Shown: positions 1 to 64,000 of the stretch, piece by piece | Position numbering within the stretch: position 1 is the first letter of the stretch | Layout of the letters: each line of letters begins with the position of its first letter | NCBI GenBank assembly: GCA_021773835.1 | Contig: JAJFJQ010000061.1 | Coordinates: 1-64,000, forward strand | Length of the DNA: 64,000 nt | DNA from: Gammaproteobacteria bacterium | GTDB taxonomy: Bacteria; Pseudomonadota; Gammaproteobacteria; Ga0077536 | Reading direction: 5' to 3' | Position numbers and translations under genes: made by a program | Notes under the pieces: generated by a model | What the model saw: the letters and a program-made list of their open reading frames with translations, nothing else | Told to the model about the DNA's origin: nothing | The model's database searches: none

Positions 1-30
1 TTCGGGGCGCCGCCGCTTCGCTCTGGCGTC

Positions 31-82
31 CAATCTCGCTCCGCGAGATTGTGATGAAAAAGCGAAGCCTCGCTTTTATCAC
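31..82. repeat. Two adjacent perfect or near-perfect hairpins
   Basis: Bases 31-51 form a stem of eight pairs (CAATCTCG / CGAGATTG). Bases 51-82 form a longer stem (GTGAT..AAAAGCGA / TCGCTTTTATCAC) with an AGCC loop. They sit back to back in a stretch with further short inverted repeats (gcgccgccgc / gcggcg). No gene is seen in 1-384 apart from these hairpins and a short tandem repeat. The arrangement resembles a REP or MITE-like unit; the family is not recognised. Confidence 0.6.
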
Positions 83-252
83 CGCTGCGCGGCGACCTAC
101 GGTCGTCCTAATCGCTTCAGCGCGATATGTCGAACCTCCGATCCCCTAGTTCGTAGATAGAATCTTTAAGCTTAACTTATTGTAATTAAACGACTAAACC
201 GAAACGCTCGTTGCCCATATTGCATAACAATGCACTACCGTGCATGACTAAA

Positions 253-283
253 TCCCGCAAAAGTCCCGCAAAAGTCCCGCAAA
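253..283. repeat. Three tandem 11-bp units (TCCCGCAAAAG)
   Basis: TCCCGCAAAAG occurs at 253-263 and 264-274 and begins a third time at 275-283 (TCCCGCAAA). It lies about 210 bases upstream of the toxin-antitoxin genes. It could be an iteron-like protein-binding array or chance slippage; no function is assigned. Confidence 0.55.
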
Positions 284-495
284 CAATTCTTAGCAAAAAT
301 ATCGCGCGGTCGTGTTCTACCTCCCAGGTTGTTTACACTGTACGGACACCTTTAAACTGTGTTCGTGGGAACTAACGCTGAGGCGTGGAACACGTAGATT
401 ACGCACTTGAGCTGTTAGCTCTGACTAACAATCTTTTAATCGACGACAGCGCCCATTATCTTACGGCTGAATGTTCAAATCGTCCGGAGGACGTC

Positions 496-675
496 ATGCA
501 ACCTGTCAAACAAGAGGCCTTGGAAACAATTGGGAATCTACCGGACGACACGGATATGGACGAGATCATGTACCGCCTCTATGTCATCGATAAAATCCGC
601 AAGGGTCAATTAGACGTTTCGCATAATCGCACCACCAGCTCGGATGAACTCAAGCGTGAAATCGATTCATGGTAA
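496..675 (+). CDS. Antitoxin of a RelE/ParE-type toxin-antitoxin pair
   Basis: This is a 59-residue acidic protein. The frame is open from a GTG at 385, but the ATG at 496 is preferred because CCGGAGGA lies just upstream (about 483-490) and the shorter product matches the size of small antitoxins. It contains a MYRLYVIDKIRKGQ-type helix seen in antitoxins that sit before ParE toxins. Its stop overlaps the toxin start by 7 bases, so the two are translationally coupled. By family knowledge it would bind and neutralise the toxin and repress their shared promoter. Confidence 0.7.
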   Translation: MQPVKQEALETIGNLPDDTDMDEIMYRLYVIDKIRKGQLDVSHNRTTSSDELKREIDSW

Positions 676-959
676 TTTGGTCGAAAACCGCCAAAGTCGA
701 CCTCCGCTCTATCCACGACCATATCGCTCACGATTCGAAGTTCTACGCCAAGAAAGTCATCGGCGATATTACTGCGAAGACAGATGCCCTTGATGGATTG
801 CCACGTATGGGGCGGATGGTACAGGAAACAAACAACGATAATATTCGCGAATTCCCAATGTACTCGTACCGCATACTCTACGAGATTAAAGATCAAGACA
901 TTTTCGTGCTCGCCGTGATCCATAAACGGCAACAACTTCGGCAAGAAGTTTCGCCGTAG
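669..959 (+). CDS. RelE/ParE-family toxin
   Basis: This 96-residue protein has the ParE/RelE layout. The N-terminal WSKTAKVDLRSIHDHIA segment fits the first strand and helix; a central G-P-R-M-G-R loop and the C-terminal strands REFPMYSYRILYEI and IFVLAVIHKRQQ complete the fold. The final histidine-basic cluster is typical of the active end. The target could be the ribosome (RelE) or DNA gyrase (ParE); the sequence alone does not decide. It is coupled by overlap to the upstream antitoxin. Such pairs commonly stabilise islands and plasmids. Confidence 0.85.
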   Translation: MVIWSKTAKVDLRSIHDHIAHDSKFYAKKVIGDITAKTDALDGLPRMGRMVQETNNDNIREFPMYSYRILYEIKDQDIFVLAVIHKRQQLRQEVSP

Positions 960-1215
960 TCGTCGTTCCGCGGCTTAATCGGTAATTCGCGCTCGTCACG
1001 AATCGCGGTGGCCAAAATCGAGTCGCGCAGAGCAAATTCCCATTTTTGAATGCAAACAAAGTGATGAGTGCAACTTACTGATACTTAATTAAATTAAGTA
1101 ACTTAATTCGATTCAGGCGTATGGTGCCAAAACTCAGCTGGACCGAATTTCGTATCAAATCCAGGGCGTTGAGAATTTATATTTTCATCGTTTCCCGTCT
1201 ATCTCCGGCTGTCCG

Positions 1216-2007
1216 GGTATTGCCAAGTTAACTTTAGTAGACAAGTTCGTATCCGTTGCGACACGGACTCAGGCGACAACTGCCTCTTCCCAAGATACAA
1301 ACGCGCGGCGCCTTAACTCCCGGAAATAGCGCGCGGAGTTCAAATGGCGCCCTAGATTGAAAAGGTTGTAAACGGCCGAATAAGAATTCAAGAAACGCTG
1401 CGCCTGACGGACAGACTTAAATCGCCGCATTCCGCGCTCTCGAGATCGCGTAGGCTGATGCGAAATTTCAGCGCGATTGTTTGCGTATCGAGACGAATCG
1501 TGAATCGCTTCCGGTAGCAACTCGCGATGGGCGACACCGTAACTTCTCAACTTATCCGTTACTATTTTTCTCGGTTCACCGCGACGACGATTGATCAGAC
1601 GCTTGAAGAACCGCTTAGCTGCCTTGGCATCTCTGCGTGCCTGTAGAAATACATCGGCCACCTCTCCGTCCTGGTCGACGGCCCGCCATAGATAATGCTG
1701 CTTGCCGTGGATCTTAACGAAAACCTCGTCAATGAAAAAAGTATCGCCATAGCCACGGTGATTGCGGCGCAATCTGCGGGCAAATTTCGGTCCAAACTTA
1801 TTACACCAAAGCCGACCGGATTCAAGCGTGACCACGATGCCTCGCTGGGCCAAGAGATCTTCGATATCTCGATGGCTCAAATTGAACCGGAAATAAAGCC
1901 AGACTGCGTATTGAATGACCTCTGGCGGAAATCGGTGGCGCTTATAGAGGCCGTCGTTTTTATTCATCGGGCAATTGTCGCGCAGACGCGATTAACTTGG
2001 CAGTGCC
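1216..2007 (-). mobile_element. IS6-family insertion sequence, apparently complete
   Basis: Terminal inverted repeats GGTATTGCCAAGTTAA (1216-1231) and, inverted, GGCACTGCCAAGTTAA (2007-1992) match at 14 of 16 bases and bracket one transposase gene. Length is 792 bp, normal for IS6. The 8-bp flanks (GCTGTCCG and GTCTCGTG) are not a target duplication, which suggests a rearrangement after insertion. It interrupts or abuts the remnant of another IS6 transposase at 2025-2140. Confidence 0.8.
1269..1967 (-). CDS. IS6-family DDE transposase
   Basis: This 232-residue transposase is the usual size for IS6/IS26. It opens with RHRFPPEVIQYAVWLYFRF, the family N-terminal motif. The DDE residues lie in FFIDEVFVKI, VTDKLRSYG and NNRAEISHQPTR, followed by the conserved ERGMRRFKSVRQAQRFLN segment. 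It is the only gene of the element and would catalyse replicative transposition with cointegrate formation. The frame is intact. Confidence 0.93.
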   Translation of the reverse strand: MNKNDGLYKRHRFPPEVIQYAVWLYFRFNLSHRDIEDLLAQRGIVVTLESGRLWCNKFGPKFARRLRRNHRGYGDTFFIDEVFVKIHGKQHYLWRAVDQDGEVADVFLQARRDAKAAKRFFKRLINRRRGEPRKIVTDKLRSYGVAHRELLPEAIHDSSRYANNRAEISHQPTRSRERGMRRFKSVRQAQRFLNSYSAVYNLFNLGRHLNSARYFRELRRRAFVSWEEAVVA

Positions 2008-2024
2008 GTCTCGTGCGCTACATT

Positions 2025-2140
2025 CCCCCGCGCCCGGCCATCAGATCTTCAATATCGCGAGTGCTGCGATTGAAACGGTGATACAGCGCGGCGACGCATT
2101 AATTAATGTCGGGCGGGAATCGACGGCATTTGTGGATTGA
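2025..2140 (-). pseudogene. N-terminal remnant of a second IS6 transposase
   Basis: Reading the minus strand gives RRFPPDIN, a stop, then CVAALYHRFNRSTRDIEDL and MAGRGG before another stop. This is the conserved N-terminus of an IS6 transposase with an internal nonsense codon. It lies immediately outside the intact IS6 at 1216-2007 and in the same orientation, so the newer copy appears to have landed in or recombined with an older relative. Confidence 0.7.
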
Positions 2141-2251
2141 AACGCGTTATTTCGTCGTGGAATTCTCTTCGATCCCGCGTTAACGTGTCACTACATACCC
2201 GTCGGCAAAATCGCGACGGTTGCATGCAACGAATACTGAAGAGGCATTAAG

Positions 2252-3055
2252 TTGTTTAGTTATTTTGATAGATCCGTTCGCGCCCGGCTCGAGCGCGATG
2301 GCCTGATGGTAACGCTTAATCACAACAGCGAAGTGGTTCCCGGTGACGATCCCGAAGCATTCATCTCAGCGCTCGGTAAAGTCCCTATCCCGCGAATGAT
2401 TAACGGGCGTGAGATCACCTTGGACTGGTATCCGTTCGTCAGGCGCACGGAATTATCTGCAGTGCTTGATGCGGCGCGCGAGGTCGAAGGCGACGACAGC
2501 GAAGTGTTTCGAAATCTGTTGCAAAGCTCGATGTCGGTAAATTCGGTTTTCGCCCTGCCCGGATTTATCGATGCAGAAGACCCCTTGGTTCGCCTCCATT
2601 CGTGTTGCCTGACCGGCGATGTTTTTGGTTCCAGAAGGTGCGATTGCGGTCCCCAACTTGAAGCCGCATTCCAGCAGATGCTGGCGGCGGGAACCGGCGC
2701 CGTGGTTTACATGACTGGTCACGAGGGTCGCGGGATAGGCTTGTGGGCCAAGGCCGTCACTTATCTGCTGCAGGATGTCGGACACGACACGTACCAGGCC
2801 AACGTCGCCCTCGGTCTGCCTGAAGACTCGCGGGATTTCAGCGATGCCGCATTTATACTGCGATATTTGCTCAAAGGGCGCGCGATAAGATTACTGTCAA
2901 ATAATCCAGATAAGCGCAGTCAGCTGGAGGCACACGGTCAGGAAGTCGTTGAATCCGTGACCCTGATTGCCGGTTTGTCCGAACACAATCGCCGGTACCT
3001 TGAAGCGAAACGTAGCAAAGGGCATCTCGTTCCCGAGGATCTCGACAACTGTTAA
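2252..3055 (+). CDS. ribA: GTP cyclohydrolase II-type protein
   Basis: This enzyme family opens GTP to give the first riboflavin intermediate. The 267-residue protein carries the zinc ligands in CCLTGDVFGSRRCDC, the catalytic GHEGRGIGL loop, and the C-terminal IRLLSNNPDKRSQL segment. The start is TTG at 2252; an ATG inside (codon 19) is possible but would cut the N-terminus. The first about 90 residues are a family-variable extension rather than a RibB domain. It stands alone, away from other rib genes, between insertion sequences and flavin-using catabolic genes, so it may be a cargo copy. The usual Q-E-G-R-G-I-G reads H-E-G-R-G-I-G here. Confidence 0.82.
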   Translation: MFSYFDRSVRARLERDGLMVTLNHNSEVVPGDDPEAFISALGKVPIPRMINGREITLDWYPFVRRTELSAVLDAAREVEGDDSEVFRNLLQSSMSVNSVFALPGFIDAEDPLVRLHSCCLTGDVFGSRRCDCGPQLEAAFQQMLAAGTGAVVYMTGHEGRGIGLWAKAVTYLLQDVGHDTYQANVALGLPEDSRDFSDAAFILRYLLKGRAIRLLSNNPDKRSQLEAHGQEVVESVTLIAGLSEHNRRYLEAKRSKGHLVPEDLDNC

Positions 3056-3129
3056 TTTGCACCCAAAAGCGATCCACTTGAGGTCGATATTTGCATCTAA
3101 TTTGGATCCACCTATAGACCCTGAGCTGC

Positions 3130-3480
3130 TTGGCATCGAGCAGGAGAGAAAAGGAGTGGTAAAGGTGGATTCATCAAGCACAATCAGGCGGTGGCACTAT
3201 CGTGAGAGCCTGTAGATCCGCTATATCCAAAGCAAAGACGCCAAGCACGATAGATGACATGCCACGGTGCTGGCGCGGTTATCGTGTCACAGTCGCAAAC
3301 AACGGTGCAATTAGCGCCAAGTGCATGGAGACTTAGTCCACCTGGGATCCCGGAATTCCTACGACCGGGTTGCGGCGATCGTGCGAGCCGAACTGGGTCA
3401 GGATGCCCGAATAAGACGAGGAAGGCGATCACGCCGGTCTTGGTGGGCTGACTCCCGCCAAGGTCTCTTGTAACGCCGGA
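3130..3480 (+). pseudogene. Possible decayed IS21 IstA N-terminal remnant
   Basis: Plus-strand frames give GVVKVDSSSTIRRWHYRESL followed by a stop, then later NSYDRVAAIVRAEL and basic residues. Both segments resemble parts of IstA transposases (the N-terminal helix-turn-helix and the GSYDRVAAF segment), but in broken frames. No intact gene is seen between the ribA stop at 3055 and 3715. The assignment rests on weak similarity only. Confidence 0.3.
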
Positions 3481-3715
3481 GACTCTACTTTCGAGTAGTC
3501 CACTTGACGGGGAACCCTACGCAAGATCATTCCTAAAATCCAAGAAACACGTGCCAAAGTGCCTGGGGCGATTCGTATAAGTCAAACGCAGCACCCAGTT
3601 AGCGACGATCGCATTATCGTCACTGAATATCGCCTTGTACCGCTAACAAGTCGCCGGATCGAAATTTGCTTTGTTGCGACGACCTTCCGAGTCATATCTT
3701 TGCGTCGAGATGGCT

Positions 3716-3913
3716 TCAGTACCCTACCGCCAGCTCATCCTTCAGAATCTCTGCATCAATTTGCGACTCTGCATACATTTTCTTCAGCCGGCGATTCTCT
3801 TCCTCCAGGTCATTGAGCCGCTTCATGTCCGAACCCGCCGTACCGCCGTACTTTGACTGCCGTTTGTAGAAGCTCGCGCTACAAATTCCATGGTTGCGGA
3901 ATAGATCGGGCAC
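3716..3913 (-). pseudogene. IS3-family OrfA fragment
   Basis: The translated piece contains PDLFRNHGICSASFYKRQSK, then MKRLNDLEEENRRLKKMYAE and DAEILKDEL. These match the middle and C-terminus of IS3-family OrfA (helix-turn-helix followed by a leucine-zipper-like segment). The usual N-terminal stretch (RFTDEQIL type) and the OrfB frame are missing, so it is a truncated remnant. It lies 35 bases from the integrase-type transposase at 3948. Confidence 0.75.
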
Positions 3914-3947
3914 TGCAATGCTGTCTATCCTAAAAATAAGATCATCG

Positions 3948-4973
3948 TCACGCCGCTAAGCGCATGTATCGATGATGAAGTCCACCGAGGAACGGTAGAG
4001 CGACAATGTTACCTCTGTCGCAGCATTCAACCTCGCGGGTGACCGGCGCATCTTTGTCCAAACCCAAGTGCGTCCGATGCTGATGATAGTAGATCAGGTA
4101 TTCTTTCAGCACGCGTCGCAGGTGCGGTTCGTTTAGGACAATAATTCGGTCAAGACACTCTCGACGGATGGAGCCGATCACGCGCTCGGTATAGGCGTTC
4201 TCCCAAGGCGAGGCCGGCGTCGTTACGATATCTCTGATCCCGAGTGCGCTGATTCGTCTTTGAACAGCAAATCCATATTTCGCGTCACCATCTCTAATCA
4301 GATATTTTGGCGCCGTATCGAAAGGGAACGCCTCCGTGAGTTGCTGCGCTATCCACTTCGCCGTTGGGTGCGGTGTAACGTTAAAATGGACCACACGCCG
4401 ACGAGCATGTTCGATGACTACAAACACATACAGGAGTTTGAAAGTCGCGGTCGGCACAGTAAAGAAGTCAACGGCGGCGATAGCTTCTCGATGATTAGAA
4501 AGAAAGGTACGCCAACTCTGCGATGGTGGTCTTCGGTGTCGCCGCATGTAGCTTGAAACTGTTGCTTCGCAAACGTCATAACCCAACTTCATAAGTTCTC
4601 CGTGGATCCGTGGTGCACCCCAAGTAACGTTCTCGCTTTGGATTCTACGGATCAGCGAGCGCAGTTCGGTATCAAGCTTAGGTCGACCTACTCGACGACT
4701 TTTCCAAGCCCAATATCGACGAAACCCCTCCCGATGCCATCGAACAACGGTGTCCGGATGTATTGCGATCAACTGGTCGCGCCAATTGGCGACAAATCGG
4801 GAGAACGCGATCCAGAAAAGACGATCGATCGAGCTGGGACGGGCACGTTTTACTGAGCGCTTCAACATGACGACTTGTTGTCGAAGGGCAAGATTCTCGA
4901 GAGTCAGTTCGCGTTGCGACTTTAGCGACGAAAAAAGCGACGCGAGGATTACCTGAATTAACGCTAATTTCAT
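3948..4973 (-). CDS. Integrase-core (rve) transposase
   Basis: This 341-residue protein has an N-terminal LTLENLALRQQVVMLKRSVKR coil, a helix-turn-helix segment (DTVVRWHREGFRRYW) and a DDE integrase core. The acidic residues are visible in AAVDFFTV, LIRDGDAKYG and ENAYTERVIGSIRREC. It ends with YYHQHRTHLGLDKDAP. The start is set at the ATG at 4973 because the upstream frame, reaching 5009 from a TTG, looks non-coding. Single-frame transposases of this type are widespread in proteobacterial metagenomes. Terminal repeats were not identified with confidence; a TGTCTGTC/GACGGACA hairpin near 5050-5072 may be one end. Confidence 0.82.
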   Translation of the reverse strand: MKLALIQVILASLFSSLKSQRELTLENLALRQQVVMLKRSVKRARPSSIDRLFWIAFSRFVANWRDQLIAIHPDTVVRWHREGFRRYWAWKSRRVGRPKLDTELRSLIRRIQSENVTWGAPRIHGELMKLGYDVCEATVSSYMRRHRRPPSQSWRTFLSNHREAIAAVDFFTVPTATFKLLYVFVVIEHARRRVVHFNVTPHPTAKWIAQQLTEAFPFDTAPKYLIRDGDAKYGFAVQRRISALGIRDIVTTPASPWENAYTERVIGSIRRECLDRIIVLNEPHLRRVLKEYLIYYHQHRTHLGLDKDAPVTREVECCDRGNIVALPFLGGLHHRYMRLAA

Positions 4974-5086
4974 GCCGGCAATGTTTAAACCCGCCGGCAA
5001 AAAAGTCAATTAGTTCAACGCGATCGAATTTTTAGGAGCGACAGCGTTGTCTGTCGAGCGCTGACGGACAACCTACCTTTTTGAGT

Positions 5087-5120
5087 AAAAAAAGGGGGTG
5101 ATGTTAAACACCACCCCTTT
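5087..5120 (-). terminator. Rho-independent terminator of the DUF1329 operon
   Basis: On the minus strand AAAGGGGTGGTG pairs across a short loop with CATCACCCCC and is followed directly by seven T residues. It lies about 60 bases past the DUF1329 stop and closes the four-gene operon that starts at 12306. Confidence 0.85.
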
Positions 5121-5181
5121 GCAGTACCTACATATGATAATTAGTGCATAGTTTCAAAGACGGTAGAGATTTAGTTTCCTC

Positions 5182-6606
5182 TTAACGATAGTCGCGCAAT
5201 TGATCGACATCGAACATTTCTTCAGAAATACGCTCGTCTCTTTTGTCCCAATTTGGGTTCATATAAAGAGTAGACATTCTTTTGGTTATGTAATTGTTAA
5301 CCATCACGTAACGCCATTGCGCATCGCCTTCCGTTGGGCGCCATGCACGGCTGTCTTCCCAATTACGGAATTTGTTTCCACGCGGATCCTGAGTGATATG
5401 GTATTGCATATAATAAAATTCCTTATCAACCCAGGTTCTTCGTGTGGAATACATATATTTACCGGTCTTATCAACAATATCGAGTATCCAGACCGGGCGC
5501 AGCTCAAGTTCCATTGATGCATAATTACATTGGTCTTCTGTCAACACTGCGGAGTCGTAAATGTAACCCACCTCCGGAGAAGCTAAAATAAAACCGTCTC
5601 CCGCAAGTATGTAATCAAATTTTTCAACATCGGTCTTTCCCCAGTAAGCGCGCCAATCATCCCAGGTCAATTCCTGGCCGGAGGCAATTGGATCCTGAGC
5701 ATCGGATCCGGTTAATACACGCGTGCGACGCAGACTTGGGATAAACACTTTAAAGTCATCCTCTTGGTCGGCATTTGGATAGCGTTGTCGAACGCCTGCC
5801 AGACCACGAATATCATTTGGTTCAAGGAAGAAGATAGAACCACCCTCAATATAGTCCTCCTTTCCATCGATGTCGCCTATAGGTCCGGCACCGGCGTTCT
5901 GACGATTATGATAATGCCACCACCACAAATCAGCCTTGTATTCAGAGTCAATTTTTCCATTGGGTGTGCAGGCTCGCATGTGGATTGGCTCGAAATCAAG
6001 CGTGTCCGTATTAACAGAATGCGCGACGTAGGACCAGTTTAGTTCCAGGCCATTTTTGGGGTTGGTGAACGGAACAGAGGTCGCCCCAGGTCCGGACATT
6101 AGTGCATAACTGCCATCGGGGTAAAGTAACTCTCCGGCAGCATTGATTTGTAGCTCGATTCCCTTTTCTTTTAGCTCTTTCGTTCCTTGCAAATATCCCT
6201 TATGCATATAATACGTATTGGTAGGAACGATAGTAATTTCCGCTATATTGCTCCAGTCTGAAGATAGGTGTTCTAGCATTTCAGCTGGCAGATAATCTTT
6301 TAACCACGGATATTGATCCTTATTTGATTGGTTGATTTTTAATCCTGGTTTGAGATCTGCTGGCAATTCGGCCGCATCGATGAAGTCATAAGCATCGAAC
6401 CCACGAACATCCTTCCATTCTTTCGCCAGGGCAATTGCTTCTTGTTTGGAAATTTCTTCAACCCATTTTGCATGATTCGGATTTCCACTACTCGCTGCAA
6501 ATGCCTTCCAGGCATCCAGCGCTTTATTCGTGTCGGCGGTTGCTGCCGAGGTGAACAGAATGAAGAGAAAGCTACAGAACATTACGATTAAACTTTGTTT
6601 ATACAT
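5182..6606 (-). CDS. DUF1329 outer-membrane-associated protein
   Basis: This 474-residue protein has an N-terminal signal peptide (VMFCSFLFILFTSAATA) and then a long body typical of DUF1329. Recognisable family pieces are GPGATSVPFTNPKNGLELNW, WRAYWGKTDVEKFDYI and the C-terminal EGDAQWRYVMVNNYITKRM. The start is put at ATG 6606 because AGAGGA lies 7 bases upstream of it; the ATG at 6612 is too close. DUF1329 proteins adopt a lipoprotein-carrier-like fold and are nearly always found beside DUF1302, an RND permease and a YCF48-like protein, as here. The likely role, by association, is shuttling a lipid or hydrophobic substrate across the periplasm. It is the last gene of the operon. Confidence 0.88.
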   Translation of the reverse strand: MYKQSLIVMFCSFLFILFTSAATADTNKALDAWKAFAASSGNPNHAKWVEEISKQEAIALAKEWKDVRGFDAYDFIDAAELPADLKPGLKINQSNKDQYPWLKDYLPAEMLEHLSSDWSNIAEITIVPTNTYYMHKGYLQGTKELKEKGIELQINAAGELLYPDGSYALMSGPGATSVPFTNPKNGLELNWSYVAHSVNTDTLDFEPIHMRACTPNGKIDSEYKADLWWWHYHNRQNAGAGPIGDIDGKEDYIEGGSIFFLEPNDIRGLAGVRQRYPNADQEDDFKVFIPSLRRTRVLTGSDAQDPIASGQELTWDDWRAYWGKTDVEKFDYILAGDGFILASPEVGYIYDSAVLTEDQCNYASMELELRPVWILDIVDKTGKYMYSTRRTWVDKEFYYMQYHITQDPRGNKFRNWEDSRAWRPTEGDAQWRYVMVNNYITKRMSTLYMNPNWDKRDERISEEMFDVDQLRDYR

Positions 6607-6673
6607 TTTCATATCCTCTTGTTCATACCCTTTTGGCTTTTAAGCACCACCGCTAGCAGTACTGGGATCTACT

Positions 6674-8671
6674 TTAAAATTGGAACGTTATGGAGAGTTC
6701 AACGAAATCTGATTTATCCAATATGCCAATCGGTGCATTTTCACCACCGTTTCCGGCGAAGTGCATCCATTCAAGACGAGGTCGCCATCTCGGGCCAAAA
6801 TAATTAAAGTCGATTCGTTGTCGATAGAACGTCCCGTTATTACCAAAATCTTCAATAAACAAACCTTCTAACACCAGGCGTTGTTGATGTACTGGCGCAC
6901 TCCATAGGAAAGTTACAAATTGATGGTCTTCATTTACCGTATCAAACCCGTACGGCGCTTGTTGTAACAAACCTCGGTCAGCGGCAAAGGAGTGGATATT
7001 AAAGAACTGGAAGCTGGTAAAGATAGATTTCTCTTGTGTCTCCCAACCTGGCACCCACAAAGGATAGTCAAAGCCTATCATCGTTGAGAGCACGTTTCCT
7101 TTGGTAATAGCCTTGTTTGCAGTCACGGCCAATGCAGGACTTCCAAATTCAGTTGTCCCATTGAGTGGCAACGTTGCAACGCCCAAAGGTGTATTCAAAT
7201 CGCCCGTTGCGCCCGGACTGACATTACCGCGATTGTAAAACTTGCCGAATTCAAACGCGGTTTCGATACGCATGGCGGCAGAGGTTTGTTTAGGCCCAAA
7301 TTTAAATTCATTCATATCACGAGCAAAGCTGAACCCAACTACCTTTTGTCGGTTGTTATAATCCAGATTGACGATGCCGTTAATGGAGCAAGCCAATCCC
7401 GCCCCGAAACCAGGTTGTAGTGGATCAGCACATCCGCCGCCGGAGAGGGTTGTCAACGGGCTCTCGACAAGTGGGCCAAGGCCTGCAATGCCGCGAAGAT
7501 AACTCAGGTAACCGCCAGTCGGTAGAGCGCCACCCACACCAACGGGGCCAAGGAATCCTGGTGCGCCGTGCACCACAGTCTCGACATCCGTAGCGGTCAA
7601 AGGCACTTGCGCGATAGAGGCGCTTATATTGTTGAAGCCGTTACCGACAATAAAAGTGCCGCCTTCTAAGGTGACAGTCGGTAAATCCTGCATGCCGTAG
7701 AAGGCATTCAGGGTGAATTGACCACCCAATGAATCAAACTTCAGTCGAGCTGAGAATTCTGCATCATCAAACCCCCAATGGTCGGCTTCTTTATTTCGTA
7801 TATCAAAACCGAATCCGACAAATCCTGCCCCGGATACTGGGTCGAGAACCCTAGGAAAGGGTAGACCGAAAATTCCACCAGAAGAACGGTCGCTCGGATT
7901 CGGGTTATTGACGACAAATTCACTATGCCTGACTTCAGGTGCAATATTAATTTCAAGAACTGGCCGTTTCATTCCCAAGGCTTCAAAGGGCTTGGCGATA
8001 CCCATCTTGTTAAAATTGAAATCAGCGGCAATCATGAATTGTGGGATTCGGAGTTCATCGGAATCGCGAAAGGCGAAACGCTCTCTTAGATCCTGAGCAT
8101 GAAGGATGTCGAGCAGACGCAATCCGTCAGACTGCCCCCAACCGCGTTGGAATTTACCCACTTTAATCGTAAATCGATTTTTATGATCGCGGTATTTCAC
8201 CGATAGCTCACGGATGATGTCGTCAATAGTATTAAATTGACGAATGCTATTTGAGTCCGAGCAAAATGTGTCCACCGGCGAGTTGATCGTAGAGCCGGTG
8301 CAACCATTCGTGTGTAATTCAAAGGGAAGTCGTCTATCGAAATTACCCAATGCGCCGGGCACCACATCGGTTGGGTCATGCATACCAGAGCTGCTAATGG
8401 AATCAAAACCGGGAGCCCAATCACCGCGTAGCCAAAAGTCAGCAATAAATGTGAAGCTTCGGTTTGGCCGATACGAACCCTTGGCTTCTACAAGAAAATT
8501 AGCCGGGCCATTGGTAGTGGATTGATCATCTAGATCATAAGCTGCTGAAAAACCTTGTTTCAGTCTTATATCCAGCGTCGTTTCTCTATTCCCTGTATCG
8601 ACCGCGTAAGCCGAAGCGGTGAAAACTAACGCTAGTGAAATAGTATGTAATGCATATTTCCAGATCTTCAT
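6674..8671 (-). CDS. DUF1302 outer-membrane beta-barrel protein
   Basis: This 665-residue protein has a signal peptide (ALHTISLALVFTASAYAV). The body is rich in alternating strands and aromatic belts, and the sequence ends in a C-terminal phenylalanine (ELSITFQF), as outer-membrane barrels do. Motifs such as FQRGWGQSDGLRLLDILHAQDL and DRGLLQQAPYGFDTVNEDHQ are typical of DUF1302. A strong ribosome site (GGGGGAAAGGGG) precedes ATG 8671. It sits between the RND permease and DUF1329 and probably forms the outer-membrane pore or receptor for the same hydrophobic substrate. Confidence 0.88.
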   Translation of the reverse strand: MKIWKYALHTISLALVFTASAYAVDTGNRETTLDIRLKQGFSAAYDLDDQSTTNGPANFLVEAKGSYRPNRSFTFIADFWLRGDWAPGFDSISSSGMHDPTDVVPGALGNFDRRLPFELHTNGCTGSTINSPVDTFCSDSNSIRQFNTIDDIIRELSVKYRDHKNRFTIKVGKFQRGWGQSDGLRLLDILHAQDLRERFAFRDSDELRIPQFMIAADFNFNKMGIAKPFEALGMKRPVLEINIAPEVRHSEFVVNNPNPSDRSSGGIFGLPFPRVLDPVSGAGFVGFGFDIRNKEADHWGFDDAEFSARLKFDSLGGQFTLNAFYGMQDLPTVTLEGGTFIVGNGFNNISASIAQVPLTATDVETVVHGAPGFLGPVGVGGALPTGGYLSYLRGIAGLGPLVESPLTTLSGGGCADPLQPGFGAGLACSINGIVNLDYNNRQKVVGFSFARDMNEFKFGPKQTSAAMRIETAFEFGKFYNRGNVSPGATGDLNTPLGVATLPLNGTTEFGSPALAVTANKAITKGNVLSTMIGFDYPLWVPGWETQEKSIFTSFQFFNIHSFAADRGLLQQAPYGFDTVNEDHQFVTFLWSAPVHQQRLVLEGLFIEDFGNNGTFYRQRIDFNYFGPRWRPRLEWMHFAGNGGENAPIGILDKSDFVELSITFQF

Positions 8672-8698
8672 CGTATTTACCCCTTTCCCCCAATTGTA

Positions 8699-11122
8699 TT
8701 AATTAAGAATATCCTCTGCGTTTTGGTGCGGGGCGGAAATTGTCGAAGTCCCCACGATGTTACTACTATTCGCAGATCTATATTCTCGATCTTTGCTTAG
8801 TTCATCGAAATCTTGAGTTTTGAAAATGGCGCGTGGTTTAAATATTGCGAGTGCAGCCGGAACAAAAAGTAAGGAGCCCAGCATGTTCATAAATAGAACG
8901 ACACCAAGCAGCATGCCCATTTCAGCCTGGAATCTTAGCGGAGACATCATCGCCCAAGGTATCAATGGGCCGATCATTGTTACCGCCGTTATAAATATGG
9001 CATTGCCGGAAGTTTGAAAGGCTCGATGAATGGCATCGGTGACATTGTCAGATACGTTGCCAAATTCTTCCTTGACCCTGTCTACCATGTAAATTCCATA
9101 ATCCACACCCAATCCGACGCCGAGAGCAGACAGTGGCAAGGTGCTGACATTCAGGCCGACTCCCTTCCATGCCATGAAAGCATAGGTGAGTGCGTTTGCG
9201 GTTGCCAGGCTGACGAGCAGGATAAGAGCGACAATCAGTGATCGATAGTAAAGTACGATGCAAGTGCCAATCACTATCACAATCGCGACCATAATTTTTA
9301 TATTGGACCGTGTGATTTCCGCATTTAACGCTTCAACGATGCCGATTTGGCCGCCAGAATATAAAAACTGCGCTTGACTTACCTTTTCTATTTTTTGATC
9401 GAAAAACGCGTTAAGCGTTTTGGTCATCGTCTTTATGGTTTGAACACTGTGATCTTCCAGAAAAAAAGATACATTGCCGATCTCCCAATCATTATTCGTG
9501 AATGCGGCGAAATCACCCGGTTCACCACGGGAACGAAACATATAAATATCAAAACCAACCTCTTCATGGGTATCAGGAATTAGTTCGTAAGACGGATCGC
9601 CTTCATACAAGACAGAATTCACCAGTTTGATGATTGGCACCAGACTTTGTGCCGGCCTGACCTCCGACATATGCTCATACATATACCGGTCAATCGCCTC
9701 AGTCTGGTGATAGACGTTAGGGTCGAGCATGGTGTCTTTATCACCCTCAATGTAGACCTGCATCATGTCTGATCCGAGAAACGAAAAACGGGTATTAATA
9801 GACTCTGAATCGACATTGAACCGGTCCTCCTGCCAAAGGATCGCACTGCCTTTGGTATCACCCACGTTGAGATTGGCCGCGTTAAATAATCCTATTCCCA
9901 ACAGCACTAATGTAGCGCCAGTCATAAGATACTTCTGGTCTTCGAGGTTAATCACTGCCCCCCATATTGCATTGAGAATCACTGAACCTGTTTTGTGGGA
10001 ATTGGGTACTTTGATAACACACAACACACAGGCGCCAAAAATGAGGGCGGGAATAATCGAGAGCAACCATAGACCACAAATCAAGGCCAATCCCTTAATA
10101 CTTGGAATGGCAACCAGACCCAAAACCATGAAACCAGCGGCATCCGTGATGATGGCTGCTGTGCTGGGCACGAGCACCCGTGCCAGTCCTCGTCTCGTGC
10201 AATCTCTCAGATCTACAGGGCGTTTTTTATTCCCTTCGAGATTATCCAAAACACGTGTCGTCAATTGCACGGCATGCGATAAGACGATGGCAAAAATAAA
10301 AGCAGGTAATAAAATTAATAGAGGGTCAAGATTGTAACCACTAATTCCCATGGCCCCCAGTCCCCAGACGGTGGCAACGGATGCGGTAACCATGGGCACA
10401 AATACTCCGACCCAGGTGCGAAAATAAAGAAACAATACTATCGCTACAATCAACAGCGAAAATGCGAGGATGCCAAAAACTGCATCGATCGACTTATAGA
10501 TATTTCCTAACAGGATTGGCCTGCCTACGACATGAATAGAAATCGATTCGTCTTCGAATTCTGACCTGACGTTATCGAAGAAAAGCAGCACCTCTTCAAA
10601 ATCAGCCTCGTCCTTGAAATCAGCAATAATCATTGCAGAACTTTCATCATCGGAAACCAGGTAACCGCGATATTGATTATTTACAGAGCGACGAAATTTC
10701 AGCATCTCCTTTTCGTCGCGCGGTAAATCTGGCCATAGTATCGCGCTCACATTGACAGCCCCGCCACTACCCGTGATGGCTTTCGTTTTTCGTAAGATTA
10801 ATGACTGGCTTAAGTGTCGATGGGTGTCCGGATGGTAGTAGACGTCCTCTGCAATTTTTTTGTATTTTTCTAAGAACGCTTCAGAGTAAATATTTCCTTG
10901 TTTGTTCTTGATCTCAATAAGTGTCGTATTCGCGCCACCGAACTGGGCGCCAAAACGTTGAAATAGTCCGACGTTTTTCGCACCCGTGGGCAACATTTCT
11001 TCCAAAACGACATTTAAAGATAAACCGTGATAGGCATAAAATGCGGGTATAGCAGTCAGGATCAGAAGCGTAAGTAATACTCGCCATGCTCGTGTACAGA
11101 CAAATTCTGCGAAGCGACCCAT
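8699..11122 (-). CDS. RND-superfamily (MMPL) transporter
   Basis: This about 807-residue protein has two MMPL halves: an N-terminal membrane segment (ARVLLTLLILTAIPAFYAYHG type), a periplasmic domain, then blocks of five to six helices at roughly residues 210-380 and 600-770. Conserved transport segments include LLILLPAFIFAIVLSHAVQL and LGVGLGVDYGIYMVDRVKEE. Family members move hydrophobic molecules using proton motive force. The ATG at 11122 overlaps the upstream stop (TGATG); a GTG at 11125 is an alternative. It is the second gene of the operon with DUF1302 and DUF1329, which together look like an envelope-spanning hydrophobe transport system. Confidence 0.9.
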   Translation of the reverse strand: MGRFAEFVCTRAWRVLLTLLILTAIPAFYAYHGLSLNVVLEEMLPTGAKNVGLFQRFGAQFGGANTTLIEIKNKQGNIYSEAFLEKYKKIAEDVYYHPDTHRHLSQSLILRKTKAITGSGGAVNVSAILWPDLPRDEKEMLKFRRSVNNQYRGYLVSDDESSAMIIADFKDEADFEEVLLFFDNVRSEFEDESISIHVVGRPILLGNIYKSIDAVFGILAFSLLIVAIVLFLYFRTWVGVFVPMVTASVATVWGLGAMGISGYNLDPLLILLPAFIFAIVLSHAVQLTTRVLDNLEGNKKRPVDLRDCTRRGLARVLVPSTAAIITDAAGFMVLGLVAIPSIKGLALICGLWLLSIIPALIFGACVLCVIKVPNSHKTGSVILNAIWGAVINLEDQKYLMTGATLVLLGIGLFNAANLNVGDTKGSAILWQEDRFNVDSESINTRFSFLGSDMMQVYIEGDKDTMLDPNVYHQTEAIDRYMYEHMSEVRPAQSLVPIIKLVNSVLYEGDPSYELIPDTHEEVGFDIYMFRSRGEPGDFAAFTNNDWEIGNVSFFLEDHSVQTIKTMTKTLNAFFDQKIEKVSQAQFLYSGGQIGIVEALNAEITRSNIKIMVAIVIVIGTCIVLYYRSLIVALILLVSLATANALTYAFMAWKGVGLNVSTLPLSALGVGLGVDYGIYMVDRVKEEFGNVSDNVTDAIHRAFQTSGNAIFITAVTMIGPLIPWAMMSPLRFQAEMGMLLGVVLFMNMLGSLLFVPAALAIFKPRAIFKTQDFDELSKDREYRSANSSNIVGTSTISAPHQNAEDILN

Positions 11123-12306
11123 CACCGCGCCGCTCCCCAGCGATCGGAGACTAGCTTGATATTACTTGACGTCGCCAGGTTGAACCCCTGGCCGAAGGTC
11201 ATTTGATTTAGGTCTCCGGCCACAACCAATCCACGTATACCCGGTGCCCATATACGCCCAGCAGGCGTGACAGACACCCCGCCCATCCAGACAAAAGGAA
11301 GAGGAAATCCCTCATCGGGTTTAAGGGCAGCAACCTTACCATCACTAAGTTTTAATACGGTTGATCGACCAACTACGATGGCTTCGTTTTTTACAGTCAT
11401 CGCTATGTCAAAGAGATGCTCTTTGCTATTTGTTTCTATGGATTCTGCAAAATATTCAATTTCACTTCTCGGCAATACTTCGGTTTTCTCCTGCGCATAT
11501 TCCCTGTTCATGCGTTTCGCTTTTGCTCTGGCTTTCGTTTCTTTTTTTGCAGCCGCTTCCGCAAGTAAGGCGTCCATCTCGATTCGTTGAGACGCTGTCG
11601 CCGGGGATAAGCGAAGAATTTCGCCATCAAGACCCACGACATAAGCGGTATCTTTAGCGCCAGCGACAGATAACCAGGTAACATTCGATTCGACTGGTGT
11701 TAGTAACCAATGCTCGCCCGCGTTTTCAGTATGCGCAACCACGCCAAATTCACCGACAACGATGGCGTTATCAGCATCTTTAGCGTAGACACCGTGTAAG
11801 CGGGGAGTATCACGGCCTAAAAACCCTAGGAGTTGTTGCTGGTGCCAACTGATACCGCCGTCATTCGTTCGCCATATATTCGCGTTATGGCCTACAACCC
11901 ATCCATTGCTCTCATCAGCAAAATCAACATCTCGCAGATAAACACCCGGCAATTCTTTCTGTACTGCCCATGTTTGACCCGCATCCTTGGTATGAAATAT
12001 AGAACCCCGATGCCCTACGGCCCATCCGGTCGATTGATTGACAAACGACATCCGCCTTATCAATTCATTTCGGCCGATGTAAATGGCATCCCAGTTTTGC
12101 CCAGCGTTGGTGGTGCGAAGCACCGTTCCTGAATATCCCGCAATAAATCCAATGTCTTCACTGACAAACTCTGCAGCAAATAAATTATCGGGCCAGAAGC
12201 GATGAAAGGACGGCTCATCATCTTCAGCAACGCCTGGTAAGCTGAATAGACTACTGAGAATTAAGACGAATAATGGGCAATACTGGGCCACTCTCAGCGT
12301 AGACAA
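11122..12306 (-). CDS. YCF48/BNR-repeat beta-propeller protein, exported
   Basis: This 394-residue protein has a signal peptide (LFVLILSSLFSLPGVAE) and repeated propeller blades with the YCF48 pattern, for example GFIAGYSGTVLRTTNAGQNW, GWAVGHRGSIFHTKDAGQTW and GWVVGHNANIWRTNDGG. A basic coiled segment (AAAKKETKARAKAKRMNRE) interrupts the propeller near residue 250. The TTG start at 12306 is chosen because GAGGGGGAG lies 7 bases upstream; a GTG at 12291 is possible. It is the first gene of the operon. Related proteins travel with DUF1302/DUF1329/RND genes and are thought to help assemble or gate the transporter; that role is inferred. Confidence 0.85.
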   Translation of the reverse strand: MSTLRVAQYCPLFVLILSSLFSLPGVAEDDEPSFHRFWPDNLFAAEFVSEDIGFIAGYSGTVLRTTNAGQNWDAIYIGRNELIRRMSFVNQSTGWAVGHRGSIFHTKDAGQTWAVQKELPGVYLRDVDFADESNGWVVGHNANIWRTNDGGISWHQQQLLGFLGRDTPRLHGVYAKDADNAIVVGEFGVVAHTENAGEHWLLTPVESNVTWLSVAGAKDTAYVVGLDGEILRLSPATASQRIEMDALLAEAAAKKETKARAKAKRMNREYAQEKTEVLPRSEIEYFAESIETNSKEHLFDIAMTVKNEAIVVGRSTVLKLSDGKVAALKPDEGFPLPFVWMGGVSVTPAGRIWAPGIRGLVVAGDLNQMTFGQGFNLATSSNIKLVSDRWGAAR

Positions 12307-12354
12307 ATTCCGGCTCCCCCTCGTTCAGAAATTCTACAAGAATGATTATAATGA

Positions 12355-13400
12355 CAGCGCCGCTCTTTCGCGTCGACCTGCGCGCCCTCCTCGCCGGAGA
12401 GCACGCGAACCTGATGTTCGCGGCAGAAATCATCGAACGCGGCCGGCTATAAGATTATCTCAAGATATAGACTGGGATCACCGATAGAGAACTGAAATTC
12501 CACGTTTCCTCGTTGGTCACGGTCGATCACCCGTACGTAGCGGATGGCTTCGATGCTCGAAGATTTCCGTGGAGTCACATTGCCCATCAGATACGATTAT
12601 CCGCACGCTAATCTCCAGGGACGCAGCAGGTTTCGTACCAGGAAATATTACCCATTTGATTTACATCGACTTTTTAGCACCTTATGAATTATTGCGACGC
12701 AATATATTGCTGATATCATGCAGCGGCCGAAGGTAGATTTTTATCATATGGGAAAATATCGATCGACTACAGCATGGGAAACGCTCCGCGAACGCAACCT
12801 GGTTATAAATGTGCATATCCGCGCCACGGATCCCGGCGGCAGAAATCTTCAGACGAACCTCACCGGCCGCGGCTTCAGGTTCTTCACTTTGGTCGATCGA
12901 GAGGTGGCCGCGACTGCGAGCGATTTTTCGGATAGACGGCACAGTACGATTCCGGAGTCCGTTAGTTGGGCACTTCAAATGTTCGGCTCATGCCAATTTT
13001 TGTTGACCGTAGGTTTCAAGGAACTCAGTGCAGTCGCCACCCCGCCACAACTCTTCATCGTAATCAACACTCAGCTGTACTGTTATTTGCAGCGGGGTAT
13101 GCGTGATGTGGCGCCAAGGTTTCTCGCCATGCTCGGCCAACACGATGATTTTCTGATCCCGTTGGGCATGCGACGCTGCAATACGTCTTTTTTTTAAGGA
13201 TGCGGGACAATCCCGCACATGACGTTGAAACGGCACGGCGCAGTTTTGCCGAGACGGCCGGTTCGAAGCTCTATGTGACGCACAACAATGCCGCTCACTT
13301 GCCGCAGAACAAGGCGCCGGATGAATTCAATGGCGTACCGGCAGTATTTTCTTGATGTGGTCGTGCCTGATCAAGAGGGCTCTGCTCAGAGATCGGTTAT
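12355..13400. other. Gene-poor stretch with decayed coding fragments
   Basis: No intact gene is supported between the YCF48 start (12306) and the monooxygenase operon (13529). Two pieces look like debris. Plus strand 12361-12450 gives LFRVDLRALLAGEHANLMF and continues to a stop. Minus strand about 12820-12930 gives AAGEVRLKISAAGIRGADMH plus IYNQVAFAERFP, which resembles the N-terminus of a medium-chain alcohol dehydrogenase. Open frames of 60-160 codons here show no family signature. Confidence 0.4.
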
Positions 13401-13528
13401 TTAGTGTGATACGGATGGGGAGTTTTATCCTTATCACTAATTTTTAGGTATACTGCAAAACAAATCGAATTATCGTGACTAGCACTCGCCGCTTCCGGCG
13501 ACGCGGTTGATACAGGAGGTTAGTAGCA

Positions 13529-15028
13529 ATGGCATTACTCGATCGAAGTGACTGGTACGACCTGACCCGAACTACAAATTGGACGCAAAAATATGTCACG
13601 GAAGATGAATTTTTCCCAGAGGCGTTAAGCGGAGGCCGCGGTATACCAAACTCAGTTTGGGAGACCTACGACGAACCGTATAAGGTTTCCTATCCGGAAT
13701 ACGTCGAAACCCAGCGCGCAAAAGACGCGGGTACCTATTCGGTCAAGGCGGCGCTAGAGCGCGCCGCGTTCGTCGACAGTGCGGATCCCGGTTGGGTGAG
13801 CACCATGCAAGCACACTATGGTGCGATCCCGTTGGGCGAGTATGTGGCGAGCATCGGCGAGGCACGTATGACGCGATTTTCCCGAGCGCCAGGGAACCGC
13901 AATATGGCGACATTCGGCATGATGGACGAGAATCGCCACACGCAGCTGCAATTATTTTTCCCCCACGCCAACATCAAACGATCGCCGCGCTGGGATTGGG
14001 CACATAAAGCGTTGCGTACGAATGAGTGGGCCGCGGTCGCGTCGCGTTCCTTGTTCGACGACATTATTACCAGTCGCGACGCCATCTCTACTGCGATCAT
14101 GCTCACGTTCGCGTTTGAAACCGGCTTCACCAATATGCAATTCCTCGGGCTCGCAGCTGATGCCGCCGAAACCGGCGACCACACGTTTGCGAGTTTGATT
14201 TCGAGTATTCAAACGGACGAGTCGCGTCACTCGCAACAAGGTGGACCGGCACTCAAGATTTTGCTGGAAAATGGTAGGCAAGAAGAAGCTCAACAATTGA
14301 TCGACGTCGCAATTTGGCGTTCATGGAAATTATTCTCGGTGTTGACAGGACCGATCATGGATTACTACACACCGGTTGAAGGGCGGCAGCAATCATTCAA
14401 GGAATTCATGTTCGAGTTCATCGTCGCCCAGTTTGAACGCCAATTGCTCGATTTGGGTCTCAGTAAGCCGTGGTATTGGGACATCTTAATGCGCGACCTA
14501 GATAGAACCCATCATTCAATGCATATGGGCGTTTGGTACTGGCGGCCCACGGTGTGGTGGAAACCGGCTGCAGGTGTAGACCCCGAACAGCGCGAATGGT
14601 TGGAAATGAAATACCCCGGCTGGAACAAATGTTGGGGTAAAGTTTGGGATGTGATCACGGACAATTTGTTGAATGGTCGAGAATCGCTAACCTTGCCAGA
14701 AACGCTGCCGACAATTTGCAATATGTGCAACTTACCGATTGCCCATGTTCCCGGTGATGGTTGGGACGGCAGAGATTGGCAGCTTGAGCACGAAGGGCGA
14801 ATTTATCACTTTGGTTCCGAAGTCGATCGTTGGTGTTTCACCATCAATCCGGAGCAATACAAAGGACACCAAACCGTAGTGGATCGTTTCCTCGCGGGAC
14901 TAATTCAACCGGCCACCTTAGAAGGCGCGTTGAAGTATATGGGTTTAGGTCCCGAGGAGATGGGCATAGACGCGCATGACTACTCCTGGATTGAAAAATT
15001 TCGCCCAACGAAATCCGCTGCCGCCTGA
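13529..15028 (+). CDS. Soluble diiron monooxygenase hydroxylase, alpha subunit
   Basis: This 499-residue catalytic subunit resembles TmoA/TouA and isoprene or alkene monooxygenase alpha chains. The two diiron-binding signatures are MMDENRH and QTDESRHSQQ, roughly 100 residues apart, each giving the E-x-x-H ligand pair. The C-terminal half contains a Cys-x-x-Cys (TICNMCNLPI) seen in the toluene-monooxygenase type. It would activate oxygen at the diiron site and insert one atom into an alkene or aromatic ring. ATG 13529 is preceded by ACAGGAGG. It heads a five-gene operon in the classical tmoABCDE order. The natural substrate cannot be told from sequence. Confidence 0.93.
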   Translation: MALLDRSDWYDLTRTTNWTQKYVTEDEFFPEALSGGRGIPNSVWETYDEPYKVSYPEYVETQRAKDAGTYSVKAALERAAFVDSADPGWVSTMQAHYGAIPLGEYVASIGEARMTRFSRAPGNRNMATFGMMDENRHTQLQLFFPHANIKRSPRWDWAHKALRTNEWAAVASRSLFDDIITSRDAISTAIMLTFAFETGFTNMQFLGLAADAAETGDHTFASLISSIQTDESRHSQQGGPALKILLENGRQEEAQQLIDVAIWRSWKLFSVLTGPIMDYYTPVEGRQQSFKEFMFEFIVAQFERQLLDLGLSKPWYWDILMRDLDRTHHSMHMGVWYWRPTVWWKPAAGVDPEQREWLEMKYPGWNKCWGKVWDVITDNLLNGRESLTLPETLPTICNMCNLPIAHVPGDGWDGRDWQLEHEGRIYHFGSEVDRWCFTINPEQYKGHQTVVDRFLAGLIQPATLEGALKYMGLGPEEMGIDAHDYSWIEKFRPTKSAAA

Positions 15029-15088
15029 TTCGGGAACAGCATTAGCAATTATTGACTGGCGGATAGGCATCGCCGGCGAGGGGTAAGC

Positions 15089-15349
15089 GTGGCTACATTT
15101 CCGCTACATACGAATTTCGACGGTGATTTTGTCGTCCAGCTTGTGCCGGTCGATTCAGACGACATAATGGATACTGTCGCAGAAAAATGTGCCTACCATA
15201 CGGTTGGCCGAAGAGTCTCGCCGCAGCCTGAGAAAGTGATGCGGGTGCGCAAACATGGTGTCGAGGAATTTTATCCGCGTGATATGAAGGTTAGCGATTC
15301 GGATCTTCGACCGACCGAAACAATTGACATAATTTTTGCGGACGAGTAG
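15089..15349 (+). CDS. Diiron monooxygenase gamma subunit (TmoB-like)
   Basis: This small 86-residue protein starts at GTG 15089, after GGCGAGGGG. The sequence FPLHTNFDGDFVVQLVPVD and the C-terminal RPTETIDIIFAD match TmoB-type gamma subunits, which have a ubiquitin-like fold and bind the hydroxylase. The size fits the family (about 85 residues). It lies between the alpha subunit and the Rieske ferredoxin, as in toluene-4-monooxygenase and isoprene monooxygenase clusters. Confidence 0.88.
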   Translation: MATFPLHTNFDGDFVVQLVPVDSDDIMDTVAEKCAYHTVGRRVSPQPEKVMRVRKHGVEEFYPRDMKVSDSDLRPTETIDIIFADE

Positions 15350-15357
15350 TTTGCGCG

Positions 15358-15696
15358 ATGGCTTTCGAAAAAATTTGCACCTTAGACGATGTGTGGGAAG
15401 GCGACATGGAAATGTTCGCGACCAGTGACGGAACTGATGTTCTGGTTATTTACGCGCAAGGTGGCGAGCTAAAAGCGTTTCAGAGCATGTGCCCTCACCA
15501 GGAGTTTGAACTTATTGAAGGCACATTGGAAGACAATGTGCTGACGTGCAGGGCGCATCTTTGGCAGTTCGACGTGCGCGACGGTTGCGGTATCAATCCC
15601 AGCGACTGCAACCTCGCAATTTACCCAACGAAGATCGAAGGCGATGAAGTCTACGTCGATATTGATGGCATCGAACCATTCAAATCGCACACTTAA
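15358..15696 (+). CDS. Rieske ferredoxin of the diiron monooxygenase (TmoC-like)
   Basis: This 112-residue electron carrier has a Rieske [2Fe-2S] site: CPHQ near residue 45 and CRAHLWQFD about 18 residues later give the two Cys and two His ligands. It would pass electrons from an NADH-dependent reductase to the hydroxylase. Only eight bases separate it from the gamma subunit gene. The matching flavoprotein reductase (TmoF type) is not found in this operon. Confidence 0.92.
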
Positions 15697-15740
15697 ATTT
15701 ATCTTTCACACAAACTTGCTACCGGTTCGGAGTTATCCGT

Positions 15741-16049
15741 ATGTCGCAATCTGACGATGCCCTGAAAAACAATCGGGTTGGCCCCGTGATGCGCTCCGGT
15801 GAAATTGCGAATGCCGTAGTCGAAGCAGCGGAAATGGACAATCCGGATAAAGAGATCACCGTCGAAGATAAGAATGCATATATCCGGATCTCCGTCGATT
15901 CGGAATTGATCCTAACTCGCGAGTCGATAGAAGAATGCCTCGGTCGTCCGTTTCGTATGCAGGAACTCGAAATCGACCTCAGCTCTTTTGCTGGACAAAT
16001 CGAATCTGGTACCGACTACTTTCGTTTTTATTTTAATAGCGCCGTCTAG
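15741..16049 (+). CDS. Diiron monooxygenase effector protein (TmoD/MmoB family)
   Basis: This 102-residue protein contains [20 protein letters not shown] and later [19 protein letters not shown], both hallmark segments of the cofactor-less coupling proteins MmoB/DmpM/TmoD. It would bind the hydroxylase and tune oxygen activation and substrate access. It is in its usual position between ferredoxin and beta subunit. Confidence 0.92.
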
Positions 16050-16085
16050 CAAGTATTTGATCGGATATTTCTAAGGAGCTGCGTG

Positions 16086-17087
16086 ATGAGTGACACATCG
16101 CCCCCTGCGAAGCCATTGAAAACGTGGTCTTACCTGTCGGATAGCCGTCGGCGGCCGAGTGAATATGAAGTCGTCTCTGTGGGGCTGCATTACCACACGA
16201 TCGAACAAGACAAGCCCTGGGAATTGGATCCGGATATTCCACTATCCAATTGGTACCGCAAATACCGTAATCAAAGCCCGCTGAGGCATGACAATTGGGA
16301 TGCGTTTCGCGATCCCGATCAGATGATTTACAGAACCTATAATATCGTCCAGGACGGACAGGAGAATTACGTGCGGGGCCTGTTTGATCAGTTCAACGAA
16401 CGCGGACACGATCAGATGCTGGAGTCGGAGTGGGTCGAGTGTCTAGCAAAGTCCTATACCCCATGTCGATACTTATTCCATACATTGCAAATGGGAACTG
16501 CCTACATTCACCAGATGGCGCCGGCAAGTACGATCACGAATTGCGCAACGTACGCGACCGCGGATCATTTGCGTTGGTTGACTCATACTGCTTACCGGAC
16601 ACGGGAATTAGCCAATGCTTTCCCTGATAAAGGTTTTGGGGAACAAGAAAGATCGCTATGGGAGGGTGACGAACGCTGGCAGGGCTATCGCGAATTGATG
16701 GAAAAAGCGTTGACTACCTGGGACTGGGCCGAATCCTTTACGGTAATTTCACTGGTAGCTAAACCGGCAATAGAAGAAGCTGTTCTTGCACGGTTCGGCG
16801 ACCTTGCTCTCGTCAATGGCGACACGTTGTTAGGCTTATTGACGCAGGCACAAATGCGCGACGCCGAACGTCATCGTCGATGGGCATCCGCGTTGGTAAA
16901 GATGGCACTCGAAACGGAAGGTAATATTGACGTTATTAATCGCTGGCTTGAAAAATGGGTCCCGTTAGCGGATGCCGGTATCGATGGATTTTGCGCGACG
17001 TTTTCTAGCGGTGGCTTAGAAGCGGCGGCCAAGGCAAAAATGGCGGCGGCGAAATTCCGCACCGACTTGGGGTTGGGCGCAGTATAA
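16086..17087 (+). CDS. Soluble diiron monooxygenase hydroxylase, beta subunit
   Basis: This 333-residue structural subunit resembles TmoE. It begins with KPLKTWSYLSDSRRRPSEYE and has the family segment LSNWYRKYRNQSPLRHDNWD. It lacks the diiron ligands of the alpha chain, as expected. ATG 16086 is chosen over the GTG at 16083 because AAGGAG ends 7 bases upstream. It completes the (alpha-beta-gamma)2 hydroxylase. In related clusters the next gene is the NADH reductase; here a small unknown gene follows instead. Confidence 0.92.
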   Translation: MSDTSPPAKPLKTWSYLSDSRRRPSEYEVVSVGLHYHTIEQDKPWELDPDIPLSNWYRKYRNQSPLRHDNWDAFRDPDQMIYRTYNIVQDGQENYVRGLFDQFNERGHDQMLESEWVECLAKSYTPCRYLFHTLQMGTAYIHQMAPASTITNCATYATADHLRWLTHTAYRTRELANAFPDKGFGEQERSLWEGDERWQGYRELMEKALTTWDWAESFTVISLVAKPAIEEAVLARFGDLALVNGDTLLGLLTQAQMRDAERHRRWASALVKMALETEGNIDVINRWLEKWVPLADAGIDGFCATFSSGGLEAAAKAKMAAAKFRTDLGLGAV

Positions 17088-17194
17088 GAACCACATTTCA
17101 CGAGTGTGAAGGTCTCTCTTTTCCTCGCCGTTCATTGCTGTAAGCCTGGCAGTAAGTCCGGCATCCAGAGTGGATCAATAATTAACGTGCGTTG

Positions 17195-17437
17195 ATGTCG
17201 ACGGCGGCGTTTGTTCCCAATATCCTACGTTCGCAAGATAATTTAGTGAACCGGCTAGGCGCCGACGAATATGAGCACTATCGGCCTCGAAAAACCACGG
17301 GACGGTGTCTGATAGAACGCCAGAAGATATTGCGTAAGCTACAAAGGGCTGACTGGTTCGAACAGTCGGCCGATGTTTCAGCAAATCTCAACGAGGCCCC
17401 TACTAACGATGACGACCCTTGGAGCGAATTAGAATGA
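17195..17437 (+). CDS. Small unknown protein in the monooxygenase operon
   Basis: This 80-residue hydrophilic protein has no recognised family. It has a basic middle (RPRKTTGRCLIERQKILRKL) and a very acidic tail (NEAPTNDDDPWSELE). The ATG at 17195 overlaps a TTG at 17192. It sits 107 bases after the beta subunit and 43 bases before the alcohol dehydrogenase, in the slot where a reductase gene would be expected. It could be an assembly or effector protein for the monooxygenase, but no function is claimed. Confidence 0.55.
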   Translation: MSTAAFVPNILRSQDNLVNRLGADEYEHYRPRKTTGRCLIERQKILRKLQRADWFEQSADVSANLNEAPTNDDDPWSELE

Positions 17438-17480
17438 GCCATTGCAGTGATGTTTGTGAGTCTATTACTGGAAACTACAA

Positions 17481-18542
17481 ATGAAAGCTGCGATCTATTT
17501 CGGCGCGCAGGATGTCCGCTGCGAAGATATTGCGGTGCCAGAGATTGAGGCGCATCACGAAGTACTCGTTAAAGTAACCGCCACCTCGATTTGTGGTTCG
17601 GATTTACATGTCTATGGCGGTGCGCTTGAGGCCATCATGGAGAAGGGCAAGTCGCAGACTGGCCATGAATTGATCGGCACGATCGTCGTGTGCGGTGACG
17701 ATGTCGCGAAGTTTAAACCCGGAGATCGTGTCACGATGGGTTATTCGTGTTCTTGCGGCGCCTGTCACATGTGCGATTTAGGACAAACAGCGCACTGCGA
17801 AACGACCCAAAAGGCGGTATACGGTTTTGGTACCGCGTTCGGCGCCTTAAACGGGACCCACGCCGAATATTTACGACTGCCTTACGCCGATGGACACGCC
17901 ATGAAGGTTCCGGAGGAGATTTCCGATGCTGCCGCGGTGACGCTTTCCTGTAACCTGCCGAGCGCAATGATCGCCAATCAGCTGGCGGATATTCAACCAA
18001 GCGATAACGTTGCTATTGTCGGCTGCGGACCGACCGGCCTTATGGCATTAGAAATAGCGCGACAGAGAAATCCTCGCTGTCTGGTTGCTTTTGACCGTGT
18101 ACTGTATCGCCTGCAAATGGCAGCAGATCGCGGCGCCGAGGTTTTTAATGCCGAAGATGCGGAGCACATTAGTCAGTCGTTGACACATACCGGGGATCGC
18201 GGTTTCGATAAGGTGATCGAAGTAGTCGGCTCGCCGCAATCGTTACAAGCAGCAATCGATTTAGTGCGACCGGGCGGAACCATCGCGGCGATAGGAGTCT
18301 TCTGCACCGATACATTCAACCTTAATCTGGCCGACGTATTTCTTCGCGATATCAGCCTTCACATGAATGGGTTTGCCAATGTTCAACCGGTTATGTCCGA
18401 TGCGATGCAGCTACTACAGGAGAAGATAGTAAATGTGGACGATATGTTCACGCACGAGTTTCGTTTGGGTGAAATCGACAAAGCCTATAAGACGTTCCAT
18501 CAGCAGTTGGATGGGGCATCGAAGGTATTAATACGGCCTTAG
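17481..18542 (+). CDS. Zinc-dependent alcohol dehydrogenase (medium-chain family)
   Basis: This 353-residue oxidoreductase has the catalytic-zinc region SICGSDLHVY and GHELIGTIV, the structural-zinc cysteines in CSCGACHMCDLGQTAHC, and the nucleotide-binding loop VGCGPTGLMALEIA. It converts alcohols to aldehydes or ketones with NAD(P)+. Placed at the end of the monooxygenase operon, it probably oxidises the hydroxylated product; the substrate is unknown. Confidence 0.9.
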   Translation: MKAAIYFGAQDVRCEDIAVPEIEAHHEVLVKVTATSICGSDLHVYGGALEAIMEKGKSQTGHELIGTIVVCGDDVAKFKPGDRVTMGYSCSCGACHMCDLGQTAHCETTQKAVYGFGTAFGALNGTHAEYLRLPYADGHAMKVPEEISDAAAVTLSCNLPSAMIANQLADIQPSDNVAIVGCGPTGLMALEIARQRNPRCLVAFDRVLYRLQMAADRGAEVFNAEDAEHISQSLTHTGDRGFDKVIEVVGSPQSLQAAIDLVRPGGTIAAIGVFCTDTFNLNLADVFLRDISLHMNGFANVQPVMSDAMQLLQEKIVNVDDMFTHEFRLGEIDKAYKTFHQQLDGASKVLIRP

Positions 18543-18640
18543 CGACGCCGGGTAATGACAAGTTAAAGTGCGTAGTGCGCCAAAACTTAATCGATCGTTA
18601 TGGCGCGCTCCGATCGAAGTACATTAGAGTCCCCAACAGG

Positions 18641-18985
18641 GGTATTGACGACTTAAGTGTCGATAACCCGTAATAGTTGGGTGAGCAAATCCAGAACACC
18701 GTACAAACGCTACCGATTTCCGCCAGAACCAATTCAATACGCTGTTTGGGTCTATTATCGATTCAATCTCTGTTATCGAGATGTCGAAAATTTACTCGCT
18801 GAACGAGGCGTTGCCGTCGGCCATGAATCAATCTGGTTATGCTGCGTTAAATTTGGACAGAGAGCTGCGCGACGATTGAAACGCGGTCACCAAGGCTTCG
18901 GCGATAATTTTTACATAGACGAAGTGTTCGTTAGGATTGGGGGTGTACAACAGTATTTATGGCGGGCCGTCGATCAGATCGAGGT
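18641..18985 (+). pseudogene. Truncated IS6-family transposase
   Basis: The frame starts with YRFPPEPIQYAVWVYYRFNL, runs through NFYIDEVFVRIGG and breaks off at LWRAVDQ, about half way through an IS6 transposase. It is then fused to unrelated sequence. A terminal-repeat-like GGTATTGACGACTTAA begins at 18641, similar to the left end of the IS6 at 1216. The second and third catalytic residues are lost, so it is inactive. Confidence 0.85.
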
Positions 18986-19092
18986 CGACCATCGCAGCAG
19001 ATCGAATCCGGAGTTCCATGTGCGCGCGTGTTGCTGTTGCTTACGGCGTATGAAATCGTCGGAATCAAATGCCACTGGGTCGCCACTGTCCA

Positions 19093-19260
19093 GACCGCCT
19101 GTCGCGGCGTTCCTTGCTGAACGTGCCGCCTAGCCTACGCGTGCGGCAAATCGTGCCAGCGAAAGTTTTCAATTCCTGTTCTAACGAGCGCTTTGCGCCA
19201 GGCGTGATTTTTTGCCTTCGTGACTTGCTTCCCTTTGTAGGTAAAAACTCGATTTGAGTG
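19093..19260 (-). pseudogene. Tyrosine recombinase (phage integrase) C-terminal remnant
   Basis: The minus strand reads VFTYKGKQVTKAKNHAWRK, then ALVRTGIENFRWHDLPHA, a stop, then ARRHVQQGTPRQAV. This matches the stretch around the H-D-L-R-H motif of integrases, with the arginine changed to proline and a nonsense codon at the next position. It is dead and marks a former mobile element next to the truncated IS6. Confidence 0.7.
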
Positions 19261-19323
19261 CTTCCCTATTTGTTGTTCTATAACGAGTTTCGCCTCAGTG
19301 TTTACTGCCCGTGATTTCTTGGT

Positions 19324-20559
19324 TCAAAGGAGTGCACTGAAATCGGTGGGATCATGACCACACAGCACTTTGCCATAGACTTCTGCCGTGGTGGCTGGGC
19401 TGAGCGCCGCGTGCATATTCGATGTCGAAAAGTCGCGCCAAAGCCGTTCAAACCGACGACCTCGCGTCATGTCGGAACTCCCGTTGATTTGCTGAAAAAT
19501 ATCCATCGCTTCGCGCAGCAACTGCGTCGCGCCGCCGACATCATGCCGCACGCGGGCGCGCACTAGCAGCGGAACCTCCTCCGCGCTCGCCGCAGCGTGG
19601 TCAAGATCACTCGCGCCCCGATAGATGTGCAGTTCGGCGGAGTCAATTTTTGTAGCCGCGTCGGCGATCGCTAACTACGTCGAAACGAGTGCTGACTAAT
19701 CCATCGCAAATGTGTACGCAACCGGTCGATCGACAACACGCTCCAAGGTATACGCCAGGGCCGCCTTCGCCATCCCAAGAAGCGGACCAATAATGCACGC
19801 ACTCGCGATCCCGCCCAACGGTGTCCGAAATAGGGCCTCATCCTTATGTTCCGTTTCGGTACGGCCGGCAATGGCTCCGTTAGCACAGAAGAATGGCAAG
19901 ACACGGTGTTCTGGAACAAAAACGTCCTCGCCGCGTAATGTGTTGCTGGCCGTTCCGCGCATCCCGGTTGGGTCCCATGTGCGTTCGATGTTTAATTCGC
20001 CCATCGGGATCAGCAGCAATGTTGTGCCGTCGGTCCCGTCCGCCAGGGGCGCACCTAGGGTAGCCCAGGTCGCGTGTTCGCTGCCGGACGCATACGCCCA
20101 AATCCCGTCGACTTTGATTCCTCCTGAAACCTTACGCACCGTCGCCGACGGAGCGAGTACCCCGCACACTCGGGCATCAGGGTCCGCGCCGAATACTTCG
20201 TCCTGGGCCTCGCTGGAATACAAACTGGCAAAAAAGCTGCAGGCTGCGTACAGGGCAGTTACCCAGCCGGCCGATGGACAGTGCGTAGCGAGTTCGGCGG
20301 TTATTTCTATTTGCGATGAAACGTCGATTTCAAGGCCGTCATACCTTCTCGGTTGCCAGAGTCGAAATAGTCGACGCCCAGTCAGTTCATCGATCACCGG
20401 ATCCGCTAACCTCAGCTCTTTATCGGCAAACTCTGCATGATTAGCTAACATCGGACCGATTGTGCGGGCCTCAGCGACCAGTGATTCACGCAATGTACAT
20501 AGACGGTGCTGATCGCTAGATCTCGACGAAGGCGCTTCGTTTGTTGTGGCGCTTGCCAT
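19324..20559 (-). pseudogene. Acyl-CoA-dehydrogenase-like flavin monooxygenase with two amber stops
   Basis: The reading frame matches the HsaA/group D flavin monooxygenase side of the acyl-CoA dehydrogenase fold over about 412 codons: an N-terminal helical domain, VSGGIKVDGIWAYASGSEHA in the middle, and a C-terminal SDMTRGRRFERLWRDF segment. Start ATG 20559 follows CGGAG. Two TAG codons (19696-19698 and 19675-19677) interrupt an otherwise unbroken frame. At the corresponding positions relatives often have glutamine, so each could be a single C-to-T change. No flavin reductase partner is nearby. It was probably once part of the neighbouring aromatic pathway. Confidence 0.8.
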
Positions 20560-20706
20560 AGCCGTTACTCCGTGTCTGATCGAAAACAATAACCAGTTTA
20601 CCTGACTCCACTTCGCGGAGCATAAGCCAAATATACGCGCGTATCGCAGCGTCGGTGACAGTGATACCAGATCTATTTTCCATAAATCCCTAGCCCGGTT
20701 CTGGGG

Positions 20707-21110
20707 CTAAAAAGTAAAATGCGAAGTAAAAAGGGCCCGTACTCTGAGGGGTCCCCAAGAAATACGTTGGCAATACTCAAGTTGGTCGATAGCCCGTTCA
20801 TGTAAATGGAGCAGCGCATGTAATAAATAAGAACCGCCAATGGGCAGTTGTTTGGCCATCAGCTGCGCGCCGACGAACACGACAGATAGCACAGCCTTAC
20901 GTTTTTCTGTATTGGCTTGCAAACCTTTGACTAAGCTAGTGTGATAACCGACCAAGCCAACCAGCCGTTGAGCGAGCGTCGCTAATGCGCATACCAACAG
21001 TAAGTTCGCTACCCGCTCGAGATCCCGTGCCATGTGTTCTCCGAGCTCGACACTGTAAGGGGCAGATTTCATGTCATGGAAGCTCTCTTTAAGAGTTACA
21101 CAAACCCGCT
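20707..21110 (-). pseudogene. IS4-type transposase C-terminal fragment
   Basis: The minus strand gives ESFHDMKSAPYSVELGEH, ERVANLLLVCALATLAQRL and QANTEKRKAVLSVVFVGAQL. This pattern is the C-terminal end of IS4-family transposases (E-x-x-F-R-D-x-K and the helix after it). The catalytic N-terminal part is absent. It separates the dead flavin monooxygenase from the Rieske dioxygenase genes. Confidence 0.65.
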
Positions 21111-21454
21111 CCATATGAGTGATGAATAAGCGTTTAGAGTTACTGCGATCGCCGAATAAGATTGCGGCGGTAATACCTTCGTTGTGCCCGCAAAATCCAT
21201 CCCACTTATTACCAAGGACAGGCTGCAATGCGGAGTTGATGATCGTTGAGTTCTTGTCGCGTGTCGCGTCTTGTGCATTTTCTGAGGAAATAGTGGATGA
21301 GACTCGGCGTTTTTGTCCGGTAGTAGCCGCGCTGCTCTACTGCGAGCCTCCTTTCGATGATTGCGCCAATGAACAATCGCAGCCGCCAACAACACTTGTC
21401 CGCGTTACAAATAGTCACAATAATGTGACTATCACAGTCTGGAGAATGGATACG

Positions 21455-22792
21455 ATGACCAGGACACCGAAGGGCGCCGAGCTTGAAGACAAAAGCTTCT
21501 GCTGGGACGATCGAGTACAACCCGGTCGCGTGCATCGTTCGCTTTATGTTGACCGAGAAGTATTCGACCTCGAACAACGGCGTATTTTCGGAGCCACTTG
21601 GATTTATCTAGCGCACGAGAGCGAACTCGCGGAGTCGGACACGTTCGTTGCGCGACGGCTCGGTCCACGACCCATCATTGTTACCCGCGATCACAAAGGT
21701 ATGTTGCACGCGCTGATCAATCGATGCACGCATCGGGGTGCTGCGGTTTGCCGCGCGACTGCCGGGAAAGCCCGATATTTCACGTGTGGCTACCACGGTT
21801 GGACATTTTCGAACGACGGCGCATGCGTCGATATCCCGTTGGACGACGCTTATGGACCTGCTTTCGAGAAGCGCGATCGCAACCTCGGGCGTGTGCCATT
21901 TTTAGCAACTTATCGCGGATTTATTTTCGGCACGCTTAACCCAAAGAAAGGTGAGCAGCCGCTGACGGATCATCTCGGACCCGCGGCCGATCGTATCGAC
22001 GAATGGATCGCGCACAATGGCGGAGACCACACCAAGATCCGCGTAGCCGGTGCGCAACGGTTTCTCGTCAACGGAAACTGGAAGTGCATTTACGATAATG
22101 CCGGCGACGGTTATCACCCCGAGTACTCTCACCAGTCCTTGCTACGGATGACGCAAGAGCGTCATGGCGAAGGTATGGATCTCGATTATTTCGCGGGCGG
22201 GATCGATGCAACCCCTATGTATAGTCAGGCCTTGGGCAATGGTCACACATTTATCGATCAACGACCCTGCATGTTTGAGTCTTCCGTTTTTGACCGCCAA
22301 CGCCCGCAACCGGGTCGCGAAGCGGTGGCGGCCGAGCTTATACGCGATGTCGGTGAGCAACGGGCGAAAGCACAGCTTGAAACGGTTCCCGGCGCGGGTA
22401 TGAACCTATCAATATTTCCGAGCCTGTTATTCATTGGCAATCAGTTCCAGGTAATCACTCCGCTGGCGGTCGATCGCACGGACCTGAGTTGGTTTGCGAC
22501 GTCGCGAGATGACATGCCTTCAGGGGTCAATACATTACGTCTGCGCACGCAAGAGGATTTCCCTATGTTCGGGGAGGTCGACGACAATGCAAATTTCGAG
22601 TCGTGTTTTGACGGCATGGCGGTACCGGAAATGGAGTGGGTGGATATCAGTCGCCATCTCCATACCGGCGTAGAAAAGGTCGACGAAGCTGGGGTCGTCA
22701 CGGCGCCCGTATCTTCCGACTTGCATATGCGGTCCTATTATAAAGAGTGGAAGCGCTTGATGAGTTCCGAACCTGAGCTTGTTCTGGGGTGA
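21455..22792 (+). CDS. Aromatic-ring-hydroxylating dioxygenase, large (alpha) subunit
   Basis: This 445-residue terminal oxygenase has Rieske cluster ligands in CTHRGA and CGYHGWTF, and the mononuclear-iron motif D-N-A-G-D-G-Y-H-P-E-Y-S-H (Asp, two His). The open frame reaches back to 21119, but homologous sequence starts near 21446; ATG 21455 is chosen because GGAG lies 10 bases upstream. It would dihydroxylate an aromatic ring with electrons from a ferredoxin or reductase. The paired small subunit and a glutamine-synthetase-like gene follow at once, the gene set of aniline dioxygenases. No reductase gene is present. Confidence 0.92.
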   Translation: MTRTPKGAELEDKSFCWDDRVQPGRVHRSLYVDREVFDLEQRRIFGATWIYLAHESELAESDTFVARRLGPRPIIVTRDHKGMLHALINRCTHRGAAVCRATAGKARYFTCGYHGWTFSNDGACVDIPLDDAYGPAFEKRDRNLGRVPFLATYRGFIFGTLNPKKGEQPLTDHLGPAADRIDEWIAHNGGDHTKIRVAGAQRFLVNGNWKCIYDNAGDGYHPEYSHQSLLRMTQERHGEGMDLDYFAGGIDATPMYSQALGNGHTFIDQRPCMFESSVFDRQRPQPGREAVAAELIRDVGEQRAKAQLETVPGAGMNLSIFPSLLFIGNQFQVITPLAVDRTDLSWFATSRDDMPSGVNTLRLRTQEDFPMFGEVDDNANFESCFDGMAVPEMEWVDISRHLHTGVEKVDEAGVVTAPVSSDLHMRSYYKEWKRLMSSEPELVLG

Positions 22793-22795
22793 ACC

Positions 22796-23398
22796 ATGAA
22801 TAGCAGTATCTCGCGCGATCCATCACACGATTCTTCCTATGTCGATGATGCGCTTTACGCGAGACTCGTGGCACTGGCAACGGATTGGCAGAGTCGCTCT
22901 GTTATTAAACGGGATGAACGGCCGATTAACGAGATCGCAGCGGATTGTACTGCGCTAATTAATGCCGAAGTTCGATTCGCCGACTCGCTTGAACTCGAAT
23001 CTTGGATCGCTTGCTATGCACCCGAGTGTATCTATTGGATCCCGGCGAGTTACGGGGGCGGAGATCCCCGCCAGGAGATCACTCACGAGATCCATGACCG
23101 CCGTCGACTGGAAGATCGGATCGCCCGGATCCGCACCGGGTTTGCCTACTCGATGGTCCCGCCGGTTCGTACTACACATGTTCTCGGGAACTTTGAAATG
23201 TGGTCACTCGAAGCCAAAGAAGTGCGAGCCCGGGCGAATTTTATTATTGATGCGGTAAACAATGATCGGCGTCGGGTGCTGTCGGGATGGATCGGTTACT
23301 CGCTCGTCGACGTCGATCATCAATGGCGGATCGCAGTTAAGCAGATAAACCTAATCGATGCAGATCAGCCTCAGGGCAACAATTCGTTTTTTCTGTAG
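22796..23398 (+). CDS. Aromatic-ring-hydroxylating dioxygenase, small (beta) subunit
   Basis: This 200-residue protein has the cystatin/NTF2-like beta-subunit fold. It includes ALINAEVRFADSLELESWIA, CIYWIPASYGGGDPRQEITH and RIARIRTGFAYSMVPPVRT. It starts 3 bases after the large subunit stop, so it is translationally coupled. It forms the alpha3-beta3 oxygenase with the preceding gene and has no cofactor of its own. Confidence 0.92.
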   Translation: MNSSISRDPSHDSSYVDDALYARLVALATDWQSRSVIKRDERPINEIAADCTALINAEVRFADSLELESWIACYAPECIYWIPASYGGGDPRQEITHEIHDRRRLEDRIARIRTGFAYSMVPPVRTTHVLGNFEMWSLEAKEVRARANFIIDAVNNDRRRVLSGWIGYSLVDVDHQWRIAVKQINLIDADQPQGNNSFFL

Positions 23399-23434
23399 CA
23401 CTTTAACCATCGGCTGAATACCTCTGGGGGAAGG

Positions 23435-24925
23435 ATGGCAAGCAAGCGTACTCGTAAAGCACGACCATTGAGCTCTGTTGGGCGGAGCGGATTTACCGCA
23501 AAACATGAGTTGTGGGGTACTCCTGAGAAAAATGAAGCTAAGCGGGTTTTGCAGGAAGTCAAAAGCCAAGGTTTAGAGTATGTACGCTTAGTCTATTGCG
23601 ACCAACATGGGTTAACCCGCGGAAAGCTTCTGCCAGTCGCGCAATTTCGCGATGCCTTGGTTAATGGATTGGCGACGACGCACGCATTATTTGCGATGGA
23701 TTCGGCGAACTTTATCTACCTGCCGGTCTTCACGGACGATGGTGGGTTTGGTAACGACGAAATGGGTGGTGCGGGGGACATGATGATGGTGCCCGACCCT
23801 AGCAGCTTTCGAATTTTGCCGTGGGCGCCGAACACCGGCTGGATGCTGTGCGATCTCTATTTAAAATCAGGTGCGCCAATGCCATTTTCGCCGCGCGCGC
23901 TTTTATCTCAACAGCTCGAGCGCTTAGACTCAGCGGGCTACGAATTAATCATTGGCTTGGAAGTCGAATTTCACGTTTTCAAAATCGAGGACCCGATGCT
24001 GACGATGGCGGACTCCAAGCAACCCCCGGAACCACCGAAAGTGTCACCGCTCGCCCATGGATATCAATACCAGGGCGAGCAATCACTCGACGAACTCGCG
24101 ACTGTGATGACGTTATTTCATCGTCAGTTATCGGCATTAAAATTACCCGTACGTTCACTCGAAGATGAATGGGGACCGGGGCAATGTGAGATCACGTTGG
24201 AGCCGATGAGCGCCCTGGACGCGGCCGACGCCATGGTGTTATTGCGCTCCGCCCTCAAACAAATCGCGCGCCGCGAAGGATACCTTGTCACGTTCATGTG
24301 TAAGCCGGCACTCCCTAACGTTTACTCTTCGGGGTGGCATCTACACCAATCATTACGTTCTCGCAAAAGCGGCGACAATGTATTTGTAACTCGGCAGCGT
24401 GGCACGGTGATATCAACGGTCGGTAAACAATACATCGCCGGTCTAATCGAACATGCCGCGCCAGGCTGTGCGTTTTCTAACCCGACGATCAACGGCTACA
24501 AACGTCTGAACGCGAATCCACTGGCGCCAAACCGCGCAGCTTGGTCCGTTGACAACAAGGCAGCGTATCTGCGTCTCGTTGGCGGTGGTAGCGATCCCAT
24601 TACACACATCGAGAACCGATCCGGCGAGCCGGCTGCGAATCCTTATCTTTTCATCGGTTCACAAGTTGCTGCTGGGCTCGACGGCATAGTGAAGAAGCGG
24701 GATCCCGGACCATCGCTAAGCGATCCGTACGCGCAAACGGATCAGCCGGCTTTACCGCGGAGCTTGATGGAGGCGGTCGTGGCCCTGTCTGGATCGGAGG
24801 TCATGCGCAATTCTTTTGGGAATACGTTTATTGATTATTACCTCGCCGCCAAACAACAGGAAATCCATCGTTTTCTATCGACCGTGACCGAGTGGGAGCA
24901 CCGCGAGTATTTCGAGCGTTATTGA
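23435..24925 (+). CDS. Glutamine-synthetase-like gamma-glutamylamide ligase
   Basis: This 496-residue protein has the GS catalytic core: GLEVEFHVF, EWGPGQCEITLEP, SGWHLHQSL, NPTINGYKRLN and IENRSGEPAANPYL supply metal, ATP and glutamate contacts. Its N-terminal VRLVYCDQHGLTRGK is the GS beta-grasp motif. Length and position next to Rieske dioxygenase subunits match gamma-glutamylanilide synthases (TdnQ/AtdA1 type), which link an aromatic amine to glutamate before ring oxidation. The amine substrate is inferred, not shown. The partner glutamine-amidotransferase-like gene (TdnT/AtdA2) is missing. An ordinary nitrogen-assimilation GS is unlikely, given the divergence and context. Confidence 0.85.
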   Translation: MASKRTRKARPLSSVGRSGFTAKHELWGTPEKNEAKRVLQEVKSQGLEYVRLVYCDQHGLTRGKLLPVAQFRDALVNGLATTHALFAMDSANFIYLPVFTDDGGFGNDEMGGAGDMMMVPDPSSFRILPWAPNTGWMLCDLYLKSGAPMPFSPRALLSQQLERLDSAGYELIIGLEVEFHVFKIEDPMLTMADSKQPPEPPKVSPLAHGYQYQGEQSLDELATVMTLFHRQLSALKLPVRSLEDEWGPGQCEITLEPMSALDAADAMVLLRSALKQIARREGYLVTFMCKPALPNVYSSGWHLHQSLRSRKSGDNVFVTRQRGTVISTVGKQYIAGLIEHAAPGCAFSNPTINGYKRLNANPLAPNRAAWSVDNKAAYLRLVGGGSDPITHIENRSGEPAANPYLFIGSQVAAGLDGIVKKRDPGPSLSDPYAQTDQPALPRSLMEAVVALSGSEVMRNSFGNTFIDYYLAAKQQEIHRFLSTVTEWEHREYFERY

Positions 24926-24964
24926 CGCGCTTCGACGACCTGAAGTTCGCCCATGCGAAAAAAA

Positions 24965-25763
24965 GGTTCTGTCAGGTTGTTGCGTACATTATATATCGTG
25001 TCGTGCGGAAAGAAGAATCGTCGCGCATTAGGCGCAAGTCACCTGTTCCCAAGTTTGAAACGCGCGCGCACGCAATTCGCGGTAACTCTCCGCTCGTAGC
25101 AGATGTCGACCGAGGCGAAATAGATTATTGCATTGGCCATGGACGCTTAGAAAGCGTTGTGCGTGTCCGTCCGAGCGGAAGCCACGCATCTGTCTTTCTT
25201 GCTCGCGCGTCGGCTCATGCGAAACTTCCGCTCGATTGTTCGCGTATCGATCTTGGCAGTGCGGGACTGATGGCATTACCAAACGTTTGGCGGACGCGTA
25301 ACTGCGAAGCTTGTCGGTAGTGATCTCGATCGGCACGTTCAATTGAGAACCTAGCGCCTTTCGGAAAAAGCGTTTAGCCGCTTTAGTATCTTTGCGACTT
25401 TGCACGAGGATCTCAATCAAATCACCGTCTTGGTCCACAGCCCGCCAAAGGTAGCGACGATTTCCCTGAATTGAAACGACAACTTCATCGAGAAACCAAC
25501 GGTCGCCGCGAGGCCCTTGGTGCTTTCTAATTCGACGCGCGTAAGCGGGTCCAAAGGTGATACACCACTGGCGGATTGTTTCGTAAGAAACTGTAACGCC
25601 TCGTTCTGCTAGCAGGTCTTCGACATCGCGAAAGCTGAGAGTAAAACGATGATAAAGCCACACCGCTCGTGCAATGATTTCAGGCGGGAACCGATATCCG
25701 CGATAGTCACATGTTTCTGTCATTAGCGAATTATCGACGATCCGTTGCTAACCTGACAGAACC
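24965..25763 (-). mobile_element. IS6-family insertion sequence, complete
   Basis: Perfect 14-bp terminal inverted repeats (GGTTCTGTCAGGTT at 24965-24978 and inverted at 25750-25763) bracket one transposase gene; total 799 bp. Flanking octamers (GAAAAAAA and TCTTCCTT) are not duplicated, so this copy probably took part in a deletion or cointegrate event. It lies 40 bases past the end of the GS-like gene, where a dioxygenase reductase could once have been. Confidence 0.88.
25028..25723 (-). CDS. IS6-family DDE transposase
   Basis: This 231-residue intact transposase begins YRGYRFPPEIIARAVWLYHR. Catalytic residues are visible in WFLDEVVVSI, ITTDKLRSYA and NNRAEVSHEPTR, followed by ERQMRGFRSDGHAQRFLS. 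It differs clearly from the copy at 1269, so the two elements are separate IS6 lineages. Confidence 0.94.
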   Translation of the reverse strand: MTETCDYRGYRFPPEIIARAVWLYHRFTLSFRDVEDLLAERGVTVSYETIRQWCITFGPAYARRIRKHQGPRGDRWFLDEVVVSIQGNRRYLWRAVDQDGDLIEILVQSRKDTKAAKRFFRKALGSQLNVPIEITTDKLRSYASAKRLVMPSVPHCQDRYANNRAEVSHEPTREQERQMRGFRSDGHAQRFLSVHGQCNNLFRLGRHLLRAESYRELRARAFQTWEQVTCA

Positions 25764-26111
25764 TCTTCCTTGCATACGGCCCGAAGTAAATAAGCGGGTA
25801 TCGCCACGTTGACCTTTGAAGGTACTAGAAAATAGGCTGATTGTCGCATTAGGTGTAGAGGCGTCATTACCAAGTGAAACTGGCGGACTATTTACCAAGC
25901 GACTTTGTCGTAGCAGCCTAGCAAAAGGATTTGACGGGGCCAATGAGCGTGGCGTTTTTAGTCATCCGACAATGGCCATGGCATTTGCCTTTTGAAGCCT
26001 GAGTCTAACTAAAAACACTCCGGGAAAATCGGGGTGATTCCGGTAGTTGTTTTGACTTGATTGAGAATCTTAGTAATCGCTCGGCGATCAACGTACGCAG
26101 GCACTACCGCA

Positions 26112-26363
26112 CTAGTCCAACATCAACCCAACGAATATTTCAGGATGTCTTACGAGAGATTCCCTCGGAACAAGTTCCAGCGAACCTGATCTATCTGCTG
26201 CAACCTTTCGACTGATCTGCTCAATACGGGTCGCTAAATGTGGACTTGCGTAACGGTGCCGACCCGCGAGTTGATAGAGATACGAAACCGAATCGTTGCA
26301 CGCGCTCGCCAGTTCAGCGCGCTCTCGCTTTGTAGCAAGCCTCAGGAATCGGCACAGGTTCAT
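26112..26363 (-). CDS. Small phage-type DNA-binding protein (YdaS/Cro-like)
   Basis: This 83-residue protein opens with MNLCRFLRLATKRERAELA; the pattern VSYLYQLAGRHRYASPHLATRIE fits a helix-turn-helix of YdaS/Cro-type regulators, where the second helix reads S-x-x-Y-L-Y-Q-L-A. GGAG sits 9 bases before ATG 26363. It stands alone, without a toxin gene beside it. The role is probably transcriptional repression, target unknown. Confidence 0.6.
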   Translation of the reverse strand: MNLCRFLRLATKRERAELASACNDSVSYLYQLAGRHRYASPHLATRIEQISRKVAADRSGSLELVPRESLVRHPEIFVGLMLD

Positions 26364-26443
26364 TGCGATGTGCTCCTAATTTCGCGGTCAGCCAATTCTC
26401 AAAACTTCACTCTGACCGATAGGACGTACCCATTCTTAGCTGG

Positions 26444-27127
26444 TTACTCGTGTATTGAACTGATCTCCGGCGTAGTCTCCGTCGCGATTTTTCCGCGCCA
26501 TCTATTGAGCATTACGTGCGTCGGCAGATAAACCAGCAACGGAAGTGCGATCATTAATAACGCGATCCAGAGAGTTGGACTCATCATCGTCTGGGGTGCG
26601 GCATCACTGAGGCCGTGAACATAGTTGATATTCACCGGTGGGTTAACTTGGCCGACTACCCGCTCTGCACCGGAAGGCGCCGGCATAAACCAATAACAAA
26701 TCAGCAGCAGAGCTTCGGCTGTTACGGTCCATAACCAGATCGCGCGTTTGTCATAGCCGAGTCGATAGACAAGATAAATCAACAAGAACGGTAACCAACC
26801 ATGAAACAACGATAGGCCGCGATAAAACAATTCTAGATTTTGGTCGAACATATATGCGGTCATTCCGGTAGGCGCTGCCCCAACAAGCCGCAAGCCGAAA
26901 TCAAGAACCCAAAGCGCTTGTGGAACCAGTATCCCGACAGCCGCAGCGCTAACCAGCAACGCACTATCCGTCCACACTGCAACTAGTACGGCGAAGAGTG
27001 CTACGTCGCAAAAGTAGAGAAAATTGGTCGGACCGTAAGCCGACCAATAAGCTGGAACGAGTATCGCCATGAAAGCGGTGAAACTGATTTTGAGTACTAC
27101 CGGAACAGATCGATCATTTGGGTGCAT
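26444..27127 (-). CDS. Integral membrane protein of unknown function
   Basis: This 227-residue protein has about six hydrophobic segments, for example SFTAFMAILVPAYW, VALFAVLVAVW, GWLPFLLIYLVYRL and LWIALLMIALPLLVYL. A conserved-looking loop has NPPVNINYVHGLSDAAPQ. No catalytic motif or transporter signature is recognised. It is transcribed away from the regulator at 27393, across a 265-base gap. Confidence 0.65.
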   Translation of the reverse strand: MHPNDRSVPVVLKISFTAFMAILVPAYWSAYGPTNFLYFCDVALFAVLVAVWTDSALLVSAAAVGILVPQALWVLDFGLRLVGAAPTGMTAYMFDQNLELFYRGLSLFHGWLPFLLIYLVYRLGYDKRAIWLWTVTAEALLLICYWFMPAPSGAERVVGQVNPPVNINYVHGLSDAAPQTMMSPTLWIALLMIALPLLVYLPTHVMLNRWRGKIATETTPEISSIHE

Positions 27128-27392
27128 GCTGAGCCTCTGCTAAGAACAAAAGATATCTGCAAAATATCGAGCTTCCGTTTTCTTCCGGCAAGCGCCTCCC
27201 AAAAAGTTTCGACAAGCTTTACTGACGGTTACCTATATGGGTACCGAATCCGAGGTTAGGTTTGTGACGCGAACCCACATGATGTTGAAATGGACATCCT
27301 CAAATAGCTGATTGCGATGCTCAGCAGGAGATCGCGGCACACGCGCATAGTCACGAGGAAAACGCTCCGAACCGTTAATGGGAAGCACAGAT

Positions 27393-28142
27393 ATGGCACA
27401 AACTACAATTCTGGTAGAAGCCTTAAAAAAGGCGTTGAAATCTCATGGCATAACCTACGCTGACGTTGCAAAGGTATTGGGCTTGTCCACGACAAGCGTG
27501 AAGCGTTTGTTTGCTGACGAAGCCTTGTCTTTAAAACGGCTCGATTTGATCTGCGAGATGATGGACCTGAAAATTACAGATCTATTGCAACAAATCGCCG
27601 AAGACGGCTGGCAATTAGAGCAGCTAAGCGCAAAGCAAGAAATTCAGATTGCCGGAGACATGGCCCTCCTCCTCGTTACGGTCTCCGTGTTGAATCACCT
27701 GACGATTGGCGAAATACTCTCACGTTTTGATATCGACGAGCACCTCGTCATACGAAAACTTGCTTGGTTAGATCGCGAAGGGCTCATTGAGTTTCTACCG
27801 AAGAATCGAATTAAGCTGAAAGTATCTGGGAACTTCGCCTGGCGACCCGACGGACCAATACAACGTTTTTTTCAGGAAAATATTAGTAACGATTATTTTA
27901 GTACCCAGTTCACGAATGAAGGCGAACGACTACTCGTCCTTAACGGCATGCTAACTAAATCGTCTTTAGAGCACTTTCATAGGAGGCTAGAACGCGTCGC
28001 GCGAGAATTTGATGAATTAGCCAACGCTGATCAACGCGAGCCAACTGAACGACGAATTGGCCAAACGGTCGTGCTGGCCATACGACCTTGGGGGTTCGGC
28101 GTGTTCAGCGAATTTTCGCGCGGCGCTGATACAAAACGAAAC
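27393..28142 (+). CDS. XRE-family transcriptional regulator
   Basis: The first about 65 residues are a helix-turn-helix of the Cro/CI type (LKSHGITYADVAKVLGLS then TTSVKRLFADEALSLKRLDL). Residues 95-145 look like a second winged-helix region (LTIGEILSRFDIDEHLVIRK). The C-terminal part is of unknown role. The start is ATG 27393; a second in-frame ATG lies at 27378. A single-gene unit between a membrane protein gene and IS debris. Confidence 0.8.
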
Positions 28143-28560
28143 TAGTGATTTAGCGACGATCCCGACAGGATCGGTTCGCTGCACTATGTAGGGTGGCAAT
28201 ATCTTTGGAGTTGGGCACACTAATTCTTGCTTCGCCGTTCGATTTCGGAATCTTTGTGGGGCCAAGTTGACAAGTCGTAACGAATTGAACCGAATTCGCC
28301 GCATCTGTAGTTTCCGATTGTCATTCCGTTCGGAGCTGCGGGGCATTGTGCTGTGTCCTGAGGTACATCCGCCGGCGCCGGTACCTGCTGTATTGCCAAC
28401 CTTGCGGGCGTTTTTTCAACAGGCCTCGTCGTTAATATTTGTGTCCCATCGACGCGAATTTGGGATCGCAACGCCAAGTATCTCGACGGTCGACGACGGC
28501 AGCTGCAGGCGCGAAACGAGGCAGCCGTCTCGAGTTTCGTGCCATTGTCGTTGATCGCGT

Positions 28561-28671
28561 AAATAATCTTTCCGAAAATCCGTGCAGTCGGCATAGATCT
28601 TTCAAGCAGACGCCTGATTCCGATTCACGCAAAAATCCGACTATCTGCTCATCACTGCAGCGCTTCTTCAT
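28561..28671 (-). pseudogene. IS3-family OrfA N-terminal fragment
   Basis: The minus strand begins MKKRCSDEQIVGFLRESE and continues SGVCLKDLCRLHGFSERLF, the typical N-terminus of an IS3-group OrfA, then loses similarity. No OrfB is found in 28146-28560, where only short, unsupported frames exist. Confidence 0.7.
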
Positions 28672-28773
28672 GTCCAATCTCCTTACGCAAGGTTATTGGA
28701 CTCTAGATACTCCTGCTACTCAATACCAGGGGAACGCCGCCCGCGGGACGGCCCGTGAATTTTTTTTGCCGCG

Positions 28774-29211
28774 ATGCTGGCGATATCCGTGTTCCACCTA
28801 ATCAGCGAGTTGGTCGATTTGATAGCGACACTGGTTGGCCGACCAAACGCTGCACAATCTTCGTCACTGATTACTGTCACCGATCTGATCGCATCGACGA
28901 CGAGTACCGAAATTGATGAACAGACGTTCAATTTCGGTTACGCACTGCTGCGGGCAACGCAAGCGATTTTTTCGCGAGACGAGGACGAGAATTCGACGAT
29001 CAAGAACACGTCTCTCGATTTGTTCCAGGACATCCTCGTGTTCAAACAGGCATTAGAAAAGCTCAACGCGCAGGTATTCTTAGTTGAGGCGGTTATGACG
29101 ATCGCGGAAGCTGCAGTTGACCATGCTGTCGACGACACCAAAATGATTGCGACGGAAGCAACCGGGCATCTCCGCACACTCCTGGGCCGAATTAACCCCC
29201 AGGCGACCTGA
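28774..29211 (+). CDS. Hypothetical protein
   Basis: This 145-residue frame has a plausible amino-acid mix: a hydrophobic N-terminus (AISVFHLISELVDLIATLV), then acidic and helical sequence such as TIKNTSLDLFQDILVFKQAL. No family is recognised and no good ribosome site precedes ATG 28774. It lies at the boundary between cargo and ICE transfer genes. It may be a real small protein or chance. Confidence 0.35.
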   Translation: MLAISVFHLISELVDLIATLVGRPNAAQSSSLITVTDLIASTTSTEIDEQTFNFGYALLRATQAIFSRDEDENSTIKNTSLDLFQDILVFKQALEKLNAQVFLVEAVMTIAEAAVDHAVDDTKMIATEATGHLRTLLGRINPQAT

Positions 29212-29364
29212 GTTTAAAGCGCAACTCGAGCTTAGCAACAACAGTCGTTCCGCCTTGTTGTTGCTTTTCGTTTTGGTTAGCTGGATGTTTAATCATGAAA
29301 CTAAATGGCAGAAACGACGCCTAATGACATACCCTAATCGTTGAACGATCCTGTGGAACCAATC

Positions 29365-29604
29365 ATGAAGGAAATGCGACACCTGACGAAAGCGGCGCTG
29401 CGATTTTTGAGTCGAGTCCTAATCGCAGCTATTAAACTCGGTTTGCTGTTCGTCAGTGGCGTGATTGCATTGCTTGCATCCGCTGCGCGCACGTCGTCGG
29501 CGGCTGACTCAATTAGCGGCTCGGTTAGAGGTGGCGAACTGAATCTTCGGACGGGAAGGTTTGACGATGGTACCGATCCCGATGGATTTTATGACTTCGA
29601 GTAA
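29365..29604 (+). CDS. Small ICE-associated membrane protein
   Basis: This 79-residue protein has one hydrophobic span (LGLLFVSGVIALLASAA) and a C-terminal signature GGELNLRTGRFDDGTDP ending in GFYDFE. From memory, similar tails of the form RTGRFDDGTDPYGWYE recur in small proteins of MPF-G elements. It converges on traG, with only 9 bases between stops. Start ATG 29365 is preferred; TTG 29341 and GTG 29353 are upstream alternatives. Confidence 0.6.
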   Translation: MKEMRHLTKAALRFLSRVLIAAIKLGLLFVSGVIALLASAARTSSAADSISGSVRGGELNLRTGRFDDGTDPDGFYDFE

Positions 29605-29613
29605 TCAGCGTCG

Positions 29614-31179
29614 CTAGCGACGAGCACCTTTCGACACCACGGCCTTTCCGATTGCGCCGCCTTGTCGTCCCGCGTCCTGTGCAGGATTGCGAAGTGCGCT
29701 GGTCGCGCCTTCGATTGAGCGTCCGACCTTCACGCCCGCCCAAGCCATCATTCCGCTCCAGAGTAACGGTAGCCCGAGGTAAAGACTCATTGTGATCAAA
29801 TTCAGCAACATCCGTTTGCCGTCGTGCTCGCCGGGGTTCGCGAAGACCTGCAGGAAAATATTCACATCCGGGTACATCGATTGAATGAGATTTTGATCCA
29901 CCCACAACGCCAAGTACCAAAGCACGCTCCAGAATTTGACGGTGAAGATCGCCATGGCACCGGTCACCATCATCGCGATGGAGAATCGGGAAAGTACGAC
30001 GACCAGGGGTAGTAGCGCGTAAATACCTAACAGCATCAATGCCTGCACCATGGGTAATCCCGCCAATATCGCGGTCATCGTGACAGAGAAGAGTGCGGAA
30101 GCGATCAAGGTTCCCCCGACCGCTAATCCACCTTTCAAGGTGTTCTCCGCGGTATTCAATAGTCCTGACGAACCCGCGTTGTGTGTCATCAAATCGTTGT
30201 TCGACCACGACGGTGGTGCATTCGACAAGACGGTTTTGGCGACTGCGTCAGACTGTTGTTCGCTCGCGAGTGTCGGCGCCACGGCGACGACTAAGCCCGC
30301 GAATCCGGTTGACGTCACATTCGCTTCGTCAATTAATTTTTTACGTAAGCCGATGGTGCCATGCTCCCACCATTCCTTACAGAACGGCTTCCCCCAGGTC
30401 GGCGGCGCTCCGGTGTCATACTCGGTATCTCGCGAGGCGTTGTAACGCCAGCCGGCGACGGACTTCGTTGGACGCAACGTACCGTAGTAGCCTGGGGTGC
30501 TTCGGTACACGTGCGAACCCATCCAATCGGGATCATCACTGCCATGGGAGGTTAGTAAGGCAGTGATGGATGAGTACGTCGGCCGATCGGCCTGATACTT
30601 CGAGCGCGCCGTAATAAAACATTGGCTGAAGAAGTCACTGACTTCTTGGCGCAATCTGGGATCAGCGATTGTCGCAAGACGCGCCTGTTGTTCATAGGTC
30701 CGCAGATCCGATGCGGCGGGAAGCCCGTCGACAATGGCGTGATTGAACCCCGCGCTCATCGAGAGAACGGCGTACCACCAGATTGGCAGGTTGACCGTTC
30801 TCGCCGATCCCACGAACCCGCTGGATCCGAATGTGCTCTCGGGGCTGGCGACCGTTGCGGTTGATGGCGTCGGTTCAATTAAGGTGGGTGGTGGCGTGTA
30901 ACTTAAGGTGCTCGCGTTCAACGGCGTCAGCGCCGCCGGTTGCCCGGCCAATACGACGACCACCAAGGCAATGAACAATTCGAGTTCCATGCGACGAAGC
31001 GATAATCCTGTTACTGAGCCGAACTCACCGCCCTCGGCCGGTTCGCGCCAATTATCGATCAAGATCCCGAGGAACGGGAGAAACACGATACCGGTCGCGA
31101 GCAGCACGTCCCACAGGATCCCGTAGAACGTCCAACCGAAGAGCGTCGTGAACAATTCGAGGTAGCTGTCGACGCTCAC
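29614..31179 (-). CDS. traG: Conjugative transfer protein TraG (N-terminal-type, mating-pair stabilisation)
   Basis: This 521-residue polytopic inner-membrane protein has helices near the N-terminus (FGWTFYGILWDVLLATGIVF), around 340-440 (VGGTLIASALFSVTM and ALMLLGIYALLPLVVVLS) and near the end. The GTG start at 31179 overlaps the previous stop (GTGA). It is the last gene of the long tra operon, as in other MPF-G elements, where TraG helps mating-pair formation. The relaxase gene often found near here is absent on this side. Confidence 0.85.
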   Translation of the reverse strand: MSVDSYLELFTTLFGWTFYGILWDVLLATGIVFLPFLGILIDNWREPAEGGEFGSVTGLSLRRMELELFIALVVVVLAGQPAALTPLNASTLSYTPPPTLIEPTPSTATVASPESTFGSSGFVGSARTVNLPIWWYAVLSMSAGFNHAIVDGLPAASDLRTYEQQARLATIADPRLRQEVSDFFSQCFITARSKYQADRPTYSSITALLTSHGSDDPDWMGSHVYRSTPGYYGTLRPTKSVAGWRYNASRDTEYDTGAPPTWGKPFCKEWWEHGTIGLRKKLIDEANVTSTGFAGLVVAVAPTLASEQQSDAVAKTVLSNAPPSWSNNDLMTHNAGSSGLLNTAENTLKGGLAVGGTLIASALFSVTMTAILAGLPMVQALMLLGIYALLPLVVVLSRFSIAMMVTGAMAIFTVKFWSVLWYLALWVDQNLIQSMYPDVNIFLQVFANPGEHDGKRMLLNLITMSLYLGLPLLWSGMMAWAGVKVGRSIEGATSALRNPAQDAGRQGGAIGKAVVSKGARR

Positions 31180-31580
31180 ACCGGTCCTCGTTGAAACGCA
31201 CTTGAAACCTGCCCAATTAGGTTTTGGCCTAAGACGAGTTCGATGCCGACCAACCACATCACGAGGCGCCACTTTAGATTGACTAACCGATCCAGTTGCT
31301 CGCGGCTAAAGACGCTTCGTTGTTGCAGTTGTTCTAACAACGATCGCCACCCGATCGCGATGGCGCTGATTAGCGCGATGCGTAGCACGGTGGCAATCGG
31401 CAACACCGCGTCTAAGCGCTGTCTCACTTCAACGACCGACCCCGTTTCGACATATCGCCACAAAATCACGCCAATCATCAACGTTGCGACTAACGCGATG
31501 ATCGCGAGGCGAATGGACCAACGATGGCGCGACGTCGAAACGCTAGCGGACACGGCCACTGCGCATCGGTCTCGGGTCAA
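31176..31580 (-). CDS. Small ICE membrane protein between PFL_4711 and TraG
   Basis: This protein of up to 134 residues has a membrane span at the N-terminus (SIRLAIIALVATLMIGVILW) and two more hydrophobic stretches (AVLPIATVLRIALISAIAIG and RLVMWLVGIELVLG). The listed frame starts at TTG 31580; GTG 31559 or 31553 are equally possible. A small membrane gene of unknown role holds this position in many elements of this family. Confidence 0.65.
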   Translation of the reverse strand: MTRDRCAVAVSASVSTSRHRWSIRLAIIALVATLMIGVILWRYVETGSVVEVRQRLDAVLPIATVLRIALISAIAIGWRSLLEQLQQRSVFSREQLDRLVNLKWRLVMWLVGIELVLGQNLIGQVSSAFQRGPV

Positions 31581-32898
31581 TGGTCGGCACGCGCGGCGTT
31601 TGCAGCGATGCTTGACGTCGAGCGGCCGCGCGCTCGAGTAATGTGGTGATGGTCTCCGAGACGACTTCCTTTCGAACCCGAGATTCGAACAACAGATCCT
31701 CGATCTCCTGATCGAGTTCGGCTATTGCGGTGTCCGCATGTTCTCTCGCCACTTCCGTAGCATAGACTTCGGGTACTTGGCGGCCGCTGAGTAACAGTCG
31801 CCTTGCGAGTAACGCTTTCTCGACCGTACGCGCCGTACTAATTTCCGAAACGAGCCGCCCAATGATCAGTGATTGTTCTGAGGACGGCATGTCGCGGATC
31901 GATTCGATCACTTGGCGTGTGATTGCAACCCCAGGCGCCGTGACCTTTTCCAGGTTGCTCAACGTTAACGGCATCGCGCCACCGACGAGCTTTTGTAAGT
32001 CGCTCGTGACCTTGGTTGATTCATTATTGAGCTTAGGGAGGAGTCCTGTCCCTGGGATCGTATCTTTGCGACACGTATCGCAGGTGGTCACGATATTCTC
32101 ACCGACAACGTCGACGACCCAGTTTCTCGCCGCTGCCGGGGTCGCCCAATGTTCGGTCAGGCGTGTCACTTTCGACGGACGGCTGGTGGCCGCAATAGGG
32201 CGATTCATGTTGATGTTGTAACCCGCCTTCACAATGTCACCGGTGAAGGCCAGTGCCGGCTGGCCCGATCCGCCGGCGTTCCGGCCAATCCAAGGCACAC
32301 CGTTCCGGCCGTTCGCCCTCTCAACGGATTGCTTGGCTTTCACAGCGTCGTTGCCACCGATCCCCATCTGGCGTTTCCAGTCATTCCCTTTAGAAATCGT
32401 GATGAGATCCGCATACGGGTTCTTGCCCTGCGCGATCTCGGCTTCCATCTGCTCACACGACTTCGTTGCGAGCTCAACGGTTGCCTCTGCTTTCAACAAG
32501 GCATTTTGAAACAAGTCGTACAAACCCGGATTCGCGCGCTGCAAAATGAGGGCCGGTAATGAGGCGATAGCCGAACTCGCCGCCGTTGTCATCGCCTTCA
32601 ACATGCTGTCAACACCCGAACCGATGTTGTTCAAGGTATTCGAGACGGCCGCGACGGGATCGAACTTACCGCAGCTATAACCGAGTCCGAGTTGTGCCGA
32701 GCCGCCCAGCGTGACGGACACGACCGAAGGATTCGCAGGGGCAGAGACCGGCGCCGCGCCGCCGATTTCGTAGTACCACAAACTGTCTTCCGTGGGCCCC
32801 TTCGTCACTGCACTCGTGTCGCTCATCGCGATCAAACCGAGTATCACAATCGAAACCCGTGTTAGGAAACGCTTGGCGAAACGACCTCGCCGCGTCAT
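31543..32898 (-). CDS. ICE conjugation protein, PFL_4711 family
   Basis: This 451-residue exported protein has an N-terminal signal (RFLTRVSIVILGLIAMSDTS). The middle carries EHWATPAAARNWVVDVVGE and a CDTCRKD cysteine pair typical of the family; the C-terminal 100 residues are helical and charged (ALLARRLLLSGRQVPEVYA). ATG 32898 overlaps the stop of the PFL_4710 gene by 4 bases. It probably forms part of the periplasmic mating channel; no enzymatic role is known. Confidence 0.85.
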   Translation of the reverse strand: MTRRGRFAKRFLTRVSIVILGLIAMSDTSAVTKGPTEDSLWYYEIGGAAPVSAPANPSVVSVTLGGSAQLGLGYSCGKFDPVAAVSNTLNNIGSGVDSMLKAMTTAASSAIASLPALILQRANPGLYDLFQNALLKAEATVELATKSCEQMEAEIAQGKNPYADLITISKGNDWKRQMGIGGNDAVKAKQSVERANGRNGVPWIGRNAGGSGQPALAFTGDIVKAGYNINMNRPIAATSRPSKVTRLTEHWATPAAARNWVVDVVGENIVTTCDTCRKDTIPGTGLLPKLNNESTKVTSDLQKLVGGAMPLTLSNLEKVTAPGVAITRQVIESIRDMPSSEQSLIIGRLVSEISTARTVEKALLARRLLLSGRQVPEVYATEVAREHADTAIAELDQEIEDLLFESRVRKEVVSETITTLLERAAARRQASLQTPRVPTIDPRPMRSGRVR

Positions 32899-33911
32899 GG
32901 GTAGCTCACCCAATCGATGTCGAATAAAAACCACTGCCCGCGGCGCCGACAACACTTGTAGGGACGCCAGAGGTTCCAGGCGTAATCGCCACCGCTGCCT
33001 ACCTTGCCGCCACCCCACGACGTGAGCTTGGCGAGGTCGTTTTCACCGAATACTCGACACGTCGATTCAGCACGGGGAAGTAGCATCTGCCAATCCCCAG
33101 TGCGACTGTCGCCTTCGGTCAGCGGACCGGGCGGCCACAGTTTTCCGGATCCCGGTGAACCGATGACGGGCAGATAGAGATGCGGTTGCCCCACCCGCGT
33201 CACGATGTCCCCGGCGCGTTGCGCGTTAAGCGCTGCGGCTTTCGCCTCATCGGATTGCGTGGTCCAACCGGTCCGCGGATAAACACTCCCCCAGGTATAG
33301 ACCGGCCACGTACCGACTTCGCGAAGGCCCGGGACCAAGCTCGCCGGATACAAGGACTCCGGGACCTCGCGGCGCCAAGACAATGCATCGAGACTCGATT
33401 GAAAGTAGGGCAACAGCGGCACTGTTTGCGACGGACAAACCAGCCCCAATGGCGCGAGCACGGCAGAAGCCGTACTGACGGGATGCCCGATCGCATCCGT
33501 CTCACGAAAAGCCAGGTTCCGGTGATCACGCCCCCTCGTGCCTTCCGTTCGATGGCCTGAGCTACCGACAGTGAACGGCAATAACGCGCCAACGATCCCA
33601 GTTGCAGCCGTCTTCTGCGCAAGACCCAAGGTCGCGCGTATCTCTGCCCACGGATTACCGCCGATCTCATTGTAAGCGCTGACGACTAGATCCGGATTGT
33701 AATGACCGATCTTGAGCGACGAGCGAACTTTGCACCCGGAGAACGAGCACCGGAGCCAGAAGCACATTCCAATGGGCTTCCATCGCAAGCAGGAAAATGT
33801 GGCGGCCGTCGTGCGGGTCACAATTTGCGGCGTCGTCAGCGAGCCGCTCATCCCCGTCGTCGGCAACCAGCACACGATCGCAGTCACGATCAGCATCAAC
33901 CGTGTTCTCAT
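32895..33911 (-). CDS. ICE conjugation protein, PFL_4710 family
   Basis: This 338-residue protein has a signal peptide (RLMLIVTAIVCWLPTTGMSG). It has several cysteines (FSCLRWKPIGMCFWLRC) and a C-terminal SWGGGKVGSGGDYAWNLWRP with a final CCRRRGQWFLFDIDWVSYP, all typical of this TraU-like component. It overlaps both neighbours at ATGA junctions. Likely periplasmic and needed for mating. Confidence 0.85.
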   Translation of the reverse strand: MRTRLMLIVTAIVCWLPTTGMSGSLTTPQIVTRTTAATFSCLRWKPIGMCFWLRCSFSGCKVRSSLKIGHYNPDLVVSAYNEIGGNPWAEIRATLGLAQKTAATGIVGALLPFTVGSSGHRTEGTRGRDHRNLAFRETDAIGHPVSTASAVLAPLGLVCPSQTVPLLPYFQSSLDALSWRREVPESLYPASLVPGLREVGTWPVYTWGSVYPRTGWTTQSDEAKAAALNAQRAGDIVTRVGQPHLYLPVIGSPGSGKLWPPGPLTEGDSRTGDWQMLLPRAESTCRVFGENDLAKLTSWGGGKVGSGGDYAWNLWRPYKCCRRRGQWFLFDIDWVSYP

Positions 33912-34429
33912 GGTTTGCGCCTATCGGAATGCCACGTCTCGTAGACCGCGATCGCGGCAGGGATATCGGTGATGCCATAAACAACGGCCTCGCTATCGAA
34001 CACCACGGCCGGCAACCGATCAATCCCGTAGTGGGTCGCTTTCGCTAAGCCCGTCGCAGACGCTCGCAACAATCTTCGTTCCTTATCGCTTAAGTCATGG
34101 AGTCGCTGAATCGCGAGTTGTTCCGAGCGATCACGGTCGCTTGGGAGACCGCGGGAAAGACTGCGCTCGAGGGTTTGGATCCCGTCGATTTCATACGCGG
34201 TGACGGCGTAACCCGAGAACGGTCTCGATGCGCTGCCTGGAATCGTTCGGACAACCGGGCGATCCGACGTCGTGAACGCGTCAACGACCGTCTGCTGACT
34301 ACCCGACGCAGCAAACACGCTGGTGAACGCAAGCGAGAACCAGATCAAAAACAATCGGGTGGGCCGAAATGGTTGAAGGCAACAGATCGCAGTCCGAAGC
34401 GTTCGATTAGCGAGCACAACTCTCATCAC
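33908..34429 (-). CDS. ICE conjugation protein, PFL_4709 family (TrbC-like)
   Basis: This 173-residue protein has a signal sequence (RLFLIWFSLAFTSVFAASG). The later part (ATGLAKATHYGIDRLPAVVF then AVVYGITDIPAAIAVYETW) resembles a thioredoxin-like domain without a catalytic cysteine pair, the TrbC/TraW-like arrangement of this family. The start overlaps the VirB4/TraC stop (ATGA). Confidence 0.82.
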   Translation of the reverse strand: MMRVVLANRTLRTAICCLQPFRPTRLFLIWFSLAFTSVFAASGSQQTVVDAFTTSDRPVVRTIPGSASRPFSGYAVTAYEIDGIQTLERSLSRGLPSDRDRSEQLAIQRLHDLSDKERRLLRASATGLAKATHYGIDRLPAVVFDSEAVVYGITDIPAAIAVYETWHSDRRKP

Positions 34430-37164
34430 CGACCCCGATTGTCTGCAATCCGCTCGGCGACGACATACACTGCTTCAAGCTCCGTACAGTGTCGTTCGCG
34501 CATGATGGCGGCGCGCTCGGCCTTCTCGTGTTTTTCCGTCATCGCAAGTGCTAATGACAAAGGCGGCGGTACGTTCCGAAATAACGCTTCGAGGTTGTCC
34601 GACAACACAACGCCTTCAACGTACTTCCCTGGCTCCTTCCGGGCGGACAGCAACAGGCTCCGTTGTACGTCGGTCAGATCTTTGAAGCGCGCAATCTGCT
34701 CAACTTCTTCCTTCGGCATCACCAAACACAACCACCACTCCATCATGTTGAGCATCTTGCGACTCGCGTCCGGAAAGTCTTCAAGATTCTGCGTGGCGAT
34801 CCAGAACCAAGCGCCGAGCTTGCGCCACATCTTGGTGATCTTGACGACGTAACGTGCGAGCAAGGGATTCGTGGTGATGATGTGCCCTTCGTCGGTCACG
34901 ACGAGTGTCGATCGCGCGTCGTGCTGATGCCGTTCCACGAGATCGTTAATGTGGCTCATCATCGAGATATAGGCGACCGTCAGTTGATCCTCATAGCCTT
35001 CGCGCGCAAGGATCCCCATCTCGAGTAGCGTTACATCCGCTTCGGGCCAAGGTGTACCGGGCCGGTTAAAAAAATGACCGGCGAGGCCAGAGCAAAAGAG
35101 CGCCATGCCATCGCCCATCTCACTCGCCCGCGATCGCCGGTGGTCTGAGAGGCGCTTGTCCTCGCCAATCTGATGTAATGCCGCGACGACATCTTCGGTC
35201 AGTACCTGATCGCGCTCGGCGGTCTTCACGATTTTTGCAGCCGATAAGATCGCATTTCGGATCATCAGTCGATCAGCGCGAGTCATTCGTGCATCTTCGC
35301 GTTCGTCACCGCCCGTGATCATGATCCGCGCTGCGATCTCCATTTCGCCCAGTACGTCGCGTCCGGCGCTATCGTCGTCAGTGGTGTCATCGTCATCGGT
35401 CAACGCGTCGGGATCGTCAACGACGAGTCGCCGACGTTCTTTGTCCAACACCCGTAACGCATCGCCGAAGGGTGGCAAACTCACGTCGGTGTTTGGGTTT
35501 AACGTCACCTGGTTCACGTTGAGGCCTTGCGCTTTGAACTGCTGCCCCAGTAACGAGAACGAGCCGCCCGCTTCGATGATAAATATCCGGGGTCGATGGA
35601 TCGCTGCCATCTGCTGCAACAGATAAACGAGCAACGCCGATTTACCGGCACCGGTCGGTCCTAGAATCAACATGTGCGCATTCTTTTTTCGATCCGCACG
35701 GTGCAGTGGATCGAACACGAGGGGTTCTGCACCGCGATTGAAAAACACCAAACCGGGATGGCCGGTGCCTCGTGACCGTCCGTAGAACGGGAGCAAGTTC
35801 GCGGTGTGTTTTGAAAAGATCAAACGCGACCGCCGCGTCTGTTTCTCCAAGGACACGTCGTAGGCCATCGGGAGGTTGCGGACGTAACTATCGAGGGCGA
35901 GCAAATCGGCTTCCGCGGTAATCGGCTGCAGGCCATTTGGCAGCAGCAACGCGTTCAACTGATTCACGTTCGTTCGCAGTGCCTTGAGATCGTCACCTCG
36001 CACGTAAAAGGCGAGGGTAAGTGGATAGAGCTTGTTGCCCTGCGCCATTTCCCGCTCCACCGCGTCGGCCGCCTCGCGAGTGAGATCGGCTTCGGCCGAA
36101 TCGCCGACGGACGCCCGTTTAACTTGCGCAATATGGTTACGGATCACGTCTTGGGGTTTAACCGTCACGGTCATCACCATCACCGTATGGGGCGGCAACC
36201 GATCAAAGAGTGCGTAGACGTGATCGCCAGCATCCCGCTCCGCCGTCAGGTGACCAATCGTCGGTGCACGTCGCAACCCCTGAACTGACACAATCGTGTG
36301 GGGTCGCTCATCAAACCACCACGTCGCCGAAGCGTTATCCGATCGCGGCATCGACAACGTCAAGCAGGCGGCGAGGTCATGCCCGAACGGCAAGTCCTCG
36401 TCGCCCGGATACGGGGCCAGTGCTAAGAGTTGGTCTGGATCGCCGTTCGACAGATCCGGATTCGGGTTGAACCACTTGAGGAGCCACTCATAGAGATCGG
36501 TTCCCGTTCCACGGCGCACCTTGATCCCAGCAGACGCTAACGACGCGACCCATTTCGTGGCCACATCATTGAGCGTCTCTTCGACTTCGACAGCGGACGG
36601 AGTGCGCCCACCGGGTGTTAAGCGTCGATACAAGGTCGCACGTACACGCCTGACTTGCCCTTGCCATCGTGTCCCGGTCACCGCCGTGTCTTCGAACAAT
36701 CCACCCGGTTGGGTGATCCGTGCGAGGTGCGACGACATCGTTTGCTGGAAGTGGCGTCCGTATGCGGACGTCGCCCCACCCGATCCCGCATACCCTCCGA
36801 GTGCCGCGGTAAGGCCCTGCAAACTCGGCTCGTCCTGCACGTACACTTGCACGATCCAGGGGGCACCGTCTTCTTCCGGGATCGCATCGGTTAATCCGGT
36901 TTGGATGGCATCGCGCAACTGCGTCATGAAGTCGCTCGTGCGTGCTTCCGTACCCACTGGCGTGATCTCAAACAGCGCACCGACGCTGATCCCGTCCTCG
37001 AGCAGAAACGATCGACTACCCGAGTTGTATTCCATCCACGGGAGTAGATCAGTGAACGACTGCGGACGGTCGTAGAGTTGCTGAACAGCGCGCGTCGTGA
37101 TGGGTGTATCGTCCGACGCGTCTTCTTGCGCGATTGATGCGACCGATCCCTGGTTCATGCTCAT
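34426..37164 (-). CDS. Conjugative transfer ATPase, TraC/VirB4 type (PFL_4706 family)
   Basis: This about 912-residue motor ATPase of the type IV secretion system has Walker A in ILGPTGAGKSALLVYLLQQ (near residue 500) and Walker B in TLVVTDEGHIITT. The N-terminal half is the family domain contacting the inner-membrane complex. ATG 37164 overlaps the lipoprotein stop (ATGA); an upstream in-frame GTG at 37182 is less likely. An acidic insert (DDPDALTDDDDTTDDD) lies between the Walker motifs. It energises pilus assembly and DNA transfer. Confidence 0.92.
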   Translation of the reverse strand: MSMNQGSVASIAQEDASDDTPITTRAVQQLYDRPQSFTDLLPWMEYNSGSRSFLLEDGISVGALFEITPVGTEARTSDFMTQLRDAIQTGLTDAIPEEDGAPWIVQVYVQDEPSLQGLTAALGGYAGSGGATSAYGRHFQQTMSSHLARITQPGGLFEDTAVTGTRWQGQVRRVRATLYRRLTPGGRTPSAVEVEETLNDVATKWVASLASAGIKVRRGTGTDLYEWLLKWFNPNPDLSNGDPDQLLALAPYPGDEDLPFGHDLAACLTLSMPRSDNASATWWFDERPHTIVSVQGLRRAPTIGHLTAERDAGDHVYALFDRLPPHTVMVMTVTVKPQDVIRNHIAQVKRASVGDSAEADLTREAADAVEREMAQGNKLYPLTLAFYVRGDDLKALRTNVNQLNALLLPNGLQPITAEADLLALDSYVRNLPMAYDVSLEKQTRRSRLIFSKHTANLLPFYGRSRGTGHPGLVFFNRGAEPLVFDPLHRADRKKNAHMLILGPTGAGKSALLVYLLQQMAAIHRPRIFIIEAGGSFSLLGQQFKAQGLNVNQVTLNPNTDVSLPPFGDALRVLDKERRRLVVDDPDALTDDDDTTDDDSAGRDVLGEMEIAARIMITGGDEREDARMTRADRLMIRNAILSAAKIVKTAERDQVLTEDVVAALHQIGEDKRLSDHRRSRASEMGDGMALFCSGLAGHFFNRPGTPWPEADVTLLEMGILAREGYEDQLTVAYISMMSHINDLVERHQHDARSTLVVTDEGHIITTNPLLARYVVKITKMWRKLGAWFWIATQNLEDFPDASRKMLNMMEWWLCLVMPKEEVEQIARFKDLTDVQRSLLLSARKEPGKYVEGVVLSDNLEALFRNVPPPLSLALAMTEKHEKAERAAIMRERHCTELEAVYVVAERIADNRGR

Positions 37165-37583
37165 GGCTGCTTGGTGCTCCACGTCAAGGGCACCTCACCG
37201 GGTAGCGCGTATTCCACGTGCTCGTAGAGGGGAAACGCCGTCGCGTAACCGGGAACCGGCGCTCGCGTCTCGCCAACCAGGTGCGGAAAGACGTACATCA
37301 CCAGCGTCGGATTCGGTAAGCGCGGGAACAGCAGTTCAATCTCGTTGAACGCGTCGCGTGTATAGCCATAGAGATCGCGCGCTTCGGATTGAATAGGTCG
37401 AGCACCTAGCGCCTCCCGGAGAACCTCCGGTTGTCGTTCGGTCATTTGGGTCATATGACGCGTATAGATCGTGGACATGGTGGGACCCTGACTGGGCAAA
37501 ACGGCGTCCTTCGATCCCGCACACCCCGCGAGCGCGAGGCTAATCAAGCTGAGTGTGATGAGACGCATCCGTCGTTTCTTCAT
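37161..37583 (-). CDS. ICE conjugation lipoprotein
   Basis: This 140-residue protein has a lipoprotein signal peptide (LITLSLISLALAGC; lipobox L-A-G-C). The mature part includes QGPTMSTIYTRHMTQ and NPTLVMYVFPHLVGE, typical of the small lipoprotein that precedes the VirB4 gene in MPF-G elements. ATG 37583 follows GGGAGG at good spacing and lies within the end of the PFL_4705 gene. It is probably an outer-membrane lipoprotein of the channel (VirB7-like role, inferred). Confidence 0.88.
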   Translation of the reverse strand: MKKRRMRLITLSLISLALAGCAGSKDAVLPSQGPTMSTIYTRHMTQMTERQPEVLREALGARPIQSEARDLYGYTRDAFNEIELLFPRLPNPTLVMYVFPHLVGETRAPVPGYATAFPLYEHVEYALPGEVPLTWSTKQP

Positions 37584-38934
37584 GATGCAGTTTCCTCCCT
37601 GTTGTTTCGAAATCGATTGGCAGTTCGTGATCGACATGGATAGCCACTGAAATGCCAGCCGGCACGAAGACCGCATCGAAACTCTGCGCCTGGCGTTCCA
37701 AGAGCCACTTCGCAATTTCCTCGCTGCCACCAGAAAACGTTTTGCCCAGCACGTAGCGACTCGCCTGGCCCGTGACGCTGTTCGTCACCGAGCCCGCATC
37801 AGTCACGACGGAAGTCGTCTCGGCGTTCGCCGCCGCTTCGGCCGCTGCCTGGACCGCCATCACGCCGATGCGTTGCGCGAGAAACGCGGGCGCGTTCGTT
37901 TTGCGTTCACCGCTGATACACGGAATACCTCGCTCGTCAGAGATCCAACCGAGCGGTTGATCGTTGCTACCGGAGCGATCGCCGCGTCCGTCACTCGAGA
38001 TTGTGCGGATGGTGCCGTCGTCGAAAACGAACGTCACTGAATCCAAGCGGCCGGTCACGCAGGACAGTGTCCAGTCTCCAATCGCGGTCCCACTCCAGAC
38101 CATACCGCTCACACCGGGGACCGTGAGTCCATTAGCGGCGAGATTCTCGGCACCCGTGATCACTTTGAAAGGCATCGGATCGCGGACCTGACCTTGTACT
38201 GGGATCCGACCGACCAGCGCCGTCATAGCGGTCGAGCCAATGAGCGTCGCATTACGCGGCACGGTATAGACCGGTTGATCCGGTTTGATTGGATCGATGA
38301 CGTCGGGATGCAAACCTTCGGTAGTTTCGAAAATCTCGCCCGAGGCGCGACCCGCGCGCCGCAATAATCCTGGCGCTTCCGACGGTGTTAAGTTGCTATC
38401 CTCGGCATCGAGGGGCTCTATCCAGACAACCGCGTCGGGTGCGCCGTTAGGGGTCCAATCATCGAACCCCAACCCCACCGGCATATCGCTCCCGCCCTCG
38501 GCGAGTCGACTGTCGTGAATCGATTGCGTCAGCGCATCGACCCGTGAGGTCAATGAAGCGAGATCATCCGCTTCCTCTCGACCATCGCGCGACAATTCGT
38601 TTTGGCGCGCGATCAGTTCCCGTTGCACGCGCGTCGCGACGTTCTCCTCGATCTGCTCTCGATGTGACAGTAACTCGCGATTCTCGGCGTGCAGTTGATC
38701 GTTATTCTGGCGTAAGGCTTGGACTTCCGCGGTCATCGCTGCGACGTTCGCGGTTAAGGTCTTGATCGTGTCGGCGGGACTGTCGGCATCCGGCGACGGC
38801 GCTTTCGGGACGGACGCGAGCGTATTTGATTCACCCGCGTCATTCGAACACGATTTGATCGTGACGAACGCCAGGATCAACAACACGCTCCCAGCCAGTA
38901 ACGGTAGTAATCGATTCGCGGTGGCAACAGCCAT
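37540..38934 (-). CDS. ICE conjugation protein, PFL_4705 family (TraB/VirB10-like)
   Basis: This 464-residue protein has one N-terminal membrane span (LLPLLAGSVLLILAFVTI), a coiled coil (residues about 55-120, NVAAMTAEVQALRQNNDQL), then a beta-rich periplasmic domain with VPRNATLIGSTAMTALVGRI. This is the VirB10/TraB layout, a scaffold linking both membranes. It overlaps the downstream lipoprotein start by 44 bases. Confidence 0.9.
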   Translation of the reverse strand: MAVATANRLLPLLAGSVLLILAFVTIKSCSNDAGESNTLASVPKAPSPDADSPADTIKTLTANVAAMTAEVQALRQNNDQLHAENRELLSHREQIEENVATRVQRELIARQNELSRDGREEADDLASLTSRVDALTQSIHDSRLAEGGSDMPVGLGFDDWTPNGAPDAVVWIEPLDAEDSNLTPSEAPGLLRRAGRASGEIFETTEGLHPDVIDPIKPDQPVYTVPRNATLIGSTAMTALVGRIPVQGQVRDPMPFKVITGAENLAANGLTVPGVSGMVWSGTAIGDWTLSCVTGRLDSVTFVFDDGTIRTISSDGRGDRSGSNDQPLGWISDERGIPCISGERKTNAPAFLAQRIGVMAVQAAAEAAANAETTSVVTDAGSVTNSVTGQASRYVLGKTFSGGSEEIAKWLLERQAQSFDAVFVPAGISVAIHVDHELPIDFETTGRKLHHEETTDASHHTQLD

Positions 38935-38942
38935 GTGATGAC

Positions 38943-39740
38943 CTAACGCGAGACGTCAAATGGTTGTTTTGAGATGAGATAAACAGCGGTCGTGTCCGCT
39001 GCGTCACCCTTCGCTAGTAGTCGATGGTGTTGAAACGTCGCCGTTAGCCAACCGCCGCGGAGCTCGCGAGGGTCTAAGGTCTGCGGTTGTAGGGTGAGAT
39101 TACTGAGCTTCACGGCGGTGATGTACAGACCGTTCGCGCGCCACCCGGCCAGTGGGACCGCTTCGATCGCGGCGCCGTGAATCAAATCGACCGGTTGCGA
39201 CTCGAGTGGCACGCGGACGACTCCCGGAAGTGCGTCCGCTAACCGCGACGGCCCGTAGAGTTGTCGGGCCGCGAATCGGGTGAGTTCGATCGTGTTGTGT
39301 CGACGCGTTTTCGAACGACCGCCTTTAGTTGCCGTCGCATCGGTTGAACCCGGGTCGACGTTTACAAAGATTTGTAGCGGTCCGCCAGGCGTGCCGGCCT
39401 CGGCGGCGGTTACATCAAAGAGGTAAACCCGGCCGCTGTCGATTTCACGAACCATGACGCGGCTCGATTCGAACGCCGCATTCGCTAAGAGGTAAACGAC
39501 GCCGTTGACGCTTTGCGCTCGCAGCAACGGTTCAATGGTTCCCGGCAACCCAACTTTCACCGGCGCCGGAAATTCGATCCGCCGTTCGGCACCAACAACC
39601 AGGGGCACCTCGATGGGGACCTTTTGCCATTCGATTCGTTGAACTGTCCCACTCTCGGCGGACACCGATGAAGCGCAGATGAGTCCGGCCACTACAAAAC
39701 AAATCGTAAACACGGCGCGCAGGATCGGGAACGTTTGCAT
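38943..39740 (-). CDS. ICE conjugation protein, PFL_4704 family (TraK/VirB9-like)
   Basis: This 265-residue exported protein has a signal peptide (AVFTICFVVAGLICASSVSA). The family features are VVGAERRIEFPAPVKVGLPG and TIEPLLRAQSVNGVVYLLA, a secretin-associated beta domain. The start is the third of three adjacent ATG codons (39740), because GGAGA ends 7 bases before it. Confidence 0.87.
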   Translation of the reverse strand: MQTFPILRAVFTICFVVAGLICASSVSAESGTVQRIEWQKVPIEVPLVVGAERRIEFPAPVKVGLPGTIEPLLRAQSVNGVVYLLANAAFESSRVMVREIDSGRVYLFDVTAAEAGTPGGPLQIFVNVDPGSTDATATKGGRSKTRRHNTIELTRFAARQLYGPSRLADALPGVVRVPLESQPVDLIHGAAIEAVPLAGWRANGLYITAVKLSNLTLQPQTLDPRELRGGWLTATFQHHRLLAKGDAADTTAVYLISKQPFDVSR

Positions 39741-39759
39741 CATCATTCTCCGATAACCG

Positions 39760-40407
39760 CTATTGGCTCGCATCTGCAACGAGTTCAGTTTCTTCCAAGC
39801 GTCGCGGCCCCTCGGCCGCGAAGCCGTCGAGCGCTAAGCCCCACGGGTTCGCTTCCGCATCGATTGGGAGCCGCACGACGCGCAAGGGGTAACGGATCGC
39901 CGTCTGCTTAACCGTCATTCCTTTCACGGATTCAAAGAGGTCGAGGTCTAACCAAACGATCCAGACCCCCGAGGCCAGGACATCAACGCGACGCTCCTCG
40001 TAACCATGTCCGGCCACCTCATGCACACCCCGCACCCGATAACTCAACTCACCCTGACGACCTTTTAATTCCATGTCGGCGATCAAATCCGCACGATAGC
40101 GAGGCGTCACGTAGGGCGAGATCCGAAAGATGGCTTTGCCGTAATCCTTCGCACCATCCTCCGGCCATCGGTTCAACTGCTGAAACAGATAGAAGGCGAA
40201 CGCGTAAACATTTGCAGCGGGGATCTCATCAACGGAAAGGGTGGCACCGGAACGGAGATCCGGCGGCACGTGAACCGTCAGTTGCTTCGGGGCTTGGCTC
40301 CAGCCGAAGCCGAGCACCGCGATAACTAGGATCTGCAATCCAATCACTGCCCACAGCGAACGCAGATGCGCGCGAACGTTATCAATCTCGGTGCGGTAAC
40401 GTCGCAA
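39760..40407 (-). CDS. ICE conjugation protein, PFL_4703 family (TraE/VirB8-like)
   Basis: This 215-residue protein has one N-terminal membrane anchor (LWAVIGLQILVIAVLGFGW). Its periplasmic domain contains ANVYAFAFYLFQQLNRWPED and FRISPYVTPRYRADL, the family core. It starts at TTG 40407, with GGGAGGA 7 bases upstream; this strong site supports the unusual start. It overlaps the preceding gene by 26 bases. Confidence 0.87.
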   Translation of the reverse strand: MRRYRTEIDNVRAHLRSLWAVIGLQILVIAVLGFGWSQAPKQLTVHVPPDLRSGATLSVDEIPAANVYAFAFYLFQQLNRWPEDGAKDYGKAIFRISPYVTPRYRADLIADMELKGRQGELSYRVRGVHEVAGHGYEERRVDVLASGVWIVWLDLDLFESVKGMTVKQTAIRYPLRVVRLPIDAEANPWGLALDGFAAEGPRRLEETELVADASQ

Positions 40408-40759
40408 CGTGCGTCCTCCCGATATCCCATGGGCCGCTTCTTTGTATCAATGGCGACCGCCGGAGCCCGACATTCGAGACTCCTATCGAAACGCGCTGCT
40501 GGTAATAGCCATCGGGGCGCCCGCGCTTCATTCGCTGCAAAAGACTCGCTGTGACGATCACGGTGGCAACGACACCGACCCCCGCAAACCCAAATCCCAT
40601 TGTCACAGCGCCGAGGACACGCGCGAGAAGCAAACTGACGGGGAGCCAAAAGAGCCCGGCGACGATCACGATGACACCGAGCTCTGACGACGAGCACCCC
40701 CTGAAGATGGTGGGCTCCGCATTGAGGCGGTCGGCCAGAATGTCGTCGCGTTCCGGCAT
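40382..40759 (-). CDS. ICE conjugation membrane protein (DUF3487/TraL-like)
   Basis: This 125-residue protein contains DRLNAEPTIFRGCSSSELGV and two adjacent hydrophobic spans (VIVIVAGLFWLPVSLLLARV and VTMGFGFAGVGVVATVIV), then a basic C-terminus with KRGRPDGYYQQR. This is the standard small membrane gene between PFL_4702 and PFL_4703 in these elements. Confidence 0.87.
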   Translation of the reverse strand: MPERDDILADRLNAEPTIFRGCSSSELGVIVIVAGLFWLPVSLLLARVLGAVTMGFGFAGVGVVATVIVTASLLQRMKRGRPDGYYQQRVSIGVSNVGLRRSPLIQRSGPWDIGRTHVATLPHRD

Positions 40760-40762
40760 CGG

Positions 40763-41113
40763 TTAGATGACGCCAGCGGCCTCGGTGAGGAGATAGCTTG
40801 CGAAGATGAGGACCACTGCCCCTACGATCCCGAGAACGCCGACCTCCGCCCATTCGGCTTTACCTTGTCGGGCTTCGTTGAATTTTGCGAAGCCGAGGTA
40901 AGCCACCCACAGAAAACCAATCACTGCGATCGATAACCCAAGGACTAACCCGCCGTCCTTGATGTAGCCCTTGATGAGAGCGATCCAGTCGCCGGCCGGC
41001 GGCGCGGTACTCGGCGCGACCGGTGTCGGTAACGCTGCCCATACCGAATGCGTTGCGGACAATAAGATCGCGCTGAGTGCGATCACCAAGTGTTTCATGT
41101 TGTTTGGAACCAT
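40763..41113 (-). CDS. ICE membrane protein, PFL_4702 family
   Basis: This 116-residue protein has a signal-like N-terminus (HLVIALSAILLSATHSVWA) followed by GGLVLGLSIAVIGFLWVAY and a final hydrophobic segment (VLGIVGAVVLIFASYLL). The pattern resembles a pilin-like VirB2/TrbC protein and this family sits at that place in the operon. GGAGG precedes ATG 41113 by 7 bases. It could be the pilus subunit; inferred. Confidence 0.87.
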   Translation of the reverse strand: MVPNNMKHLVIALSAILLSATHSVWAALPTPVAPSTAPPAGDWIALIKGYIKDGGLVLGLSIAVIGFLWVAYLGFAKFNEARQGKAEWAEVGVLGIVGAVVLIFASYLLTEAAGVI

Positions 41114-41198
41114 TGCGTTCCCTCCGAAATAACGGGGCCTACCCCTAACAATAAAAATCGGGATACTCCCGAATTGGTGTGGCAGCGACGCAATGCCG

Positions 41199-41429
41199 CT
41201 ACCGAAGATAAAATCCGAAAACCATCAGCACGATGCTGGCGCGTAACGTGCCCCAAACGACGTCGAACAACGCCACCTGGCCGTTCTGCCAGGCTCGAAA
41301 AGTCCCGAGTGTGATCCAAATCACCCAGACAAAACCGAGCACCAAAATGATCGAGGCGATTGCCGTCAGGAGCGCATTCGCGGAAACACCAGCGCCCGCT
41401 TGAAATGCTGCATGCTGGGCCGACGTCAT
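41199..41429 (-). CDS. ICE membrane protein, PFL_4701 family
   Basis: This 76-residue protein has two hydrophobic helices (TAIASIILVLGFVWVIWITL and RASIVLMVFGFYLR) joined by GTFRAWQNGQVALFDVVW, the family signature. It starts 9 bases after the RAQPRD gene. Confidence 0.87.
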   Translation of the reverse strand: MTSAQHAAFQAGAGVSANALLTAIASIILVLGFVWVIWITLGTFRAWQNGQVALFDVVWGTLRASIVLMVFGFYLR

Positions 41430-41438
41430 TAACGACTG

Positions 41439-41741
41439 TCACCGGCGGTGGTCGCCGCGCAGGGGTGGAATCGTCCGGGGTTGCTGTCGGGGTGCATCAA
41501 TGTGCGCGTCGATCTCGAGACGTATCTCGTCTAATGCTTGACGCAACGCGCCGTAGTCAAAAAGGAATCGCGCGTCGGGATCAGCCTGAGCGCTGGCTTG
41601 TACGATCAGCGGTTCGAGTGCAGTAAGCTCATGGTCTATCCGGGCCAGCAGGGCGCGTTCAGCGTAGGCGTCCGCTAGCGTACTCGTAACAGGAATGAAA
41701 CAGGCCAGCAGACCTGGAATGGCGACTCGCTTCAGGAGCAT
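41439..41741 (-). CDS. ICE protein, RAQPRD family
   Basis: This 100-residue exported protein has an N-terminal signal (VAIPGLLACFIPVTSTLADA). A helical body contains DPDARFLFDYGALRQALDEI. The C-terminal family motif, usually R-A-Q-P-R-D, reads R-Q-Q-P-R-T here. It is the first gene of the second tra block, just downstream of the inserted mer/DUF4238 segment. Confidence 0.85.
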   Translation of the reverse strand: MLLKRVAIPGLLACFIPVTSTLADAYAERALLARIDHELTALEPLIVQASAQADPDARFLFDYGALRQALDEIRLEIDAHIDAPRQQPRTIPPLRGDHRR

Positions 41742-42407
41742 CGCAATTTCTCGACGGTAAACATGACGCGTAGGGTGCGCGCCGCCGAAACCCTTGGCGA
41801 TATAAAATCAATTCACGTTAGCGCGGAGTTTTCTTCGGGTTAGATTCTGAGTTCGACTTAATGCCGCGGCGGTCTATGCTTCGCAGATATCCGCCTTCAC
41901 CGTATTAATGATTTCTGACCTGACCCTATCGCGCCGGCTTTCCGCTGCCTGCTATGCTTGTCGGAAAAAGAAGATAACCAACCACTTCGACGCGATTTCT
42001 GTTCTCGGTGTCACATTTGTGATTACCGAAATGAGGGGAAAGCTGCGACGTAGAAATTGCCGGTAGAAGGATTGCGGAATTCGAATTGTTGAGCATGGTT
42101 GATACGCGGCCTAGAGAGGAAACCGAAACTCAAACACGCAAGGCGTTACGTGGGAAGCTAAGTGGGTGATTCTTCCGATCTGTGAGCGGATCGTTCGTGT
42201 CGCGGCTGTCGCAATCCGTCGTTGTACCGACTGACTGTACCACCTGCAAGTGCCCGAGTGTTCAAGGCCATGAACTGCCGTTGGATGAAACCAGTCTCAG
42301 TGCGGTGCCCGGCAATTCTGATTAACAATCGGCACGAACCGAACTCCGTACACTGATAAAATAGTTAACGTCATTGTCCGGGGTACTTCCACGTCGAAAA
42401 TTTCCGA
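41742..42407. other. Non-coding junction upstream of the RAQPRD block
   Basis: No open frame with family features is seen in this 666-base stretch. It must carry the promoter of the minus-strand tra block that starts at 41741 and one end of the inserted segment that holds the DUF4238 and mer genes. No terminal repeats were recognised. Confidence 0.5.
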
Positions 42408-43271
42408 ATGAGCGATCCAACAAACCATCATCACATTCCCCAGTTCCTCCTTTCAGGTTGGTGTCGCGAAGACGGGCGATTGGCAGTCTACTCTCGGCCC
42501 GCTGGCAAGGTCGTCATCAGCTGGCGTACCCCCGAATATACAGGGTTTGAACCGAACCTCTATATGATTAACGCGGTACCCCCAGCTGATCAGCAATGGC
42601 TAGAACGCGAAGTAATGAGTAAGCAAGTCGATAATCCCGCAGCTCTTGTTCATCGCCGCTTGCTGTGCGATGAACTTCAAAGTCTTAGCGCGGGTGAGCG
42701 GTGCGACTGGACTAGATTTGTTTTGGCCCAAACTATGCGGTCTCCCGAGATGATTGCTGAACTTCGTCAAAACGGTCGCGAGCACGTCCTTAAAGCTTTG
42801 AACAGTAAACCTGAAGAATACGATGCAATTAGAGGGAATGACGATCACGAAACGTTAATCGAGTGGGCACAGGAAAATTTTCCCGATATCGATGAAATTG
42901 TCTCGATGGGTCGTGTTCTTCCAAGAATGATCGCAAACGAGGAACTTGGGAACGTAATCATCAATATGAAGTGGGAGGTAATCAGAGTTGACGAAAGCAA
43001 TCTCGATCTGCTTATCTCAGACACGCCGCTGATTCGGTTGGAGGGTCTGAAATCTCCTAATTGCGTCATTTATATCCCGATAAGCCCGCGTCACCTGTTC
43101 ATTACAACTCATCGTGATCGAGGATTCAGCCGCGTGCCTCCAACGGACCTAGTCCGCGCTGCAAATCGCGAGACCGTAGGAACTGCTCGCCGGCGCGTTT
43201 ACGGTACAGACGGGCACCACTTACCCCTCGTCGAAAAACGCTTGCGCCCGGAATTTAACATGTCGATTTGA
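42408..43271 (+). CDS. DUF4238 protein
   Basis: This 287-residue protein begins NHHHIPQFLLSGWCRE, the diagnostic N-terminus of DUF4238. The rest holds WTRFVLAQTMRSPEMIAEL and the segment LLISDTPLIRLEG with YIPISPRHLFITTH near the end, all usual for the family. The function is unknown; the conserved histidines suggest a nuclease-like or metal site, which is inference. It is a single gene inserted between tra blocks, next to mer. Confidence 0.85.
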   Translation: MSDPTNHHHIPQFLLSGWCREDGRLAVYSRPAGKVVISWRTPEYTGFEPNLYMINAVPPADQQWLEREVMSKQVDNPAALVHRRLLCDELQSLSAGERCDWTRFVLAQTMRSPEMIAELRQNGREHVLKALNSKPEEYDAIRGNDDHETLIEWAQENFPDIDEIVSMGRVLPRMIANEELGNVIINMKWEVIRVDESNLDLLISDTPLIRLEGLKSPNCVIYIPISPRHLFITTHRDRGFSRVPPTDLVRAANRETVGTARRRVYGTDGHHLPLVEKRLRPEFNMSI

Positions 43272-43447
43272 TGCGACTGGCGCGTGCGAGTGACCGTTCT
43301 ATAGTAGATCGCCGCCCGAAAAATTCGCGACTTCAATGAGGGAAATCGGCCAAAAGCGGCCCGTCAGCCTTGCTTATCAATCACTCGCAGTACGCTTAGC
43401 TAAGGCTCGGTTTTTTAACTATCCTGTGTGGCGCTACAGGTGCGTAA

Positions 43448-43858
43448 CTACGTTTCAAGCAGCGCTTCTATAATTGGGCATTCGGGCACATTCTCGCCAG
43501 AGCATTGTTTGGCGAGGTGTCGTAGGGTGCCTTGCATACGTTGCAGATCTTTGATTTTCTGCCGGATGCTTACCACGTGGTCTTGCGTAATCTGCTGGAC
43601 GTGGTCACACGAGACTTGCTCCCGGTCCACCAGAGATAACAGCTCACGGATCTCTTCGAGCGTAAACCCCATCTCCCTGCAGCGACGAATGAAGCAAAGG
43701 CGTTGCAGATGGACTTCTTTATATATCCGGTGTCCACCTGAAGTTCGCTCCGGTTCGGGCATCAGCTCGATCTTTTCGTAATACCGAATCGTTTCAGCAT
43801 TAACCCCGCTTTGTTTCGCTAAAACGCCTCGCGTCACATTTTGTTGGGCAGCATTCAT
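43448..43858 (-). CDS. merR: Mercury-responsive regulator MerR
   Basis: This 136-residue MerR-family protein has a winged helix (GVLAKQSGVNAETIRYYEKI) and a long coiled dimer helix. Three cysteines at the positions of the Hg(II) ligands are present: VSCDHV, and AKQCSGENVPECPI. It is divergent from merTPA and should repress and, with Hg(II), activate the promoter at 43866-43896. Confidence 0.93.
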   Translation of the reverse strand: MNAAQQNVTRGVLAKQSGVNAETIRYYEKIELMPEPERTSGGHRIYKEVHLQRLCFIRRCREMGFTLEEIRELLSLVDREQVSCDHVQQITQDHVVSIRQKIKDLQRMQGTLRHLAKQCSGENVPECPIIEALLET

Positions 43859-43865
43859 TTTCTTC

Positions 43866-43896
43866 TTGTACCTGTAGTTACTACAGGGTCTAAGAT
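43866..43896 (+). promoter_or_regulatory. mer operator-promoter
   Basis: -35 TTGTAC (43866-43871) and -10 TAAGAT (43891-43896) are separated by 19 bases, the over-long spacer that MerR untwists. The spacer contains the dyad CCTGTAG-TTA-CTACAGG, where MerR binds. It lies in the gap between merR and merT. Confidence 0.9.
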
Positions 43897-43944
43897 GAAC
43901 TCAATAGCCAATCTAGGCAAGACCAAATTGAAAGGAACACGCGG

Positions 43945-44337
43945 ATGAGCGAAGACATCTCGATCGCTGAACCGGCACAAAAAACAGCGCGACCGGATGC
44001 CAGCCGTATCGCTGCTACAGCCGGAATTATTGGTGCGGTCTTCGCCTCATCGTGCTGCATTGTACCGCTCGTGCTCGTCACGCTCGGCGTCAGTGGTGCA
44101 TGGATTGGAACCCTGACAGCGCTTGAGCCTTACAAGCCGATGTTCGGGCTCGTCACGATTGGGATCCTTGGATTTGGTTTTTGGCAGGTCTATCGCAAAC
44201 CAATGGTGGCTTGCGAAGACGGGTCGTATTGCGCGAGCCCGACGTCAAGTCGGGTGACAAAAAGTGCCCTTTGGATTGCGACCGTGCTGGTACTGCTCGC
44301 ACTCACCATCGACTTTTGGGCACCGCTTTTTTATTAG
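43945..44337 (+). CDS. merT: Mercuric ion transporter MerT
   Basis: This 130-residue membrane protein has three hydrophobic helices. The first contains the paired cysteines ASSCCIVPLVL that accept Hg(II); a second pair, C-x7-C in KPMVACEDGSYCAS, lies in the cytoplasmic loop. It imports Hg(II) delivered by MerP. AAAGGAA precedes the ATG. Confidence 0.93.
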   Translation: MSEDISIAEPAQKTARPDASRIAATAGIIGAVFASSCCIVPLVLVTLGVSGAWIGTLTALEPYKPMFGLVTIGILGFGFWQVYRKPMVACEDGSYCASPTSSRVTKSALWIATVLVLLALTIDFWAPLFY

Positions 44338-44348
44338 GAGAATGACAC

Positions 44349-44690
44349 ATGAAGAAATTTTGGATACCCGCCATCGCCGTTGTTGTTATGGGCCTGACAG
44401 GTTTAGTAGCGTTCAATTCCACCAACCTGCGGGCAGATGTACCGCCCGTCGCCGTCTCAACCGCTGAAACTCAAACGCACGTTTTTGCGATCGAAAACAT
44501 GACCTGCGCGGCGTGCCCCTTTACCGTCAAAAAAGCCATGGCCCGTGTTGACGGTGTCAAAGAAGTCATGGTCGATTTTGATACCAAAACTGCGACCGCT
44601 ATTTTTGACCCGGCCATCGTCAAAGCCGAGGACATTGCTAACGCCTCCACGGGCGTGGGCTATCCAGCCACCCTCATTGAAGGCGAATAA
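44349..44690 (+). CDS. merP: Periplasmic mercury-binding protein MerP
   Basis: This 113-residue protein is exported (IAVVVMGLTGLVAFNSTNLRA) and has one heavy-metal-associated domain with NMTCAACPFTVKKAM as the metal-binding loop. It is slightly longer than the usual 91 residues because of an N-terminal extension. It passes Hg(II) to MerT. Confidence 0.93.
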   Translation: MKKFWIPAIAVVVMGLTGLVAFNSTNLRADVPPVAVSTAETQTHVFAIENMTCAACPFTVKKAMARVDGVKEVMVDFDTKTATAIFDPAIVKAEDIANASTGVGYPATLIEGE

Positions 44691-44693
44691 CGC

Positions 44694-46139
44694 ATGAGCG
44701 AAGCTAAACGCCTAGATGATTGCTGTGCCAAAGACGCACTGACCGATCAGTTTGACGTTGCCGTCATTGGTGCGGGGTCGGCGGGCTTCTCAGCCGCTAT
44801 TACGGCGGTAGAAAACGGTGCGCGCGTCGCACTGATTGGCTACGGCACCATCGGTGGCACGTGCGTCAACGTCGGCTGCGTCCCGTCTAAAGCGATGATT
44901 AGGGCAGCAGAAGCCATCCACCATGCACGGCACGCGAAACGGTTCGCCGGCGTCGAGGGTGCTGCAGAGCTGTATGACTGGAAAGCGCTCGTGGCTCAGA
45001 AACAAGCATTGGTGGATGAGTTGCAGCAAGCCAAATATGTCGACATGCTCGATGTATACGACAAGATTTCGTACATCGAAGGTCAGGCCCGGCTTGAACC
45101 AGGCGGCATCAACGTTGACGGCAGACATATTGTTGCCGACAAGATTATTGTCGCGACGGGTACATCCCCATCGATACCGGATATCAAAGGTTTTAATGAC
45201 GTTGCGTATTTGACCAGTACCACCGCGCTCGAGCTGGATGCACCACCAGCATCATTGCTGGTGATTGGCGGCGGCTACATCGGCTGCGAGCTTGCACAGA
45301 TATTTGCGCGGGTGGGAGCTAACGTGACCCTCGTTACCCGTTCACAGCTACTGTCCAGTGGTGAGCCAGAAATCAGTACAGCGCTGACACGATATTTTGG
45401 CGAGGAGGGTATTACCGTCCTCGATAGTCTCGCTTACGACCACATCGAAGCCACAGCGAGCGGCGTTGCACTGTCGGTGCTCAAAGACGGCCACATACAG
45501 GTCATTGAGGCAGACCAAGTCCTAGTTGCCACGGGACGGCAACCCAATATCGAAGGTTTGGACCTTGAGATGATGGGCGTGCAACTCAATGTGGAAGGCG
45601 GTATTGAGGTGGACGAGAAAATGCGCACCACAATACCGGGCGTGTACGCTGCTGGGGACGTCACAGGCCAAGACCAGTTCGTCTATATGGCGGCCTACGG
45701 CGCGAAGCTCGCAGCAAAAAACGCTCTCAATGGTGACAGTATTCGCTACGACAATCGGGCGATGCCTGCGGTTGTGTTTACCGATCCCCAGGTCGCCACA
45801 GTCGGCTTAACCGAAGCGCAAGCACGAGCACAAGGGCTCGCCGTTAAAACATCCGTGCTGGGCCTCAAGCATGTGCCACGCGCTTTGGCCGCACGAGATA
45901 CACGCGGCTTAATCAAATTGGTGGCTGATGCGGACACCGGTCAATTGTTGGGTGCGCACATCCTGGCCCCAGAGGGTGCCGACAGTATTCAGAGCGCGGC
46001 GATCGCGCTTAGCCAACGGATGACCTATAACGACCTGGCCGATATGATTTTCCCGTATCTCACAACGGTCGAAGGGTTTAAATTGGCGGTACAAACCTTC
46101 GATAAAGACGTTTCTAAATTGTCGTGCTGTGCGGGCTGA
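44694..46139 (+). CDS. merA: Mercuric reductase MerA
   Basis: This 481-residue flavoprotein reduces Hg(II) to Hg(0) with NADPH. Visible features are the FAD site (VIGAGSAGFSAAI), the redox disulfide GGTCVNVGCVPSK, the NADPH site (LLVIGGGYIGCELA) and the C-terminal Hg-binding pair LSCCAG. The N-terminal heavy-metal domain of many MerA proteins is missing; only a short DDCCAKD remains before the FAD site. It starts 3 bases after merP stops. Confidence 0.95.
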   Translation: MSEAKRLDDCCAKDALTDQFDVAVIGAGSAGFSAAITAVENGARVALIGYGTIGGTCVNVGCVPSKAMIRAAEAIHHARHAKRFAGVEGAAELYDWKALVAQKQALVDELQQAKYVDMLDVYDKISYIEGQARLEPGGINVDGRHIVADKIIVATGTSPSIPDIKGFNDVAYLTSTTALELDAPPASLLVIGGGYIGCELAQIFARVGANVTLVTRSQLLSSGEPEISTALTRYFGEEGITVLDSLAYDHIEATASGVALSVLKDGHIQVIEADQVLVATGRQPNIEGLDLEMMGVQLNVEGGIEVDEKMRTTIPGVYAAGDVTGQDQFVYMAAYGAKLAAKNALNGDSIRYDNRAMPAVVFTDPQVATVGLTEAQARAQGLAVKTSVLGLKHVPRALAARDTRGLIKLVADADTGQLLGAHILAPEGADSIQSAAIALSQRMTYNDLADMIFPYLTTVEGFKLAVQTFDKDVSKLSCCAG

Positions 46140-46155
46140 GTGACGAGATTTCGCC

Positions 46156-46704
46156 GTGAAACAATCCGAGCCGTTGGCGCTGGTTGATGCCGGCACGCTG
46201 GTAAGACCTGGTCCGCTCGGCCGCCTGCTGCGGCTGTCGTTGGGGGCGCTATGTCTTTATGTGTTTGTTGGCGTCTTCTACGACGTCGAATGGACCACGA
46301 TACAATCTTTCTCCTCTCTCGATGCACGTCTCCTCGTACTGCTCCCACCGTTGTTCGTCTTCAATTATGTGGTGAACATTGGCTTTTCAAGGAGCTGGGG
46401 GCAGCGGCCATTTATAGCTTCTGTGATCGCCTTAACTGTATTCGGCGCCGTCGCCTTACTAGCAACCGGAAGCCTAAATAGCCCACTCCTGGGTATCCCC
46501 CTCAATCTTTGGCTCGGGTACTTCTACGGTCATCTCGGTCTCTCGTTTGTGCTATCGGCGTTGATTGCCACGCCTGGATGTGAGATGCGCGCGATACCCG
46601 AACTATTCGGACGCTTGAGCGGAAAACCGAGCCAGGAACACACTTGCCCGGTCGCGTTCATCACCAAGATTGATGAATGGGAGCACAGCCGAAGTTCCGG
46701 TTAG
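46156..46704 (+). CDS. Membrane protein of the mer operon, function unknown
   Basis: This 182-residue protein has about five hydrophobic segments (LSLGALCLYVFVGVFYDV, LLVLLPPLFVFNYVVNIGF, ASVIALTVFGAVALLA and others). The C-terminal tail has cysteines in ATPGCEMRAIPELFGRL and HTCPVAFITKIDEWE, which could bind metal. It starts at GTG 46156, 16 bases after merA, so it is likely co-transcribed. It is not a known MerC/MerF/MerE by size or motif. Confidence 0.75.
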   Translation: MKQSEPLALVDAGTLVRPGPLGRLLRLSLGALCLYVFVGVFYDVEWTTIQSFSSLDARLLVLLPPLFVFNYVVNIGFSRSWGQRPFIASVIALTVFGAVALLATGSLNSPLLGIPLNLWLGYFYGHLGLSFVLSALIATPGCEMRAIPELFGRLSGKPSQEHTCPVAFITKIDEWEHSRSSG

Positions 46705-46901
46705 GGCACTTCGCGCCCGTTCAACGGGTTAGCGCGAATTGTCGTTATCGCGATCTGAACGGCCGCGTTTTTACATAAATTGTGTAGCTGCGTCGTGCCT
46801 GGAAGCTCCAATTATTGAAAACCCGAACCCGTGCATAGATGAAATCGCTGATGTCTTCGTCGAATGGGGCTAGCAGCAGGTTTTTCGCTGGACGGCATTA
46901 A

Positions 46902-47642
46902 TCACAGGTATTTCTTAAACGTTCGCGCCGTTATGGCAACCGTGATCGCCAGCAATGTTGCGAACGGCAGCACGATAGCGCTCGGATGCAAAGTGAACGG
47001 CAAAGCGAGATAAATAACCCACGACATCACGATAATCGGCATCATGAATTTCTTTGCATAGTGGTAGATGAACGAGCTCTCGCGGCCGCCACCCCAACGC
47101 CGTAAATCTCGCTGCACCAATCCATCGACAAGACCAACTAGGCTGAACAGCAGAAACAGGGGCGTCGCGAGCGCCAGGATTGCGAGCCGCAGCGCAAATA
47201 CTTCCGTGACCTGAATCGTCGCAACAACGAAATCGGCTCCCAATACGTAGAATGAATGCAGTGCGTCCGGCCAACCCGCAGCATTGGGCTTAGGAGGCAC
47301 AGATAGCCAACGAACGAGATCAACAAAGCCGGTCAGTTCGAATAGCAGATGGTGAATTTTGTCAGCGATGTGTTGAGCGAATCTCGACGTATTCGACGTC
47401 AACAGGCTTTGCGTAGATTCACTATTGAGGTAGCGAACCTCGTTCTGCACCATTATGCGACTGTGCTCAACGCCCTGCTCCGGCCACCAAAACACCATGC
47501 CGACGCACTCGACGACAATCGAAAACAGCAACGAAAATATCAGCCAGAGAAGAACCGTACCCGTCGCCGTCAATACCCACGAGATAAGACCGGTCCTGCC
47601 GTTGCCGCGCCGCAGGTCACGAGCCGGCTCGGACATCTTCAC
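46902..47642 (-). CDS. ICE membrane protein, PFL_4697 family
   Basis: This 246-residue protein has four membrane spans, beginning with ATGTVLLWLIFSLLFSIVVE. Family features are MVFWWPEQGVEHSRIMVQNE and DLRRWGGGRESSFIYHYAKK. It starts at GTG 47642 (or ATG 47636) inside the end of traD. It follows the coupling protein, as in other elements, and closes the first tra block before the mer insertion. Confidence 0.85.
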   Translation of the reverse strand: MKMSEPARDLRRGNGRTGLISWVLTATGTVLLWLIFSLLFSIVVECVGMVFWWPEQGVEHSRIMVQNEVRYLNSESTQSLLTSNTSRFAQHIADKIHHLLFELTGFVDLVRWLSVPPKPNAAGWPDALHSFYVLGADFVVATIQVTEVFALRLAILALATPLFLLFSLVGLVDGLVQRDLRRWGGGRESSFIYHYAKKFMMPIIVMSWVIYLALPFTLHPSAIVLPFATLLAITVAITARTFKKYL

Positions 47643-49728
47643 TCGTTAGTGCGTTTGTCGACCCAATGATCTCAGCATCCGTCGACCACCAGGCGTTTTC
47701 AGATCGGAACCAATGATCGTTCGTGATATAGGTGCGCTCCATCTCATCCGCGATCTCCGCGAGAGATCCTGGCATGTCAGCATCGGTCGTCGGTAACGGC
47801 ATGCGGATCTTCCAAAGCTCCCCGCCTTCCAACAGCGCGAAAGCTTGACCTTTCGGTAGCGTGATGAGATCCGACGGCGCAAGCATCGGTACCTCCGAGA
47901 CGCTGATCCGATCTTCGTTACGGGATTTAAAGTCGACACCCGAACCAGGCTCAGATGAATCGTCTACACCAGAAACGCTCATCAACGTAAAGACTTCGAC
48001 GCTCGGGAGTTGGTTTGTCAGCATCTCCGCCGTCGCGAGTTCCTTGACGCGAAGCATAATCAGCGTATTGAAGTTTCCGGCCACCTGTCCGGCTTTTGCT
48101 CGGTTGCCGATCCGTGCCTCGACGTCAGACCATGTCTGCGTATAGGCCGTTACCTGGAACCCCGCGCCTCCGGCTTTATTGAGCAGCGGGATGAACTCAT
48201 CCCCGATCAGTTCGTTGAACTCATCGGCATGTATCGAGATGATCGGTGGCGTTGATTCGGACTCACCAGAAACGCCGTGCTTATAAATTTGGCCCGCAAC
48301 AGAAACGAGATCGGCGAACATTGAATTACCAACGGCACTCGCGACGGTCGTGTCAGTCAGTGCATCGAGCCCGACGTAGACGATGCCTTTGTTTCTGATC
48401 ACCTCCATCCATTCGAAGATGGGTCGCGATTCGACTTCGTCCGTATAGTCCGGTGAGATGAGCGCTGCGATGTTTCCGGTCGTGAGTTTCTCCATTAACG
48501 GTCCGACCGAGCTCACGATCTTGTCGAAGTAAGTCTTGTCGTATTTGAATGCTGAGACTAGACCGTCAAGGACGGGGTCGTAGAAGTCCTGCGATTGCAG
48601 GTAGCGCATCAGTGCGATGGCTTCAGCGTTCCGACCGCGCATAGCAGCTGGCAGATTCCGCTCGCTGATCTTATCCGCGATCGCTGTGACCTGTTCTTGC
48701 CAGCCGGACGCGCCGCGACGCGAGAGATAGTCTCGGCTGTATTCCACAAACAATGGTTCGATATCGTTGATGTAACGCCGTACTTGCTGGTAATCCGGAC
48801 GGCGTTTGAGCGCAACCAAAGCTCGCGCGATGATGTTGACGAAACGCCACGCGAATTCTTTGAATGCCGCAGAATTACCTTCGCCAGGAAGTTGATTGGC
48901 GATGCGAGTCGCGACCTCGGTGATCCGCGAGAAATTACCAATGGCGTTATAGCGGGCTGACACCTGCGGAAAGCCCAGATGAAACAGCGTGAATTCATCG
49001 GCGCGCCCGGCGCGCTTTGCTTCGGCATAGATGCGCCGTAATAAATCCGCATCCCCTTTCGGATCGAAAACAATCACCACATCGCCGCGTTGAATATCCT
49101 GAGTGATCAGAATTTCCGCAAGTCGGGTTTTGCCGACGCGCGTCGTACCCAAAACGAGCGTGTGTCCAACCCGCTCGGCGTTGTCCATCCACACGTCTTG
49201 CTCTTCGAGTTCCACCGCGTGAAGCGCGGGCTTGCCACCGACAGACGGAAGTGGTGACAACGGATTCCACCACCCGCGTGTTCGAATTAGTCGTGCGACA
49301 CCACAGAGTACCGGCACGCTTTCCCAAGCCACTTCTTTCCGTCGCGCCCACTGATAGAGCGTCCCCGGTTGCACGTAACGCTGCACCTCAGGTCGAATCG
49401 TATCGCGCAAACGTTGTGTGTGTTTCTGGCTCCACCGGAAGCCCTTACCCAAAAACAGTTTGCGACGGCTGACTGGGATATTCTTTGATGAAATTCGGTA
49501 GGTTGGCAGCCGCCGCATGTTCCGCTGGTAGCGTAGCACTCGGAACGCCTGGCGCGCACGATACGTGCCCATCATCGCAAGTACCGCGGCGGCACCGTAG
49601 GCAATACCGGGTGGCATCATCAACGACCCGGGTGCCAGTATCGCTACAGTTGCCGCCGAATAAGCGACTACGGTAGACCACAGCTCGACCGGTGGTCGTA
49701 GCAGGGCTTCGATCGGGTGGTTGTTCAC
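47617..49728 (-). CDS. traD: Type IV coupling protein TraD
   Basis: This 703-residue inner-membrane ATPase docks the relaxosome to the transfer channel. It has two N-terminal helices (VVAYSAATVAILAPGSLMM and AYGAAAVLAMMG), Walker A in LGTTRVGKTRLAEIL and Walker B in GDVVIVFDPKGDADL. GTG 49728 overlaps the stop of the PFL_4695 gene (GTGA). The longer upstream frame is not needed. Confidence 0.92.
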   Translation of the reverse strand: MNNHPIEALLRPPVELWSTVVAYSAATVAILAPGSLMMPPGIAYGAAAVLAMMGTYRARQAFRVLRYQRNMRRLPTYRISSKNIPVSRRKLFLGKGFRWSQKHTQRLRDTIRPEVQRYVQPGTLYQWARRKEVAWESVPVLCGVARLIRTRGWWNPLSPLPSVGGKPALHAVELEEQDVWMDNAERVGHTLVLGTTRVGKTRLAEILITQDIQRGDVVIVFDPKGDADLLRRIYAEAKRAGRADEFTLFHLGFPQVSARYNAIGNFSRITEVATRIANQLPGEGNSAAFKEFAWRFVNIIARALVALKRRPDYQQVRRYINDIEPLFVEYSRDYLSRRGASGWQEQVTAIADKISERNLPAAMRGRNAEAIALMRYLQSQDFYDPVLDGLVSAFKYDKTYFDKIVSSVGPLMEKLTTGNIAALISPDYTDEVESRPIFEWMEVIRNKGIVYVGLDALTDTTVASAVGNSMFADLVSVAGQIYKHGVSGESESTPPIISIHADEFNELIGDEFIPLLNKAGGAGFQVTAYTQTWSDVEARIGNRAKAGQVAGNFNTLIMLRVKELATAEMLTNQLPSVEVFTLMSVSGVDDSSEPGSGVDFKSRNEDRISVSEVPMLAPSDLITLPKGQAFALLEGGELWKIRMPLPTTDADMPGSLAEIADEMERTYITNDHWFRSENAWWSTDAEIIGSTNALTSEDVRAGS

Positions 49729-50252
49729 TGTTCGATGGCTCCGGCGGAAATCAATACCGGATAACGTGTAATCCCTAAAGCGTTCCCGATGTCGGTCGCC
49801 GACGCCGGCAGGATGGGAAGGCCGTTGGCCAATGCGACGATCGCCTCGAGGTCGCCAACGGTTTCGGCCTGAACGAGCATACCGATGGCGCCGATTTCTT
49901 TGAGTCGCGGAGCGTTCGTCTTTAGCCACTGCCAAGACCGAGGATCGGAGCCGACCAGGAAGAACGGACGAGCGAATGGGCGCTGGTGGGATCGCGATTT
50001 CATGGGGCCCGCCATTAGTCCCGGCGAAAGGATGGGCAGTAGTGATTGGGGATCCGCCGCACCGACAGACGGCGCAACGGGTGCCGATATCACATTGCCA
50101 TCATCTTCCTTCTCCAACGGTTCTAGGAACGGTGCGATTGATTCCGTCTGACCGGTGTCCAGAATAACCGTAAGCGCGAGCGCGTTGGAAAATAGCGTCG
50201 AGCACAATATGAAGACTAATCGCCGAAACCATTCCTGTGACCAGACGTTCAT
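49725..50252 (-). CDS. ICE protein, PFL_4695 family
   Basis: This 175-residue exported protein has a signal peptide (LVFILCSTLFSNALA). Its body has RPFFLVGSDPRSWQWLKTN and ATDIGNALGITRYPVLISAG, the hallmark of this family, which resembles a thioredoxin-like fold. ATG 50252 is chosen; the frame extends to 50354 inside the transglycosylase gene. Confidence 0.85.
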   Translation of the reverse strand: MNVWSQEWFRRLVFILCSTLFSNALALTVILDTGQTESIAPFLEPLEKEDDGNVISAPVAPSVGAADPQSLLPILSPGLMAGPMKSRSHQRPFARPFFLVGSDPRSWQWLKTNAPRLKEIGAIGMLVQAETVGDLEAIVALANGLPILPASATDIGNALGITRYPVLISAGAIEQ

Positions 50253-50256
50253 TCCA

Positions 50257-50805
50257 CTATCCCTTTTTCTGAAGTTGTTGGATCTGTGAGGCAACGCGTC
50301 GACGATACCGCGCTGCTCTTTGCGCATGGTTCGGTGCGTGGTAACAACCAACACTCTTCATCCAATCGCCGCCACCTTGATGGCAACGCTTCAGTATTGC
50401 CGTACCCACAGCCAAGCCATGGTAGGGATCGAGCGCCTGCCACGGACTACCCAACCGCTCGTGGTGGTAACGCCAATTGATCTGCATCAGGCCGACATCA
50501 ATGGATCGCTCACCTGAATTGAGCGAATGTTTCAGAGCTCGCCACGCTGCCTGTCGAGAGTTGAAATAGTAGCCCGTCCCTGCGACGTTCAGCGTCCACG
50601 GCCAGGGACGCGATACGCTGGAACGGCGAACCGACAACCCGCTTTCCGTTAGGGCGACCGCATAGAGAACGGTGCTTGGGATGTCGAATTGGGCTGCTGT
50701 GAAGCGATAGCTAGGCGGGATCGAGTGACTGCCGGAGGCGACTTGTGTACCTAGGACGAGGGCAGTTGTTAAGGCATGCATCACATGAAGTTTGAACTGT
50801 CTCAT
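50257..50805 (-). CDS. Lytic transglycosylase of the conjugation system
   Basis: This 182-residue protein has an N-terminal signal segment and an SLT domain. The catalytic glutamate is in ALTESGLSV, and IDVGLMQINWRYHHERL plus PYHGLAVGTAILKRC complete the family motifs. It would cut peptidoglycan to let the channel pass. It lies between PFL_4693 and PFL_4695 genes, its usual place. Confidence 0.92.
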   Translation of the reverse strand: MRQFKLHVMHALTTALVLGTQVASGSHSIPPSYRFTAAQFDIPSTVLYAVALTESGLSVRRSSVSRPWPWTLNVAGTGYYFNSRQAAWRALKHSLNSGERSIDVGLMQINWRYHHERLGSPWQALDPYHGLAVGTAILKRCHQGGGDWMKSVGCYHAPNHAQRAARYRRRVASQIQQLQKKG

Positions 50806-50808
50806 GCG

Positions 50809-51582
50809 TTACAAGCTTGATTCGTCCAGAGGCTCGATGTTCTCACCGCGCCGCCGGAAAACCATCGGCACCTGTCCTTTTCCGCCCGTCAGTTTCGCCA
50901 GTGCGCCACCGTCACGGTTCAGCGTCACACGACGCGTACGAACCCATTCGGGTTCAATATTGTGTGTTGCGGCCCACGCTCGAACGGCGTCGTCGTTCAC
51001 GTTCTGACCCGTCAAATAGATATCAATCCCACGAACCAGGTCGAGACGGCGCAGCATCTTTGTTGCTAGGTCGTCGCACTTTGCACAATCCGGCGCCGTG
51101 AATAGTAAGAATCGTTCGCTAATTAAATAGTCGTCCTGGGTGTCGAGCGCTGCTGGTAGTTTGTTGACATCGATCAATGGCAGGTTGGCATACAAGCGCT
51201 TCGACGCCGCGTCGTAGGCATGCTGAAACGCCAATATCCGATCCACATCCTCATGCATGACCTGTGCCCAGCGTTCCGCATAGCGTTGGCGCTCTGCGTC
51301 GTCGCGGGCATGGATGCCGAGCACTTCAATGGGCGATATCGAAACGGGACTGATGCTGCCGCGGATCCCCTGCATCAGCATGCGGTACCGCTGCCATTCG
51401 GTCGGTTCTAATTTCCACAGTGTCGCTCTTGCACGATCGTATTCCGAAAGCTCACTCTGCGCGATCGACGTTTCGCTCTGCACTGTATTCGGATTCGGTG
51501 CGCTGGATTGTTCCACAGCAGTCGCGAACGGCGACCCCAAAAACAAGACTAGTGCGAGAAAGGAATTAGGATTACAAGTCAT
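50809..51582 (-). CDS. ICE protein, PFL_4693 family
   Basis: This 257-residue exported protein has the family core WKLEPTEWQRYRMLMQGIRG and LGIHARDDAERQRYAERW. The second half contains a thioredoxin-like LFTAPDCAKCDDLATKML with a C-x-x-C pair, suggesting a disulfide role. It is the first gene of the tra operon in this window. Confidence 0.87.
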   Translation of the reverse strand: MTCNPNSFLALVLFLGSPFATAVEQSSAPNPNTVQSETSIAQSELSEYDRARATLWKLEPTEWQRYRMLMQGIRGSISPVSISPIEVLGIHARDDAERQRYAERWAQVMHEDVDRILAFQHAYDAASKRLYANLPLIDVNKLPAALDTQDDYLISERFLLFTAPDCAKCDDLATKMLRRLDLVRGIDIYLTGQNVNDDAVRAWAATHNIEPEWVRTRRVTLNRDGGALAKLTGGKGQVPMVFRRRGENIEPLDESSL

Positions 51583-51701
51583 TTTCTCTCCACAGAATTA
51601 TTGGCTTCGATATGACGTCGCGAAAAAACGATATCCTTTACGAGCATTGTTCGCTTGTTAAGGAAAAACGCAGTCGGCTCCATGCAGCATTTCTATGAAC
51701 C

Positions 51702-52568
51702 TCATGTGCCGAGATAGACGGACGCTATTTGCCGCCGCGCATGTCCGAGTTCCTCGCTGATCGCCTGGCGGGCCACACGATCCATCACGCACTGACCGGG
51801 ACTGAGAGATTTTGTCGACGGGCCAAAGGCCGCCGGCGATTTCCAACCGGTGAGCTCCTCGTAGCGACGTTGTGCGTAGGCGTGCCGTAGGCCATGCAAT
51901 TTCGATAGCCCGGCGTTGCTCGTTTGTCGTTCGTAGAGTCGTAGCTGTTGCACGTAGGTCCGTTCGTGCGGAATAAGCGAACCGGCACCAGCAAGCAATC
52001 GAGCACGATTCAATACGGCGCGCTGCTCCTCGGTTCGCACTGGCACGTTTCGCTCCCGCCCGCCCTTTGTCCAGCTCGCTTTCAGCGTGAGGTGATCGCC
52101 ACGATCCGCGAAACTTGGAATGAATTTAATCGCCTCCTCTCTTCGCAGACCGAAGGCCTGCTGTAATGCGAGACTCATCCGGACGTAGGGATCTCCAATC
52201 TTCTCAAGCGACGCGCTATCCAGGTATCGAGCCTTCGATTCATTCGTGACGAACTGTCGATCCGGGATCCCGTAATAATCGTTAGAACGTGCGACGACAT
52301 TCTGCTTATCCACCTTCTCGGACCACCAGCGCAGCACGGCCATTCGGTTCTTGATGGTTCCGACCGCGAGATCCTGGCCGAGCCACCCTTTCACCAGACA
52401 CTCGACGTGTTTCGGTTTCAACGATCTCGGCTTCATGCCACGGTAGCCAGCCTCGCGTAGCTGGTTCGCCATCAGCATTAGGTGATGCAATCGCTTGCTT
52501 TGTGTCACGTAACTGCCGTCCCGATTCCGGCGACAAAGCTGTTTAAGTTGGTAGTTCAGATCTCTCAC
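51702..52568 (-). CDS. Tyrosine-recombinase-fold integrase-like protein of ICEs
   Basis: This 288-residue protein has an N-terminal SAM-like domain (LNYQLKQLCRRNRDGSYVTQ) and a C-terminal catalytic domain with R in QQAFGLRREEAIKF, H-x-x-R in LHGLRHAYAQRRY, H in EELGHARRQIASVY and the terminal tyrosine. The GTG start at 52568 has GGAAT 7 bases before it. Such proteins are carried inside many ICEs and are distinct from the main element integrase. A long structured leader precedes it. Confidence 0.8.
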   Translation of the reverse strand: MRDLNYQLKQLCRRNRDGSYVTQSKRLHHLMLMANQLREAGYRGMKPRSLKPKHVECLVKGWLGQDLAVGTIKNRMAVLRWWSEKVDKQNVVARSNDYYGIPDRQFVTNESKARYLDSASLEKIGDPYVRMSLALQQAFGLRREEAIKFIPSFADRGDHLTLKASWTKGGRERNVPVRTEEQRAVLNRARLLAGAGSLIPHERTYVQQLRLYERQTSNAGLSKLHGLRHAYAQRRYEELTGWKSPAAFGPSTKSLSPGQCVMDRVARQAISEELGHARRQIASVYLGT

Positions 52569-52742
52569 GGTGCGTATTCCAAATGATGAGTGTTGTCGGT
52601 CATACCCGGTAACCGCAGCTACCCGGCTCGCTCGCGCGAACAGACCGTGGGACACCAATCCCGATAGACCTGAATGTGCCTGGTATCAGGCAACGCCGTT
52701 TTTCCCTGTCGGGTAATGGCCCGGCGCTGGCCAACGTGCCCA

Positions 52743-52828
52743 TCATGGGCCTGCTTCAAGTTGTCGCTGCATCTCTGCACCTCCTCTTTTTGAAATTGCG
52801 GACACACGTCCGCGATGAATAAAAAGAG
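52743..52828 (-). promoter_or_regulatory. Leader hairpin and 9-codon ORF upstream of the integrase-like gene
   Basis: On the minus strand CTCTTTTT (52828-52821) pairs with AAAAAGAG (52791-52784), with an inner GCGGAC/GTCCGC stem (52798-52813). The AAAAAGAG arm runs into a strong GAGGAGG ribosome site followed by ATG 52772 and the nine-codon frame MQRQLEAGP. The hairpin could mask this site. The layout suggests a translated leader peptide that controls the integrase-like gene, about 175 bases further on. Confidence 0.45.
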
Positions 52829-52924
52829 CCTAAACGACATCGCTCACGCGACAATCTCGGCTCAATGGTTGAAATCAGGCGAAAGCCTGCGGTGGTGAAT
52901 CGATCGGACGATCAATCCGGGTTC

Positions 52925-53019
52925 GAAGATGGATCCGCGACTTAACGTCGCTGCGCGTGAGTTGGATCCGAAGACGCGCTATTGCCACTTTGCCGCAGTG
53001 GCCGCGGATGAATTCGATC
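52925..53019 (-). ncRNA. Structured leader element, copy A
   Basis: Three stems are visible on the minus strand: GCCACT/AGTGGC (53002-52984), GCGCGT/ACGCGC (52979-52953) with the loop CTTCGGATC, and GCGAC/GTCGC (52951-52937), then the conserved CCATCTTC. A second copy at 62112-62215 keeps the stems but with different bases in the second and third stems, while loop sequences stay the same. It lies about 355 bases upstream of the integrase-like gene on the same strand. Confidence 0.6.
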
Positions 53020-53075
53020 GAGGGCGGCATTGTAAGAACACATAACCCCGCCGTAATCCGAAAATCCAATCGCAA

Positions 53076-53526
53076 ACCCGCGTCGTTAACGGGATCTCGC
53101 CCTCGTCACTACCCCGCGATGCTCGCTAGTGACGAGGGCGGCCTTCGGTTCATGCACGCATTGCGCCAGGCATTCGCCTGTCACATTGTATGCTGTGTTA
53201 ACAAATGTCAGTCGTTGGGATCGTGATCGATTTTCTACTGGGGTACGCAGTTGCCGCGCAACCCGGCTCCGCCCTTGGCACGCGAGATTGAGGCTCCCGT
53301 TGCCGTGGCGAGCGGGATTTGTGGACTCGATGGCGAACGAAAATAATTACGTTGCTAGAATGACGGCTTTTCGACAACGCGATGTCCGCTACGGGTAGCG
53401 TTAACTCGCGCGTTCCAATCCAACGACCAACCTAAACTCGACGCGCGCTCTTTCGACGTCGCGAAGCAATCTACTCACCGACTGCGGGATCAGTAACGAT
53501 GATTGATGATTAGCGTGAAGTGCCGA
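53076..53526. other. No gene seen
   Basis: The stretch between the leader element and the small HTH-membrane protein gene holds only short frames without family signatures. It probably carries the promoter of the leader element on the minus strand. Confidence 0.4.
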
Positions 53527-53814
53527 TCAAGATTGAAGTACGGCGCGCACTCCAAAGATAGCCACCAACAAAATAGCCAGTTGAGTTCCGATAATAAGTC
53601 GGCCAACCAAGGAACTCAAATTCGAAACCTCCCTCTCTAGTCCTAGCAACTCGACCAGTTCTCGATCGCTAAGGCCACCATATCGGCTCTGCCAATTCGT
53701 CAATGTGGATAACGGCGTTTCCAACGATTTACAGATCTCGTCGGCCGGAGCCCCGGCCTCAAGCTGCCGCAGGGCGGTTGTAATTTGTTCTTCGTTAAAT
53801 TCCGGAGCTCGCAT
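53527..53814 (-). CDS. Small helix-turn-helix protein with a C-terminal membrane helix
   Basis: This 95-residue protein begins RAPEFNEEQITTALRQLE, then AGAPADEICKSLETPLSTLT and NWQSRYGGLSDREL, an OrfA-like (IS3-type) helix-turn-helix. The C-terminal about 22 residues form a hydrophobic helix (LIIGTQLAILLVAIFGVRAV). GAGGAGGAG precedes ATG 53814 by 8 bases. It has no OrfB partner and no IS ends, so it looks like a domesticated transposase helix-turn-helix placed at the membrane. Function unknown. Confidence 0.6.
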   Translation of the reverse strand: MRAPEFNEEQITTALRQLEAGAPADEICKSLETPLSTLTNWQSRYGGLSDRELVELLGLEREVSNLSSLVGRLIIGTQLAILLVAIFGVRAVLQS

Positions 53815-53908
53815 CAGCACTACTCCTCCTCATTTTCGATGTGAGGCGGTGGGTAGCAAAGCTATTGCCGGCCAGCCTCTTTATCTCGACGATTACAAAC
53901 GCGCGCGG

Positions 53909-54121
53909 CTACACGTTGAATATCCCAGGATGGATCCGCGAATCCGACGATGGATCGACTGCCAGCCGACGGGATTCGCGCACATGACTCGTCGTTGCTG
54001 CAGCCTCGAATAGCGAGTCAATACTAACGGTAATCGATTCAGAATATACCCTCAATACCGTGACAATAATTTCATTGCCAATCGTTACCGTTTCGCCTTC
54101 CTGACGCGTCAGTACCAACAT
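53909..54121 (-). CDS. csrA: CsrA-family RNA-binding protein, atypical C-terminus
   Basis: This 70-residue protein starts MLVLTRQEGETVTIGNEIIV, the CsrA RNA-binding strand, and continues TVLRVYSESITVSIDS. The rest (EAAATTSHVRESRRLAVDPS onward) lacks the usual A-P-K-E-V-x-V-H-R-E-E-I-Y helix, though VRESRR may be a shifted relative. GGAGGGAACC precedes the ATG. CsrA copies occur in many MPF-G elements, where they may tune host or element mRNA translation. Confidence 0.8.
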   Translation of the reverse strand: MLVLTRQEGETVTIGNEIIVTVLRVYSESITVSIDSLFEAAATTSHVRESRRLAVDPSSDSRIHPGIFNV

Positions 54122-54715
54122 GGTTCCCTCCTCGGCGTCGGTTACAAATACAGGTCCCTCAACACTTCAAATAGCCAATCAATCACTCCTTGAGCACGGC
54201 GGGAAGATTTCCTGTGAATTGCGATGAGTTTCGTCTTTCCGACATTCAACAATCGGCACCGATCTGACTGAACACCCGCATCGCGGTCTCATGCAACACC
54301 GACTCGCACAATTTGATGGGCATTCTCGCGCGAGTAACGGCGGCCGGATTCGAATGGTCGTGTCCAAAATTGCACATTTGGGCCTACGTTTCGGAGCTAT
54401 ATTCTAGAGCAAACGCATCAACTAGCGAGGCTACCAAGTTTCTAACGCTTTTCTACATAGCTCTTTTGAGTAGATTTCCGCCTTTTCGTATATTAATGCC
54501 TCTAGAGACATTCGTAGATCGAGCGCCGCGTTTCGGACGCTGAACTCATTCTCCGCAGACGTTTATTTGCCCGCTCGCGCGCATAACACGCTAAATGTCT
54601 TTGGGAGCCTGGCGTTGATATCTAACGTGTCGCGAAACTGTCCTTGACGGCACAAAAGTGGAGCGATAGCGCAACGAGGATACTGCCACAGGCCACCATT
54701 CAGAACTAAGTTAAA
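54122..54715. other. No gene seen
   Basis: About 600 AT-richer bases separate csrA from the kinase gene. Open frames are short and lack family features. It presumably carries the csrA promoter and the downstream edge of the cargo hotspot. Confidence 0.4.
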
Positions 54716-55789
54716 TTAAAGTTCGCCCGCAACAACGGCAAGCATGAATTTCTTTTGGCATTCCAACAATCGCTTATGATCCAGCCGTACGTCTGACATT
54801 TTTCCTACGCGATTTTCTACTCCACTCGACAAGCGCTTGCGATAAGCATGAAATTTGTAACCTGATCTCGTACTTTCAGTAGAAAAACGAAATACCTGTT
54901 CGTTGAATACCCCAATAAACTCGCCCTTGGAATTTGTCGTCCAGTATCCGGGAAGAACAAGCGCTTCAAGTGCGCGCCGCAAGTCCAGCGCGGATTGGTA
55001 TCGTTGCGATGTATCCGGGGCGGTAGCCTTTCGAATAATTTTTCGGACGTTTGAGGGTACAAAACGAAGAAAATCCTGCATTCGTGGGATTTTCCCTCTT
55101 GCTTTGAGCTGTTCGAATTTGGTGACGCCTACGCTGTCTCGGAGATCACGGATGGTACCAATACCGTTTATCAATCTAAAAAGCGTTAGTCCGACTTGAT
55201 AAATGTCTGTTTGAACCGAGATGTTTCCGTCTGCGAATGTTTCGGGTGCACGGTGCAGAACATACGCGCTTGGGGCTTTCGCTGGTGCCAACCCCGGTGC
55301 TACGCATGATATCCCGTAATCCGTAAGGAGGCCTTCGTTTTGCGGTCCGATGAGAATATTCGAAGGCTTAATATCGTTGTGATATAGAGCCGACTCATGA
55401 AGATATTCGAGTCCTCTGAGGACATCTATCGTTATGCGAACTGCCTCAGATATAGGCATGAAATTGCTGGAATTCAGATTCGCTGCCGCCGACCCTTGCG
55501 GGTGAAAATCCATCGCGATAACCACGACGTTCGTGGATTCGGTTTGTACTACGTCAGCGTAATGTACATGGACTACGTTCGCATGCTCTAGCCGGTTACC
55601 AACCTTCGCTTCATTGAGGATTTCGGCGACCGGTGCCATATTTTCATCCAAGATTTTTACAGCAACATTTTTCGCAAGCGTCAAATCCTGAGCAAGCCAC
55701 ACTTGTCCAGAATGTCCCCCCCCTATTTGCTGGTTAAGCTGATACTTGTACAGATGATCTCCTGCGTTGAACGAAATCAAAGCCATCAA
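54716..55789 (-). CDS. Serine/threonine protein kinase
   Basis: This 357-residue soluble protein has a protein-kinase domain over about residues 12-275: glycine loop IGGGHSGQVWLAQD, lysine in AVKILDENM, catalytic loop YHNDIKPSNILI, metal motif LTDYGIS and RAPETFADG. HRD reads HND and DFG reads DYG, but all the key polar residues (D, K, N, D) are kept. No membrane helix or PASTA domain is present. The C-terminal about 80 residues are basic and unlike known families. It overlaps the upstream gene by 4 bases (ATGA), so the two are made together. Confidence 0.88.
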   Translation of the reverse strand: MMALISFNAGDHLYKYQLNQQIGGGHSGQVWLAQDLTLAKNVAVKILDENMAPVAEILNEAKVGNRLEHANVVHVHYADVVQTESTNVVVIAMDFHPQGSAAANLNSSNFMPISEAVRITIDVLRGLEYLHESALYHNDIKPSNILIGPQNEGLLTDYGISCVAPGLAPAKAPSAYVLHRAPETFADGNISVQTDIYQVGLTLFRLINGIGTIRDLRDSVGVTKFEQLKARGKIPRMQDFLRFVPSNVRKIIRKATAPDTSQRYQSALDLRRALEALVLPGYWTTNSKGEFIGVFNEQVFRFSTESTRSGYKFHAYRKRLSSGVENRVGKMSDVRLDHKRLLECQKKFMLAVVAGEL

Positions 55790-56247
55790 ATTGATTTACC
55801 GAGTTTCCAGGCGACAATAATTGCGTCGGCAATTTGCTCGTTCCAGTACTTTTGGGTTCGTCCCACACGCTGCTCGGCTCGCTCCTTAACGGTTGCCCGA
55901 GTAGCCCCAAGTTGGCTGTACAATTTTGAGTGGACGGCCTTATTCACCTCTTTTGCAGCAAGCATTACTGCAGCATCCAAGTACGTTGCAAGTCGCGTCG
56001 ATTTCGTTTCGGTTCTTGAAAATTCGCTAGTCTTCAAGCCCACGCATGCAACGTCGGCATTTTGTCTAAGGATCCGGTCCACTTCCGCCTTTTGCCAATA
56101 CAGAACATCTTCTGGTTTCGCGATCCCTGCAGGTACCTTAACCAAGCTCTCGGTCTCATCGTTTAGCAACGCAACGTCATTGTTCGAAAACTCCACTAGC
56201 GCGAATCTCAGTTGACCAGGAGCAGTTCGTATTCCAAGGATTTTCAT
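55786..56247 (-). CDS. RNase-H/RuvC-fold protein, DUF3010-like
   Basis: This 153-residue protein has an N-terminal strand MKILGIRTAPGQLRFALVE, which resembles the first strand of RuvC-like nucleases, and a C-terminal IADAIIVAWKLG helix with Asp. The first acidic residue of RuvC (G-I-D) is R here, so it may be an inactive sensor. Middle part: ACVGLKTSEFSRTETKS. It is coupled to the kinase gene. Assigned to DUF3010 by overall resemblance only. Confidence 0.55.
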   Translation of the reverse strand: MKILGIRTAPGQLRFALVEFSNNDVALLNDETESLVKVPAGIAKPEDVLYWQKAEVDRILRQNADVACVGLKTSEFSRTETKSTRLATYLDAAVMLAAKEVNKAVHSKLYSQLGATRATVKERAEQRVGRTQKYWNEQIADAIIVAWKLGKSI

Positions 56248-56715
56248 GTGGCCGCGCTCGTTGCCCTGTATTCTAATGGCTATTAGAAGACCTAACCGCC
56301 GATTTAGTTTTCAGCCAATATGTTGGTCTAATTTCGTCTTTCATAGATATCAGCATGATGAGTCTCAATAGTACTGCGTGTTTTACTAAAATCAAAAGCA
56401 GTGCCTTTGGCGGTAATAAGGTTTCTATAAGTGGGCGATGGAAAGGCTTGTTCGGCGACCATCTGTTTTACGAAATCGTGGCGACCGGATCTTGTGGGCA
56501 CTTCTGACCTATTCGCCGACTACATATGAACTACCGATATCGTGAAGCTTACTGCCTGAGACAATCGCAATTTTAATCCGCGAGTTCCGCCATGAACGGC
56601 CGCTCTATATTAACGAATCTTTGCGTGTCTACTGCCAGTAAAGTTTATGTTAAATATAGCTGCCAAGTAGTTCGCCTTAAATGTCACCTCGAACAGCGAT
56701 CGCCCGAAGCAGCAG
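56248..56715. other. No gene seen
   Basis: This 468-base gap lies between the ImmA-like gene and the kinase pair, both on the minus strand. No frame above 60 codons has a family signature. A promoter for the kinase pair should be here. Confidence 0.4.
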
Positions 56716-57594
56716 TCATCTTTTAAATCGCGGCGTCAAGGATTCTTCAAGGTCTGCTTCTTCTTGCAGCTCTTCTGCATCGGGCAAATGGTCTACGGTC
56801 AAGACGGTGAGCGTTTTGCCATAATCCCCAAGTCCCATCGCTTCCTCATAAACGTCACCCTCCAGCGTATCGCCGAACCAGTTCTGCATGACCGATTCCT
56901 TTCCGACGCGCTCATTACTCTTTACCTTGGACGCATAGCCGTTGAGTTTTAGGGTTGCACTGTCCGGTGGCAACAGCGCGCCCTTCGAGATCCATTCAAT
57001 CGCATCATGTTCGCGTAGCGCATCGGACATGAAGCAATAATCAACTCGATCTCCCTGGCTAACGACTATAGCTATCGCGTTGGCAGTCCGCTGGGTTAAC
57101 CGGATTGCCGTCGCGGTCATTGATGTTTCGCACTGCTCCGAGAGTGCAGCGACCGCATCAAGCCCGTCACCTGTGCCACCAAGCGCTTTATCGAAAAGGT
57201 CGGAGGGCATTAAGAGATTTGCTGAAAAATGATCAGCTTCGAACTCGTATAGATCTTTCGTCCCGAAACCACCCGCATAGGACGCGTGCACGCCGTCCAC
57301 CAAGACTGCTTCCGGATGTCCTGGAAGTCGAAAGTGGCCGATCTCGTGACCAATACTGAAATTCTGAAAACCTACACTATCGATCGACGTGGAATAGAGG
57401 ATGCCGAATATGTTATTGCTTCGTAATAGCATGCCCGAGACGCCGGGCTGCGCTTGTTGCGGCAAAGGCTTGGTTTCTATATCGAGCTCTTTCGCGATTT
57501 GTAGCGGCATCACGGGTAATGCGTTGATACCTAGCTCCGTCAGAAGCACGTTCGCCTCGCGAGCCGCAATTTCCTGCCGAACCGTCCTGCTCAT
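56716..57594 (-). CDS. ImmA/IrrE-type metalloprotease
   Basis: This 292-residue protein has the zinc motif in SIGHEIGHFRLPGHPEA, followed by EFEADHFSANLLMPSDLF, the third ligand region of ImmA/IrrE proteases. In other elements these proteases cleave their paired XRE repressor to switch on genes after damage or phage signals. It starts at the last base of the XRE stop codon (TAATG). Confidence 0.9.
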   Translation of the reverse strand: MSRTVRQEIAAREANVLLTELGINALPVMPLQIAKELDIETKPLPQQAQPGVSGMLLRSNNIFGILYSTSIDSVGFQNFSIGHEIGHFRLPGHPEAVLVDGVHASYAGGFGTKDLYEFEADHFSANLLMPSDLFDKALGGTGDGLDAVAALSEQCETSMTATAIRLTQRTANAIAIVVSQGDRVDYCFMSDALREHDAIEWISKGALLPPDSATLKLNGYASKVKSNERVGKESVMQNWFGDTLEGDVYEEAMGLGDYGKTLTVLTVDHLPDAEELQEEADLEESLTPRFKR

Positions 57595-57935
57595 TAGGAA
57601 TCTTGCTCTCGCGTAGCGCGCCGGGCCAGATAGGCCATCATCTCCCGGGCCGTTTCTCGGTCTCGATCGCTGAGCTTTTCGTAGTCGCGATAAAGCTGAT
57701 CGCCAGCGGTGAGTGTCACAACATGGGAGTCAGCACGACCCATCAAATAATCGACTGTCGTTTCTAAGGCATCGGCAAGGCTGCGAAGGTTGTCGAAGGA
57801 TGGTTTACGCCCACCTGTCTCGAAATGCGAAATTGCAGTGGGTTGTAGCTTCGCTTTATTGGCTAATCCCTCCTGACTCAGATCAAGCGCTTTGCGCCGT
57901 TCATACAGTCGTTTTGAAAAAATGTTCTCTGGCAC
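57594..57935 (-). CDS. XRE-family repressor paired with ImmA
   Basis: This 113-residue protein has a helix-turn-helix over residues 8-62 (RLYERRKALDLSQEGLANKA, LQPTAISHFETGGRKPSFDN) and a charged C-terminal tail. It is divergent from the ubiquitin-like operon, so it likely represses its own gene and possibly that operon. The start is ATG 57935. Confidence 0.9.
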   Translation of the reverse strand: MPENIFSKRLYERRKALDLSQEGLANKAKLQPTAISHFETGGRKPSFDNLRSLADALETTVDYLMGRADSHVVTLTAGDQLYRDYEKLSDRDRETAREMMAYLARRATREQDS

Positions 57936-57948
57936 GGTTGACTCCTAG

Positions 57949-58036
57949 TTGACGAACTCGTATATTTATTATTGACGGATATAGGTAGTTCACTAGGCGT
58001 CTTTATTTTTGCATTGCGCCTAGACGTTTACGTCAA
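57949..58036. promoter_or_regulatory. Candidate operator region between XRE/immA and the Ubl operon
   Basis: TTGACG occurs at 57949-57954 and 57972-57977, and inverted (CGTCAA) at 58031-58036. A dyad CTAGGCG-N17-CGCCTAG spans 57993-58023, and GACGT-TT-ACGTC spans 58023-58034. These are the kind of repeats a XRE repressor could use to control both divergent transcripts. No binding data. Confidence 0.45.
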
Positions 58037-58082
58037 TATTAGCATGACGACAATATTTTTAAAAAGGAAATTGGTGACGACT

Positions 58083-58388
58083 ATGGGAAACGAAATTAGA
58101 TCTGCAGAACGGGACGGCGCGTGCCATGAAGACCGCCCGAATCAAGAGAAAACGGTGACGATCATCGTCAACGGGCGTGAAGAGCAAGTACCCAAGAACG
58201 ACCCGTTGAACTTTAATGAACTGATAAGGATTGCTTACAACAATCCACCCTCTGGTGAATTTATCTGCTGGACTATCACGTACCGCAAAGGCCACGGGAA
58301 TAAGCCAGAAGGTACACAAATCGAGGGTGAAACGGTTAAGCCCAAAGAAGGTATGATCTTTAATGTCACCTACACTGATAAATCATAG
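58083..58388 (+). CDS. Ubiquitin-like modifier (multiubiquitin-domain family)
   Basis: This 101-residue protein (from ATG 58083; GTG 58074 and ATG 58044 are alternatives, the frame opening at 57972) has a beta-grasp domain with KTVTIIVNGREEQVPKNDPL, FNELIRIAYNNPPSGE and EGMIFNVTYTDKS. This is the signature of the prokaryotic multiubiquitin family, but with only one repeat. It ends in T-D-K-S and has no terminal glycine pair. Its stop lies inside the start of the E1-like gene, so the two are coupled. It is probably the protein that is attached to targets or acts as a scaffold. Confidence 0.85.
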   Translation: MGNEIRSAERDGACHEDRPNQEKTVTIIVNGREEQVPKNDPLNFNELIRIAYNNPPSGEFICWTITYRKGHGNKPEGTQIEGETVKPKEGMIFNVTYTDKS

Positions 58389-59538
58389 TGCCGATCTCAA
58401 ATACCTCCAGGACGATGGCTACGAACTTGAAATCCTTGGAGGCTATCTGGTCCTTCACAACATCCCGTACGTCGACTCAGTACGCAAGATTCGGCGCGGC
58501 AAGCTGATCTCGACTCTCGATCTTTCCGGTGACCGGACAACGAAGCCAACAACGCATATCGCCCTCTTCGCTGGTGAGCACCCTTGCGATAAAAATGGCA
58601 ACAAGCTCCGACACCTGGAACACGCCACAAATGAGAACACGATTGCCGACGGGGTGACGGTAAATCGTTCGTTTTCCTGTAAACCTCCCGGTGGTTATAA
58701 GGACTACCACGATAAAATGACGACCTATGTCGCGATGATTTCCAATCACGCCGAGCAGATCGATCGAGGCGTGACGGCTCGAACGTTTCAGGTGATCGAG
58801 AGCGACGACGATGATTCGCCCTTTTACTATATCGATAATGCGACAAGCCGAGCCGGGATTAACGTTCACGCGCAGAAGCTTGCCCTCACGAAAGTCGCGA
58901 TCCTCGGGCTCGGCGGTACTGGCTCGTATGTTCTTGATCATGTTAGTAAGACATTGGTGCGTGAGATTCACGTTTTCGACGGCGATCGATTTGGCCAGCA
59001 TAATGCGTTTCGGTCCCCCTGCCCGCCGACGATCGAACAGCTTCGCGAGCGCCCGTATAAGGTTGAGTACTTTCGGGACCGCTACTCGGTAATGCATCGC
59101 GGCATCTTCACCCACCCGATTTATCTTGATGAAACAAACGCTCAAGAGCTCAGCGGCTTTGATTTCGCTTTTCTATGTATGGATGACAGACCCGGAAAGG
59201 AGACTGTCATTCGTAAGCTAGAAGAATTTATCGTTCCGTTTATCGATACGGGCATGGGTATCGAAGATTGCACCGACGGGCTGCGAGGTGTCCTGCGCGT
59301 GACGACCAGTACGCCGGATCATCGCGATCACGTCTGGAAGAAACATCGCATTCCGGTCACAGACAGCGGCGTCAAGAACATCTACGCCTCGAACATCCAG
59401 ATTTCCGAACTTAACTCACTTAATGCCAGTTTTGCCGTCATTCGGTGGAAGAAATACCTTGGCTTTTTTGCTGATCTCGAAGACGAGCATTTCACTACTT
59501 ACACGCTCGACGGAAACGCCGTGACGAACGAAGATTAG
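58363..59538 (+). CDS. E1-like ThiF-family enzyme with N-terminal DUF6791-like domain
   Basis: This 391-residue protein has an N-terminal about 165-residue domain with DGYELEILGGYLVLHNIPYV, LFAGEHPCDKNGNKL and KDYHDKMTTYVAMISNHAEQ. An adenylating (ThiF/E1) Rossmann domain follows, with ILGLGGTGSYVLDHVSKT and the DGDRFGQHNAFRSP motif. Residues FLCMDDRPGK and ASNIQISELNSLNASFAVI complete it. It would adenylate the Ubl C-terminus. The cysteine in E-H-P-C of the first domain could be a transfer site like that of an E2 enzyme; this is inference. ATG 58363 overlaps the Ubl gene. Confidence 0.88.
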   Translation: MSPTLINHSADLKYLQDDGYELEILGGYLVLHNIPYVDSVRKIRRGKLISTLDLSGDRTTKPTTHIALFAGEHPCDKNGNKLRHLEHATNENTIADGVTVNRSFSCKPPGGYKDYHDKMTTYVAMISNHAEQIDRGVTARTFQVIESDDDDSPFYYIDNATSRAGINVHAQKLALTKVAILGLGGTGSYVLDHVSKTLVREIHVFDGDRFGQHNAFRSPCPPTIEQLRERPYKVEYFRDRYSVMHRGIFTHPIYLDETNAQELSGFDFAFLCMDDRPGKETVIRKLEEFIVPFIDTGMGIEDCTDGLRGVLRVTTSTPDHRDHVWKKHRIPVTDSGVKNIYASNIQISELNSLNASFAVIRWKKYLGFFADLEDEHFTTYTLDGNAVTNED

Positions 59539-59540
59539 AA

Positions 59541-59954
59541 ATGAAAAGAACCGCGGGTATGCGATACAGACTCGTTCATACGATCCCGCGCGGGATTGAC
59601 GAGGGCGTCCTTTATGTCTCGCGGGAATACGCTACCGCCGTTCACAAATGCTGCTGCGGTTGCGGGCACGAAGTCGTGACACCGTTGGGTCCATCCGACT
59701 GGACGATCAGGATCGACCGCGGCGCCGTCTCTGTTTATCCGTCGGTCGGCAACTGGAGTCTTGCGTGTCGGTCACATTACTGGATTACGCGCGGACGTAT
59801 TCGATGGGCCGAACGATGGTCGGATGCGGAAATTCGCCATGCGCGGGAACGTGACCGTATGGCTAAGCAGCGAATGTACCGTGAGGCTGACCGACAACAA
59901 CAATCGACGCGCGGCTTCTGGTCATCGCTGTGGCGTTGGCTTACCCGCAAGTGA
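59541..59954 (+). CDS. DUF6527 protein of the Ubl operon
   Basis: This 137-residue protein has a cysteine-rich motif KCCCGCGHEVVTPLG, then SVYPSVGNWSLACRSHYWIT and GRIRWAERW, which define DUF6527. Four cysteines and a His could form a zinc site. The C-terminal tail (FWSSLWRWLTRK) is amphipathic. It begins 2 bases after the E1-like gene. Its role is unknown; it could be a ligase or target-recognition factor. Confidence 0.85.
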   Translation: MKRTAGMRYRLVHTIPRGIDEGVLYVSREYATAVHKCCCGCGHEVVTPLGPSDWTIRIDRGAVSVYPSVGNWSLACRSHYWITRGRIRWAERWSDAEIRHARERDRMAKQRMYREADRQQQSTRGFWSSLWRWLTRK

Positions 59955-60490
59955 TCAAGGTTCATACCATATCGATAGCGATCAGAAAGGAACTACGAAC
60001 TGACCAATTTAGCCGGCGATCCCTTAGTTGTCCTCGTCAATGCGTACTGTTACCCGAAAACTATTGCCGACCCTTCTATCATTTCTCCCGCTCGGCCAAG
60101 CCTTGCACCGCTTAATTCAAGCGCATGAAGCATCCTTCCCGGTATTCATGTGTTAGTTTTCGGGATAAGGCTCCGCATGTTGCTCATCGATTCTGGTTAA
60201 TCACTCAACGGTCCGTAGCGACTCGCAGTCATTCATCAACTTATATTCCTAGCAACATATTTTATCGTGAATAAATTTTCGCCCTTACAGTTTGCTTGGG
60301 ACGCATCTCACCCGGTCGCCTGGGTTCCGTGGGCGGCAGCTTACGACCGGAGAGCAGCCAGATCCATTCGCGCAAACGCGCCGAGTTGCAAAACCTCCAA
60401 ACCGACCAAGGATAAGAATCTCCCCGATCGGTGAAAATGCTACAAATTACGACACACCGGCGGTTTCACGGTAGTCCCCGAACTTCGCGT
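59955..60490. other. No gene seen
   Basis: This 536-base gap lies between the convergent ends of the Ubl operon and the DUF6573 gene. Only short frames; no clear terminator hairpin with T-run was found for the Ubl operon. Confidence 0.4.
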
Positions 60491-60919
60491 TTAGTTTTGG
60501 TGAGGTAACAGCATCGTAATGACGGGTTCGCCGGCATCACCAGGCCCAACTATCAGCTTGAGCGTCATCAGTTCCGACTCTACCGACGTCCCATCTCGAG
60601 GAACGCGGTACATTTGAAATGACAATTCGCTGCTTTGTCGCTTGCAAGTCCTAATCGCGTGAGACGCCATGTAAACGACATCCCATAAACGACCCGATTG
60701 ATCTTGATAAACCTGCCTTTCGCTGTCCGCGTCGGTCCAGGCCACACAATCGGCCCAAGCTTCAGCGGTAATAGCGACAGGCCAAAGAATGCCGGCTTCC
60801 TTTGCAACATCACCGGGGTCGATGAGTACACCATCCGCAATCGCTTGCGCCCGGGTATAAGTCGATATGACATCGCCGAAGAAATATTCAGCGGACTGTG
60901 GGTTTGAGGGTTTAGACAT
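60491..60919 (-). CDS. DUF6573 family protein
   Basis: This 142-residue protein contains YFFGDVISTYTRAQAIADGV, AGILWPVAITAEAWADCVAW, LWDVVYMASHAIR and PGDAGEPVITMLLP, together the signature of DUF6573. It is common beside radC in ICEs and plasmids and its function is unknown. AAGGAG precedes ATG 60919. Its leader holds the hairpin at 60969-60991. Confidence 0.85.
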   Translation of the reverse strand: MSKPSNPQSAEYFFGDVISTYTRAQAIADGVLIDPGDVAKEAGILWPVAITAEAWADCVAWTDADSERQVYQDQSGRLWDVVYMASHAIRTCKRQSSELSFQMYRVPRDGTSVESELMTLKLIVGPGDAGEPVITMLLPHQN

Positions 60920-60968
60920 CGTTATGCTCCTTCATTTAAGACTGTCCAGGTTTCACCTCCTTCCCGGC

Positions 60969-60991
60969 CCGGGAAAGAATAAACTTCCCGG
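60969..60991 (-). promoter_or_regulatory. Hairpin in the leader of the DUF6573 gene
   Basis: CCGGGAA (minus strand 60991-60985) pairs with TTCCCGG (60975-60969) over a 9-base loop. There is no following T-run, so it is not a simple terminator for radC. It is the counterpart in position of the nested hairpin before radC and could be part of a regulatory leader. Confidence 0.45.
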
Positions 60992-61014
60992 ACTGGGTTG
61001 GATAAAAGGTTCAG

Positions 61015-61506
61015 CTAGATCAGGCCGCGATCGGCAAAAGACACGCTTTCACCGGCCGAGACCACCACGTGATCCAGCACACGTACATCGATCAGCGCCA
61101 AGGCGTCTTTGAGTCGCTTCGTGAGCATCTCATCTGCACTACTCGGCTCCGCGACGCCCGACGGATGGTTGTGGAAAAAAATCATTGCCGCTGCATTGGA
61201 TTCCAAGGCTTCTTGCACGACGATACGCGGGTAGACTGCCGCGCCGTCGATCGTGCCTTGAAACAATTCGCGTTGTGCAATGACTCGATGTCGCGTGTCT
61301 AATAACAAGCACCCAAATACCTCGTGCCGATAATCGGCGAGACGAAGGCTCAGGTATTGTCGCGTTGCCATCGCGTCGCTTAACGGACTGCCAACGCGGT
61401 GTTTCACTGACAACAGTTTCATTGCTAGTCCACGCAACGATTGCTTCTCCACCTCCGTCAACTCACCGACTTTCAGATCGGCGAACCGATCGCTTGATTG
61501 CTTCAT
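61015..61506 (-). CDS. radC: RadC-family JAB-domain protein
   Basis: This 163-residue protein has the JAB metal-binding motif HNHPSGVAEPSSADEML, with the upstream glutamate in VVQEALESN and the terminal DHVVVSAGESVSFADRGL. RadC-like genes are frequent in ICEs; despite the name, a role in DNA repair is not established. The ATG at 61506 is used because AGGAG lies 7 bases before it; the frame opens at 61521. Confidence 0.92.
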   Translation of the reverse strand: MKQSSDRFADLKVGELTEVEKQSLRGLAMKLLSVKHRVGSPLSDAMATRQYLSLRLADYRHEVFGCLLLDTRHRVIAQRELFQGTIDGAAVYPRIVVQEALESNAAAMIFFHNHPSGVAEPSSADEMLTKRLKDALALIDVRVLDHVVVSAGESVSFADRGLI

Positions 61507-61510
61507 GTTT

Positions 61511-61535
61511 GATCTCCTCAATAAACCAGGAGATC
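61511..61535 (-). promoter_or_regulatory. Hairpin masking the radC ribosome-binding site
   Basis: On the minus strand GATCTCCT (61535-61528) pairs perfectly with AGGAGATC (61518-61511) across a 9-base loop. The second arm contains the AGGAG ribosome site of radC, 7 bases before its ATG. While the hairpin is closed translation should be poor, so a protein, an RNA or a ligand could control radC here. Confidence 0.7.
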
Positions 61536-61536
61536 G

Positions 61537-61566
61537 AACCCGTCGGGGAAGGATCCCCGTTGGGTT
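61537..61566 (-). promoter_or_regulatory. Nested hairpin in the radC leader
   Basis: AACCC (61566-61562) pairs with GGGTT (61541-61537), enclosing CGGGGA/TCCCCG (61559-61554 with 61549-61544). It stands immediately upstream of the site-masking hairpin and downstream of the terminator at 61567-61599. Confidence 0.6.
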
Positions 61567-61599
61567 AAAAAGATGACCGGGTAAACGTGTTACCCGGTC
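61567..61599 (-). terminator. Rho-independent terminator after the DUF3577 gene
   Basis: GACCGGGTAA (61599-61590) pairs with TTACCCGGTC (61584-61575) on the minus strand and is followed by ATCTTTTT. It ends the DUF3577 transcript and could also act as an attenuator for radC. Confidence 0.82.
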
Positions 61600-61609
61600 G
61601 AGCTTAGTC

Positions 61610-62011
61610 TTACGCCGCAGCTTCTTGCCGCTTGTAGAACGATTGTCCGTCTACCTTGGCCCACGTCACCCGTAGGAGACGGGACTTCAGACTGACGCCC
61701 GTCTCACCAGCACGGTCACCCTTTTTGTAGGTGAACGATTCGGTCGTCAGGTCGCTCAGCGTGAAACCGAACAGGACTTTCAAGTCCGATTCGACGGCGG
61801 GTTTCAACCGACGCACAATTTCCTGTGCCTCCTTACCCGAGACGACACACTCGAAGTGCGTGTATTCGGCCTTATCCACGCTGCCTCGAAGGGCGGCGAT
61901 ATTGACACTTAAGAAAGGCGAACCTTCCGTTGGTGCAACTTCGCGGATCCGATTGAGATAACCGATCCCGTTGATATGAAGATCGAAGTACTTCGTTTGT
62001 TGAGATGACAT
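61610..62011 (-). CDS. DUF3577/STY4534-family ICE replication protein
   Basis: This 133-residue protein contains KYFDLHINGIGYLNRIREV, FLSVNIAALRGSVDKAEYTH and LKSRLLRVTWAKVDGQSFY, the hallmark of the STY4534 family associated with ICE replication and single-strand binding. ATG 62011 follows AAGGAG by 7 bases; the frame opens further upstream at 62212. Confidence 0.87.
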   Translation of the reverse strand: MSSQQTKYFDLHINGIGYLNRIREVAPTEGSPFLSVNIAALRGSVDKAEYTHFECVVSGKEAQEIVRRLKPAVESDLKVLFGFTLSDLTTESFTYKKGDRAGETGVSLKSRLLRVTWAKVDGQSFYKRQEAAA

Positions 62012-62111
62012 AGCGCTTTCTCCTTGAACATGACTAACATTGAGACAAGCACCTCCCTGGGGGAAGACTTGCCCACCAGGGTGATAAGAATGAAAAAGAT
62101 ATGGTTTTCTT

Positions 62112-62215
62112 GAAGATGGACCGACGACAACGGGGTTGCCGTTGTGCACCTGTTGCACGATCCGAAGGTGCCTCGAGTGCCACTGAGCCGCAGTGGCCAC
62201 GGATAAATTCAATTG
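62112..62215 (-). ncRNA. Structured leader element, copy B
   Basis: On the minus strand: GCCACT/AGTGGC (62197-62179), GCACC/GGTGC (62171-62146) enclosing TTCGGATC, ACAACGG/CCGTTGT (62145-62127), then CCATCTTC. It corresponds stem by stem to copy A at 52925-53019, but with changed bases in the second and third stems. It lies in the gap between the parM-like stop and the DUF3577 gene. Confidence 0.6.
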
Positions 62216-62226
62216 CGTCGTAAGCG

Positions 62227-63252
62227 TTAAGCAACATCGGACGCGTCACATACATAGCGGAGATACTTCAGCATGCCGCGCGCGTTGGCGAACGCCGGAT
62301 GTGGTGCGACCGACTGGTGCGGGTACCAGTTCGAAATCTCGTCGCACAAGGCGACGGTCCCACCACCAACGAAGACCACCCGATCGAGCTCGACACCTAA
62401 ACCCAGCTGGCGCCGGGTTTCTACATAGATCCGTTCAACGACCTCGCGTTTCGCTGCTCCGACGAATTCTGTGACGTCATGATCCGCGCCTTGCAAGCGA
62501 ACGATGCCTCGTTGTAGCGCCTGGTCGATCAATCGTTCGCCGATGGCATCGAGACCAAACCGTAGTTGGATCGCATCCGACACGAGTCGTTTGACGGTCA
62601 ACATCCCACATTGAAGAGAGCCGGACGACGCATGAACGACGCCTTGATCCTTAACGACCACGTAGTCCGTGGTCCGTCCGCCGATATCAACAACCGCGAC
62701 CGGCACCGACAACCGATCGGCGTCGACGGAAACACCATCAGCATTTTCAACGATCACATCGTCGTACCACGCCGCGAGTGCTTCAGGGATCACGTCGTGA
62801 AACGCGATCGCCGCAGGGTTCACGGCAGATAGCGACCGTGTCGGTATTTTTAGCGTTTCCTGCTTCTTCGCGATAACATCACTTCGGACCTCGCCGTTGT
62901 TCAAATAGAAACTACTGACAGGAAGCCCTGAGACCGCATGCACGGAACGACCGGCAAGTCCCGCCTCCTGTAAGGCGTGTTGAACAATCGCTCGGTTCAG
63001 ACCCGACCACGGATAATCGTCGAAATGGGTTGAGGCACCGTCAACATCGCCAACTGCGTAGATTTTGTCGTCCGTCTCGTACTCGAAGACGCGTTGCTTT
63101 GTATCGTTGATCCACGTCATGCCGGCTTGGCCGATCCGGGCGCGTGATGGCACCGCGACTAGTCGGCCATCAGGTAGCGCGATTTTCGTACAGGCGTAAC
63201 CATCGTCGAGACCGATCGCAACGGGGATGATTGAGTCAGCGTCCGTGTTCAT
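62227..63252 (-). CDS. ParM/StbA-type actin-like segregation protein
   Basis: This 341-residue protein has the actin-fold phosphate loops: VAIGLDDGYACTKIAL at the N-terminus, VAVVDIGGRTTDYVVVKD in the middle and RVVFVGGGTVALCDEI near the end. Such proteins form filaments that move plasmid or excised ICE copies apart. ATG 63252 follows AAGGA. The upstream gene may encode its adaptor. Confidence 0.9.
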   Translation of the reverse strand: MNTDADSIIPVAIGLDDGYACTKIALPDGRLVAVPSRARIGQAGMTWINDTKQRVFEYETDDKIYAVGDVDGASTHFDDYPWSGLNRAIVQHALQEAGLAGRSVHAVSGLPVSSFYLNNGEVRSDVIAKKQETLKIPTRSLSAVNPAAIAFHDVIPEALAAWYDDVIVENADGVSVDADRLSVPVAVVDIGGRTTDYVVVKDQGVVHASSGSLQCGMLTVKRLVSDAIQLRFGLDAIGERLIDQALQRGIVRLQGADHDVTEFVGAAKREVVERIYVETRRQLGLGVELDRVVFVGGGTVALCDEISNWYPHQSVAPHPAFANARGMLKYLRYVCDASDVA

Positions 63253-63264
63253 ATCAAGGATCCT

Positions 63265-63819
63265 TTAGCGGACAAGCGTTAGCTGCCCGGGCGCATCGTG
63301 GCCGATGACTCGAGCTAACATCGCGAGCGGTTTTTTGTCGGCGTTCGAAGTCGAATGAGGTGAACTGTAATCAGCAGGCTTAGGTGTTTCACTTGGCGCC
63401 GTCGATTTCAACGTTGGCGGGTGCCATGTGAAACTTCGGTTGGTTTTCGATGAAGCTTGTGAAGGCATAGAGGACTGCAAAGCCTGACATTCAAATCTGA
63501 AACCGCCGACTAACAAGCCTCTGAGCCACTCCTGCCGCCGTCCCTTTGGCGTGCGTTCCAATCGATTCAGGATAATGGCCTCTAAGGCCACACGAGAATC
63601 GAGCTTGAGAACAACGCGGGTCTCTGAATTTTGTGGCGGCATACGATCGCGCTTGCGTGTTGAAGACAATGACGTGGAGCTTATCGACGACCGCGGATCG
63701 CCGACCAGTCGAAATCCAATCAACGATTGTTGTCGTTCTTGTTCTCGTGTCGCGGCGGCACGTTCGAAGCGAGCGATGATGCTGTCGTTGTGTCGGTTAT
63801 TGTGGCCGGCGGCTCGCAA
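63265..63819 (-). CDS. Possible ParR/StbB-like adaptor of the ParM-like protein
   Basis: This 184-residue frame contains TRVVLKLDSRVALEAIILNR and TPKGRRQEWLRGLLVGGF, which resembles a ribbon-helix-helix DNA-binding domain, followed by a low-complexity tail. It lies 12 bases before the ParM-like gene, the expected place for the centromere-binding partner. The start is uncertain: TTG 63819 is used, but LRAALRAAGHNN-type coding sequence extends upstream to a TGA at about 63865, and a different frame starting at ATG 63944 overlaps it. A frameshift near 63830-63870 is possible. Confidence 0.6.
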   Translation of the reverse strand: MRAAGHNNRHNDSIIARFERAAATREQERQQSLIGFRLVGDPRSSISSTSLSSTRKRDRMPPQNSETRVVLKLDSRVALEAIILNRLERTPKGRRQEWLRGLLVGGFRFECQALQSSMPSQASSKTNRSFTWHPPTLKSTAPSETPKPADYSSPHSTSNADKKPLAMLARVIGHDAPGQLTLVR

Positions 63820-64000
63820 CGCGGCGCGAAGGGTGCTCGACGGTCGCCGCTTAATACGTCATCAGGTATCTCACCCATCGTCTTCAGCGCTTCCGGCGCC
63901 CTACCTGATCTTGTCAGGACGGTCTGGCGATCGAGTTTCATCACTCGGTAAGTGAGCGGTAGCGCGAAAAGCCTGCGTAGCTTTCGAGCGCACGATTGTT

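What the first reader, a model, noticed from the sequence alone, without database searches (positions are those of the whole stretch)
57972..59954. Three-gene ubiquitin-like system in an ICE: single Ubl, fused two-domain E1, DUF6527
A multiubiquitin-family modifier, a ThiF/E1-like enzyme with an N-terminal DUF6791-like domain and a zinc-ligand-rich DUF6527 protein are coupled in one operon (26-base overlap, then 2-base gap). Comparative genomic surveys of prokaryotic ubiquitin-like systems have noted related gene sets, but to my knowledge their biochemistry is poorly known. Odd points: only one Ubl repeat, no visible terminal glycines (ends T-D-K-S), and no separate E2 or JAB deconjugase gene within the operon; RadC, a JAB protein, lies 1 kb away. 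The E-H-P-C cysteine of the first E1-gene domain is a candidate transfer cysteine.
Basis: partly seen in the sequence, partly recalled or inferred. Interest (0 to 1): 0.85.

Follow-up and report, generated by a model that had tools for sequence, protein, structure and literature searches.

The report
Damage-controlled bacterial ubiquitin-like operon on ICE
A mobile element carries a three-gene bacterial protein-tagging system (a ubiquitin-like tag, its activating enzyme and a zinc protein) next to a known type of DNA-damage switch; this kind of operon was first described in 2006, but its tag ends in an invariant serine rather than glycine and its enzyme has no invariant cysteine, so its chemistry is still an open question.

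Summary
The three genes are real and form a conserved unit: Multi_ubiq Ubl, DUF6791-ThiF E1, DUF6527. It is not a new kind of system. Iyer et al. 2006 (row 6e) already listed operons whose E1 has a 'domain X' instead of JAB plus a zinc-type protein, and the nearest solved relative of the E1 is Citrobacter BubCD.

The 'odd' features turn out to be family rules. The 26-nt Ubl/E1 overlap is conserved in almost every homologue, from Proteobacteria to Bacteroidota, Cyanobacteria, Actinobacteria and Bacillota. All 36 complete Ubl ends read T/S-x-[K/R/Q/E]-S-stop, and codon analysis shows that selection acts on the Ubl's terminal serine. RadC is an ICE passenger (1 of 33 loci), and no homologous operon has a JAB. 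The E-H-P-C cysteine is replaced by His or Arg in 4 of 26 homologues; the protein has no invariant cysteine.

Best model: damage-induced, cysteine-independent Ubl conjugation starting from an unprocessed C-terminal serine. The genome carries two more multi-Ubl operons, both with JAB. Whether DUF6791 is an E2-like domain is unresolved.

The parts
56716..57594 (-). CapP-like M78/IrrE metallopeptidase (HEIGH motif), divergent regulator
   Evidence: PADLOC capP E 1.1e-52; Pfam Peptidase_M78; HExxH present
57594..57935 (-). CapH-like HTH repressor, divergent regulator
   Evidence: PADLOC capH E 8.3e-24; Pfam HTH_3
57938..57966 (+). promoter-like site TTGACT-17-TATATT for the Ubl operon
   Evidence: consensus scan only, number of sites not above shuffles
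57940..58001 (.). imperfect 19-nt inverted repeat around the promoter, possible CapH operator
   Evidence: the repeat finder I1, 74% complementary; inference only
58083..58388 (+). Ubl, single Multi_ubiq beta-grasp repeat, 101 aa, C-terminus F-N-V-T-Y-T-D-K-S
   Evidence: PF14452 35 bits; phmmer to 9cd2 'multi-ubiquitin domain protein' E 3.2e-10, same TDKS end
58363..58388 (+). 26-nt dual-coding overlap: Ubl tail / E1 start
   Evidence: exactly 26 nt in nearly all homologous operons
58363..59538 (+). DUF6791-ThiF fusion, E1-like adenylating enzyme, 391 aa
   Evidence: PF20590 + PF00899; NF004805 full length; profile match to BubCD E 8e-12
58390..58836 (+). DUF6791 domain (invariant H65, G71, P74, G79, S105, K107, K118, Y122; C75 not invariant)
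   Evidence: coordinates; conservation counts; AlphaFold2 order alpha-4beta-alpha
58870..59256 (+). ThiF/E1 adenylation domain as matched by Pfam
   Evidence: PF00899 residues 170-298; fold match to BubCD Z 22.0, 217 aligned, 3.2 A
59541..59954 (+). DUF6527 protein, zinc-ligand pattern C-x3-C-x34-C-x2-H, third gene of the operon
   Evidence: PF20137 88 bits; conserved ligands; adjacent in homologues

Best explanation
This is a DNA-damage-inducible ubiquitin-like conjugation operon of the known 6e class (the version with domain X = DUF6791 instead of JAB), a divergent sister of the Bub pathway. Proposed working: (1) CapH represses the divergent promoter; damage or phage replication produces ssDNA, CapP is activated and cleaves CapH, and the operon turns on. 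(2) The E1 domain adenylates the native, unprocessed C-terminus of the Ubl, a fixed-length tail ending T-x-[K/R/Q/E]-S, so no JAB maturation step is needed. (3) Transfer to a target amine proceeds without a conserved cysteine thioester, probably with DUF6791 acting as an E2-like domain (invariant S105/K107/K118/Y122/H65). (4) The zinc protein DUF6527, shared with the JAB-type operons, selects or binds targets. Shown here: gene content, conservation, E1 signature, tail motif, overlap, and presence of CapH/CapP. Inferred from homology: step 1 and adenylation in step 2. Hypothesis: steps 3 and 4. Anti-phage or stress defence is the likely purpose, by neighbourhood only.
For: E1: adenylation residues GxGGTG, D206, R217 and K233 are invariant in 26 homologues, D274 in 25 of 26, matching the MoeB Gly41/Arg73/Lys86/Asp130 set (PMC12355090). 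Profile match to Citrobacter BubCD E 8e-12; VIA-align Z 22.0 over 217 residues; hhalign of the E1 domain against JAB-type operons E 5e-21. Ubl: terminal Ser in 36 of 36 loci whose Ubl end was read, with T and C of the TCN codon invariant and all four third bases used (A10 G16 T5 C3), although that base changes the E1 residue; so selection acts on the Ubl serine. JAB-type Ubls instead carry Gly at F+10, some with extensions or a fused E2 behind it, whereas DUF6791-type tails end at F+8. No JAB was found beside the homologous operons other than RadC in the window. No invariant Cys in the fusion protein. CapH/CapP in the window; CapP-like hits beside 8 further homologous operons and WYL regulators beside 4. 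CapH+CapP and CapW are described as damage-responsive controllers next to Bub and CBASS operons (PMC13373217). Operon class described in PMC1779556.
Against: No conjugate, adenylate or phenotype has been shown for a DUF6791-type operon in anything I could read. The mechanism papers on Bub (Ye et al. 2026, Gong et al. 2025) were not available, so what they say about this subtype is unknown to me. The E2-like reading of DUF6791 failed every sequence test for significance, and (Z 2.4) the reversed control scored almost as high. C75 is kept in 22 of 26 homologues, so a cysteine route in most members is not excluded. Some CapP hits are weak (L002, L033). The sample of loci is uneven.
Confidence: 0.55

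Rival explanations
1. Cysteine-dependent E2-E1 fusion: C75 (E-H-P-C) is the E2-type transfer cysteine, as the first reader proposed and as in Cap2-type E2-E1 fusions.
For: C75 is conserved in 22 of 26 homologues; it is the only widely conserved cysteine of the DUF6791 domain.
Against: Replaced by His in 3 and Arg in 1 otherwise intact operons that keep the Ubl, DUF6527 and (in 3 of the 4) the 26-nt overlap; neighbours H65, P74, G79 and S105 are more conserved than C75.
Confidence: 0.15
2. Missing functions are supplied in trans: the JAB and BubB-type E2 of the other multi-Ubl operons of the same genome (contigs C69 and C45) serve this Ubl too.
For: The genome has two further multi-Ubl operons, one with Prok-E2_E, JAB-ThiF and DUF6527, the other with a triple Ubl, a JAMM-motif protein and a separate ThiF.
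Against: The tails differ (T-x-K-S versus E-G at another length), so cross-processing is unlikely; the DUF6791 operon travels on many unrelated plasmids without such partners beside it.
Confidence: 0.1
3. DUF6791 is a peptidase that trims the T-x-K-S tail or removes the Ubl, a functional stand-in for JAB (the speculation of Iyer et al. 2006 about domain X).
For: It occupies the position of JAB in the fusion; it has invariant charged and polar residues.
Against: The conserved tail has fixed length and no glycine before it, so nothing marks a cleavage site; no metal-ligand or catalytic-triad pattern was recognised; no profile similarity to JAB.
Confidence: 0.15
4. Not conjugation: the E1 only makes a Ubl-adenylate or a modified Ubl, as in MccB (which adenylates a peptide ending in Asn) or in sulfur carrier systems.
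For: MccB and ThiF are among the sequence and fold matches; a non-glycine C-terminus is acceptable to MccB (general knowledge).
Against: Closest relative is BubCD, with better scores than MccB; no sulfur-transfer or peptide-export genes recognised next to the operons.
Confidence: 0.08

Closest known systems
Row 6e operons with domain X (Iyer et al. 2006, PMC1779556)
   Same: Ubl with one to three repeats, E1 with domain X in place of JAB, zinc-type protein Y; all three present here.
   Different: Described from sequence only. Not mentioned in the sections I read: the exact 26-nt overlap, the invariant terminal Ser and CapH/CapP. Here there is a single Ubl, on an ICE.
Bub (bacterial ubiquitination-like) pathway, BubA-BubB-BubCD, PDB 9ea4/9eae/9eav
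   Same: Homologous E1 domain; Multi_ubiq Ubl; the JAB-type operons also carry DUF6527; the same class of damage-responsive regulators.
   Different: Bub E1 is fused to JAB and works with BubB (Prok-E2_E); Ubl tails carry Gly. Here DUF6791 replaces JAB, there is no BubB gene, and the tail ends in Ser.
PDB 9cd2, ZDHYS365 multi-ubiquitin domain protein
   Same: Closest solved Ubl, E 3.2e-10; ends with the same T-D-K-S.
   Different: 222 aa, so more than one Ubl repeat; here one.
CapH+CapP controllers of immune operons
   Same: HTH + M78 protease with HExxH, divergent from the operon; PADLOC capH and capP.
   Different: Described next to Bub, CBASS and other operons (PMC13373217); here next to a DUF6791-type operon. 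ssDNA response untested.
Cap2 (type II CBASS) E2-E1 fusion
   Same: Single polypeptide with an N-terminal domain in front of an E1 adenylation domain.
   Different: Cap2 acts on a CD-NTase and uses cysteines (general knowledge); here a beta-grasp Ubl and no invariant cysteine.

Membership tests
Iyer 2006 row 6e operon, domain X subtype | Protein with one to three Ubl repeats | tested here: met
   PF14452 one repeat, over cut-off
Iyer 2006 row 6e operon, domain X subtype | E1-like enzyme with an uncharacterised N-terminal domain in place of JAB | tested here: met
   DUF6791 188 bits + ThiF; no JAB similarity of the domain. That domain X equals DUF6791 is inferred from its position and description, since the paper's alignment was not available
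Iyer 2006 row 6e operon, domain X subtype | Metal-binding protein Y (C-x3-C-x35-38-H-x2-C in the paper) | tested here: met
   DUF6527 with C37-x3-C41-x34-C76-x2-H79; nearly the same spacing, His and Cys order reversed with respect to the paper's text; the paper names sll6052 of Synechocystis, and DUF6527 lies in such a Synechocystis pSYSX operon
Bub pathway (BubA, BubB, BubCD) | Homologous E1 adenylation domain | tested here: met
   E 8e-12 to BubCD, hhalign E 5e-21 to JAB-type E1s
Bub pathway (BubA, BubB, BubCD) | JAB domain fused to or next to the E1 | tested here: not met
   Absent in the operon; RadC is 1 kb away but in 1 of 33 homologous loci only
Bub pathway (BubA, BubB, BubCD) | BubB-type E2-like protein (Prok-E2_E) | tested here: not met
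   No such gene in the operon by Pfam; DUF6791 not significantly similar to it; one copy elsewhere in the genome
Bub pathway (BubA, BubB, BubCD) | Covalent Ubl-protein conjugates | not testable with these tools
   Needs biochemistry
E2/UBC fold (for DUF6791) | Fold alpha-4beta-alpha with active-site loop before the last helix | tested here: inconclusive
   AlphaFold2 element order compatible, but the fold search was filled by the E1 domain and profile tests were not significant
CapH+CapP controller | HTH gene plus M78 protease gene with HExxH next to the operon promoter | tested here: met
   PADLOC capH 8.3e-24, capP 1.1e-52; HEIGH; 147 bases between capH and the Ubl ATG
CapH+CapP controller | ssDNA-activated cleavage of CapH and induction by DNA damage | not testable with these tools
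   Needs reporter and cleavage assays
ThiS/MoaD sulfur carrier system | Ubl ending in Gly-Gly | tested here: not met
   Ends in Ser in all homologues read
Type II CBASS (Cap2) | CD-NTase gene in the operon | tested here: not met
   None among the three genes or the neighbouring genes scanned

The most novel reading that the evidence does not exclude
A ubiquitin-like modifier is activated and conjugated through a C-terminal serine instead of glycine, by a cysteine-free enzyme in which DUF6791 is an E2-like domain (invariant Ser105 at or near the transfer site) fused to the E1: a thioester-independent, maturation-free and possibly irreversible ubiquitination-like reaction that fires after DNA damage.
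Probability: 0.3. Interest if true: 0.75.

Novelty: new member of a known kind. Interest (0 to 1): 0.45.

Why it matters
The operon type has been known since 2006 and is widespread on plasmids, but DUF6791 and DUF6527 are still 'unknown function' in Pfam, and no paper in the library names either. The comparison makes the open question directly testable: the Ubl tail ends in an invariant serine at a fixed length, the enzyme has no invariant cysteine, and no protease is present in the operon. If conjugation is confirmed, this would extend ubiquitin-type chemistry beyond the glycine/cysteine rules, with a DNA-damage switch attached.

Tried and rejected
RadC as deconjugase: present in 1 of 33 homologous loci, part of the ICE backbone. 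E-H-P-C as an essential transfer cysteine: not invariant. Ubl start at TTG 57972: rejected for ATG 58083. Programmed frameshift into a Ubl-E1 fusion: disfavoured, because the E1 start codon itself is conserved (ATG in 31 and GTG in 2 of the 34 distinct segments) and the Ubl residue at that place follows the start codon used. DUF6791 as JAB-like: no profile similarity. DUF6791 as BubB-like E2: hhalign E 0.14-0.19; own semi-global profile alignment Z 2.4, but the reversed control scored 13.98 against 14.37, so left open. Pfam scan of 28 DUF6791 domains at E up to 10: nothing but DUF6791 and stray hits. DUF6527 fold: model of middling confidence (pLDDT 73.5); no Foldseek match below E 1 and no VIA match above Z 5.2, the best ones to the C-terminal helix only; weak zinc-ribbon rows (Kti11, Trm112, Z 2.2) taken as chance. 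Phage records: no match. Viral contigs gave three relatives. Equivalence of Y341 with BubCD Y370 could not be fixed by alignment. Papers on Bub mechanism and Ubl structure were not held.

Full report
WHAT IS THERE. Three + strand genes: Ubl 58083-58388 (PF14452), DUF6791-ThiF 58363-59538 (PF20590 + PF00899; NCBIfam NF004805 over the whole length) and DUF6527 59541-59954 (PF20137), all over curated cut-offs. The 26-base overlap and the 2-base gap are as reported. The element context is an ICE: TraC_F_IV, TraG_N, coupling ATPase, integrase, DUF3577 and ParM-like.

HOMOLOGUES. The E1 has relatives in 115 plasmid records at under 60% identity, from Acinetobacter and Rhizobium to Bacteroidota, Cyanobacteria, Actinobacteria and Bacillota, in 8 of 398 genomes drawn from the window's phylum, and in no phage record. 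Each annotated plasmid locus has Ubl - E1 - DUF6527 in this order. The DUF6527 zinc motif is found behind the E1 in 29 of 33 loci by a strict pattern, and the other four have an annotated DUF6527 or a small ORF at that place. RadC occurs in 1 of 33, the window.

THE OVERLAP AND THE TAIL. In nearly all loci the Ubl stop lies exactly 26 nt inside the E1 gene (L034 starts the E1 elsewhere, L037 is cut before the Ubl). All 36 Ubl ends read T/S-x-[K/R/Q/E]-S-stop, with V and F/I at fixed positions before. In 34 distinct segments T and C of the last codon are invariant and its third base is A10 G16 T5 C3, although that base is the second base of an E1 codon and changes the E1 residue (H/R/L/P). So the serine is kept for the Ubl's sake. 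The solved Ubl 9cd2 ends in the same T-D-K-S. The JAB-type sister operons show a different rule: Gly ten residues after the conserved F (or equivalent) in 9 of 10 Ubls read, at or near the end or followed by a fused E2 domain. Tail type and E1 N-terminal module therefore go together.

THE ENZYME. GxGGTG, D206, R217 and K233 are invariant in 26 homologues and D274 in 25; these correspond to the MoeB residues listed in PMC12355090. The nearest solved protein is Citrobacter BubCD by sequence profile (E 8e-12) and by fold (Foldseek E 7e-10; VIA-align Z 22.0, 217 aligned, 3.2 A). No column holds an invariant cysteine: C75 of E-H-P-C is Cys in 22, His in 3 and Arg in 1; C272 is Cys in 14. Invariant in DUF6791 are H65, G71, P74, G79, S105, K107, K118 and Y122. 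The AlphaFold2 model (pLDDT about 65-93 in the N-domain, mostly 80-90) has helix, four strands, a loop with short strands, then a long helix. This order is that of E2/RWD folds, and the motif order D-x3-L-x3-G, P-x(4-6)-G, [F/W]-S-x-[K/H], aromatic, helix resembles BubB (A5). But sequence tests are not significant, and a shuffle Z of 2.4 came with a reversed control nearly as high. I leave the E2-like reading as a hypothesis at about even odds.

THE SWITCH. The divergent pair 57594-57935 and 56716-57594 matches PADLOC capH (8.3e-24) and capP (1.1e-52), with HEIGH. CapP-like genes also lie beside L002, L003, L004, L005, L017, L027, L030 and L033 (the hits in L002 and L033 are weak, and L005's lies over 1 kb away), and WYL genes beside L016, L025, L031 and L032. 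Seven further loci have a UvrD helicase gene upstream; the one scanned carries an M78 domain fused to UvrD and PD-(D/E)XK domains. The library paper PMC13373217 reports that 219 of 544 Bub operons are associated with CapW or CapH+CapP, both damage-responsive. Induction here is inferred.

PRIOR KNOWLEDGE. Iyer et al. 2006 (PMC1779556, row 6e and text) describe this operon class, including a subset whose E1 has an unknown N-terminal domain in place of JAB and the zinc-type protein. Bub is the later experimental name for sister pathways; Prok-E2_E is BubB (E 4e-39). The Bub mechanism papers were not available, so I cannot say what they report on this subtype. Hence: new member of a known kind.

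SAME GENOME. Contig C69 carries Ubl, Prok-E2_E, JAB-ThiF and DUF6527; contig C45 carries a triple Ubl, a JAMM-motif protein and a separate ThiF. Three multi-Ubl operons in one genome is notable, and offers a rival in which functions are shared in trans.

VERDICT. A widespread, known but biochemically open operon type, with a clear and testable peculiarity: serine-ended tail, no invariant cysteine, no protease in the operon, DNA-damage switch.

Noticed in passing
G000 contigs C69 (L073 4694-7336) and C45 (L072 1532-3961): The same genome holds two more multi-ubiquitin operons: Ubl / Prok-E2_E / JAB-ThiF / DUF6527, and triple Ubl / JAMM-motif protein / ThiF.
   Followed up: partly
L018 791-4189; similar UvrD gene upstream in L019, L020, L021, L022, L023, L035: A larger cassette: response regulator, unknown protein and UvrD helicase upstream of Ubl-E1-DUF6527, in several loci with PD-(D/E)XK nuclease and UvrD downstream. 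In L018 the upstream helicase has a CapP-like M78 domain at its N-terminus and a PD-(D/E)XK domain at its C-terminus.
   Followed up: partly
L073 3545-4630: Upstream of the JAB-type operon of the same genome lies a fused HTH-M78 protein (PADLOC RmrA 5.4e-56), a one-gene version of the CapH/CapP pair.
   Followed up: no
window 54716-56247 (-): Ser/Thr kinase (PADLOC PD-T4-6, 4e-43) coupled to a small protein with weak similarity to DpdC (2.1e-4): a possible separate defence pair next to the operon.
   Followed up: no
L017 4497-4730 and L033 4535-4756: A small DUF2188 gene sits between the CapH/CapP pair and the Ubl in two Rhodobacterales plasmids.
   Followed up: no
L005, L006, L008, L015, L024, L026: Bacteroidota operons and a few others carry Ubls of about 218-235 aa (probably three repeats) with the same T-D-K-S end, so repeat number changes while the tail does not.
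   Followed up: no
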